A DNA stretch of 41,309 nucleotides from an uncultured Clostridia bacterium (GCA_944383295.1 CALWOW010000017.1:1-41309), one strand, 5' to 3'; shown: positions 1 through 41,309, counted from the first letter of the stretch. The notes: generated by a model from the letters alone, not told the origin. Translations and numbers: made by a program.

Positions 1-102
1 GAACTAGCAACACGCTGTAAAGCAGACATTGTGCAAGTAATAGGCAGAAAAATAGTATTATACAAAAAGAACATTGAAAAGAAAATTCGTGCTATAAAAT
101 AA
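1..102 (+). CDS. yhbY: 3' end of YhbY-family ribosome-assembly RNA-binding protein (partial)
   Basis: The window opens inside a reading frame that ends at a TAA at 100-102. The 33 visible residues include VQVIGRKIVLYKK, which matches the C-terminal strand of the single CRM/KH-like domain of YhbY (family pattern VQVIGR.xVLYR). YhbY proteins are about 95-100 residues long and bind pre-50S particles. The 5' two thirds lie outside the window. The location fits: in many Bacillota yhbY precedes nadD, yqeK and rsfS, and rsfS lies 1.35 kb downstream here, although nadD and yqeK are absent from this interval. The identification rests on a short segment. Confidence 0.72.
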   Translation, partial: ELATRCKADIVQVIGRKIVLYKKNIEKKIRAIK

Positions 103-276
103 AATTATACAATTATTATTGTTGTTCTTATAAGTATAAGTACAAATAACTTAAATAGCCAAACAAATAATCAAGACGAGATTTTATATCTAAATTAAAA
201 ATTATAAAGATTTAAAACAATAATTAATCTAAAAAATGAAAATAAAGTTTAAACTCTTGAAATTATATATAAAAAG

Positions 277-315
277 AAAAGGAACTTTATCTAAATAGTA
301 AAGTCCCTTTTTTGT
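277..315. terminator. Bidirectional hairpin terminator between convergent genes
   Basis: The arms AAAGGAACTTTA and TAAAGTCCCTTT form a stem with one mismatch around a short loop. A T-run follows on the plus strand and an A-run precedes it, so the hairpin can end both the yhbY transcript and the minus-strand gene that stops at 382. Apart from this hairpin I see nothing in 103-381. The element closely resembles those at 7482-7515 and 18752-18790. Confidence 0.7.
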
Positions 316-381
316 TTGTTTCAAAAAATAGTGTGTTATGGTTGATTTTTTTGTTTGTATAATAAAAGTATATTTTTTAAA

Positions 382-1200
382 CTAACTATTCTTTTTTAAT
401 ATAGGGTAAAGTTTTACGAACAGTGCGGTAACACAAAGTATGCTACCAAAAACCAAATAATATATTTTGAAAGGCACTAAAAAACTTGTAAGCAAAAGCA
501 ACAAGCCAAACAAAAGGTAGTGTCTTGCTCGTGCTGGACTAAACGCATAGCGTAATAGTTCCATTTGTTTGAGTTTCTTTTTGGTAATATCTACTGCTTG
601 CGGAAGTTGAGGTTGCGCTTTTAAATAAGTTGAATAAATTTGCGTTGTATCTAGTAACTTGATGTTTAGGTTTTTTATTTGCTTTGCTATATTTTTAACA
701 TCATCATCAAAATCATTTGCGCAAATTATAATATTGTCTAAATTGTTTATTTTAGCAATTCGATAAAAATGTAGTAGGGTGGAATAGTCTAGTTTTTCTT
801 TGTCGTAAAAAGGTGCAAAAAGAGTACTATGCAAAGTGGTATGCTTATCATTTTGCGAAGTGTTTTCCTTTAAAATCAAGCAATCCATAGTTTTGCTAAC
901 TTGATACTTTTGTTTTAATGCATTTTCAAAATATTGCAAAACTTCGGCTTTTGGCGTAAAAAACAAGTTAAGATTAAGGTAATCAACTTGCTTTTTTTCT
1001 TCTTTTTTTAGATTAAGCTTTGCAGTACGCTTTTTGTATATAGTAGAAGTAATAAACAAAATTAGGGTTGCTACAAGTATAGATACAATCAAGCTTAACA
1101 ATACCGATTTGGTATAAAATTTTACCCACGCAAACATAAGCAAGCCAACACACAAAAACAAAACGAAACTATCTAAAATCAAACTAAATTTTGTACGCAT
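382..1200 (-). CDS. Membrane protein, possibly with a degenerate Mrr/restriction-endonuclease-like domain
   Basis: A 272-residue protein with two N-terminal membrane segments (about residues 7-28 and 31-53), a soluble middle (about 70-205) and two further hydrophobic stretches near the C-terminus (about 226-262). The soluble part contains an alpha/beta pattern, IIICANDFDDDVKNIA then IKLLDTTQIY, reminiscent of the second half of Mrr-type nuclease folds found in several membrane proteins of Clostridia. The usual D...ExK catalytic motif is not obvious, so any nuclease activity is doubtful. The start at 1200 has a GGGG-type ribosome site just upstream on the minus strand. It is a single-gene unit convergent with yhbY, ended by the hairpin at 277-315. 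Function unknown. Confidence 0.6.
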   Translation of the reverse strand: MRTKFSLILDSFVLFLCVGLLMFAWVKFYTKSVLLSLIVSILVATLILFITSTIYKKRTAKLNLKKEEKKQVDYLNLNLFFTPKAEVLQYFENALKQKYQVSKTMDCLILKENTSQNDKHTTLHSTLFAPFYDKEKLDYSTLLHFYRIAKINNLDNIIICANDFDDDVKNIAKQIKNLNIKLLDTTQIYSTYLKAQPQLPQAVDITKKKLKQMELLRYAFSPARARHYLLFGLLLLLTSFLVPFKIYYLVFGSILCVTALFVKLYPILKKNS

Positions 1201-1263
1201 AAAAATATACCCCTTTTATGACAAAATTATTGACAATTTAACAAGCAGTTATGCTTTAATTAA

Positions 1264-1292
1264 TTGACTTAATTGATATAAAAAGTTATAAT
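1264..1292 (+). promoter_or_regulatory. Sigma-A-type promoter for the rsfS operon
   Basis: TTGACT and TATAAT are separated by exactly 17 bases, a near-perfect vegetative promoter, about 160 bases upstream of rsfS. The resulting leader of roughly 150 bases is long for a housekeeping operon, but I see no recognisable riboswitch in it. Confidence 0.75.
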
Positions 1293-1452
1293 ATTAAAGA
1301 CAATAAAAAGTCGAAATTATTTTATCAACATTTATTTTAGAAAAAATGAGTTGGTATAAAAAATTTTTTCAATCTTTAATGTTACTAAGTAACTAAATAT
1401 GTTAAGGTAAAGTAAATACAAAGGGACACGAAAACTTTAAAAGGGAAAGATT

Positions 1453-1860
1453 ATGAAGACAAAGACATTTAGCAAAGATTATACGCTTGCGATTAAAGCT
1501 TGCGAAATATTTGAAGAAAACAAAGCGGAAGGCGTAACACTTATTGATGTTTCTTATTTATCAAATATTGCTGACTATTTTGTAATTGCAACTGCTAATA
1601 GCAATGTTCACGCAAAAGCATTGACAGAAAAAGTAGAAGAAGAAATGGAAAAATGCGGTCAAAGAGTGATAAGAAGAGATGGCGTAGGTGATGGTAGATG
1701 GCTTGTCCTTGATTTTGGCTCTTTAATAGTACATATATTTACTGCTGATATGCGTGAATTTTATCATTTGGAAAAATTGTGGAGCGATGGCAAAAACACT
1801 TTGAATAGCATAGGCATCAAAAAACTAATAGAGCAAGACAAATTAACGCAAAAGGAATAG
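1453..1860 (+). CDS. rsfS: Ribosomal silencing factor RsfS
   Basis: 135 residues, the usual RsfS (DUF143) length. The family signatures are clear: DYFVIATANSNVHAKAL in the first half, GRWLVLDFGSLIVHIF in the middle and REFYHLEKLWSDG near the end. RsfS binds ribosomal protein uL14 on the 50S subunit and blocks joining with 30S, lowering translation when nutrients are scarce. It is first in a tight plus-strand operon, with tsaE beginning 4 bases after its stop, and is driven by the promoter at 1264-1292. The ATG follows a GGGAAAG ribosome site. A standard family member with no oddities. Confidence 0.95.
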   Translation: MKTKTFSKDYTLAIKACEIFEENKAEGVTLIDVSYLSNIADYFVIATANSNVHAKALTEKVEEEMEKCGQRVIRRDGVGDGRWLVLDFGSLIVHIFTADMREFYHLEKLWSDGKNTLNSIGIKKLIEQDKLTQKE

Positions 1861-1864
1861 TTTT

Positions 1865-2284
1865 ATGGAATTTATTGCAGAAAGTTTAGAAGACACAAAA
1901 TCTTTTGCAAAACAATTTGCAAACACGTTAAAATCTGGCGATGTTGTGCTACTTACGGGTGATTTGGGCGCAGGCAAGACAACTTTTGTAAAGGCAGTGG
2001 CAAAGGCGTTGGGGTATGATGGACTTGTGACAAGTCCTACTTTTACCTTGCTAAATCAATACAATGCTAAATTTCCTATTTATCATTTTGATATGTATAG
2101 ATTAAAGTCTTCTGCTGAAGCAATTGAAAGCGGTCTTGATGAGATTTTACACAACGGTGAAGGAGTTTGCTTTGTTGAATGGCCACAAAAAGTTGCCGGT
2201 ATCTTACCCGAAAAAAATATTATGCTTGACATCACTGTTTTAAGTGATAATGAGCGTAGGTTTAGAGTTGTGGAGGCAAAATGA
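1865..2284 (+). CDS. tsaE: tRNA t6A biosynthesis ATPase TsaE
   Basis: 139 residues, typical for TsaE (YdiB/YjeE). The Walker A loop GDLGAGKTT is at residues 32-40. It is followed by the family blocks TSPTFTLLNQY, YHFDMYRL and FVEWPQK, the last around the Walker-B-like strand. TsaE hydrolyses ATP to reset the TsaB-TsaD complex that adds threonylcarbamoyl to A37 of ANN-decoding tRNAs. Its stop overlaps the tsaB start (ATGA), which suggests translational coupling and balanced synthesis of two parts of one machine. TsaC and TsaD are not in this window. Confidence 0.95.
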   Translation: MEFIAESLEDTKSFAKQFANTLKSGDVVLLTGDLGAGKTTFVKAVAKALGYDGLVTSPTFTLLNQYNAKFPIYHFDMYRLKSSAEAIESGLDEILHNGEGVCFVEWPQKVAGILPEKNIMLDITVLSDNERRFRVVEAK

Positions 2285-3399
2285 AATTACTAGCGATAAA
2301 TACGGCAGGCGTTGATACTCAACTTGCGGTCATAAAAGATGAACAAAAATTTTTAAAAACTTCGGGTTTTTCAAGGCATAGTGAAACGCTTTTCCCGTTA
2401 TTAGATGATTTGTTTTTAGTAAGTAAAGTAAGTGTGGCTGATTTAGATGCTATCGCTTGCGTTGTTGGACCGGGTTCTTTTACAGGAATTAGGATAGGTT
2501 TGAGTGTAGCAAAGGGATTTGCTTTCGCAAAGTCCAAACCTATTATTGCCATAAATTCAATGGAATTGCTGGCTTTCGATTTAATTGAAAGAAATAGCAA
2601 TAGACCGATTTGTGCGGTTATAAACGCAGGGGCAGGATATGTATATCACCAAACTTTTTTGCGTAAAGATTTGGAATTTGGTAGGGTGTTGGAGCCTATT
2701 ACTCAACCTAGATTAGATAAAATAAAGCACTTTACGGGGTATTTGCACTCAAATTATAATGATGAAGTTGATTTGATTTATAATCATAATAATGAAAAAA
2801 GCGTTAGTTTTGCGGACTTGTTGGGGGATAGTATCAACTATAAAGTAGAAAACTTAGCAAAATTAGCGGAAATAAAATTTAAGTTGCTGTCATTTACTGA
2901 TGCTATAAATGTTGCTCCGTTGTATTTGCGAGTAAGTCAAGCAGAACAAAGCGTAAACGAATTAAAATTTTCACAAGCAACAATCAATGATTTACCTGAA
3001 ATTTTAAAGTTGGAAAGTCAGGACGATGAGTGGGACTTGCAGTGGAATGAAATAGGTATAAGACAAAGTTTTGAAAACCCTGATTATCGTTGTTTTATAA
3101 TGCGAAGTAAAGGGGAAGCAAAAGGTTTTATCTCTGTAAATTTATTGTCTGGCGAAGCGGAAATTTTGCGAGTTGTTGTTTCAAAAGAGGCAAGGTTGCA
3201 GGGTGTTGCTTCAAAAATGATTGATAGTTTAATTGAAACTTTGCGTAAAATGGATTGCAAAACTGTTTTTTTAGAAGTAAACGACCAAAATTATCCTGCT
3301 GTTTCGTTGTATCAAAAGAAAGGTTTTATCGAAGTAGGTAGAAGACCTGACTATTATGAAAAAGGGCAAGATGCAATTTTAATGAGATTAGATTTTTAG
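2281..3399 (+). CDS. tsaB: Fusion of TsaB (t6A pathway) and a RimI-type N-acetyltransferase
   Basis: 372 residues in two parts. Residues 1 to about 215 are TsaB, with GPGSFTGIRIG at 63-73 and the downstream block FAKSKPIIAINSM; TsaB is the inactive ASKHA-fold partner of TsaD in t6A synthesis. From about 229 to the end is a GNAT domain: an acetyl-CoA-binding turn at RLQGVASKMI (a variant of the usual RxxGxG/A loop), then LEVNDQNYPAVSLYQKKGF, the classic RimI C-terminal half. RimI acetylates the N-terminal alanine of ribosomal protein bS18. The genes commonly sit side by side (tsaE-tsaB-rimI), so this is a natural operon fusion. No frameshift was needed to read it. The start overlaps tsaE by 4 bases. 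Confidence 0.9.
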   Translation: MKLLAINTAGVDTQLAVIKDEQKFLKTSGFSRHSETLFPLLDDLFLVSKVSVADLDAIACVVGPGSFTGIRIGLSVAKGFAFAKSKPIIAINSMELLAFDLIERNSNRPICAVINAGAGYVYHQTFLRKDLEFGRVLEPITQPRLDKIKHFTGYLHSNYNDEVDLIYNHNNEKSVSFADLLGDSINYKVENLAKLAEIKFKLLSFTDAINVAPLYLRVSQAEQSVNELKFSQATINDLPEILKLESQDDEWDLQWNEIGIRQSFENPDYRCFIMRSKGEAKGFISVNLLSGEAEILRVVVSKEARLQGVASKMIDSLIETLRKMDCKTVFLEVNDQNYPAVSLYQKKGFIEVGRRPDYYEKGQDAILMRLDF

Positions 3400-3447
3400 C
3401 AAAAAATTTAAAAAGGGCATATATTTACTAAAAAAAGTGGTGAATAT

Positions 3448-4170
3448 ATGCCTATATTTTGTGGAATGAATTACAAAGTTGTCGGTGAAGGTCCACCTGT
3501 GCTTTTGTTGCATGGTTGGGGAGCGAGTGGCGAAATTTGGAATTGTGTAGTAAATGATTTAAAAAATGACTTTGCCGTTTATACTGTTGATTTTTTGGGA
3601 TTTGGTAAAAGCGAGAAGCCTAACAGAAACGCAGGAGTTTTAGATTATGTCGCTTGTATAGCGAGATTTTGCGAAGAAATAGTTGCTAAACCCTGCATAG
3701 TAGTAGGGCATAGTTTTGGTGGCCGTGTAGCAATAGTATTAACTGCGCTTTTACCCAAAAATGTAACTAAACTTGTACTTGTGGATAGTGCTGGGTTAAA
3801 AACAAAACTAGGTATTAAAAAGCGCATACAAATTGCTAAATATCTCAAATTAAAAAAACAGGTAATCTCTGGTAAATTAGACAAAAGCGTTTTAAACGAG
3901 TTTGGCTCAACTGATTATAAGGCACTAGACGCAGATATGAAAAAGGTGTTTGTAAATGTAGTTAATTTAGATTTAAGCGAATATGCTAAAAAAATAAACA
4001 AGCAAACATTGCTTTTTTGGGGTAAAAATGATAAAGATACTCCGCTTTATATGGCAAAACGCTTGAAACGTTACATAAAAAATAGTAAACTAGTACTTGT
4101 TAGAGGCGGACATTATAGTTTTTTAGATAACCCAAATATCTTTTTAAGGGAATTTTATCGTTTTGTTTGA
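3448..4170 (+). CDS. Alpha/beta-fold hydrolase
   Basis: 240 residues with the full catalytic set of a small alpha/beta hydrolase: oxyanion region LLLHGWGASG (19-28), nucleophile elbow GHSFGG with Ser89, acidic residue in GKNDKDTP (Asp195 or Asp197) and His222 in GGHYSF. There is no signal peptide, so it is cytoplasmic. The substrate cannot be read from the sequence; related proteins are esterases, lipases or C-C hydrolases. It lies between tsaB::rimI (48-base gap) and murF (12-base gap) in the same orientation, so it is probably cotranscribed with cell-wall synthesis, but a cell-wall role is only guilt by association. Confidence 0.88.
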   Translation: MPIFCGMNYKVVGEGPPVLLLHGWGASGEIWNCVVNDLKNDFAVYTVDFLGFGKSEKPNRNAGVLDYVACIARFCEEIVAKPCIVVGHSFGGRVAIVLTALLPKNVTKLVLVDSAGLKTKLGIKKRIQIAKYLKLKKQVISGKLDKSVLNEFGSTDYKALDADMKKVFVNVVNLDLSEYAKKINKQTLLFWGKNDKDTPLYMAKRLKRYIKNSKLVLVRGGHYSFLDNPNIFLREFYRFV

Positions 4171-4182
4171 GTAGGAGATTTT

Positions 4183-5814
4183 ATGATAGAATTTTTTGAT
4201 TTTTCAAACGGTCATTTTTACATAGCACTTGCAATAGCAATAGTCAATGCGTTTGTTTTATGTTTTGAGGGCTACAAATTTTTACAAGTCATACAATTAT
4301 CAGGTTATCATACTCGTGGTTACTTTGATTGGCTAAATAGTTCTGGCGGAGTTTATGTTGGGCGACTTGCTATAGTTGCTGTCTTATCATCGGCTTGTAT
4401 GATTGTTACTAATGTAATTTTAGACGGCTATAGTGACTATTTGAGTTATTTGGGACTAATATTTTATTTATTGTTTAGTTATATTTATATAATTAATGTT
4501 TATTATGCTCCAAAGAAAACACCTTTAAAGATGACAAACAGAATGAATAGAGCAATAATTTTGTTGTTTATTTTATGCTTTGTTATCTCGTTTGGACTTA
4601 TAATTTTATCAAGTATGTTTTTATCCATCTTCCGTTTTGGTGCGGTAGCATTATCACCTTTGTTATTACCTATATTAGTACCATTTGTACATTGGGTTAT
4701 GAAGCCTCTCGAACACGCAATAAACAAAGGTTATATAAAAAAATCAGCGAAAAAGTTGGAGCAATTTCCAAATCTTATCCGTATAGGTATAACAGGTAGT
4801 TTTGGAAAAACAAGTACAAAGAATTTTTTGGCAACATTGCTTTCCGAAAAATATAGCGTATGCGCAACTCCTTTTAATTTTAATACACCGATGGGAATAA
4901 CTAAAACAGTACTTCAATATTTGACAATGGGGCATCAAGTTTTAATTGCTGAAATGGGGGCAAGACAGCAGGGTGATATAAAAGAATTGTGTGAATTAGT
5001 GCAACCTAAATATGGGATAATTACTTCCATAGGTGCGCAACATATTGCGACTTTCAAAACTTTGGATAATGTCAAAAAGACAAAGGCTGAACTTTCACAA
5101 TATTTAGAAAAAGATGGTTTTTGTGTGTTTAATATAGACAGTGAACCTGTTGCCGAAATAGAAAAAAATAGTAAATGCAAAAAATCTACTGTTTCAATAA
5201 AGCAAAAGGCAGATGTTTATGCAACTGATATTTTGACAAATGCTAACGGTACAATATTCAAGTTGCACATAGGCGAAGATGTGTTTGAATGTAGCACTAA
5301 ACTTTTAGGAATGCATAACATTAGCAATTTGTTGCTATGTGTTGCAATGGCAAAAGAATTAGGTTTGACAAATGAGCAGATTAAGGCGGGAGTTGCAAAA
5401 GTAAGCCCTGTTGAACACCGTTTGCAATTAATTAATGCGGAAAATGATGTCGTTATTTTAGATGATACCTACAATGCGAGTATCGAAGGAAGTCAACGTG
5501 CTTTGGAAGTTTTGTCAATGTTTAAAGATAGGCGCAAAATAGTGATTACTCCGGGTTTGGTAGAACTAGGCACGCTAGAAAGACTCGAAAATTATAACTT
5601 TGGTGCAAGAATAAGTAAAGTTGCCGACATAGTAATCATTGTCAACAAAACTCATTATTTATCAATTAGACAAGGGCTTTTGGATAATGGTTTTGATGAA
5701 ACAAAGATTTACGAAGCGGAAACGATGTTGGCTACTCAAAATGTTATGAAAGAAATTTTAATGCCAAAAGATGTTATACTGTGGGAAAATGATTTACCGG
5801 ATAATTATATTTAA
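4183..5814 (+). CDS. murF: Membrane-anchored Mur ligase, probable MurF (UDP-MurNAc-tripeptide:D-Ala-D-Ala ligase)
   Basis: 543 residues. The first 175 or so hold about five hydrophobic segments (near 12-33, 60-80, 88-107, 122-147 and 152-172). A Mur ligase follows: P-loop GSFGKTST at 205-212, NFNTPMGIT, EMGARQQGDI, the strand HNISNLLLCVAMAKELG, and DDTYNASIEG in the C-terminal half. NFNTPMG and DDTYNAS are MurF-like. MurF joins D-Ala-D-Ala to the UDP-MurNAc-tripeptide, and ddl, which makes that dipeptide, is the next gene. Standard MurF is about 450 residues and soluble, so the membrane segment is an addition. Related membrane-anchored Mur-ligase-like proteins exist, so a different acceptor is possible. 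Confidence 0.82.
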   Translation: MIEFFDFSNGHFYIALAIAIVNAFVLCFEGYKFLQVIQLSGYHTRGYFDWLNSSGGVYVGRLAIVAVLSSACMIVTNVILDGYSDYLSYLGLIFYLLFSYIYIINVYYAPKKTPLKMTNRMNRAIILLFILCFVISFGLIILSSMFLSIFRFGAVALSPLLLPILVPFVHWVMKPLEHAINKGYIKKSAKKLEQFPNLIRIGITGSFGKTSTKNFLATLLSEKYSVCATPFNFNTPMGITKTVLQYLTMGHQVLIAEMGARQQGDIKELCELVQPKYGIITSIGAQHIATFKTLDNVKKTKAELSQYLEKDGFCVFNIDSEPVAEIEKNSKCKKSTVSIKQKADVYATDILTNANGTIFKLHIGEDVFECSTKLLGMHNISNLLLCVAMAKELGLTNEQIKAGVAKVSPVEHRLQLINAENDVVILDDTYNASIEGSQRALEVLSMFKDRRKIVITPGLVELGTLERLENYNFGARISKVADIVIIVNKTHYLSIRQGLLDNGFDETKIYEAETMLATQNVMKEILMPKDVILWENDLPDNYI

Positions 5815-5838
5815 AGAGTTTTGGCTCTTTTTATTTTT
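5813..5838 (+). terminator. Weak hairpin terminator after murF
   Basis: AAAGAG and CTCTTT form a 6-bp stem, followed by TTATTTTTT, starting at the murF stop codon. The stem is short and A/T-rich, so partial read-through into ddl (72 bases on) is likely. Confidence 0.45.
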
Positions 5839-5885
5839 TAACAAAAATATTTATAAAAGCATATATCTTTTGTTTAGGAGGGTGT

Positions 5886-6980
5886 ATGCAAAACATAGCA
5901 GTTGTATTCGGTGGGAAATCGGTTGAACACGATATTTCTATTATTACGGGGTTGGGAGTAATAAAAAATTTAAGCGTAAAATATAACATTGTACCTATTT
6001 ACATAAACAAAAAAGGCGATTGGTTTACGGGTGAAAATTTAAAACAAGCGCAAAGTTTTACAGGAGATTTTAAAGCAAAGAGTTGCGTTATCTTGCCAGA
6101 CAAACCTTTTTTATTTGTAAAATCAGGCTTAATTATGCGCAAAATTAAAATTGATTGTGCAGTACTTGCTTTACACGGTGGTATATATGAGGGTGGGGCA
6201 ATAGCAGGTATATTTGAGTTGAGCAATATTCCTACAACAAGTGCTGATTTGACAAGTAGTAGTGTTTGTATGGATAAGGTTTTGACAAAATTAATTTTAA
6301 ATAGTTTAAATATTAGCACCCCTAAATTTGTATGGGGTGAAAATATTCAAGATATAAAGAGTGAAATAGGCAAAAGTGATTTAGATTTCCCGCTTATTGT
6401 AAAACCTGCACGAGCAGGTAGTAGTATAGGCATAAAAATTGTAAAAGCAAAAAAAGATTTGGAGCAAGCAATTCAATATACTCAACATTTTGATAAAAAA
6501 GTAATTGTTGAAGAATGTTTACAAAATTTTCGAGAATTAAATATTTCCATTTTTAAAATGGATAAAAATTTAAAATGTTCTGCAATAGAAGAAGTATTTT
6601 GCAACAAACTTTTCGGCTTTGAAGAAAAATATGTTTCTCGTGATATAGAAAGAAAAGTTCCTGCTGATTTAACTGATGAGCAAATTGAAAAAATTGAATT
6701 TTATGCAAAACAAGTTTATTCGGCGTTGGGATTAAATGGGGTAGTAAGAATTGATTTTTTAATGTGTGACGGCGAAATTTATCTAAATGAAATCAATACA
6801 ATTCCGGGTAGTATGGCGTTTTACTTATGGCGAAGTAAGGGAATTAGTTTTTCAAAATTATTAAGTTTAAATATTGAAAACGCAATTTTACAATTCCAAC
6901 AAAAACAAGAAATAACTTATGAATATAATTCTAATGTTTTAAAAGATTTGTCCAAAATTGACAAGATTATTGAAAAATAA
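5886..6980 (+). CDS. ddl: D-alanine--D-alanine ligase
   Basis: 364 residues, the expected length for an ATP-grasp Ddl. Visible blocks: VFGGKSVEHDISIITG at the N-terminus, LALHGGIYEGGAIAG (about residue 96), the ATP-grasp strand FPLIVKPARAGSSIGI, and the metal/ADP site IDFLMCDGEIYLNEINTIPG. The enzyme condenses two D-alanines for the peptidoglycan stem peptide. After NTIPG the sequence runs SMAFYLW instead of the textbook FTxxSxYP; I believe this variant is common in Clostridia, so I do not take it as evidence for D-lactate or D-serine use. A strong GGAGG ribosome site precedes the ATG. It ends 2 bases before the end of the convergent HTH gene. Confidence 0.93.
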   Translation: MQNIAVVFGGKSVEHDISIITGLGVIKNLSVKYNIVPIYINKKGDWFTGENLKQAQSFTGDFKAKSCVILPDKPFLFVKSGLIMRKIKIDCAVLALHGGIYEGGAIAGIFELSNIPTTSADLTSSSVCMDKVLTKLILNSLNISTPKFVWGENIQDIKSEIGKSDLDFPLIVKPARAGSSIGIKIVKAKKDLEQAIQYTQHFDKKVIVEECLQNFRELNISIFKMDKNLKCSAIEEVFCNKLFGFEEKYVSRDIERKVPADLTDEQIEKIEFYAKQVYSALGLNGVVRIDFLMCDGEIYLNEINTIPGSMAFYLWRSKGISFSKLLSLNIENAILQFQQKQEITYEYNSNVLKDLSKIDKIIEK

Positions 6981-6982
6981 CA

Positions 6983-7309
6983 TTAATTTTGATTTTGTGT
7001 TAATAAATAATTTATCTTTTGTAATAGGGCGTAGGTTTTAGGGGAGTATGGGGCTTTTAAATTGTCTTTTAACAAATTTAACTCATTATTTGTAAAAAAC
7101 AAATTATCTAAAGTAAAAACATTTATTAAACTTATGCCTCCATCTCTACCTGATTTTGTACGAACAGGCACTCCGCAAGCACTTAAATTGTCAATATAAC
7201 GATACACAGAACGCACGCTTACTTCAAAATGTTCTGCAAGTTGTTTTGCCGTAAGTTTTTTGTTCTGCATTAATTGTAACAAAATACCCATCATTATAAA
7301 AAGTTGCAT
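6983..7309 (-). CDS. Short DeoR/WYL-type helix-turn-helix regulator lacking a ligand domain
   Basis: 108 residues. The N-terminal half is a winged HTH of the HTH_11 type (LLQLMQNKKLTAKQLAEHF, then SVRSVYRYIDNL and a wing at TKSGRDGGI), as in YafY/DeoR-like repressors. Full-length relatives have about 300 residues with a WYL sensor domain, which is absent here. The reading frame stops cleanly after a further 50 or so residues, so this is a short family member or an old truncation. A GAGGTAGG ribosome site precedes the ATG on the minus strand. A LexA-box-like 14-mer lies about 52 bases upstream. It is tail-to-tail with ddl. Targets unknown. Confidence 0.75.
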   Translation of the reverse strand: MQLFIMMGILLQLMQNKKLTAKQLAEHFEVSVRSVYRYIDNLSACGVPVRTKSGRDGGISLINVFTLDNLFFTNNELNLLKDNLKAPYSPKTYALLQKINYLLTQNQN

Positions 7310-7360
7310 AACCTACCTCAAAAAATTTTTCCATATTTTAACATATAGAATTTAATTTGT

Positions 7361-7374
7361 CAAACAAATGTTCG
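7361..7374. promoter_or_regulatory. LexA (SOS) box-like sequence upstream of the HTH gene
   Basis: CAAACAAATGTTCG differs at two of 14 positions from the palindrome CGAACATATGTTCG described for Bacillus LexA. The same 14-mer, extending to 18 identical bases with AAAA, recurs at 20742-20755. The position just upstream of the minus-strand HTH gene fits a promoter-proximal operator. Only the right half-site is perfect, so the call is tentative. Confidence 0.4.
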
Positions 7375-7481
7375 AAAAACAATAAAACATATAAAAGGTA
7401 TAAAAAGGTAATAGTTTTAGTTAGGGTAGATAAAAATATAAAACATAAGGGCTATAAATTTAAAAATTAACACAACAACAA

Positions 7482-7515
7482 AAGGAACTCAACAATAGTG
7501 AAGTTCCTTTTTTGT
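7482..7515 (-). terminator. Hairpin terminator of murG
   Basis: AAAAGGAACT and AGTTCC(TTTTTT) pair perfectly around a loop of about 12 bases, with U-runs on both strands. It lies about 115 bases beyond the minus-strand murG stop. Its sequence, including flanking bases, closely resembles the terminator at 277-315. Confidence 0.72.
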
Positions 7516-7628
7516 ATTTGTGTCAAAAATAATGTAGCAAAGTTTTTATTTATCAAATATAAGGGAATAGGGTACTATGCAATGTGCTATGTTGTAACTT
7601 TTGTGAAGAATTTTGTGCTAAAAATAAG

Positions 7629-8702
7629 TTATACTGTATTTTCTTGCGTAGCACTGTATTTGAGTATAGTGGACAAAATTTTTTCCAAACTATCTTTTGG
7701 AACAGCATATTTTGAATTTGCACGTATAAGATTTGACCTTGTTATGAGTTGTTTAAAATTATTATAAAGTGTTTCGGGTGATAATTCTGGTTCCATTAAG
7801 GCAAGTGCATAACCCTTTTTTTCGAAATATAAGGCATTTTGGACTTGGTCGCCACGACTTCCTTTTGATAAGGGTATAATCAACATAGGGATAGAGTGTG
7901 AGAGTAACTCAAAAATTACATTTGAGCCACCCCTAGTGATTGCAACATCAATTATTTCTAATACAGCAGGCATATTATTGACGTATTCAACTTGTGTATA
8001 ACCGTTGCGTTTTATGTTTTTGTTAGATTTTCCTTTGCCTGTGATGTGTAAAATTTGATGCGTTTTTAATAAATTGTCCAAAGCGCTCCAAACGGCATTA
8101 TTTACGCTATTAGCACCTAGACTACCACCGATTACCAAACAAATAGGTTTTTCATTATTAAAGTTGTACATTTGTTTTGCACGTGTTTTATCATTTAATG
8201 ATACATTGCTTTGCGGAATAGGTGGGCCAACATACAGACCGTTACTGATAGCATCTGCGGTTTCTTTAAAGGTTGTGCATACCACTTTTGCCGAACGTCG
8301 AGCAATGCGATTAGCTAGCCCTAATGTAAAATCGCTTTCGTGTGCTATTAATGGTATTTTTAATTTTTTGCTAGCAAGTGCTACAGGTACAGCTACAAAA
8401 CCACCTTTTGAAAAAATGACGCAAGGTTGAACTTCTTTTAAAATTTGCTGTGCTTGTTTTTTACCATTATATAGTTTAAATGGTATCAGTAAATTTTTAG
8501 GGCTTAAATTTCTTGTTAGTTTTACAGTCGTGATAGGGCAATACTCTATGTTTGGGTATTTGCTAATAATGTCCCTTTCAATACCGTTTTCGCTACCTAT
8601 ATATACAATGCGCTCGAAGTTTTTTTCAAGCATAGGCAATAATGCTAAATTAGGTACGACGTGACCTGCAGTACCGCCACCTGTTAAAACTATGGTTTTC
8701 AT
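7629..8702 (-). CDS. murG: UDP-GlcNAc:undecaprenyl-PP-MurNAc-pentapeptide GlcNAc transferase MurG
   Basis: 357 residues, the normal MurG length. Motifs in order: GGGTAGHVVPN at 8-18, HESDFTLGLANRIARR (acceptor side), VIGGSLGANSVN, and the donor-binding block TRGGSNVIFELLS followed by GDQVQNALYF. MurG is the peripheral membrane glycosyltransferase that turns lipid I into lipid II. The gene stands alone on the minus strand with its own terminator, rather than in the usual division/cell-wall cluster with mraY and ftsW. It is transcribed divergently from the topoisomerase pair across a 274-base A/T-rich gap in which I could not assign promoters with confidence. An AAAGGTAG ribosome site precedes the ATG. 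Confidence 0.95.
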   Translation of the reverse strand: MKTIVLTGGGTAGHVVPNLALLPMLEKNFERIVYIGSENGIERDIISKYPNIEYCPITTVKLTRNLSPKNLLIPFKLYNGKKQAQQILKEVQPCVIFSKGGFVAVPVALASKKLKIPLIAHESDFTLGLANRIARRSAKVVCTTFKETADAISNGLYVGPPIPQSNVSLNDKTRAKQMYNFNNEKPICLVIGGSLGANSVNNAVWSALDNLLKTHQILHITGKGKSNKNIKRNGYTQVEYVNNMPAVLEIIDVAITRGGSNVIFELLSHSIPMLIIPLSKGSRGDQVQNALYFEKKGYALALMEPELSPETLYNNFKQLITRSNLIRANSKYAVPKDSLEKILSTILKYSATQENTV

Positions 8703-8976
8703 TTTTTGCTACCTTTATTTTTTATTTATTAGTATATGTCAAAATCTAGATTTTATAAGTAGATAAGATAAAGTTTACATTAAAATATTGACTAAACTTA
8801 ATATTGATTTATGTTCAACTTTTACTACTTTTTTTGTAAATTGATAATTTTTTTAATATAAATTTGGTATAAAAAAGACAAAAAAGTGAAAAATTTGAAA
8901 AATTATGCGCAAAATAATTTTTTATTTTTTATTATTTGTGTTAAAATATAAACTATAATGCAAGAGGAGAAGAATT

Positions 8977-10929
8977 TTGTCAAAAACGTATGAATCAAAA
9001 GATATAGTAGTTTTGGAAGGTTTAGATGCTGTAAGAATGAGACCCGGTATGTATATAGGTACAACGGGCACGAAAGGGCTACATCATTTGTTATGGGAAA
9101 TCGTTGACAACTCTGTCGATGAGTTAGCAAATGGCTATGGTGATACAATTATTGTAACTCTCGAAGAGGATGGTAGCGCTCAAGTCGAAGATAATGGGCG
9201 TGGAATACCTGTTGACATACACCCACAAATGAAAGTAAGTGGCGTTGAGGTAGTCTTTACGCAGTTGCACGCTGGTGGTAAATTCAACAATGAAAACTAT
9301 GGCTTTTCGGGTGGTTTGCACGGTGTTGGTGCGTCAGTTGCTAATGCTTTATCTCGTTGGCTAAATGTTTCCGTATTCCGTGAGGGGTATGAGTATGAAA
9401 TGCAGTTTGAGAGTAAAGGTAGTGGCGGAAAAATAAAAAGTGGTGTTCCTGTTGCGCCCTTAAAGAAAGTAGGTAAAACTGATAGAACAGGTACTTTAGT
9501 GCGTTTTATGCCAGATGATAGAGTATTTGAAGATATAACTTTTGACCTTGAAACCGTTTCAAAACGATTGAGAGAAATAGCATTTTTAAATAAGGGCATA
9601 AAGATAGTTTTAATAGATGAGCGAAAGTTGGAAAACGGTAAACCATTTACTCAAGAATTCAAGTACGAAGGGGGATTGAGTGACTTTGTTAAGTATTTGA
9701 ATGAAAATAAAACTGTTGAGCATCCAAAACCTATTTATTTTGAAGCAAAAAGTGATTTGTGTCAAATTGCATGCGCTATGCAGTACACAAACAATTATAC
9801 GGAAAATACTTTTAGTTATGTAAATAACATTCCAACTAGCGAGGGCGGAACTCACGAAACGGGGCTTAAGAATGCAATTACAAGAGCTTTTAATGATTTA
9901 GGTAAACGATATAATTTAATCAAGGATAAAGAACCACCTTTGACTGGTGAAGATTATAGAGAAGGCCTTACAATAGTTTTATCAGTCAAAATGCGTAATG
10001 TACAATTTGAAGGTCAAACTAAAACAAAATTAGGTAATACTGAAATAAAACCCGAAGTCGATAATTTGGCATACGCAAAATTGATTGAATACTTTGACCA
10101 AAATGCTAACAAGAGTGTTTTGGAATTAGCAATAAACAAAGGTAAAGCAGCAGCAAAAGTAAGGGAAGCAGCAAGAAAAGCAAAGGAAATTACACGTGCA
10201 AAAAATAGTATTGAAAACAGCAACCTTGTAGGTAAATTAAGCAGTTGTACAGGGAAAAAGCCCGAAATGAACGAATTGTTTATTGTTGAGGGTGACAGTG
10301 CAGGCGGAAGTGCAAAACAGGCTCGTGACCGTAGTTTTCAGGCAATTTTACCTTTGCGTGGTAAACCTTTAAATGCCGAGAAAAAACGTTTGGCACAAGT
10401 CCTTGCAAATGAAGAAATTCGTACAATAATCAGTGCATTAGGTACGGGTATAGGTGAAGATTTTAATATTTCAAATTTGAAATACCACAAAGTAATTATT
10501 TTAAGTGATGCTGACCAAGACGGTGCACACATTAGGGCAATTTTGCTTACATTCTTTTTTAGATATATGAAAGAGTTAGTGTTAAACGGACACGTTTATA
10601 TTGGACTTCCTCCATTGTATAAAGTGCAAAAAAGAGACAATATAGAATATGTTTATTCAGATGCAGAACTTCCTGAAGCAATCGAACGCATTGGTAAAGG
10701 TTATACAATGCAACGATACAAAGGTTTGGGTGAGATGAACCCTGAACAATTATGGGATACAACCATGAATCCGCAAACTCGTTCTTTAATGCGTGTTACT
10801 TTGGAAGATATCGCAAATGCCGAGTTAATGATAACAACATTAATGGGTGATAATATTGATGCACGTAAGGCGTACATTACAGAACATGCAAACTTTAATA
10901 AAGAAGATAATTTCAAGCCGATAAATTAG
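8977..10929 (+). CDS. parE: Type IIA topoisomerase ATPase subunit (probable topoisomerase IV ParE; GyrB-like)
   Basis: 650 residues. The GHKL ATPase domain has EIVDNSVDE, EDNGRGIPVDIH and the lid SGGLHGVGASVANALS. The transducer contains FEGQTKTKLGN. The TOPRIM domain has EGDSAGGSAKQ (from residue 438) and DADQDG (511-516), and QRYKGLGEMNPEQLW lies near the end. The wording GLDAVRxRPGMYIG, FLNKGIKIVLIDER and NELFIVEGDSAGG is closer to ParE than to GyrB as I know them, but the two are hard to separate by eye. The start is TTG at 8977, chosen because a GAGGAGA ribosome site sits just upstream and the product begins at the conserved N-terminus. It forms a two-gene operon with the next gene. Confidence 0.88.
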   Translation: MSKTYESKDIVVLEGLDAVRMRPGMYIGTTGTKGLHHLLWEIVDNSVDELANGYGDTIIVTLEEDGSAQVEDNGRGIPVDIHPQMKVSGVEVVFTQLHAGGKFNNENYGFSGGLHGVGASVANALSRWLNVSVFREGYEYEMQFESKGSGGKIKSGVPVAPLKKVGKTDRTGTLVRFMPDDRVFEDITFDLETVSKRLREIAFLNKGIKIVLIDERKLENGKPFTQEFKYEGGLSDFVKYLNENKTVEHPKPIYFEAKSDLCQIACAMQYTNNYTENTFSYVNNIPTSEGGTHETGLKNAITRAFNDLGKRYNLIKDKEPPLTGEDYREGLTIVLSVKMRNVQFEGQTKTKLGNTEIKPEVDNLAYAKLIEYFDQNANKSVLELAINKGKAAAKVREAARKAKEITRAKNSIENSNLVGKLSSCTGKKPEMNELFIVEGDSAGGSAKQARDRSFQAILPLRGKPLNAEKKRLAQVLANEEIRTIISALGTGIGEDFNISNLKYHKVIILSDADQDGAHIRAILLTFFFRYMKELVLNGHVYIGLPPLYKVQKRDNIEYVYSDAELPEAIERIGKGYTMQRYKGLGEMNPEQLWDTTMNPQTRSLMRVTLEDIANAELMITTLMGDNIDARKAYITEHANFNKEDNFKPIN

Positions 10930-10938
10930 GAGTAAAGT

Positions 10939-13392
10939 ATGAGAGAAAAAGAAAAGAAATCTGCTAGTACAGGTTCAATAGATTTGGCTACCGCAGGTGG
11001 CATTATTGAATGCGGTATGGATGAAGTATTGCACAATAGTATGATGCCATACAGTGAGTTTGTAATTCTTGACCGTGCGCTTCCTCGTGTTGAAGATGGA
11101 CTTAAACCCGTACAACGTAGAATTTTATATGCAATGAAAGATATGGGGCTTGACCCAGACAAACCTTTTAAAAAATCGGCACGTATTGTCGGTGAATGTT
11201 TAGGTAAATATCACCCACACGGTGATACATCGGTTTATGATGCAATGGTGCGTATGGCTCAGCCTTATAATATGCGAGAAATATTAGTTCAAGGTCACGG
11301 AAATTTTGGTAGTAATGATGGCGATAGTGCTGCTGCTATGCGTTATACAGAAGCAAGACTTGCACCATTAGCCTTAGAGTTGTTGCGTGATTTGGAAAAA
11401 GACACAGTGCATTGGAGTTTGAATTTCGATGACTCTTTAAAAGAACCTGATATGTTGCCGGGTAGATTTCCAAATTTGCTAGTAAATGGCGCAAGCGGTA
11501 TTGCTGTAGGGCTTGCTACAAACATTCCTCCACACAATTTAGCAGAGGTAATTGATGGGGTTGTAGCTTATATTGACAACCCTAAAATCACTTTAAAGCA
11601 AATGATGAAAATCATCAAAGGACCTGATTTCCCTACAGGTGCTTTGATGACAATAGACGAACTTGAAAAAGCGTATGAGACCGGTAAGGGTAAAATTATA
11701 ATGATATCTAAATATCACATAGAAGAAGGTAAAAATGATAAAAAGAATATTGTTATTACCGAACTTCCTTATCAGGTAAACAAGGCAAAACTGTTACAAA
11801 ATATTGTTGAATTAAGTGAAGAAAAATCTGGGGTGCTTGCTGATATCGCAGAAGTTAGAGATGAAAGTGACAGAAATGGTATGCGTGCAGTAATCTCTAT
11901 AAAAAAAGAAGGCAATGTCAACGCTATAATTGAAAGTTTAATGAAAAGCACAGATATGCGTTGTAGTTTTGCCATCAATATGGTAGCAATCGCTGGCGGT
12001 AAACCAAAGACTTTAGGTCTTATGGAAATTATAAAATATTACGTAGAGTATCAGCGAGAAATTATTTTAAGGCGTAGTAAATATGATTTAGAAGTAGCAA
12101 AAGAGCGTAGCCATATTTTAGAAGGCTTGCTGATTGCTATTAAAAATATTGATGAAGTCGTAAAAATAATTAAAAAGGCTGTTTCGACTGCTGATGCTAA
12201 AATGAAGTTAAAAGAGCGTTTTGTTCTTTCTGAACGACAAGCGCAAGCAATACTTGATATGCGACTTGCAAGGCTAACCAGTTTGGAAGTAAACAAAATT
12301 ACCGATGAACTAAAAGAGTTGAAAATATTAATTGATAAACTAACAGCAATTATAAAAAGTACTGCGTTGCAGTTCCAAACTGTTAAAGAAGAAATTTTGG
12401 AAATTAAACGAAAGTACAAAAATCCTCGTCGCACTCAAATTATTGGTGCGGAAGAAAAAATGGAAATTGAGACAGTCAAGGTTGATGTAGCCGTACCTAT
12501 GGTTTTGGGCTTAACCGCACAAGGTGACTTAAAGGCAATGGAAGCAAAAACTTATGCAAATGCTCAAAAAGAGTTTAAAGCAGATGGTTCACTCAATCAA
12601 GTACATACTCAACTTTTAAATGTTAAATCGGATAGTGAAGTATTGGCATTCACAAGTGCGGGGTATTGTATTAGATTTAATATGGCAGATTTAAAACCTT
12701 GCAAATATCGAGATAAGGGAGTAAGCCCTCGAGATATATTTGTTGAATTTGCTATGGACGAACAAATTGTTTCATTAATACCTGCCGAATTTGCCGAAAA
12801 AGAAGAACGCAACTTGTTATTCTTTACGAAGCAAGGTATGGTAAAAAAGACTGCTTTTGCTGAATACAACACTGTAAAAAGTTATATACAAGCTGTTAAG
12901 GTAAAAGAAGATGACAAAGTTATCAATGTTGAATTCGATGTTGATGGTCACGATATGATTTATGCTACGGCGTATGGACAGGTATTGTTTGCAACAAAAG
13001 ATGATATACCTATTCAAGGTAGAGTATCGGGTGGTGTAAAGGGTGTAAACCTTTACGAAGGCGATTATGTTGCGTACGCAGGCTTGACTGCTGATGAGGG
13101 CGAAATGGTGGTTGTGACCGAACAAGGACTTGCAAAGCGTGTAATTTTAGCGCAAATTGATAAATTACCTAGATACAGAAAGGGTGTTAGATTAATACTT
13201 TTAAGCAAAGAAGATAAAATTACTTTTGCTACTTGCATTACAAATCCAGAAGATTTAGTTTTGGTAACTAAAGAAGGGAATGTGGGTATAAACTCCGAAA
13301 AAATAGAAATTATTCCTAGAGAAAAGAAAGGCGCTCCGCTCAAAAAAGTTACAGGAGTTTTGAGTGGTTTTGTCAATACAAAATTAAAATAA
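10939..13392 (+). CDS. parC: Type IIA topoisomerase DNA-cleavage subunit (probable topoisomerase IV ParC; GyrA-like)
   Basis: 817 residues. The breakage-reunion domain includes [20 protein letters not shown] and the catalytic tyrosine in MRYTEAR (Tyr136). A coiled-coil arm spans about 370-490, followed by a C-terminal beta-pinwheel domain. I do not see the QRRGGKG GyrA box that defines DNA-wrapping gyrases; the equivalent region reads [15 protein letters not shown]. That supports topoisomerase IV, which decatenates replicated chromosomes. The quinolone-determining segment has Thr-Ser where Escherichia coli GyrA has Ser83-Ala84; the effect is unknown. The gene starts 9 bases after its partner's stop with a good GGAG site. 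Confidence 0.88.
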
Positions 13393-13411
13393 TAACTATC
13401 AAATATTAATT

Positions 13412-13439
13412 AAACAGGTACTAAAATACCTGTTTTTTT
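13412..13439 (+). terminator. Terminator of the topoisomerase operon
   Basis: AAACAGGTA and TACCTGTTT form a perfect 9-bp stem with a CTAAAA loop and a following T-run, 20 bases after the parC stop. Confidence 0.85.
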
Positions 13440-13592
13440 GTGCTAAAAATAAAAGTGGGTGAATATAGATAATTAAAGCAAGTCTGTTTTCGACACGCTC
13501 TAACAAATTTCGTTTTTGGCTGTATAAATTTCGTCAAATTTCTATTTATAGAGCGCGCTAATAATTTGCTAAACTATTAATGTGAGGATTTT

Positions 13593-14363
13593 ATGAAGTT
13601 TCTTGTTGTAAAACGAACGGTGATATGGTCTGCACTTGTTGTGCTAGTCTTGTGCGGAGTATTATCAATGCCGTTGGGTGAAAATGCAATGTCCGCAGTA
13701 TTTTTTGGTGACAACTTGCGTAAAATTCCGGTGTACAATGTTGACACACAAGAAAAAAGAGTTGCTATTAGTTTTGATGCTGCTTGGGGAGCGGATAAAA
13801 CTCGTGACATTATGAAGATACTAAAAGAATACAATGCAAATGCAACGTTTTTCCTTGTCGGCTTCTGGGCTGAGAAATATCCAGATATTGTTAAGGAAAT
13901 TCACGAAAATGGATACGAAATAGGTACTCACAGCAATACGCATCCTGATATGACCAAATTAAGCAAAGAGCAAGTAAAGTTGGAATTAGAGCAATCTATG
14001 CAAAAAATTAAATCTGCCGTTGATGTTGACATAAAATTATTTAGAGCACCTTTTGGAGCGTACAACAATCAACTACTAGATGTTGCAGAAGAATTGAATT
14101 TACAAACAATTCAATGGAATGTTGATTCACTAGATTGGAAAGGTATTAGCGGAAGTGAAATTGCAAATCGTATATTATCAAGAGTAAGCTCCGGTTCAAT
14201 TATTTTGTGTCACAATAATTCCGACCATATTTTAGATGCTTTGCCTATTGTGTTGGACCGTTTAAAGTTGCAAGGTTACACTGTGGGTTGTGTCGGTGAT
14301 TTGGTATATACAGAAAACTTTACTATTGATAGAGCGGGCGTGCAACACAAAATAAGCGCTTAA
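13593..14363 (+). CDS. Secreted or membrane-anchored polysaccharide deacetylase, PdaB-like
   Basis: 256 residues: one N-terminal hydrophobic segment (about 8-25), then a NodB-homology domain. Conserved stations are FDAAWG (61-66), HSNTHPD with the two metal-binding histidines (113-119), RAPFGAY (151-157), DSLDW (178-182) and LCHN with the catalytic histidine (207). The family's usual TFDDG motif is FDAAWG here, so the second aspartate, normally a metal ligand, is missing. This is the form I associate with the PdaB-like sporulation/cell-wall subgroup. The likely role is deacetylation of peptidoglycan or another surface glycan outside the membrane. It is a monocistronic unit between terminators; GTGAGG precedes the ATG. 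Confidence 0.88.
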   Translation: MKFLVVKRTVIWSALVVLVLCGVLSMPLGENAMSAVFFGDNLRKIPVYNVDTQEKRVAISFDAAWGADKTRDIMKILKEYNANATFFLVGFWAEKYPDIVKEIHENGYEIGTHSNTHPDMTKLSKEQVKLELEQSMQKIKSAVDVDIKLFRAPFGAYNNQLLDVAEELNLQTIQWNVDSLDWKGISGSEIANRILSRVSSGSIILCHNNSDHILDALPIVLDRLKLQGYTVGCVGDLVYTENFTIDRAGVQHKISA

Positions 14364-14437
14364 TATTAAGCATAAAGTATGTGGATGTGTAGTGCTAAAA
14401 ATTTTTATTTGCAAATATTAAGAAACAGGAGAAAATT

Positions 14438-15118
14438 ATGAGTTTTGAATTTAACAACAATAGGGTTTATCTATGCGGAAAAATTGCTAGTGAGCCAGTG
14501 TTTAGTCACGAAGTGTATGGCGAAGGTTTCTATGATATAAACTTGCAGGTGAATAGACTATCCGAGCAATTTGATATAATCCCTATAACCATATCTGAAA
14601 GATTATTTAAAGATGTAGATTTGCGTATAGGTCGTGAGTTGGCGGTTAGCGGACAATTCCGTAGTTATAATAAATTTGTAGATGGCAAAAGCAAACTGAT
14701 GTTGACTGTTTTTGTGCGTGAAATTTTAGAGCCAAAGCCAGAACAAAACTGTAATATTATCGAGCTAACAGGTTATATTTGTAAGGAACCTGTTTATAGA
14801 ACTACACCATTTAAAAGAGAAATTTGTGATGTGCTACTTGCTGTAAACAGGGCATACAACAAATCAGATTATCTTCCTTGTATAGCGTGGGGGCGGAATG
14901 CTCGTTTTGTTAGCGGACTTGCCGTGGGGGATAAGCTGTATTTAACTGGTCGTATTCAAAGTCGTACTTATCAAAAACGAATTGAAGACAATGTGGAAAC
15001 TCGTATTGCTTATGAAGTTTCGGTAAGCAAAGTGTCGGATCAAGACAATTTACAATATATATTGAAGCAAGATGATATTGCAAGTCCAAATGGTTTTGCT
15101 GAAGTGGTAAGTTCTTAA
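14438..15118 (+). CDS. SSB-like protein with two OB folds
   Basis: 226 residues with two successive OB-fold-like halves. The second (about 108-205) matches single-stranded-DNA-binding proteins clearly: ELTGYICKEPVYRTT, CIAWGRNARF and GDKLYLTGRIQSRTY. The first (about 5-100; HEVYGEGFYDINLQVNRL, ISERLF, SGQFRSYN) is the divergent half seen in the clostridial tandem-OB SSB-like family. It lacks the acidic DDDIPF-type tail of the housekeeping SSB, so it is probably an accessory single-stranded-DNA binder; recruitment of repair partners through the usual tail is unlikely. The gene is single, with a ribosome site at CAGGAGAA and a terminator directly after. Confidence 0.85.
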   Translation: MSFEFNNNRVYLCGKIASEPVFSHEVYGEGFYDINLQVNRLSEQFDIIPITISERLFKDVDLRIGRELAVSGQFRSYNKFVDGKSKLMLTVFVREILEPKPEQNCNIIELTGYICKEPVYRTTPFKREICDVLLAVNRAYNKSDYLPCIAWGRNARFVSGLAVGDKLYLTGRIQSRTYQKRIEDNVETRIAYEVSVSKVSDQDNLQYILKQDDIASPNGFAEVVSS

Positions 15119-15120
15119 TT

Positions 15121-15145
15121 AAAGTCCAATTATGGACTTTTTATT
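15121..15145 (+). terminator. Terminator after the SSB-like gene
   Basis: AAAGTCC and GGACTTT form a 7-bp perfect stem followed by TTATTTTTTA, starting 3 bases after the stop codon. Confidence 0.8.
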
Positions 15146-15159
15146 TTTTATTACAAATA

Positions 15160-15188
15160 TTGACATTAAATTTATAATTTGGTATAAT
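15160..15188 (+). promoter_or_regulatory. Full-consensus sigma-A promoter for the LRR protein gene
   Basis: TTGACA and TATAAT, both perfect, are separated by 17 bases and lie 40 bases upstream of the start codon. This is the strongest promoter visible in the window and predicts high constitutive expression of the LRR protein. Confidence 0.85.
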
Positions 15189-15228
15189 TAAACAAAAGCG
15201 ACAAAAAATAAATAGGGAGAGGTAAAAT

Positions 15229-16701
15229 ATGGCAGATGAAATTTTAGAAAATGAACAAAATGGGGAAAATCAAAAAACTGCTCGTGAAAGCGTAATGCAA
15301 GGTGGCAGAAATGTTTTACAAGGCGCTAGTAGTTTGTTGAGTAATCTTCACCGTTTTGTTGTGGGTGAGGACTTTTTGGAGTTTGCTCAAATACCAAAGG
15401 AAAACAAAAGATTTCTTTTTGGTATTACAATGTCTGATAATGTACAAAAAATAGGAGAAGGATTTGCAAGTAATTCAAAGCATGTAAGAGAAGCAATCCT
15501 TTCGAGTGCATTAACTGAAATACCTGATTCAGCTTTTGAGGGCTGTGGTAAATTGAGTGTAGTCAATTTTGACCACTTGACAAATTTGAAAGCAATTAGA
15601 GAAAATGCTTTCGCTGACACAAACATTCGTTCAATTCCTAATATGGATAATTTACAAATCATAGATAAGGGCGCTTTTAACGAATGTACAAAATTAAGAC
15701 ACTTAAATTTTGGACAAAATAGCGAAATTCGAGTTATTAACGATTATGCATTTAATGGCTGTAAACGTTTGGTTGACCAAAAACACAGTTTATTTGGCGG
15801 TTGGGGCGGTAAATTTGATTTACCACCTAAGCTAGAAGTGTTGGGTAAGGGCGCTTTCGGTGGTTGTCACAAAATTAGAAACATTACAATTCCTGAAAGT
15901 TGTAGAGAGATAACAGGTAATCCTTTTAGTTCTCCTAGTGATTACAAGAAAAACGGCAAAATGAAACTTCGTTCTCGTTGGCGTAATTGGCATTGCAAAG
16001 TTGATGTTCCAGGTTTGGGTAAAATTAGGGCTAAAAACTTTACAAGCATGCAAACAACTGTTGATGGCTTACGCTATTTAGTTTGCAATAGTCAATACAT
16101 GGTTGAAATCGAGCATGGTAAATTTGTTTCAAAAACAAAAGCGGAATATGAAGCATGGAAAAATGAAAAAGATGATGATTTGGTAGCAAATACGCAAGTA
16201 TCAAGAGAAGCATTTGTATCATATCTTGCAGAAAAAGGTATAAATATAAGTATTGATAATGTTGCTTTGTCTCAAATGGACAAGTTCAATCGTGCAAAAA
16301 ATGATGTTATAAGCATACCTTACGGTAAAAAGACTTTAGAAATTAGTGTGTTGGATATGAAAACTTACTCTGCTAAATTTGAAAAAGCTAAATCAAAAGA
16401 AATGCAAAAAACAGCTAGTGAAGAAAAAGAATTACCTAAAGAAGATAAGCTTAGTACTAATATAATGGAAAAAGAGCAACCTCAAACAATGGCTGAGGCA
16501 GAAGCGGAAACTCAAATCGTTGAGCCAAAAGGTCCACAACCATACGACAAACAAGTTGAGGATATACCTATGGTTGAGGGTAATGACAATCAATATAATG
16601 ATATTATAAATAATTTGAATGATTACAATTTGGCAGTTGCAACTACATCTAATACACCTACCATTTCAAAAGACGATAATGAGAAAGAAATGGGGCAATA
16701 A
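15229..16701 (+). CDS. BspA-type leucine-rich-repeat protein without signal peptide
   Basis: 490 residues. About residues 85-230 carry BspA/LRR_5 repeats of the form LTEIPDSAFEGCGKL, LKAIRENAFADTNI, LQIIDKGAFNECTKL and LEVLGKGAFGGCHKI. There is then a linker region (about 250-400), and the last 100 residues are acidic and low in complexity (EKEQPQTMAEAEAE). BspA-type proteins are usually secreted, but this one has no signal peptide, membrane anchor or sorting motif, so it is probably cytoplasmic or exported by an unusual route. LRR domains bind proteins; the partner is unknown. It has the near-perfect promoter at 15160-15188 and a GGGAGAGG ribosome site, which suggests abundance. Confidence 0.85.
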   Translation: MADEILENEQNGENQKTARESVMQGGRNVLQGASSLLSNLHRFVVGEDFLEFAQIPKENKRFLFGITMSDNVQKIGEGFASNSKHVREAILSSALTEIPDSAFEGCGKLSVVNFDHLTNLKAIRENAFADTNIRSIPNMDNLQIIDKGAFNECTKLRHLNFGQNSEIRVINDYAFNGCKRLVDQKHSLFGGWGGKFDLPPKLEVLGKGAFGGCHKIRNITIPESCREITGNPFSSPSDYKKNGKMKLRSRWRNWHCKVDVPGLGKIRAKNFTSMQTTVDGLRYLVCNSQYMVEIEHGKFVSKTKAEYEAWKNEKDDDLVANTQVSREAFVSYLAEKGINISIDNVALSQMDKFNRAKNDVISIPYGKKTLEISVLDMKTYSAKFEKAKSKEMQKTASEEKELPKEDKLSTNIMEKEQPQTMAEAEAETQIVEPKGPQPYDKQVEDIPMVEGNDNQYNDIINNLNDYNLAVATTSNTPTISKDDNEKEMGQ

Positions 16702-16836
16702 AATAGCATGTATTTAGTTTATTAAGTTTTAATAGTTTTATATGTTTTTAATATTAAAAGATTAGGTATTGCTGTAAATTATTATAAATTTAATTATTTA
16801 ATTATATAAAACAAATTAATATGAATAATAAATAAC

Positions 16837-16870
16837 AAAAAACTTTATTAATTAAAATAAAGTTTTTTTG
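16837..16870 (+). terminator. Terminator downstream of the LRR protein gene
   Basis: AAAAACTTTAT and ATAAAGTTTTT form an 11-bp stem with a TAATTAA-type loop and a long T-run. The 135 bases between the LRR stop and this hairpin are very A/T-rich and show no other feature. Confidence 0.75.
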
Positions 16871-16894
16871 TTTTTGAATATAATTTATATGTAT

Positions 16895-16923
16895 TTACAA
16901 ATAATAATAAGATATGTTATACT
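16895..16923 (+). promoter_or_regulatory. Promoter for the decayed gene (extended -10)
   Basis: TTACAA and TATACT are separated by 17 bases, with TGT directly before the -10 (extended -10 type), 25 bases upstream of the ATG at 16949. The promoter appears intact although the gene it serves is broken. Confidence 0.6.
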
Positions 16924-16948
16924 ACATACTGAAGTATAGAAGCTTTTT

Positions 16949-18732
16949 ATGGAATTAACTATAGATAACAGAAAATTGGAAATAAACAAAAGAAATAATT
17001 TGAGATTGTCTTATAGGGACCTTATTTTTTGGCAAAATAATTCTATACATATTAACAACGAAAATGAAATTAAGACAAAATTAATTGCTTTTATTAATAG
17101 TGAACTATATAATTTATATAGTTATGCTAAACCAGAAAATTTTTTAGTTAACACAGCAAACAATCCTGATTTAGAGCGTTATTTTAATAGGCAACTGCAA
17201 GTATATAGGGCAAGGGGGTGAAGAGGCAAGTGCATCATATTTAGAACAAGATAGTCAAAATCAAAAAGCACAATTTGCTCAAACTCTTGGTGAAAAACAA
17301 TATCAAGAATATAAGCATTTGGTAAATTTTTTTTAAAGGAAGTAATTATCCTGCAAGCTTTCAGTGGCTTTTGTTAAACGAAACCTTAAAAAGTATATAC
17401 AGAACAGATTTTTCACAAGGTCAAGCAAAAGTTATTGTTAACGCAAGAAAACCACACCAGACCATTTTAGGAATGATGAATTTACTTACACAAGTTGTAG
17501 ATTTTATATATAACAATGCACCTAAATACGCAAGTTTCAAGGAATTATATAAAGATGCGCAAACGTATTTTAAAAGGTTTGTTACCCAAACTGAAATAAT
17601 TAATATTAAAAATATCGATACTTTTGGTAAAGGTAGTTGGATAAGATTTAACAGTCAGTATAATGACCCTAAAAATTTTGAACAAAATGTTGCAAATTTA
17701 AAATCACTTATTGCAGACACTCCTTGGTGCACTAGCACTTTGGCAAGTACTCATTTAAGTGAAGGCGATTTTTATGTGTTTATAGATAACAATAAAAAAC
17801 CCCATATAGCAGTTAAAATGAATGGGAATGCAATAGATGAAGTTCGTGGAATTAAAAATGGAAATAATCAAGAGTTAGAAAATGAATATCGTGATGTAGT
17901 AATTAATTTTTTAAAGAATAATTACAAAATCGAATACGGGAAAGAATGGTTAGACAAAGAAGAATGGAATGCTAGATTGATACAATATGCAAAAGATATT
18001 GATGAAAATAACTTTAAATTTGAAAATATTCCTTATTTATTTAATGATTTATTTAAAGTAGATTTCAAAAGTCACGGTGGAAACAGTAATTTAGCGCTAT
18101 TGAGAAGTAAATTAGTATACATAAAACCACAGTTAGCAGAATATTATAATTGTTTAGAAAATGAAATATGCGTAAGCGATTATGTTCCTAAAGACCAAGA
18201 AGTATGCCCTTATACCTTTATTATGGGGAATGCTAATTTGAAAAAATGTATCAATTTAGGCAACTTGCAAACAATCGGTGGAAATGCTGATTTTTGTGAT
18301 AGTAAAATAACAGATTTAGGTAATTTACAAACAATAGGTTTGAACGTTGATTTTCGTGATAGCAAAATAACCTCTTTAGGCAACTTGCAAACAATCGGTG
18401 GGGATGTTTATTTTATTAATAGTTAGATAACAGAATTAAAAAATTTAAAATTAATAGGTGGAAGTGCTATTTTTAGTGGTAGCGGAATAACCTCTTTAGG
18501 TAATTTAAAAACAATCGGTGGTGACGTTTTCTTTACCTATAGTCAAATAAACGATTTAGGTAATCTACAAACGATAGGCGGAGATGCATACTTTGATGCA
18601 AATACCATTAAAAAAGCAGATAATTTAAAGCACGTAGGAACAATTAATTTGTTGCAAAATGATAATGAAACGACCATAACATTAAAAGAATTTAAAAAAG
18701 ATATAGAAGCAAATAGGGACAATATATCTTAA
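16949..18732 (+). pseudogene. Broken gene: unknown N-terminal domain plus 20-residue LGNLQTIGG-type repeats
   Basis: Three collinear pieces read as one protein of about 590 residues if three lesions are ignored. Piece 1 (16949-17221) shifts by one base at a GGGGG run ending at 17218. Piece 2 (about 17217-17336) shifts again at a run of eight T near 17327-17334. Piece 3 runs in frame through 17371 (TTG) to an amber stop at 18424-18426 and continues in frame to TAA at 18730-18732. The middle region has WCTSTLASTHLSEGDFYVF and HIAVKMNG, a domain I cannot name. The end consists of LGNLxTIGGxxxF repeats, a solenoid-like array. TAG ends intact genes nearby, so recoding is unlikely. The simplest reading is an inactivated gene; homopolymer sequencing errors could explain the two shifts but not the amber. 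Confidence 0.75.
18256..18615 (+). repeat. Six 60-bp tandem repeats encoding a 20-residue solenoid motif
   Basis: Six consecutive 60-base units each encode a variant of LGNLQTIGGxxxFxxSxIxx. The nucleotide core TTAGGCAACTTGCAAACAATCGGTGG-like segment is well conserved in units 1 and 3, less so in the others. Unit 3 carries the amber codon at its 17th codon, where other units have Lys, Gly, Gln or Asn-like codons. Units 4-6 after the stop keep the frame. Confidence 0.85.
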
Positions 18733-18751
18733 ATTATGCAAATTTAAACTT

Positions 18752-18790
18752 AAAAAGGAACTATACATTATTTGTACTGTTCCTTTTTTA
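18752..18790. terminator. Bidirectional terminator between convergent genes
   Basis: AAAAAGGAAC and GTTCCTTTTT form a perfect 10-bp stem with T-runs on either strand. It sits between the broken gene (plus) and the propeller-protein gene (minus). It belongs to the same GGAAC terminator family as 277-315 and 7482-7515. Confidence 0.82.
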
Positions 18791-18831
18791 TTTCGTTAGT
18801 GCAAAATAGTTTATTCTTAATTGCTTTTTAT

Positions 18832-20598
18832 TTATTGTATAGGTTTTTGCTTTTTCTTTTTATTATTCATTGATAGGCAAATCGCTATAATAATAGCGAG
18901 TATCAAAGAAATAATCATAAGGCAAATACCTATTATTTGGGTTGTTGTTAAATTACCATCGTTTAAAAAACTTTGTTTTACAAACCCTGTTTTTAATTCT
19001 CCATTACTCAAATATTCTATTTTGCTTATTCCATTTGTAGTTTCTAAAATAGTTACACTTGTATTTTTTGCTAAAGTTTCTTGTTCAATAGTCAATTCAT
19101 TATCCTGATATACAACAACTTCCGCTCTTGTACTTGCATTACTAACTAGTATATTGTCTATTGCAGTATCTAAAGTTACATCGATAACTGTACGTGTATC
19201 AATATAGCAAATGTAATCGATACCATTTTGATTATATTTTACTGCATAAAATTGAGTTCCATTTTTATCAATAGGTAAAGTAGGTGATGAAACTAATTGT
19301 AATGTAGTGCCATGGGTAACTTGTGCGGAATTAGGGAAATAAGTTTCGCTATCAATCTTTACGCTTGTAGGTAATACAAAAAGTTTTGCCTTTTCAACTA
19401 TAACCTTTGCATTCTCATAAGCAGGGGAAAAATTGCTCACTTGTTCACAATCACTTTTTAAAATATAACCCACAAGATATCCTTGTGTATTTTCTGCGCA
19501 ATTATCATAAACATAGTAAAACTTTGAGTCAGTATCATCTAATAAAATTAAGTTTTTACCTACATCATAAGATGCTATCCCTGTATTTAAACTTTTAAAA
19601 GAATATAAAGTTGTAGGTTTGTTCGTCATTAAAATTGTTACTACTTCACTTTTTGCTGTAATAGATTTTAATTCTATAGGGGGAGTTTGATTGTTATAAG
19701 CGGTTATAAAATTTGTAGTTTCATCTTGAATAGTTGTTTTATATAAATTGGTATCATCAAAAATATAGCAACTACCTTTTTCAAAATCTAAAGTAAAGCC
19801 GTTTGCAGTAATACCTAAATCTACACTTTCGCAACTATTTGTAGTGCACTTATATAGCTTGTTTTCTGACAATATATACAAGTTATTTAAGTTATCAACA
19901 GCTATGTCTTTTATGCTGTTAATTTCATTAGAGATTGTAAAATTAGATTTTGTTATTGTTTTAGTATTTATATCAATCATATAAATAGAGTTATCTATAC
20001 TAAAATAAATTGTTGTATTATCTTCGTTTACGTAAAAGCCACCACTACTAAAAGTTAAAGGAGATTTATCAAAATTAAGCTCACAAAAATATTCCAAAGA
20101 TTTAGTGTTTGTATCAGTATTTTCAACAACTGTAGCGACAAAATTTTCTGTTATAACATAAATTTCACCAGTAGCGCTACTGGTTATTTTTTTTATAGAA
20201 GGGAAAGATAATAGTTCGCCTTCTTTTAAATATTTGTCAATTTGTGTCGTTTCATTGGTGCTTAAATCTAAAATGTACAAAAAGTCATTTTGTTTTATAA
20301 AAGCAACTTGATCGCTGGTAGCACTAATTTCTGTAGGAATTCCTATTTGACTTTCATAAATAATGTTAGTGCTATTTCCAAGTTCAAAAATTTTGTTATT
20401 CGTTTTATCAGTAATATATATTTTGTTTTTAAAGTAAGTTGCATCGCCAATGCTAGAAAGGTGGGTGATACCATCTGTAACTTCTATAACAGAATTATTA
20501 ACTTCAAAAGAATTTGCTAATAGTATGTTTGCATTTACTCCACACATACAACAACAAAGACAAAAAATAAATGCAATTGACATCAACATCTTTTTCAT
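18832..20598 (-). CDS. Secreted, C-terminally membrane-anchored protein with beta-propeller-like and SH3-like regions
   Basis: About 588 residues. A signal peptide (MKKMLMSIAFIFCL onward, Cys-rich, ending near residue 28) is followed by about 350 residues of repeated short beta strands resembling a propeller (GEIYVITEN, TIYFSIDNSIYMID, LNNLYILSENKLYK). About 150 residues follow in which one or two bacterial-SH3-like segments can be seen (AEVVVYQDNELTIEQ, TGFVKQSFL). A transmembrane helix (IIGICLMIISLILAI) and a short Lys-rich tail end the protein. It is therefore an extracytoplasmic protein with a single C-terminal anchor. I prefer ATG at 20598 over TTG at 20604 because the GGGG ribosome site is then 10 bases away. 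It shares its design with the gene at 21532-22347. Function unknown; sensing or binding of cell-surface ligands is a guess. Confidence 0.78.
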   Translation of the reverse strand: MKKMLMSIAFIFCLCCCMCGVNANILLANSFEVNNSVIEVTDGITHLSSIGDATYFKNKIYITDKTNNKIFELGNSTNIIYESQIGIPTEISATSDQVAFIKQNDFLYILDLSTNETTQIDKYLKEGELLSFPSIKKITSSATGEIYVITENFVATVVENTDTNTKSLEYFCELNFDKSPLTFSSGGFYVNEDNTTIYFSIDNSIYMIDINTKTITKSNFTISNEINSIKDIAVDNLNNLYILSENKLYKCTTNSCESVDLGITANGFTLDFEKGSCYIFDDTNLYKTTIQDETTNFITAYNNQTPPIELKSITAKSEVVTILMTNKPTTLYSFKSLNTGIASYDVGKNLILLDDTDSKFYYVYDNCAENTQGYLVGYILKSDCEQVSNFSPAYENAKVIVEKAKLFVLPTSVKIDSETYFPNSAQVTHGTTLQLVSSPTLPIDKNGTQFYAVKYNQNGIDYICYIDTRTVIDVTLDTAIDNILVSNASTRAEVVVYQDNELTIEQETLAKNTSVTILETTNGISKIEYLSNGELKTGFVKQSFLNDGNLTTTQIIGICLMIISLILAIIIAICLSMNNKKKKQKPIQ

Positions 20599-20741
20599 AT
20601 GCAACTACCCCAATTTTTGAAAATGTATACTATATATCTTATTATAGCATATTTAAGAAAAAAGCAACAACAAAAAAATTGAAAAAATTTAATTATTTTA
20701 TAAAAGTGTACATTAGGTGTCAGTAATTTATAATTATAATA

Positions 20742-20755
20742 CAAACAAATGTTCG
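20742..20755. promoter_or_regulatory. LexA (SOS) box-like sequence
   Basis: Identical 14-mer (18 bases with the following AAAA) to 7361-7374, matching 12 of 14 positions of the Bacillus LexA palindrome. It lies about 145 bases upstream of the propeller gene start and about 90 bases upstream of the putative promoter of the HTH gene. Confidence 0.4.
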
Positions 20756-20830
20756 AAAATAAAGATTGCGCATTTATTTCAAAAAAATTCAAAAATTTAC
20801 AAAAATTTACAAAAAACATGTCACAACATC

Positions 20831-20860
20831 TTGACAAATCGAACATCTGTAATATATAGT
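20831..20860 (+). promoter_or_regulatory. Promoter of the HTH gene with a LexA-like half-site in the spacer
   Basis: A perfect TTGACA (20831-20836) is followed 18 bases later by TATAGT (or 16 bases later by TATATA). The spacer contains CGAACATCTGTAAT at 20840-20853, whose left half CGAACAT is a perfect LexA half-site and whose right half is poor (10 of 14 overall). A repressor bound here would block polymerase. Confidence 0.5.
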
Positions 20861-20925
20861 AGTTGACACAAGGCGAAATTTGACGGAAAATGTTGATTTT
20901 TGTCGATAAAAATTTGGAGGTAAAA

Positions 20926-21477
20926 ATGAAAAAGTTAATATGGGCAAAAACTTTGTTTGAAGCTTATAAATATCTGGGCAAAATAATTAAAAGCATTGAT
21001 AGATTAGTTTTAGAAAAATCTGTTAATAGTGGGAATATATATCAAGGCGAATGTAACACAATGGAACGTATGGAAGCGGTAATTGATTTAATTCAACGGA
21101 AGCGCCGACTTTTATCTGTAAAGCTTTTGATAGAAGAAAGCATAAAAAATAGTAATGAATATAATTCAACATTGCTTGTAAAATATTACATTGACAAACT
21201 GGATACCGCAACTATGGCTGAAGAGATGCACACAAATCGCAGGACTTTGCATAGGCACATTAACAATGCACTATTAGGGGCAATGGAGCAAATATTTAAT
21301 CTAGGATACACCTACAAGGATATCGAAACAATGTTGGAAAATGAAGGGTGGATAATAGGAATTTACAATTCATATTTAGTAAAATTGAAGGGTATAGAAA
21401 AAGGACTTTCGCCGTTAGCGCTTCCTAAAATGACAAGGATAGAACGAATAGTAAATTCTGTTTATGGTGGAATTTAA
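20926..21477 (+). CDS. Helix-turn-helix protein, candidate phage-type late regulator
   Basis: 183 residues from the ATG at 20926, chosen for its GGAGG site 8-12 bases upstream. Residues 50-90 form a charged helical region (DLIQRKRRLLSVKLLIEES). Residues about 94-118 are a sigma-region-4/ArpU-like HTH (ATMAEEMHTNRRTLHRHI). A further helical segment (GYTYKDIETMLENEGWI) follows. Size and layout resemble small phage-encoded transcription activators (ArpU/RinA-like), but I cannot assign it to a named family; a small-terminase-like DNA binder is an alternative. It is the only putative regulator near the capsid cassette that starts 1 kb downstream, separated from it by the convergent SH3 gene. Confidence 0.65.
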   Translation: MKKLIWAKTLFEAYKYLGKIIKSIDRLVLEKSVNSGNIYQGECNTMERMEAVIDLIQRKRRLLSVKLLIEESIKNSNEYNSTLLVKYYIDKLDTATMAEEMHTNRRTLHRHINNALLGAMEQIFNLGYTYKDIETMLENEGWIIGIYNSYLVKLKGIEKGLSPLALPKMTRIERIVNSVYGGI

Positions 21478-21510
21478 TATTGCATAGTATTATGCATAGT
21501 ATTAATTTTT
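21474..21510. terminator. A/T-rich palindromic hairpin with tandem 12-mers between convergent genes
   Basis: The 12-mer TGCATAGTATTA is repeated exactly in tandem (21481-21492 and 21493-21504). With the TTAATA at the HTH-gene stop codon it can fold into an imperfect hairpin (TTAATA.TGCATA / TATGCA..TATTAA) followed by TTTTTT. It probably ends transcription between the HTH gene and the convergent SH3 gene. The 14-mer AGTATTATGCATAG inside it recurs inverted at 32542-32555. Confidence 0.55.
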
Positions 21511-21531
21511 TAAGTAAATTTGTTTAAAAAT

Positions 21532-22347
21532 CTAAAAATCGAACTCATTTTTGTCATTTTTATCCGGTAAAGCTAATCGATTGAGACTAGTTATTTGACG
21601 ACTTGCTTCACGTTTCTTTTTGCGTTTTTCGGGTTTGAATACTAATAAAAGCAAAATTAAAGCTGGTATAGTCAAACCTAAAATTAGCAATATATTTGTA
21701 CTTGTTTGTAATTCAGGTGCAATTATAACACCTGCATTTGTAGATTGATTTGGTTCTGTCAAAACTTCTTCCACATTAGCAGAAAAAGGGGTAAGGTTTT
21801 GTGTGAGCGGAGCATATACGTATCCTGTAATGATTCCTTGTTCAAAACTTTTGTATCTACAAAAATACCATAAGTCTGACAAATCTGAATTTGCTTGTTC
21901 GCCATTAATTTGACCAAAATATTCTATATCAACAGCATTAAAAGGAATAGTGCCTAGATAGTCGCTAGTTGTGTTGGGCTCGCTCCTTATAACTAAATTT
22001 GCGATACCTTGAACACTAAAAGTACGGTTTGTTTCAAATGGGTGTTCTGGAGTTGAGTAAACTCGTTGCAAATTATCTATCAATACATAACCAGTAAATT
22101 CCTTATATGTTACATTTATCATTGTTTCGTCAAAAGTGCTGTTGTAAATTACAAAATATGTGTTGGGTAAAGTGAAGTAAACATTTGAATTTTCTTCACT
22201 TGCGACAGGGGTTTTGTATAATACTGTATTGTCCGAAATTACTCTATAATATATTGGTTCGCTTGCGCAAATTGGACTAAAATTACAAAAATATGCAAAA
22301 TTAAAAATGAATAAAAATGCAAGCATAATGAATAAAAATTTACGCAT
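21532..22347 (-). CDS. Secreted, C-terminally anchored double SH3-like protein
   Basis: 271 residues from the ATG ending at 22347, chosen over the ATG at 22374 because an AAGGAG site precedes it by 6 bases and the product then starts directly with a signal peptide (MRKFLFIMLAFLFIF...CAS). Two SH3-like modules follow: about 32-95 (YYRVISDNTVLYKTP, FTGYVLIDNL) and about 108-180 (ANLVIRSEPNTTSDYLG, TGYVYAPL). Then come a Thr/Asn-rich spacer, a transmembrane helix (ILLILGLTIPALILLLLVF) and a basic tail of about 40 residues. It has the same order of parts as the larger minus-strand protein ending at 20598. It is divergent from the terminase gene across about 120 bases, so the two may share regulation. 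Such modules often bind peptidoglycan. Confidence 0.8.
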   Translation of the reverse strand: MRKFLFIMLAFLFIFNFAYFCNFSPICASEPIYYRVISDNTVLYKTPVASEENSNVYFTLPNTYFVIYNSTFDETMINVTYKEFTGYVLIDNLQRVYSTPEHPFETNRTFSVQGIANLVIRSEPNTTSDYLGTIPFNAVDIEYFGQINGEQANSDLSDLWYFCRYKSFEQGIITGYVYAPLTQNLTPFSANVEEVLTEPNQSTNAGVIIAPELQTSTNILLILGLTIPALILLLLVFKPEKRKKKREASRQITSLNRLALPDKNDKNEFDF

Positions 22348-22471
22348 ACAACACTCCTTATATGATTTTAGCAAACAGTAATTGTTCTATTATATGCAAT
22401 TATTGTTTTTTTTACGATTTTTAAACCTAATAGTGCCGAAAAATAAAAATTTTGGTTGTTTTGGAGGATGA

Positions 22472-23926
22472 ATGGATTTAGATGAGTTAATAAAACAGGT
22501 AATAATCATTGATAAAGAGTTAGAACGTAGAAAAGAAAACGACCATTTATCTAATTACAATACAGGCAATAAAGTACATAAAAAGCAACTTTTATTCCAT
22601 AAGTCCAAGAAAAAGAATAGATGGGTTTTTGGTGGTAATCGTAGTGGTAAATCGCAGTGTGGAGCGGTTGAGGCGGTATGGTTGGCACGGGGCATACATC
22701 CCTACAAAGATAACAAAGCTTGTGATGGTTGGGTTGTTAGTTTGAGTCAGCAAGTGCAACGTGATGTTACGCAAAACAAAATTTTGTATTATCTCAATCC
22801 AGATTGGATTGAAAGTATAGTTATGTTGTCAGGGCGAAAAGATTCAGCAGAAAATGGGGTTATAGATTATATTTTAATAAAAAATGTTTTTGGCTCAACA
22901 AGTAAAATTGGTTTTAAAACATGCGACCAGGGGCGTGAAAAGTTTCAAGGTACGAGTCTTGATTGGGTTTGGTTTGATGAAGAGCCTCCTTTTGATATCT
23001 ATATGGAGTGTCGAATGAGAGTGCTTGATAGAGAGGGTATAATTTTTGGAACGATGACTCCACTAAAAGGACTTACTTGGGTGTATGACAAAATTTATTT
23101 GAATGAAGCGCAAGACGATGAAATATGGTGTATTGAAATGGAGTGGGCGGATAATCCTTTTTTATCAAAAAAAGAAATCGATTCTCTTACCAAAACTTTA
23201 AGCGCTGAGGAGTTGGAAAGCAGGAGATATGGGAAATTTAGTGCAAAGGGTGGTTTGGTGTATAGTGAATTTGACGTGGGTGTGCATGTAATAGAACCGT
23301 TTACTGTCCCGCATGATTGGTACGACAATATAAGTATTGACCCAGGACTGCATAATCCATTAAGTGCTCATTGGTACGCTGTCGATTATGACGGAAATAT
23401 TTATGTAATTGCGGAGCATTATGAAGCGGAAAAATCAATTGAATATCATTCAAAATGCATTCTAGAAAAATGCAAGCAATTAAATTGGCCGACAGGTTTT
23501 AATGGTAAAATAAACGCTTTGATTGATTCCGCCGCAAATCAAAAGACTCTTGCTTCCCCTAAAAGTGTGAGTGAGTTGTTTTATGATTATGGAATAAATG
23601 TAAATACGAATGTAAACAAAGATTTGTTTTCGGGAATTTCAAGAGTAAAAAGTTATTTAAAAAACGCAAAAAATGAAGCAAAATTGTTCATTTTTTCCAC
23701 TTGTGTCAATATGATACGTGAAATAAAGGGGTATTGGTGGGGTAATGCTGATGTGCCGATAAAGAAAGATGACCACGCAATGGATGATTTGAGATATTAC
23801 ATAATGTCAAGACCAGAGGCGCACGATGAAGAAAAACAAAAGCCAACTTTAGTGCAAATGCATAAAGAAAGGCTTATATCAAAAAATCGTCGTGAGCATT
23901 TCAATAGCAGGAGGTGGTTAAATTGA
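22472..23926 (+). CDS. Phage terminase large subunit
   Basis: 484 residues with the two TerL engines. The ATPase has Walker A GGNRSGKS (54-61), Walker B VWFDEE (166-171) and a coupling motif near TMTPLKG (194-200). The RNase-H-like nuclease has acidic positions in SIDPG (Asp290), LIDSAA (Asp352) and DDHAMDDLRY (Asp433-438). All catalytic residues are present, so packaging activity is plausible. TerL pumps DNA through the portal into preformed heads and cuts it. The ATG is preceded by TTGGAGG. It opens the cassette and lies divergent from the SH3-protein gene. Normally a small subunit gene precedes TerL; here a small-terminase-like gene follows it. Confidence 0.93.
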   Translation: MDLDELIKQVIIIDKELERRKENDHLSNYNTGNKVHKKQLLFHKSKKKNRWVFGGNRSGKSQCGAVEAVWLARGIHPYKDNKACDGWVVSLSQQVQRDVTQNKILYYLNPDWIESIVMLSGRKDSAENGVIDYILIKNVFGSTSKIGFKTCDQGREKFQGTSLDWVWFDEEPPFDIYMECRMRVLDREGIIFGTMTPLKGLTWVYDKIYLNEAQDDEIWCIEMEWADNPFLSKKEIDSLTKTLSAEELESRRYGKFSAKGGLVYSEFDVGVHVIEPFTVPHDWYDNISIDPGLHNPLSAHWYAVDYDGNIYVIAEHYEAEKSIEYHSKCILEKCKQLNWPTGFNGKINALIDSAANQKTLASPKSVSELFYDYGINVNTNVNKDLFSGISRVKSYLKNAKNEAKLFIFSTCVNMIREIKGYWWGNADVPIKKDDHAMDDLRYYIMSRPEAHDEEKQKPTLVQMHKERLISKNRREHFNSRRWLN

Positions 23927-24231
23927 AAACTGAAGAAGAATCAGAAAAGCTTGCAAAATCTTTATTAAAAAAAGCGATGGGCTATACGGTTGATGAAGTG
24001 GTTGAAGAATATGTCAATGAAGATAGTGATTTAAAATTGATAAAGAAAAAAGTTACTAAAAAACATATCCCTCCAGATATAAATGCTGCCCGTGCATTAT
24101 TAGAACGTTGTTATGATACTAATTTTAATAAATTGAAAGAGTTAAGTGATGAAGAATTAAAAAAAATGCGAAATGAAATTTTAAAAGAAATCAAAGAAGG
24201 TTATCAAAATGCAACTAACAGTATCAAATAG
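23923..24231 (+). CDS. Small protein resembling part of a terminase small subunit
   Basis: 102 residues starting at TTG 23923, which overlaps the TerL stop (TTGA). I chose it because AGGAGG lies 8 bases upstream, whereas the GTG at 23914 sits inside that ribosome site. The block GYTVDEVVEEYV followed by KVTKKHIPPDINAARALLER resembles the C-terminal oligomerisation part of several TerS families (pattern ...K.PPD..A...L). An N-terminal DNA-binding HTH is not present. It may be a reduced TerS or a TerL accessory factor. Translational coupling to TerL suggests the two proteins work together. Assignment is by pattern only. Confidence 0.6.
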   Translation: MKTEEESEKLAKSLLKKAMGYTVDEVVEEYVNEDSDLKLIKKKVTKKHIPPDINAARALLERCYDTNFNKLKELSDEELKKMRNEILKEIKEGYQNATNSIK

Positions 24232-24397
24232 AAAAGTAAAATGTGCGGGCAAAACTCAGTGTGCGAATAAAACATTTTATAAAATAAAATTTAGTAAGTA
24301 TTCAATAAATTTATGTGAAAAATGTGCACGAGAGTTGTATGAAAAATTAGGTAAAAATTTAGTACCTAAATCAGTTAAAAGTAAATTTAATTATTAA
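24209..24397 (+). CDS. Zinc-ribbon microprotein
   Basis: 62 residues, overlapping the previous gene by 23 bases. Four cysteines are spaced as CAGKTQC and CEKC, 22 residues apart, the classic layout of a small treble-clef/zinc ribbon. The rest is basic (Lys-rich at both ends). A GAAGGTT-like weak ribosome site precedes the ATG. Small zinc-ribbon proteins are frequent between terminase and portal genes of Bacillota phages, but their job is not established. Candidates are nucleic-acid binding during packaging or a structural zinc protein. The frame is short, but conserved Cys spacing and the operon position support it as real. Confidence 0.65.
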   Translation: MQLTVSNRKVKCAGKTQCANKTFYKIKFSKYSINLCEKCARELYEKLGKNLVPKSVKSKFNY

Positions 24398-24412
24398 AAA
24401 TGAGGTAAAAGT

Positions 24413-26326
24413 ATGCAAAATACACAAAAAAACGCATCAAAATCAAAAAATTTAATAGAAAAAGAGTTAATTAGTGAAATAAAAAAAGATTTCGAACGTA
24501 GGCAAGAAGAACGTAAGCCGTTTACTGCTCAATGGCAATTAAATATAAATTTTGTAATGGGGAATCAATATTGTGGCATAGGTGCAAATGATACACTAGA
24601 TGATTTTGACAAGCAATATTTTTGGCAAGAAAGAGAAGTTTACAATCATATTGCCCCATTAGTTGAAACTAGATTATCTAAACTAGCAAAAGTCCGCCCA
24701 ACTATGACAGTGCTTCCCGCAAGTGGAGATGAAGATGATGTTAGTAATGCCCATATTTGCAAAAATATACTTGAATCTGTATCTGCTAAATTAGATTTAA
24801 GTGAATTAGTTTCTCAAGCTACTCGTTGGAGTGAAATATGCGGTACAAGTTTTTATAAAATTGTATGGAATGATAGTGCGGGTTCTGTTGTTGGCTTAAC
24901 TACGTTAGGTGAAAAAATATACGAAGGCGATGTCGATGTAGTTGTTTGTTCACCGTTTGAGATATATCCAGACAGTAATTCTTGTGAATCATTGGATAAT
25001 TGCAAAAGTTTAATTCACGCTAGAGCATACCACGTTGACACAATAAAAAAACATTGGGGAGTTAGCGTGAAAGGTGAAGATATTGATACATACAATCTTT
25101 CGAACTCTCAAGTTGCTGGTGGTTTGGGATACGCTTCAAAATCAGCTAAAATGACAAAAACCGTAAAACACGACCACGCAATGGTTATTGAAAGATACGA
25201 AATGCCAACAAAAGAGTATCCAGAAGGGCGTTTGGTAATTATAGCTGGCGATAAATTACTTTATAATGATATTTTACCATACAAAAATTTGCAAAACGGA
25301 GAAAGAGGATTTCCCTTTATTCGACAAATTAGTATTGGGCAACCTTCTTTATTTTGGGGGACAAGTATAGTTGAGCGCTCTATTCCTGTTCAAAGGGCTT
25401 ATAATGCTGTAAAAAATAGAAAGCACGAATTTATTAACCGTTTATGTATGGGCGTTATGAGTGTCGAAGATGGTTCAGTTGATATCGAAAATCTCGAAGA
25501 AGAAGGATTAAGTCCTGGAAAGATTTTGGTTTATCGTCAAGGCGCACGTGCACCGCAAATAATGTCTAGTTCTAGTTTACCTGTAGATTTTAGAGATGAA
25601 GAAGACCGCTTATTAAATGAATTTTTAAATATAAGCGGAGTAAGTGACTTGTTTGGTACAAATGCAAGTGCTATTTCAAATATGAGTGGTGTTGCTTTAC
25701 AAATTTTATTAGAGCAAGAAGATATGCGTATTTCTTCAAGTGGTGAATACGTAAAATTTGCTATAAAAGAAATTGGAAGACAAATTTTGCGTATGTACAA
25801 GCAATTTGTAACAAGTCAACGTATGAATAAATTAGTTGGAGAAAACGGAACAAGTAAATTGTTTTACTGGGACAATGATACTATAACTTCTGATGATGTC
25901 GTTTTTGAAACCGAAACTGAAATGGGAGAAACGGTTGCTCAAAAACGTAGTATGATTTTCGATTTATTACAAGCTGGACTTTTGCATGACGAAAACGGAA
26001 AACTTTCTAATGCTATGCGTTTAAAAATTTTGGAGCTATTGGGTTTTGGAATATGGGAAGATGCACTTGATAATAATAACTTGCAATTAGAAAAAGCAAA
26101 ACGAGAAAATATTGACTTTATTGAAAATAAAATTCCAGAGGTGTTGGAAATTCACGACCATGATTTACATATCAATGCGCATACCGCATTTATGTTAAGT
26201 GGAGAATTTGACAGATTGAGCAAAGAAAAACCTGAAATAAGAGAGAAAATGTTACAACATATAAGAACACATAAACAGTATAAAAAACTTACTACTTTAG
26301 CAGAAAATAATACATCTATTCAATAG
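24413..26326 (+). CDS. P22-type phage portal protein
   Basis: 637 residues, in the range of P22-like portals (about 600-725). Family-like features are the N-terminal QWQLNINFVMGNQYCG, the VYNHIAPLVETRLSKLAKVRP block (about 75-100), a clip/stem region around NLQNGERGFPFIRQIS and FWGTSIVERSIPVQRAYNAVKN, and the helix with ISNMSGVALQILLEQEDMRI. The dodecameric portal is the vertex through which TerL packages DNA and to which head-completion proteins attach. The frame is intact. Together with the gp4- and gp10-like genes below, it marks the cassette as podovirus-like rather than siphovirus-like. Confidence 0.85.
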   Translation: MQNTQKNASKSKNLIEKELISEIKKDFERRQEERKPFTAQWQLNINFVMGNQYCGIGANDTLDDFDKQYFWQEREVYNHIAPLVETRLSKLAKVRPTMTVLPASGDEDDVSNAHICKNILESVSAKLDLSELVSQATRWSEICGTSFYKIVWNDSAGSVVGLTTLGEKIYEGDVDVVVCSPFEIYPDSNSCESLDNCKSLIHARAYHVDTIKKHWGVSVKGEDIDTYNLSNSQVAGGLGYASKSAKMTKTVKHDHAMVIERYEMPTKEYPEGRLVIIAGDKLLYNDILPYKNLQNGERGFPFIRQISIGQPSLFWGTSIVERSIPVQRAYNAVKNRKHEFINRLCMGVMSVEDGSVDIENLEEEGLSPGKILVYRQGARAPQIMSSSSLPVDFRDEEDRLLNEFLNISGVSDLFGTNASAISNMSGVALQILLEQEDMRISSSGEYVKFAIKEIGRQILRMYKQFVTSQRMNKLVGENGTSKLFYWDNDTITSDDVVFETETEMGETVAQKRSMIFDLLQAGLLHDENGKLSNAMRLKILELLGFGIWEDALDNNNLQLEKAKRENIDFIENKIPEVLEIHDHDLHINAHTAFMLSGEFDRLSKEKPEIREKMLQHIRTHKQYKKLTTLAENNTSIQ

Positions 26327-26337
26327 GAGTGAAAAAT

Positions 26338-27174
26338 ATGGAAAATGAACTACCTTTCAAATTGCCAGAATTTAAAGTAGATGAATTAAAACAAGATAAT
26401 ACAAATTTAGGTACTTTTAAGTCTGTAAAAAGTTTAAAAGATGCCTATGATAGTTTGCGAAGTTGTTTTACAAAAAATGCTATGGAATTAGCAGAAATCA
26501 AGAAAAATATGCAACAAAACAATGAAAACATAGATAAAAAGGAAGAAGTATTCGCAAAAACCGATACTAATGTGTCTAAAATCGACCAAAATGACCAAAA
26601 TCAAGCAAAAAACAGTGATTTAAATGATTTTAGACAAGAGATTTTGCAATCTAATGAACTAGATATCATTCAAAAAACTAAAAAAGGTGAAGATATTTTG
26701 TCAGACAAGGTTGATATAACCCCTGATAAAACCATTTTGGACAAGGCGGAAAGCCCCCAAGAAGTGAAACCAAATGTCGATGTTTGGGAAAATGCAGATT
26801 GGAATAGTAAAGTTGAACGTTTTTTTGAGTTATATCCTGATGCAAAAGTGTATTCAAAAGAATTGGCGCAAATTTTGGTCAATGACAAGACTGTACGAAA
26901 AAGTGAAAGTCCCTTGACTAATGCGTGGATTAAAATTTTGCAAAATAATAAACATGAAATTAAACTTGATAACGAATTTATATCAAAAAATGTATTAAAT
27001 AATCCTAAAATTTACAATTTGGTAGTAAATGATTATTTAAGTAAACTAAAAACTAACAAATCTGCTCCGTCAGTTATTGCTAATGCGGAAGGTGCTAGGG
27101 TTAGCGCAGAAGTGCATAGAACCGTAGCAAATATGGCAGAAGCAAAAGAGCTGGCAAAAAAATTTTTTAAATAG
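26338..27174 (+). CDS. Probable capsid scaffolding protein
   Basis: 278 residues from the ATG at 26338 (AGGAG site 7 bases upstream; an in-frame GTG at 26329 is too close to it). The protein is hydrophilic, very rich in Lys, Asp, Asn and Glu, without hydrophobic core or Cys, and predicted mostly helical or disordered, with a segment WNSKVERFFELYPDAKVY in the middle and a basic C-terminal helix (AEVHRTVANMAEAKELAKKFF). Its place between portal and major capsid genes, its composition and its size fit a scaffold, which shapes the procapsid and then leaves; P22 gp8 is similar in size and also has a basic C-terminus that binds coat. No protease gene is adjacent, as in P22. Confidence 0.65.
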   Translation: MENELPFKLPEFKVDELKQDNTNLGTFKSVKSLKDAYDSLRSCFTKNAMELAEIKKNMQQNNENIDKKEEVFAKTDTNVSKIDQNDQNQAKNSDLNDFRQEILQSNELDIIQKTKKGEDILSDKVDITPDKTILDKAESPQEVKPNVDVWENADWNSKVERFFELYPDAKVYSKELAQILVNDKTVRKSESPLTNAWIKILQNNKHEIKLDNEFISKNVLNNPKIYNLVVNDYLSKLKTNKSAPSVIANAEGARVSAEVHRTVANMAEAKELAKKFFK

Positions 27175-27183
27175 GAGATAAAA

Positions 27184-28362
27184 ATGATTACATTACAAAA
27201 TGCGCAAAACGCTTTAAAAACAGTGTATTTAGAAGCATTAAGCAATCAATTGAATACGCAAGTTGACCCTGTGTTTAATATGGTCAAACAAAGCTCAACT
27301 GATGTTTACGGTCGAAATATTATTAAACTTGTTCCTTATGGTATTAATGGTGGAATTGGCGCAGGTGACGAAGATGGTGCTTTACCGACAAGTCAAAATA
27401 GTAAATATCTTAATTTTACTACATCTTTGAAAAATTTGTATGGAACTATCGAAATAACAGACAAGGCAATTCGTGCTTCAGAAAATGATGAAGGTGCTTT
27501 TGTTAATTTATTGACTGCAGAAATGGATGGACTTTTGCAGTCGAGCAAATTTAATTTGAGTCGTATGTTTTATGGTGACGGAACTGGAATACTCGCTAAA
27601 ACTATTACGGCAATTGATTCATCGGGTAAAAATATGACAGTTAATAATGCTACGGCGTTTGCTGAAGGTATGTTGCTTGATTTTTACATGAGCGATGTTC
27701 TTGATGCAGATATGACAGGCGTTGAAGTTATAAAGATTGATAGAGCAAATAAAAAAATTTATTTAAGCAAGGTTTCCGCTAGTTTTACAACAACAAATAT
27801 TTCTAAATATACCGTATGCGTTCAAGGGAGTAAAGATAGAGAATTGACAGGACTTGGCGCAATTTTTGGTACAAGTGCTACACTTTATGGGGTATCAAGG
27901 GCTGATTATCCGTTTTTGATGCCTTACACTTTATCAAAAACTTCTGCGGAAACATTTGACGAAATGTTTATTCAAAAAATGATTGACAGGGTGGAAGCTC
28001 GTTCAAATTATCAGCCAAATGTGATACTTTGTGGCGGCGATGTCATTTATGATGTTATGACAACTTTAGCTGGTTATGCAAAAAATTTGGATAGCACTAA
28101 TTTAGTTGGCGGATTTACAAGTGTTCTATTTTGTGGAATACCTGTTTTAAGAAATAGATTTGAAACAGAAAACAATATGATGTTATTGAATACCGACCAG
28201 TTTACTTTACATCAATTATGTGACTGGGAATGGTTGACTCACAATGGTGGTTCAATTTTGAAACAAAAAGAAGGTTATGCTTCATATAGTGCCACTTTAG
28301 TGAAGTATGCAGATTTGATTTGTAATAGACCAAATGCGCAAGCATTAATTACTAATTTATAA
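27184..28362 (+). CDS. Major capsid protein A (HK97-fold, P22-coat-like position)
   Basis: 392 residues. The segment GINGGIGAGDEDGALPTS, then LKNLYGTIEITDKAIRAS and SSKFNLSRMFYGDGTG, are characteristic of a Bacillota-phage major capsid family. The C-terminal part LHQLCDWEWL and ATLVKYADLICNRPNA is likewise typical. It should assemble as hexamers and pentamers around the portal. The start has GGAGA 6 bases upstream. It is immediately followed by a paralogue of almost equal length, so the shell may contain two coat types. It is too similar to phage coat in context (terminase, portal, scaffold) to be an encapsulin. Confidence 0.85.
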   Translation: MITLQNAQNALKTVYLEALSNQLNTQVDPVFNMVKQSSTDVYGRNIIKLVPYGINGGIGAGDEDGALPTSQNSKYLNFTTSLKNLYGTIEITDKAIRASENDEGAFVNLLTAEMDGLLQSSKFNLSRMFYGDGTGILAKTITAIDSSGKNMTVNNATAFAEGMLLDFYMSDVLDADMTGVEVIKIDRANKKIYLSKVSASFTTTNISKYTVCVQGSKDRELTGLGAIFGTSATLYGVSRADYPFLMPYTLSKTSAETFDEMFIQKMIDRVEARSNYQPNVILCGGDVIYDVMTTLAGYAKNLDSTNLVGGFTSVLFCGIPVLRNRFETENNMMLLNTDQFTLHQLCDWEWLTHNGGSILKQKEGYASYSATLVKYADLICNRPNAQALITNL

Positions 28363-28375
28363 GGAGGTAAAATAA

Positions 28376-29551
28376 ATGATTTCTTTATCAACAGCAGATA
28401 ATGCTTTAAAAAATGTTTATCTTGATGTTTTAACTGATCAATTAAACAACAGTTTAGACCCATTTTTTGCTAAAATTGGCAATACAACGCAAAATATATC
28501 AGGAAATGAAGTCAAAAAGATGATTCCGCTTGGCATCAACGGCGGTATAGGTGCAGGTACAGAAGTTGGTGCTTTGCCTACAGCAAAAGAAAATAGTTAT
28601 GCTACCATAACATCAAAACTAAAAAATTTGTATGGAACTATTGAAATTTCTGATAAAGCAATACGAGCAAGTAGAGATGAAGCTGGAGCTTTTTTAAATT
28701 TGTTAAATGCAGAAATGGAAAACTTGATTGAGTCAAGTAAGTTTAATTTTAGACGAATGTTGTACGGAGATGGTAGGGCTTTGGTGGGAACTATTGCATC
28801 GGTTGGAAGTACACCTAATGAATGTTCTGTTGTAAGCCCTGTGCATATGGCTGTGGGAATGCGTGTAGATATTTACGATGATCTTAATGAACCTATTGAA
28901 GAATTAAAAGATGTTGAAATTGTAGGTATTGATTATGTAAATGAAATTATTAAATTAAGTAAAGAAGTTCCAGAAGACTATCAATTATGTGCGCAACTTT
29001 TTGTATATTTAAAAAATTCAAAAGATAAGGAATTTATTGGGCTAAAAGGTTTGTGTGACCCTGCAATAACAAATTTATACGGAATAGACAGAACTGTTGT
29101 TTCGTATATGACAGGTGGAGCAGAAACAATTCAAAGTGCACAACTTACTTTACCTAAAGTAATGAAATATATTGACGATGTAAGGTTAAATTATGATGGA
29201 AACATTGACTTTATTACCTGCGGTTTTGGTTTTCGTAGAGATTTGCAAAGCAAACTAAAAGCAATGACGTATAATGTAGATATTCAAAACTTGCAAGGTG
29301 GTTTTAAATCAATTAGTTTTAATGGTATTCCAATAGTTGCGACTCGTTTTTGTGAGGACAAAACCGCATATTTCCTTGATTCTTCTGTGTTCCATTTGCA
29401 TCAATTATGTGATTGGACATGGTTATCTAATAATAAAGGCGAGGTGCTTCATCAACGAGAAGGATATGCTACGCATTGCGCAACTTTAGTTAAATATTGC
29501 GATTTGATTTGTGATAGACCAAATAGAGTAATGCAAGTAAGTCTTTCTTAA
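28376..29551 (+). CDS. Major capsid protein B (tandem paralogue)
   Basis: 391 residues, homologous to the preceding gene along its whole length; identical or near-identical blocks include GINGGIGAG, LKNLYGTIEI, DKAIRAS, LHQLCDW and ATLVKY. By eye somewhat under half of the positions agree, and the middle (about 140-250, the surface-exposed insertion region in such coats) is the most divergent. So this is an old duplication with both copies kept intact, not a recent copy. An AAGGAGG site precedes the ATG, stronger than that of copy A. It could form pentamers, a decoration layer or an alternative shell. Confidence 0.85.
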   Translation: MISLSTADNALKNVYLDVLTDQLNNSLDPFFAKIGNTTQNISGNEVKKMIPLGINGGIGAGTEVGALPTAKENSYATITSKLKNLYGTIEISDKAIRASRDEAGAFLNLLNAEMENLIESSKFNFRRMLYGDGRALVGTIASVGSTPNECSVVSPVHMAVGMRVDIYDDLNEPIEELKDVEIVGIDYVNEIIKLSKEVPEDYQLCAQLFVYLKNSKDKEFIGLKGLCDPAITNLYGIDRTVVSYMTGGAETIQSAQLTLPKVMKYIDDVRLNYDGNIDFITCGFGFRRDLQSKLKAMTYNVDIQNLQGGFKSISFNGIPIVATRFCEDKTAYFLDSSVFHLHQLCDWTWLSNNKGEVLHQREGYATHCATLVKYCDLICDRPNRVMQVSLS

Positions 29552-29564
29552 TAGGAGAAAAATA

Positions 29565-29945
29565 ATGGCATTAATTAAAATTGAAACCGATGCTTTTAAT
29601 ATATGTGAAAGAATAAAAAAAATCGATAAAAATTACTTTGTAGTATATAATACAACCAAAAATCAATATGAAATACATAATACTATGCAAAAATCTAATA
29701 CATTTTGCATAGTTTGTGACAAAGGTCTAAATTGTCAGGTTATAGATAAGTTGAGAAAAACAAAAATAGAAAATATGCAAAAAGTAATCAGCGAAATTGA
29801 AAAAAATAACGAATATTTAGAAAAAGAACAAAAACGTAAATTGATGGATAATGCTACATGGAAAGCTAGGGAAATGTTTAATTATGCTAAAGGCAAAATA
29901 GATAATTGCGACTTTAAAAATAGTTACTCTACAAAATGGGTTTAA
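29565..29945 (+). CDS. Small unknown protein of the capsid cassette
   Basis: 126 residues. The N-terminal third (RIKKIDKNYFVVYNTTKNQYEIHN) has the look of a short beta-sheet domain. The centre is a helical, charged stretch (ENMQKVISEIEKNNEYLEKEQKRK), followed by NATWKAREMFNYAKG. Proteins of this size and pattern (ERIKxIDxxYxVxYNxxxxxYEV) occur directly after coat genes in several Bacillota phage cassettes, but I know of no proven function; head decoration or completion are candidates. GGAG precedes the ATG. Cotranscribed with the coat genes, 13 bases downstream of copy B. Confidence 0.7.
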   Translation: MALIKIETDAFNICERIKKIDKNYFVVYNTTKNQYEIHNTMQKSNTFCIVCDKGLNCQVIDKLRKTKIENMQKVISEIEKNNEYLEKEQKRKLMDNATWKAREMFNYAKGKIDNCDFKNSYSTKWV

Positions 29946-29956
29946 AAGGAGGAACT

Positions 29957-30526
29957 ATGACAGTAAAAGAAGTTTTAAATTTAGTTGCAGAATATATTGG
30001 TGAGACAGATTTGAAAAATTGCACAGAATTGGGTGGAGAAACTGTTGCTACAGAACAACAATTAGAAAAACTCAATTTATTGCTGTCTTGCGTTAATGAT
30101 GTGTCGCAAAGTTTGGCGATGATGTATTTTCCTTTAAAATTTGAAGAAAAAATATCAAACAAGACAGGTAAAATATTGTTTAGCACACTCAAACAACCCT
30201 TGCTAGAAATATTAAAAATTGTTGATGAACATGGATATGATACTGAATTTGCTATTTTTCCTACTTATCTAGAAGCTAAAAATGGTGATTTAACTATCGT
30301 TTATACATATTTACCTAAATATTTAAGTGGTTTTGATAACGTTTTAGAAATTCAAGAAGGTAAAGTATCAAAAAGATTGTTTGCTTTAGGCGTTGTGAGT
30401 AGATATTTCTTATTAACCGGTATGTATAGTGATGCGGAGGCTTGGGAGAATATGTTTGAGCGAGCTGTTTTGGTTGCTAATCGCCCGAAAATTGCGAAAA
30501 CAATCAAAAAAAGGCGGTGGCTATAA
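29957..30526 (+). CDS. Head-completion/connector protein (P22 gp4-like position)
   Basis: 189 residues from the ATG at 29957, chosen for the AAGGAGG site 6 bases upstream (the open frame extends to 29936 without one). The protein is mostly helical, with a central beta part (FEEKISNKTGKILFSTL) and a C-terminal helix pair FALGVVSRYFLLTGMYSDAEAWENMFERAV, a pattern shared by head-tail adaptor proteins (YxLxxGxxxEAxxWxxxYxxAL). In P22 the corresponding gp4 ring seals the portal and carries gp10. Its stop overlaps the next start (TAATG), consistent with assembly of the two products on one another. Family assignment is tentative. Confidence 0.65.
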   Translation: MTVKEVLNLVAEYIGETDLKNCTELGGETVATEQQLEKLNLLLSCVNDVSQSLAMMYFPLKFEEKISNKTGKILFSTLKQPLLEILKIVDEHGYDTEFAIFPTYLEAKNGDLTIVYTYLPKYLSGFDNVLEIQEGKVSKRLFALGVVSRYFLLTGMYSDAEAWENMFERAVLVANRPKIAKTIKKRRWL

Positions 30527-32007
30527 TGATTTATAGCGAAAACTTACCTAATGTCAACAAATCTACATTAAGGGTTAAATTAAGTGATTTTTCAAAAGGA
30601 ATAAATACTAAGATTAGTGAAAATATTTTACCGTTAAATTATGCTGTAAATTCGTTTAATTTTAGTTACAATTCCGGTGCTCTAAAAGAAGGATTGGGGC
30701 TAAAAGAACTTGAAATTCCTGTCAATAACTACACAAAAACCATGATAACACCAACAGGAGTTAATCAAATTTTAAATTTTTGGCATTATAGGAGATATGA
30801 TAAGTTAAATAATGATTTTTCACCCTTGATGATGATTTATTGTGATGACGGTAAATTATACTGTGGAAGATTGGATACTGATGATGATATATTTAGAGAT
30901 ACTGGATTATCATTTGATACTGAACCGGTTGGGTTAAACTATCGGTTAAATGGAGTAGATAGTTTTTTATGTTGTGTACCTAATGGTATTGGAGTTTATA
31001 GTAATTCTGTTTGTAAAATTTATACCGACAACGTACCTTCGATAACTTCTGCAGCACTTCATGCGGGTAGATTGTTTGCTACAACGGGCGGAGACCAAAG
31101 TCAACTATGGTTTAGTGATGACCTTGATCCAACAAATTGGGATGTTAATGCTTTTGATGGTGGGTATATTGAATTGACTGATGAGCGTGGGACATTAAAA
31201 AAAGTAATTGAATCTAATAATTATTTGTACGTTATACGTGAATATGGAATTTCTAGAGTATCAGGTTGGGGGCTACAAAGTGATTTTAGTGTTAAAAATC
31301 TATACTTAACTACTGGCAAATTGTATTACGATAGTGCGGTATTATGTGGAAAAATAATCATAATGTTATGTCGTGATGGTATTTATTACTTTGATGGTAG
31401 CGATATGACAAAGCTTCAGTTGGGGCTTGATAAATATTTTGAAAATGTCGATAATGAATACGCTGTTGGCGCTTTTCTAGATGGTAAGTATTATTTAGCT
31501 TGTAGGCTAAATTATAATGATAATAGAATAGTCGGTTGCGAGAATACTGCATTTAAAAATAATACATTAATTGAATATGATTTGAATACCGCAGAAATAA
31601 ATATTTTGCGTGGTGTAGATATTTGTAGTTTAACTGCATTTCAAACTGAAACTTTTAGCAAACTTATTGCGTGTTGTAATGGTGAAAACGGTGTAATTTT
31701 GAGTGAATTAACACACGATGGATTGATTTATGGTACACCTACTGAAAAAATTTGGGATTCACCATTTACAGATATGGGGTATCCAACATACAAAAAAGTG
31801 TTAAAAGCTTTGGTGATAAATTCTACCACTGATATAACTTTGGAAGTGAAAACAAACAACAAAGCTTACTCTTTTAAAGCTAAAGGCGATATTAAACCTA
31901 TTCGAATACCTATAAATATAATTACTGAAAAATTTAGTATAACATTAAAAACCAATGCTGAAAAATGTGAAATATCCAATCCTTTACTTGAGGTTGAACT
32001 TTGTTAA
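30526..32007 (+). CDS. Beta-propeller tail-nozzle protein (P22 gp10-like)
   Basis: 493 residues from ATG 30526, which overlaps the previous stop; GTG 30517 is the other possibility. The protein is almost entirely beta with recurring strands such as GRLFATTGGDQSQLWFSDD, NYLYVIREYGISRVSG, DGIYYFDGSDM and GKYYLACRLNYNDN, as in the six-bladed propeller of P22 gp10 (472 residues), which extends the portal channel and stabilises packaged DNA. Its position directly after the gp4-like gene supports this. It lacks any tail-fibre repeat or enzyme domain. Best reading: the nozzle of a short-tailed particle. Confidence 0.72.
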   Translation: MIYSENLPNVNKSTLRVKLSDFSKGINTKISENILPLNYAVNSFNFSYNSGALKEGLGLKELEIPVNNYTKTMITPTGVNQILNFWHYRRYDKLNNDFSPLMMIYCDDGKLYCGRLDTDDDIFRDTGLSFDTEPVGLNYRLNGVDSFLCCVPNGIGVYSNSVCKIYTDNVPSITSAALHAGRLFATTGGDQSQLWFSDDLDPTNWDVNAFDGGYIELTDERGTLKKVIESNNYLYVIREYGISRVSGWGLQSDFSVKNLYLTTGKLYYDSAVLCGKIIIMLCRDGIYYFDGSDMTKLQLGLDKYFENVDNEYAVGAFLDGKYYLACRLNYNDNRIVGCENTAFKNNTLIEYDLNTAEINILRGVDICSLTAFQTETFSKLIACCNGENGVILSELTHDGLIYGTPTEKIWDSPFTDMGYPTYKKVLKALVINSTTDITLEVKTNNKAYSFKAKGDIKPIRIPINIITEKFSITLKTNAEKCEISNPLLEVELC

Positions 32008-32019
32008 GTGGGGTGGAAT

Positions 32020-32508
32020 ATGGATAATTATGTTAAAAAAAGTTATCAGCTTGCGACAGAGTTGGAAGATAGAGTGGATTTATTACTCGAAAGAATACAG
32101 GCTTTGGAAAACAAAAACAATGATAACGCAAGCAATACATATGAAGTTAAAATCCAAAGGTTTAACTATGCACCTATATCCAAAGATAGTGCGGGTATGT
32201 CGTTTGTGATTTTGGGACAATTAGATTTTAATCCAAACGAGGTAGTTAATAGTTTTGTTTTTATGGATATAACTACTGAAAGTTTAGCAAATGTCACTTG
32301 TATATTTACGCTAGATAATAATTATGTAAGTACTGATTATGGTGGTATAAGCGGGAAACGAACATTATGCATACCTTGTTCTTTTACTAATTCAAAAGGG
32401 ACGGTTGAGTTGGCTGCTATTATGAGCTGTCCTGAAGATGTCCATATCGAAGCAGATAATATTGTTTTGCTTTTGATAGGCAACAACCTTAATTTTGTTA
32501 AGCGATAG
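32020..32508 (+). CDS. Small protein with short coiled coil and beta-rich domain; candidate fibre or needle
   Basis: 162 residues from ATG 32020 (GGGGTGG site just upstream). Residues about 8-35 form an amphipathic helix likely to be a coiled coil (ATELEDRVDLLLERIQALE). The remaining 125 residues are beta-rich (VKIQRFNYAPISKDSAG, FVILGQLDFNPNEVVNSFVFMDI, VTCIFTLDNNY). Such an arrangement, trimeric coil plus beta head, is common in tail needles, spikes and small receptor-binding proteins, and the slot after gp10 is where P22 has its needle gene. No recognised carbohydrate-binding motif. The gene ends inside a palindrome-rich element (32507-32556). Confidence 0.65.
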   Translation: MDNYVKKSYQLATELEDRVDLLLERIQALENKNNDNASNTYEVKIQRFNYAPISKDSAGMSFVILGQLDFNPNEVVNSFVFMDITTESLANVTCIFTLDNNYVSTDYGGISGKRTLCIPCSFTNSKGTVELAAIMSCPEDVHIEADNIVLLLIGNNLNFVKR

Positions 32509-32556
32509 GTATTATGCATTGCATAATATTATGCATAATACCTATGCATAATACTG
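32507..32556. repeat. Palindromic ATGCATAATAC repeat cluster inside the cassette
   Basis: AGGTATTATGCAT (32507-32519) and ATGCATAATACCT (32531-32543) are perfect inverted repeats of 13 bases, with a further palindrome TGCATAATATTATGCA between and across them. ATGCATAATAC is then repeated directly at 32544-32554. No T-run follows, so it is not a standard terminator. CTATGCATAATACT (32542-32555) is the exact reverse complement of 21486-21499. Confidence 0.75.
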
Positions 32557-32671
32557 TAAAAACCTAGTAAAAACAAGGGGTAACAAATGAAATATCAAAG
32601 TAAACTGTTAATTCAATCTTTGATTAAAACAATAAATTTTAAATTATATTTTTATAACGGAGGTGGAAATT

Positions 32672-33586
32672 ATGTCAACAAAAAATTTGCAAGAAGAAAA
32701 AGAAAATGAAAAAATCGAAGTTGAAGGTACTGCATCAAATTTGCCACTCAATGCAAGTGTTGATGCAAATACAATTAAAGACAAATTAAATCAAATTGAA
32801 AATAGTTATGCTAGTCAATATCCTGTTTTTGATGAAAATACAATTTTTGAAGATTTGCCTTATCAAGAAATCAAAACACCTAGTAGTGATGAAATAAAAG
32901 ATATTGCAGAAGAAGAGCTAAAGCCATACAAAGATGTAAATATTGCAGAAATTGAGCAGGATTATAAAAGCGATTTGGACACTTTAAATTTAAAAGAGCA
33001 AACTGTTAAAAGTGATTTGGAAAATACAAAACAAGATTTGGCTAATGATTTACAAACAGGACTAGCTACAAGTCAGGCAAACAGTATTAGAAATGGGGTT
33101 CAAAATTCAAGCATTGCTACAAATGAAAAGAATGCTGTACAAAATAAAATTGATAGTGAATTACAAACTGCACTTAATAAAGCTAATACCGATTTAGCTG
33201 AAATTGCTCTTAAGCGAAGCATTTCTGAAAATGAATTTCAAATTGCGCTAGAAAAATTTGATATATCTTACGCTAGCAAGTTGGAGCAAAAAATAAATGA
33301 CTTGAATTCTTTATATGCAAAAAAACAGGCGGAAGCGGAAGAGTATAATAAAAAAATTGCAGAACAACGTAAGCAACTTTTGGAAAATTGGCGCATAAAT
33401 AGGGAAATTATTACTTCCAAACTTGACGCTGAAAAAGGTCAAGAAAAAGCATTTTATGTTATAGAGCAATTGAAAGGCTTGTCAAAAAATGACGCTATGG
33501 AACTTTTGCGTGATACCGATATTATAAAAGCTTTGGGTAATTGGTATTCTCCTGTTGTAGATTATGTACAAAGAATTTTAAAATAG
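32672..33586 (+). CDS. Coiled-coil protein of the cassette; candidate internal or ejection protein
   Basis: 304 residues from ATG 32672, preceded by GGAGGTGG (the ORF's earlier ATG at 32663 overlaps that site). Residues 1-75 are acidic and low in structure. About 85-235 are long charged helices with heptad character (DTLNLKEQTVKSDLENTKQDL, ELQTALNKANTDLAEIALKR, KKQAEAEEYNKKIAEQRKQLLENW). The centre has RNGVQNSSIATNEKNAV. The C-terminus (GLSKNDAMELLRDTDIIKALGNWYSPVVDYVQRIL) looks like a small folded helical domain. No membrane segment. Position after the tail nozzle genes and composition resemble internal virion/ejection proteins, but homology is not established. A 154-base gap with the palindrome cluster separates it from the previous gene. 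Confidence 0.6.
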   Translation: MSTKNLQEEKENEKIEVEGTASNLPLNASVDANTIKDKLNQIENSYASQYPVFDENTIFEDLPYQEIKTPSSDEIKDIAEEELKPYKDVNIAEIEQDYKSDLDTLNLKEQTVKSDLENTKQDLANDLQTGLATSQANSIRNGVQNSSIATNEKNAVQNKIDSELQTALNKANTDLAEIALKRSISENEFQIALEKFDISYASKLEQKINDLNSLYAKKQAEAEEYNKKIAEQRKQLLENWRINREIITSKLDAEKGQEKAFYVIEQLKGLSKNDAMELLRDTDIIKALGNWYSPVVDYVQRILK

Positions 33587-33597
33587 GGGGTGTTTAA

Positions 33598-34023
33598 ATG
33601 AGTTCGGCGTTAAAAAATCGACTCAAAAATTACAGCTTCTGGGTTTCTTTAGCGAGTGCTATTTTACTGCTTGTGCAAGCGATAGGAAAACCACTTGGCC
33701 TTGTTATTAACGAGGAAATTTATATGTCTATAGTTAATAGTGTACTCGGTGTTTTTGTTGTTCTGGGTATCATTTCTCATCCAGCGCAAAATTTAATTAG
33801 TAGTAGCTCTAGTGCGAACGTGGATACTGTAAATGAAAAAGAAACAGAAGTAAGCGATTCTTTAAAGAGTGTTGAAATAAATAATGACAATAAAAGCAAT
33901 AGCGCAAATTGTGAGAATGTTGTTAATGTTGTTGAGAATAATGATGTAAAATCGTTAGCTCAAATTAAACAACAGATTTTAAATGATTGCGCACAAAAAG
34001 ACAATGTTTCAAATTTAAAATAA
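33598..34023 (+). CDS. Holin-like small membrane protein with long polar tail
   Basis: 141 residues. The first 65 match small phage holins of the phi-LC3/holin_1 kind: NRLKNYSFWVSLASAILLLVQAIG (helix 1), a short turn, then IVNSVLGVFVVLGIISHP (helix 2). The remaining 75 residues are Ser/Asn/Val-rich and charged, an unusually long tail for this family (typical total about 80-90). Holins form membrane lesions that free endolysin, yet no endolysin (amidase, lysozyme, peptidase) is encoded in the cassette or next to it. It is the last gene; GGGGG precedes the ATG and a strong terminator follows its stop. Confidence 0.78.
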   Translation: MSSALKNRLKNYSFWVSLASAILLLVQAIGKPLGLVINEEIYMSIVNSVLGVFVVLGIISHPAQNLISSSSSANVDTVNEKETEVSDSLKSVEINNDNKSNSANCENVVNVVENNDVKSLAQIKQQILNDCAQKDNVSNLK

Positions 34024-34025
34024 TA

Positions 34026-34054
34026 AAAGGAGGGGGAATGCCCCTCTTTTTTAT
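34026..34054 (+). terminator. Strong terminator ending the capsid cassette
   Basis: GAGGGG and CCCCTC pair in a GC-rich stem, extended by AAAA/TTTT across one bulged G, with a following TTTTTTATT. This is the most GC-rich hairpin in the window, directly after the holin stop. Confidence 0.85.
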
Positions 34055-34279
34055 TATGGTCGTAAAATCGTATAAAAAAGCTTTATTAGTTAATTACTTT
34101 ATTAATTGATTAATCGTGTAATAAATCATTTATTTTCTATTTTAAAAAGAATTTAACTCTTAAAGTATCAAAAAGTAGAGTATATATTCCTTATATTAAA
34201 TAGTATAGTTTTTTCAAAAATTTGGTTGATATTTATATGCTGTAAGTATCGTGTTTGACTAATTTATTTTACTAAATAC

Positions 34280-34308
34280 TTGATTTAATTATTTTTATGT
34301 GTTATACT
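34280..34308 (+). promoter_or_regulatory. Promoter-like pair with extended -10
   Basis: TTGATT and TATACT are 17 bases apart with TGTG before the -10. It lies 174 bases upstream of the membrane-protein gene, so it would produce a long leader or a separate small RNA. Confidence 0.5.
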
Positions 34309-34418
34309 CAAATCAATAAGTTAGGAAATTTTTTTGGGTATAAACCCTTATTTTAAATAAAATTAAGATTTTAATATTTTTAAAAAATGGTCGAATTTAT
34401 GTCGATTAAAGTTTTTGT

Positions 34419-34447
34419 TTGATTTTTACACTGATTTTTTGTATAAT
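34419..34447 (+). promoter_or_regulatory. Sigma-A-type promoter for the membrane protein-RNase J operon
   Basis: TTGATT and a perfect TATAAT separated by 17 bases, 35 bases upstream of the ATG at 34482. Confidence 0.72.
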
Positions 34448-34481
34448 CAAATTTAGGAATTTATAATAATGGGGTATAGGT

Positions 34482-35297
34482 ATGAATTATCTAAAAGAAG
34501 TCTTAAATTATTACTTTAAAAATTTCATATATATAACGATTTTTTGCATTATCCCTATTGTGTTTTTGTCTTTGTTGCTCAAACCTTTCGCATTGTTTGA
34601 ATTTGTTGTTGAGTATCCAAATTACACCATAACCGATTTTGGCGGATTTTATCTAGCAGTTTATGGAATAGGTTGGCTAGATGTATTGTGGATTGTGTTG
34701 GGACTACTTTTACTGGTTGTTTCCTTAAGTTTACTGCTAGGGTTTATAGAAAGTCATTTTAAAACAGGGAAAGTCACGCTTCTCAATGGTTTTAGCTTGA
34801 ATAGCAATGTGTTGAGTGTGTTGAAGGTCATATTGATTTTAGCGATTTTTTCGTATATTGTTAATATCGTTATGATGTTGTTAATGTTCTTTATTCATTA
34901 TCTCTGTGCTTCTAATGGTACGGGTAATGTGGTTAGTACGATTTTTAATTATATTTTTGTAATTGCTGGTACATTGGTAATTATGCGTGGTTTTACATTA
35001 CTAATACAGACGGGAATAGGTATGATGATAAGCGGTTCACCATTCAACGTTTCGTTTTCTGATGGAACACGTGCTGTATTTAGGAATGCTTGGCAGATTT
35101 TCGCCATAGAAACGATCTTGTTTGTTGTGGTTTTTGCTGTAGTTGCTGTTTGTACGGTATTGAATATTACTTGGCTAGGCAATATTATCGGCTTAATGTT
35201 GTTTTTACCGATAGAATGCATATTGGGAATGATAATATTTTTTGACTTTAATGACATAAAACGTTATGACAAACGTCGTTTGTTTGTGAAATTTTAG
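34482..35297 (+). CDS. Polytopic membrane protein of unknown function
   Basis: 271 residues with about six hydrophobic segments (near 14-34, 60-90, 108-140, 150-180, 200-225 and 230-250), no signal peptide and few charged loops. The pattern, with glycerophosphodiester-phosphodiesterase-membrane-domain or DUF975-like character (SFNVSFSDGTRAVFRNAWQIF between helices), recalls proteins in which an internal helix pair is preceded by a short amphipathic segment, but I cannot assign a family with confidence. First gene of an operon with the next membrane protein, RNase J, a methyltransferase and a U32 protein. A weak GGGGTATAGG site precedes the ATG. Confidence 0.7.
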   Translation: MNYLKEVLNYYFKNFIYITIFCIIPIVFLSLLLKPFALFEFVVEYPNYTITDFGGFYLAVYGIGWLDVLWIVLGLLLLVVSLSLLLGFIESHFKTGKVTLLNGFSLNSNVLSVLKVILILAIFSYIVNIVMMLLMFFIHYLCASNGTGNVVSTIFNYIFVIAGTLVIMRGFTLLIQTGIGMMISGSPFNVSFSDGTRAVFRNAWQIFAIETILFVVVFAVVAVCTVLNITWLGNIIGLMLFLPIECILGMIIFFDFNDIKRYDKRRLFVKF

Positions 35298-35314
35298 GTT
35301 GGGAAGGTATAGAT

Positions 35315-36268
35315 ATGATTGTAACTGATGCTTCCAAATTATTTGTGCGAAATGGTGGCTTGGTATGGAAAATACTACCGTTTATGCTGGTAAGTCTATT
35401 GATTATTTGTGGACTTGCTATTGCCATTTGCTATCCGTTGATAAACGATTTATCAAACGCAGGGTTTTTTACGCAAGTTTCTGATATTTTTAGCAAAACA
35501 TTTTTTAATTTTAGATTAGATATGATTTTTGCTTCAGCATCACAAACATTAGTGTTGTTGTTTGATTTGATTTCTCAAAATATAGAAACAGTATTGCCTT
35601 TGATAATCATATTAATTTTATTAATTAGCTTGGGTAGTTCCTTTTTGATAGGATTAAGCGAACTTGCTATTGCGGACTGCTTGTACGGATATATGACCAG
35701 TAATTCAAAGTTTAGCTTTTACAGTTGCTTAATTAAGAATTTGGGTAAATCTTTGAAATTGCAACTTGCGAAATTGTTGATAGTATGGCCAATTGACATA
35801 ATTATCACTGGTGCATTTGTTGGAATGTTATTGTTGTTTACTGTGCAAAATACCATTGTAACAGTAATTGCACCTTTTGTTATAGTGTTGGTAATGTGTC
35901 TTTTGGTTGCGTTAAGACAAACATTGTTTTGCATGTGGGCGCCTTGTATGATTGTGCGTAATCGTACAGTGTGGGGTGCTTTAAAGGAAAGTTGCATTTG
36001 CATGGCACAAAACTTTAATGCAATTTATGGTAAACAAATAATTATTACTTTAATTTATATTGCTGTAAATATTGCAACCTGCATTTTTACGGCATCAGTT
36101 GGGTTGTTTCTAACCATACCAGCTACGTTGTTATTTAGCAATATATTGGGGCAAACTTGCTTCTTTTATATTAATGGACTTCGATTCTATGTAGATGAAA
36201 ATCAAATCATTTCACCTAAAAAACGAGAAGATTGGGAAAGTCTAAAAACATTAAAAGATATAGTATAA
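35315..36268 (+). CDS. Second polytopic membrane protein, possibly related to the preceding one
   Basis: 317 residues, about six membrane segments (near 18-40, 65-85, 92-118, 150-180, 182-208 and 240-275). Both this protein and its neighbour have a segment of the form WGALKESCICMAQNFNAIYGKQI / TRAVFRNAWQIFAIE between late helices, which suggests a shared fold and perhaps ancient duplication. The C-terminal 30 residues are polar and cytoplasmic. It begins 17 bases after the first gene with a GGGAAGG site, so the two are probably made together and may form a heteromer. No catalytic motif or transporter signature is visible. A perfect palindrome (36269-36284) lies right after its stop. Confidence 0.7.
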   Translation: MIVTDASKLFVRNGGLVWKILPFMLVSLLIICGLAIAICYPLINDLSNAGFFTQVSDIFSKTFFNFRLDMIFASASQTLVLLFDLISQNIETVLPLIIILILLISLGSSFLIGLSELAIADCLYGYMTSNSKFSFYSCLIKNLGKSLKLQLAKLLIVWPIDIIITGAFVGMLLLFTVQNTIVTVIAPFVIVLVMCLLVALRQTLFCMWAPCMIVRNRTVWGALKESCICMAQNFNAIYGKQIIITLIYIAVNIATCIFTASVGLFLTIPATLLFSNILGQTCFFYINGLRFYVDENQIISPKKREDWESLKTLKDIV

Positions 36269-36284
36269 ATGCTTTTAAAAGCAT
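36269..36284. other. 16-base perfect palindrome upstream of the RNase J start
   Basis: ATGCTTTTAAAAGCAT is a perfect 16-base palindrome between the membrane-protein stop and the AAAGGAG ribosome site of the RNase J gene. It could be a processing or operator site; as a hairpin it would be weak. Confidence 0.4.
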
Positions 36285-36298
36285 AAAAGGAGATAAAA

Positions 36299-38173
36299 TT
36301 GGAACAAGAAATTAAAAGCGAGAGTGTGGGGCAAGAAAATTTAGACGCTACCACAATAGTAGAGAATAAAATTCAAAAAAGAACATTTATAAAACGAGAT
36401 TTTGCAAACAATCGAAATAATCATGAAAATTCTAATACAGAGCAAACAAGTCCAGAGCAGATGGGACGCAAACGTAACTTTGCTCACAAAAACAATTCAA
36501 GAGTACGTAATTTTGGACACCGAGGAAAAGGTTTGCAAGTAATGTTTTTCGGTGGTGTAGGTAAAGTAGGTGACAATATCACTGCGTTGCGTTATGGTGA
36601 TGATATTTTAGTCATTGATTGTGGTGTTGGTTTTGCTGAACCAGATATGCCAGGGGTTGATTTGGTTATACCAGATATGTCTTGGTTGAAAGCGCACAAA
36701 GATATGATAAAAGGTATTTGTATTACACACGCACACGAAGACCATATAGGCAGTTTGCCATACTTTTTAGATGAGGTAAAAGCACCTGTTTATGCTAGTA
36801 AATTGAGTATTGCGTTGATTGAGAATAAATTGCGTGAATTTCCTAAAATCAAAATGAAAGGTTATGCAATGAATCCGGGTAATGCTGTAAACATAGGTTG
36901 CTTTAATGTTGAGTTTGTTCACGTCAATCACTCTATTGCGGGTGCTTATGCATTAGCAATTACTACACCTGTTGGAGTTGTGTTTGTTTCTGGTGACTTT
37001 AAGATTGATTTTACACCTATTGCAGGTGATACAACAGATTTGAGTAGAATGGGTGAATTGGGGCGTAAAGGTGTCCTCTTGATGCTTTGCGAAAGTACAA
37101 ATATTGAGCGTCCTGGTATGGCTATGAGTGAACGTGTAGTTGGTGAAACTTTGGCTGAAATTATGGAGCAATCTCGCAACAATAGGATTATTATTACTTC
37201 ATTTGCTTCGAATGTTCATCGTGTACAGCAAATTATGGATTTGGCTAAAAAATTTGGGCGTAAAGTCGCTTTTGCAGGCCGTAGTATGATAAATACTATG
37301 GAATTAGCAATGAAAATTGGCGAAATAAAATTTGACCACAAACAAATTATCGATATTGACCATGTTGGAAAATATGCTGATAACGAAATTTTGATTTTAG
37401 CAACAGGTAGCCAAGGACAAGAGCACACTGCGTTAGATAGAATGGTAAACGGAGAGTTTGCAAATATTCGTATAGGCACAAATGACACTGTTATTTTCTC
37501 ATCTTCACCTGTGCCAGGAAATGAAAAATCTGTTACAAACATTATCAATGCACTTATTTTGCAAGGTGCAAAGGTTATTTATGACGATTTAAGTGATGTC
37601 CACGCATCTGGACACGCTTGTCAAACCGAATTTATGATTGTGCATAAATTGATTAGACCTAAGTTCTTTATGCCAATGCATGGTGAAGTAAAGCATCTAA
37701 AGTATCACGAACAATTTGCAATAAAAATGGGCGTTAAGTCTCAAAATATTGTAGTACCGCACGTTGGTTCTGTGGTCGAAGTTACTCCAAATTCTATAAA
37801 AGAATTACGAGATGTTGAAGCAGGAGAAAAAATTGTTGACGGTAAAACTGTCTGTGATTTGGACAATTCTGTATTAAGTGATAGATTGCAACTTGCTGAA
37901 GACGGAATTTGTGTGGTTGTGTTAGGTGTAAACAAAATGGGTAAACTTGCAAGCGGTCCTGAATTGATACCTCGTGGATTTATTTATCCAAATGAAATAA
38001 ATGACATATTGAGAGAAGCAAAACAAGTAGTCGTTGACGCTATGAATCAAAACAACGAAGGCAAACCTGATTGGAACGAAATTAAAAATACAGTGCGTAG
38101 AGTGTTGACAAACTTATTCTTTAAGCGTACTCGTCGTAAACCTATGATAATTCCTATTATTTTGGAAGTTTAA
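36299..38173 (+). CDS. rnj: Ribonuclease J
   Basis: 624 residues. A basic, Asn/Arg-rich extension of about 75 residues (KRTFIKRDFANNRNN, KNNSRVRNFGHRGKG) precedes the metallo-beta-lactamase/beta-CASP core: LVIDCGVGFAEPDMPGVD, the zinc motif HAHEDH at 144-149, SGDFKIDFTPI, a CESTN segment, SGHACQTE and PMHGEVKHL. The C-terminal domain ends with EAKQVV and FFKRTRRKPMIIPIILEV. RNase J is both a 5'-exonuclease and an endonuclease in mRNA and rRNA turnover. Bacillus RNase J1 is about 555 residues, so the extra length is the N-terminal tail, probably an RNA-binding or localisation segment. Start is TTG at 36299 with AAAGGAG 7 bases upstream. Confidence 0.93.
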   Translation: MEQEIKSESVGQENLDATTIVENKIQKRTFIKRDFANNRNNHENSNTEQTSPEQMGRKRNFAHKNNSRVRNFGHRGKGLQVMFFGGVGKVGDNITALRYGDDILVIDCGVGFAEPDMPGVDLVIPDMSWLKAHKDMIKGICITHAHEDHIGSLPYFLDEVKAPVYASKLSIALIENKLREFPKIKMKGYAMNPGNAVNIGCFNVEFVHVNHSIAGAYALAITTPVGVVFVSGDFKIDFTPIAGDTTDLSRMGELGRKGVLLMLCESTNIERPGMAMSERVVGETLAEIMEQSRNNRIIITSFASNVHRVQQIMDLAKKFGRKVAFAGRSMINTMELAMKIGEIKFDHKQIIDIDHVGKYADNEILILATGSQGQEHTALDRMVNGEFANIRIGTNDTVIFSSSPVPGNEKSVTNIINALILQGAKVIYDDLSDVHASGHACQTEFMIVHKLIRPKFFMPMHGEVKHLKYHEQFAIKMGVKSQNIVVPHVGSVVEVTPNSIKELRDVEAGEKIVDGKTVCDLDNSVLSDRLQLAEDGICVVVLGVNKMGKLASGPELIPRGFIYPNEINDILREAKQVVVDAMNQNNEGKPDWNEIKNTVRRVLTNLFFKRTRRKPMIIPIILEV

Positions 38174-38174
38174 A

Positions 38175-38759
38175 ATGGACTATTTAGATGAAATGGAGCA
38201 ATACGCAAGGGAGCGAAAAATCCCTGTTGTGTTGCGTGACACTCGTGAGTATCTCGAAAATATTTGCAAGACTTTACAGCCTAAATCTATACTAGAAATA
38301 GGAATGGCTATAGGTTATTCAGGTTCGTGTATGTTAAAGCAATGTGATGCAAATATTTGTTGTTTGGAAATTAGTAAACCTAATATTATTCTTGCTAAAC
38401 AAAATTTTGAAAAATTAGGTTTACAGCAAAGAGTAGAGATAATAGAGGGCGACTGTTTAAAAACATTACCAACACTTTTGGGACGTAAATTTGATTTAAT
38501 TTTTTTAGATGGTCCCAAAGGGTCTTATGTGGATATGGTAGATTATATATTGCCACTATTAAGCGAAAAGGGCGTTTGGATTTCGGACAATGTTTTGTTT
38601 CGTGGTATGGTTTTAGATGGTAAACCCATTACAGAACCCCGTTTTGAGCGTACGGTTGCAAAGATGCGTGATTTTATAAGCAAAATTAATGATAATCCAA
38701 AGTTAGAAACAGAAATTTTGCATATTGGTGATGGGGTGAGTTGTGTTCGCTTTAAATAA
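38175..38759 (+). CDS. trmR: O-methyltransferase, TrmR-like (tRNA 5-hydroxyuridine methyltransferase)
   Basis: 194 residues, a single class I SAM-dependent methyltransferase domain of the O-methyltransferase_3 type: ILEIGMAIGYSGSCML (39-54) binds SAM, VEIIEGDC precedes the adenine pocket, and DLIFLDGPKG and WISDNVLFRG carry metal/substrate positions. In Bacillus the homologue TrmR (YrrM) methylates 5-hydroxyuridine at tRNA position 34 to 5-methoxyuridine, and it sits next to U32-family proteins that make the hydroxyuridine. The next gene here is such a protein, which supports the same role over catechol or small-molecule methylation. It starts one base after the RNase J stop, so translation is probably coupled. 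Confidence 0.82.
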   Translation: MDYLDEMEQYARERKIPVVLRDTREYLENICKTLQPKSILEIGMAIGYSGSCMLKQCDANICCLEISKPNIILAKQNFEKLGLQQRVEIIEGDCLKTLPTLLGRKFDLIFLDGPKGSYVDMVDYILPLLSEKGVWISDNVLFRGMVLDGKPITEPRFERTVAKMRDFISKINDNPKLETEILHIGDGVSCVRFK

Positions 38760-38771
38760 AGGAGTAAACTT

Positions 38772-40004
38772 ATGAAAAAATATGAATTGTTAGCCCCTGC
38801 AGGTGATATAGAAAAGTTGGAAACTGCGTTTTATTTCGGTGCAGATGCTTGTTATTTTGCTGGTAAGAAATGGGGGCTCCGTGCTTTTAGTGAAAATTTT
38901 GAAGAAGACGAACTTGCAAAATATATTGATTATGCACATAAATTAGGTAAAAAGGCGTACATTACCGTAAATATTCAAGCGCACAATAGCGATTTTGAGG
39001 GTTTAGCTGATTATTTAAAATATTTAGAGAAAATCGGAGCCGATGCGATAATTGTTTCAGATGCCGGTGTGTTAAGTCTTGCAAAACAGGTTGCTCCTAA
39101 TTTAACTATTCACATATCTACTCAGGCGTGTGCAAGTAACAAATATGCGGCTAAATTTTGGGCAGATGCAGGAGCAAAACGCATTATATTAGCAAGGGAA
39201 TTAAGTTTGACCGAAATAAAAGAAATACGAGACTTTTTACCCAAAGATGTTGAGTTGGAAGCATTTGTCCACGGCGCTATGTGCATTAGTTACTCTGGAA
39301 GATGTTTGTTGAGCAACTATCTTGCAAATCGTGATAGCAATCGTGGTGCTTGCGTGCAAGCGTGCCGTTGGGAGTATTTTATAACAGAGAAATCAAGAGC
39401 TGGTAAAGGCGAAGAATATGAAATTCAACAAGATGAAAGAAGTACGTATATTTTGAATAGTAAAGATTTATGTATGATAAATTATCTTGATAAAATGGCT
39501 GAAGCGGGTGTTACTAGTTTTAAAATAGAAGGTCGAATGAAATCTGCCTATTATGTTGCAAATGTTGTAAATGCTTACCGAAAGGCTTTGGATATTTTGG
39601 AAAACGAACCTGAAAAATTTGCACCTGACCCACAACGTATTGTTGAGTTAGAAAAGTGTAGTCACCGTAGATTTACTACAGGTTTTTGTTTGGGTGAAAA
39701 TGATAGGGAGTATTTAGAAACAAGTTATCCTATTTCTACATACGACTTTATTGCGCAAGTAAAACAAGATTCAAATCAAGAAGGTTTTGCTGTCGTAGAA
39801 CAGCGTAATAGATTTAAGGTTGGAGATACTTTGGAAATATTATCACCAACTGAAAGTTTTAACAAAACTTTTGAAGTTACCGAAATTTTAGATATGGACG
39901 GTAATACAGTAACAGATGCAAATCTTGTACAACAAATTTTAAAGATTAAATGTCCATATAAATTACAAGCGAGAGATATTCTTCGTAAAGCAAAAAGGGT
40001 GTAG
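38772..40004 (+). CDS. trhP: Peptidase-U32-family protein, TrhP/YrrO-like tRNA hydroxylation factor
   Basis: 410 residues. N-terminal TIM-barrel part (ELLAPAGDIEKLETAFYFGADACY) and the U32 signature EAFVHGAMCISYSGRCLLS at 163-181. Cysteines at 171, 178, 194, 198 and 234 include the set that can hold an iron-sulfur cluster in related UbiU/RlhA/TrhP proteins. FKIEGRMKSAYYVANVVNAYR and the C-terminal CSHRRFTTGF follow, then a small beta-barrel domain (about 320-405). Despite the peptidase name, TrhP-type members create 5-hydroxyuridine at tRNA position 34 using prephenate-derived chemistry. Pairing with trmR completes a mo5U pathway. AAAGGAG site before the ATG. Confidence 0.85.
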   Translation: MKKYELLAPAGDIEKLETAFYFGADACYFAGKKWGLRAFSENFEEDELAKYIDYAHKLGKKAYITVNIQAHNSDFEGLADYLKYLEKIGADAIIVSDAGVLSLAKQVAPNLTIHISTQACASNKYAAKFWADAGAKRIILARELSLTEIKEIRDFLPKDVELEAFVHGAMCISYSGRCLLSNYLANRDSNRGACVQACRWEYFITEKSRAGKGEEYEIQQDERSTYILNSKDLCMINYLDKMAEAGVTSFKIEGRMKSAYYVANVVNAYRKALDILENEPEKFAPDPQRIVELEKCSHRRFTTGFCLGENDREYLETSYPISTYDFIAQVKQDSNQEGFAVVEQRNRFKVGDTLEILSPTESFNKTFEVTEILDMDGNTVTDANLVQQILKIKCPYKLQARDILRKAKRV

Positions 40005-40020
40005 TTCACCCTTTTTGTTT
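39992..40020 (+). terminator. Terminator of the RNase J-trmR-U32 operon
   Basis: AAAAAGGGTG and CACCCTTTTT form a perfect 10-bp stem with a TAGTT loop; the stem's left arm is the end of the U32 gene and its stop codon is in the loop. A T-rich run follows. Confidence 0.88.
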
Positions 40021-40080
40021 TATATAAATCGAATTTTGTAAATTTTTATCGAAAAAATAGGAAAAGTATATTATTTTATT

Positions 40081-40108
40081 TTGCAATTTGCACAAAATAT
40101 TATATAAT
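40081..40108 (+). promoter_or_regulatory. Promoter of the surface-protein gene
   Basis: TTGCAA and TATAAT are separated by 16 bases, 32 bases upstream of the ATG at 40141; the -10 is perfect. Confidence 0.6.
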
Positions 40109-40140
40109 GATTATATTAAAAATTATAAATAGGGGTAAGT

Positions 40141-41309
40141 ATGCAAAAATCAAAAAAGTTTGTAATAGGATTTGTTGCCGTAATAGTCTTTATCGCTATG
40201 GTGACAGCAGGTATAGTTTTAAGCTATACAATTCCAAACAAATCTCAAAATGAAACAGCTAACGCTATTGTAGGTTCTGGATTAGGTTGGGCAAATAGTG
40301 ATACAAGTAGCGGTATATACTATATAAGGACCTCCTCGGATTTTAGTTCTTTTCGTACAGAAGTAAATACAAATGGTAATAAATTTGCAGGTTGTACGGT
40401 GTATTTAACTGCTAGTATTACAATTAATAGTTATGTTCCTGTTGGTATTGATACTACGAATTATTTTAGCGGAACATTTGATGGACAAGGGTTTACCTTG
40501 AATATTTCACACACTTCAAATTCTTCTTATGTATATTGGGGAATTTTTGGATATTCAAAAGGTTGCACAATCAAAAATGTAAAGTGCACTTCTTTAAGTA
40601 TGACATATTCGTATAACTCTTCCACGACTGCTAGTAGATATTTTGGATATGTTTTAGGTTATGGACAGGGTAATTTCACAATTCAAAATTGCGAAGCGGT
40701 GGTTAACAGAATTTATTCATCAAGAACACAGTACGGTAGTATGCACATAGGGGGATTAGTAGGTTATATTAGTGGTACTGTAAATATGACAGGGAACAAA
40801 GTTACCACTAAATACTCTTCAGGTAATGGTGATAGTATTTATGCTTATTCCTATTCAAAATTGACTACTTCTATGGCAACTGCAGGTGGAATAGCTGGGT
40901 ATCTAAATATAACGGGCAAGTCGTATTTTGAAGATAATACAGTCAATGTAAATACGGGTAGTATTTATGCTTACGGAAGTTATCATTCATCTTCATATAA
41001 ATGTGGTGGTGGCTCCGGCTCTCAAATAGGTATGTTATATGCAAGTAATTCAACTTATATAGAACTAAAAAATTTAAACACACAATTAAATTATCAAATA
41101 AAATGTTCGATGCCATCAGGTTCATATGCGTTAACTAATGGATATGGTGGCATGGTTGGTTATTTAAAAAACGCAAAATTAACAAATAGCACTATAACAA
41201 TTAATGCAAGTGGTACTACTCCGGGTGGTTGTTTAGTTGGTAACACCGAAGGTACTTGTACTATATCTAACAATAAAGTGTCTATTAATACCACTTCTCA
41301 ATCATTATC
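40141..41309 (+). CDS. 5' part of a large secreted repeat protein (runs off the window)
   Basis: An open frame from ATG 40141 (GGGG ribosome site) through the window edge; 389 complete codons with no stop. A signal peptide or N-terminal anchor (FVIGFVAVIVFIAMVTAGIVLSY truncated here to its core) is followed by Ser/Thr/Tyr/Asn/Gly-rich beta-repeats in which FDGQGFTL, WGIFGYSKGCTIKNV, IGGLVGYISGTVNMTGN, AGGIAGYLNI and YGGMVGYLKNAKLTNS recur. This is the GLUG-like pattern (GGLVGxxxx.I.N) of long extracellular adhesin-like proteins, which form beta-helices. Length, anchoring and C-terminal domains cannot be known from this window. Confidence 0.8.
   Translation, partial: MQKSKKFVIGFVAVIVFIAMVTAGIVLSYTIPNKSQNETANAIVGSGLGWANSDTSSGIYYIRTSSDFSSFRTEVNTNGNKFAGCTVYLTASITINSYVPVGIDTTNYFSGTFDGQGFTLNISHTSNSSYVYWGIFGYSKGCTIKNVKCTSLSMTYSYNSSTTASRYFGYVLGYGQGNFTIQNCEAVVNRIYSSRTQYGSMHIGGLVGYISGTVNMTGNKVTTKYSSGNGDSIYAYSYSKLTTSMATAGGIAGYLNITGKSYFEDNTVNVNTGSIYAYGSYHSSSYKCGGGSGSQIGMLYASNSTYIELKNLNTQLNYQIKCSMPSGSYALTNGYGGMVGYLKNAKLTNSTITINASGTTPGGCLVGNTEGTCTISNNKVSINTTSQSL

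Follow-up and report, generated by a model that had tools for sequence, protein, structure and literature searches.

The window, as we call the whole 41,309-nucleotide stretch analysed here (uncultured Clostridia bacterium, GCA_944383295.1, CALWOW010000017.1:1-41309), comes from a draft genome of 1.05 Mb, estimated at 97% completeness. Between positions 22472 and 34023 it carries thirteen plus-strand ORFs, all present and open in our ORF check, as the first-pass annotation had described them. They encode a large terminase (TerL), a TerS-like protein, a Cys-rich protein, a P22-family portal, a scaffold-like protein, two paralogous coat proteins, four connector or tail candidates, a DUF7934 protein and a holin (Table 1). 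The annotation had also placed a terminator at the end of the operon, and a hairpin followed by a T tail does lie 3' of the holin gene. Its starting point at 22472 requires revision; the thirteen genes stand, while the conserved unit in fact begins further upstream, at ~20890, and includes an ArpU-like gene and an opposite-strand membrane protein gene. The flanks consist of host genes on both sides, as had been proposed, with type II topoisomerase genes and SSB on the left and RNase J on the right. The GC content of the cassette equals that of its flanks, with no shift at the borders. No tRNA was found in the window, a repeat search around the cassette returned no convincing pair of att-like direct repeats, and the proteins scanned in the region gave no match to integrase, repressor, replication or endolysin families; apart from the tRNA, the same absences had been read from the sequence at first sight. 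The genome encodes a single TerL of this family and no coats of this family outside the cassette.

Table 1. Features of the conserved unit, with positions counted from the first nucleotide of the window
Feature	Position	Strand	Basis
ArpU/RinA-like late-operon regulator, 195 aa	20890..21477	+	phrog_36 transcriptional regulator 1.1e-7
w21532, membrane protein between ArpU and TerL, 280 aa	21532..22374	-	conserved position, alignment
TerL, large terminase, 484 aa	22472..23926	+	phrog_2 5.6e-30, PF03237
TerS-like protein, 105 aa	23914..24231	+	phrog_309 terminase small subunit 1.4e-6; position conserved
Small Cys-rich (zinc-ribbon-like) protein, 62 aa	24209..24397	+	conserved between TerS and portal
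Portal, P22 family, 637 aa	24413..26326	+	PF16510 P22_portal 2e-20, phrog_156 4.8e-34
Scaffold-like protein, 281 aa	26329..27174	+	portal-coat interval, conserved family
Major coat protein A, 392 aa	27184..28362	+	phrog_14242 2.5e-44
Coat protein B, tandem paralogue, 391 aa	28376..29551	+	phrog_14242 1.1e-30
g126, small conserved virion-region protein	29565..29945	+	conserved across the order
g196, head-completion/adaptor (gp4-like) candidate	29936..30526	+	position and conservation
g496, gp10-like tail hub/nozzle candidate	30517..32007	+	phrog_3287 virion structural protein 1.8e-9, alignment
g166, fast-evolving tip protein (candidate)	32008..32508	+	AlphaFold2, Foldseek
DUF7934 protein, 307 aa	32663..33586	+	PF25588 2e-17
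Holin	33598..34023	+	PF04531 4.6e-9, phrog_297 4.5e-13
Intrinsic terminator, operon end	34032..34055	+	stem 34032-34045 and T-rich tail

Profile searches confirmed the identities first assigned to TerL, portal, coat and holin, with the correction that the coat is encoded by two tandem genes; the scaffold, gp4-like and gp10-like roles remain inferred. The TerL catalytic residues (Walker A K60, Walker B D169/E170, and nuclease D290, D352, D434 and D438), whose acids had been noted as intact in the window, recur in 30-33 of the 33 relatives compared. Since both the ATPase and the nuclease residues are conserved, selection appears to act on packaging itself. The Cys-rich protein had no family match in the profile searches. 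Large ORFs occupy the gap between TerL and TerS in two relatives (G020 and G027), with a related ORF in a third (G034); we rejected a tail-spike reading of these, as they look like GLUG/InlB-type surface proteins, that is, host insertions.

The cassette had been called P22-like, which holds for the portal. The portal is a P22-family member by its PF16510 match, but the coat is not one by Pfam, as it belongs to a PHROG of its own and gave no match to Pfam coat models; a search of the coat profile against PDB sequences likewise yielded no real match. The name of the scaffold-like protein is inferred, because no curated family was matched. Coat B shares about 41-44% identity with coat A, evolves faster, and goes back to a single old duplication that one subclade of the window's family has kept. 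T4 provides, with gp23 and gp24, a precedent for a separate vertex coat protein, and by this analogy coat B may be a vertex protein.

Among the tail candidates, g196 had no profile match and its gp4-like name is inferred, and g496, a gp10-like candidate by inferred role, had no match among 50,697 phage records. The following gene, g166, was modelled by AlphaFold2 with modest confidence (mean pLDDT 72, pTM 0.62) as an N-terminal coiled coil with a TNF-like knob, and Foldseek matched this model to the Sf6 needle knob (3rwn, 3.5e-4), the HS1 knob (4k6b) and TNF-like lectins. On the strength of this model g166 is a candidate tail-needle knob or lectin tip, which weakens the earlier statement that no spike is present. 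Its identity is only 18-26% inside the genus, and such strong divergence is expected of a recognition tip or specificity determinant. No tape-measure family rose above noise, in agreement with the first-pass annotation, and no ORF in the tail region exceeds 496 aa; absence of a tape-measure protein implies a short tail. The DUF7934 protein, a candidate ejection, needle or internal protein, was modelled as a long helical hairpin (helices 75-143 and 150-270; AF2 pLDDT 88.8), and a fold search against the PDB returned generic coiled coils only, with no functional lead. In many relatives a BhlA-type holin (PF10960), not found in the window, lies just 5' of the holin. No endolysin gene was matched in the operon, and the analysis, which covered less than the whole genome, identified no second operon for lysis or tail.

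Upstream of TerL, the ArpU-like gene is found next to the cassette in relatives as well, including loci across the order, so that the linkage to a phage-type regulator is conserved. The top promoter-like site of the region (20831-20860) lies directly 5' of this gene, where the count of promoters is not above chance. The protein w21532 keeps the same slot order-wide, on the opposite strand in the gap between ArpU and TerL. A Pfam search gave no match for it, and PDB sequences contained no convincing relative; from a reading of its sequence it is predicted to be secreted, with a signal peptide, a C-terminal membrane anchor and SH3-like character.

The first-pass annotation had suggested looking for the cassette at the same locus in related genomes. 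We compared the regions of about fifty genomes and eighty named contigs, and found it syntenic, often in the same place, in nearly every family member and in much of the order. The recurrent order, seen with gaps in many families, is ArpU(+), w21532(-), TerL, TerS, small Cys protein, portal, scaffold, coat, g126, g196, g496, a variable gene, DUF7934, BhlA holin and holin. The right neighbour is RNase J in ten genomes, as in the window; others, e.g., G076 of family f15, share the deacetylase and SSB on the left, and two loci (L179 and L185) have both host neighbours as in the window. Gene order and chromosomal place are thus common to different genera and even families. TerL has been relocated in G018, where it is on another contig, and in G024, where it lies ~20 kb off, and is intact and single in both; it is also on a separate contig in G434 and G383 of family f76. 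Genes of known GTAs (gene transfer agents) are likewise sometimes dispersed over several loci.

The coat gene was present in 33 of 34 same-family relatives, the sole exception being 75% complete. Within the genus it was found in 8/9 genomes, including all six of those at least 90% complete, and in the order in 173 of 297 sampled genomes and 64 of 126 genera, with a single match in 165 of the 173 coat-positive genomes. About 40% of the order's sampled genomes had no coat match, among them the 100%-complete family member G062. In the class sample outside the order the coat is rare. One Clostridia family there (f48) has it patchily, in 3 of 38 genomes, which is as expected of prophages and contrasts with the order, and a small family (f76) has it in all five genomes. 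We confirmed at least 582 coat places in named genomes. The named carriers among the matches listed are MAGs of uncultured Christensenella sp., Candidatus Onthoplasma, Candidatus Protoclostridium and Clostridia bacterium, many of them labelled as gut or rumen. In the NCBI taxonomy Onthoplasma belongs to Christensenellales, and the coat of one uncultured Christensenella sp. locus (L165) is identical to that of a genome of the window's genus (G004). Based on these named relatives, the placement of Onthoplasma and the identical coats, we infer that the order is Christensenellales.

A single tree built from five cassette genes was compared with one of topoisomerase IV subunit B across 32 genomes. 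Cassette and host trees had 13 of 29 splits in common, whereas label shuffles gave at most 4, and cassette-host distance correlations for the five genes ranged from r = 0.37 to 0.84 (Mantel P <= 0.001). The lowest value belongs to the coat (r = 0.37), and this weak correlation indicates that some exchange or rate change occurred. Median dN/dS in the 12 genes tested, calculated by the Nei-Gojobori method with a custom script on pairs with dS < 1.5, extended from 0.08 (portal) to 0.39 (ArpU); the values are approximate, as dS was near 1 in most of the pairs used. Every gene tested is well below 1, which answers the check on selection that had been proposed at the outset. Trees and dN/dS values together show, as far as sequence comparison can, largely vertical inheritance across genera and families of Christensenellales under purifying selection. 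The pattern that would have refuted a host-maintained particle, namely absence from close relatives with integrase, att sites and dN/dS near 1, was looked for in the 41-kb contig and in close relatives, and did not appear.

Of the systems known, the nearest is FpGTA of Faecalibacterium (Borodovich et al. 2026), reported in 2026 as the first podovirus-like GTA (PMC12946183), and it is the only published podovirus-like parallel found; our literature search found no other description of such a cassette. According to the available part of that report, FpGTA is a podovirus-like ~10-kb operon of gut Clostridia with TerS, TerL, portal, scaffold and major capsid protein and without replication genes, as here, while a second operon carries its tail-fibre, holin and endolysin genes (PMC12946183); in the window the holin lies within the main operon. 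The same portions of the text describe GTA-like packaging in Christensenellaceae HGM11616 and QANA01 and name no genes or operon for it (PMC12946183). The present cassette differs in being traced order-wide, with shared synteny and host-congruent trees, and in having an attached ArpU-like regulator, its holin or holins in the main operon and, in one clade, a tandem coat duplication; no sequence comparison with FpGTA was made, and the class sample, probed with phage FP_Mushu DNA, contained no clear Faecalibacterium genome. With RcGTA and other alphaproteobacterial GTAs the cassette shares vertical inheritance, purifying selection, lack of integration and replication genes and sometimes dispersed loci. 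RcGTA has a siphovirus-like tail and is under the host regulators CtrA and GafA, in contrast to the P22-type portal, missing tape measure and phage-type late regulator of the cassette. The closest named phages, Arthrobacter phages Jasmine and Brad and Microbacterium phage Shocker (coat 24-27%, portal 23-25% identity), are complete phages with 45-47 kb genomes. Shocker has the same order of TerL, two small genes, portal, scaffold and coat, together with replication genes that the cassette lacks.

Three properties expected of a GTA hold here: phage-like genes for structure and packaging sit in the host chromosome with none for integration or replication, they are inherited vertically with the host, and they are under purifying selection. 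The comparative data give good support to the view that the host maintains these DNA-packaging particle genes and passes them on vertically, and the earlier proposal of a particle kept by the host gains support from distribution, synteny, host-like tree and dN/dS, with its use, transfer or killing, not shown. We consider it likely that the host has domesticated this locus as an operon for a podovirus-type particle of the GTA kind; packaging and transfer are inferred, without any observation of a particle, of packaged DNA or of transfer. The ArpU-like regulator would become active in only some of the cells, and TerS and TerL would load stretches of the host chromosome via the P22-type portal into small capsids. 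These would be built of coat A, coat B being a second subunit that possibly sits at the vertices. Together g196, g496, g166 and DUF7934 could make up a very short tail tipped by a needle or lectin. The holin, probably with host wall hydrolases, would lyse the cell, and the particles would bring DNA to sibling cells.

The main rival, which we hold to be unlikely, is a killer similar to PBSX, in which host-maintained, DNA-packaging capsids lyse the producer and adsorb to and damage competitors without useful DNA delivery. PBSX of Bacillus subtilis resembles the cassette as a chromosomal, phage-derived particle of a Gram-positive that packages host DNA; it has a long tail and a different gene set, and kills instead of transferring. 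That distinction is discussed for PBSX in the available text on FpGTA, which leaves the question of killing versus transfer open for FpGTA itself (PMC12946183). Distribution, tree and dN/dS fit a killer equally, and the divergence of g166 within the genus suits a specificity determinant. Against it, short-tailed particles without a long or contractile tail are, to our knowledge, not known as bacteriocins, and TerL, portal and capsid, whose loss would be expected in a killer, are under selection, yet PBSX keeps them. A capsid kept for a purpose other than DNA, e.g., an encapsulin-like compartment or protein cargo, might account for retention of the cassette by small genomes (those of the window's family are near 1 Mb) and for coat B, w21532 and DUF7934, which have no known function, but conservation of the TerL active site and the portal would not then be expected, and we regard this as highly improbable.

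The two alternatives raised with the first-pass annotation, a defective prophage and a helper-dependent satellite, invoke a mobile element; the first is largely contradicted by distribution and tree, the second by anatomy. An ordinary prophage lineage, or a fresh defective prophage, re-acquired repeatedly could draw on the same coat family being patchy elsewhere in the class, apparently within prophages, and on the gene order of Shocker; the near-core, mostly single-copy occurrence at the same chromosomal place, the host-congruent tree, the purifying selection and, in the contig and in close relatives, the lack of integrase and att sites make it very unlikely, and the distribution in the order is not patchy as it would be for prophages. 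The absence of replication and integration genes from the window would suit a phage satellite of the PICI or P4 kind, with a helper supplying the missing functions. Satellites retain integrases and regulators but few of the capsid genes, and the cassette is the reverse, with its own capsid set and no integrase matched in the region; as the genome has no second TerL of this kind and inheritance is vertical, we give this reading almost no credence. Prophage, satellite and decay were rejected on distribution, synteny, tree, dN/dS and att repeats.

The GTA-like reading can be carried further at even odds: an ancient podovirus-type GTA, older than the families of Christensenellales, would persist as a near-core particle, and one clade would have a two-coat capsid with coat B specialised, perhaps for the vertex. 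Strictly, the term "gene transfer agent" goes beyond what we have, as there are no packaged-DNA or transfer data; the question is addressable with existing virome long-read data. Our results also suggest that chromosomal loci of this kind are filed in viral databases as 'viral contigs'. Described GTAs are few and mostly alphaproteobacterial. With the cassette, the genes of a GTA-like particle can be named across an entire order of gut Clostridia, most of them uncultured, and the GTA-like packaging reported for Christensenellaceae (PMC12946183) gains candidate genes.

Two IMG/VR contigs catalogued as viral, L022 and L025, look like chromosomal copies of the cassette. For L025, this impression rests on the host-type metabolic genes upstream of TerL, which by eye were judged to be racemase/enolase-like and SDR-like. 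At loci of three related genera (L114, L116 and L117), a gene encoding 745–1126 aa has been inserted into the operon, between TerL and TerS, and its product resembles surface proteins of the GLUG/InlB type.

Features within and beside the cassette (window coordinates)
Feature	Position	Strand
ORF whose 60-bp tandem repeats encode LRR-like NLQTIGG units	17371-18614	
Exported-looking protein, 590 aa	18832-20604	minus
Short palindromic repeat TTGCATARTATTATGCATARTA	21479-21501	
Short palindromic repeat TTGCATARTATTATGCATARTA	32518-32540	

The exported-looking protein is a frequent left-hand neighbour of the ArpU-like late regulator in relatives, and may be part of the conserved unit; a Pfam search assigned it to no family. 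The repeats of the LRR-like ORF continue beyond its stop at 18426, which suggests that this gene is frameshifted or in decay. The palindrome TTGCATARTATTATGCATARTA is a dispersed miniature repeat, with 12 genome copies at ≤3 mismatches in a genome-wide pattern search vs. 0 for the reversed control pattern. Two of its copies sit inside or next to the cassette.

Neither coat nor TerL was matched in G062, a 100%-complete relative belonging to family f1. This absence is an apparent clean loss, and G062 could offer a natural comparison.
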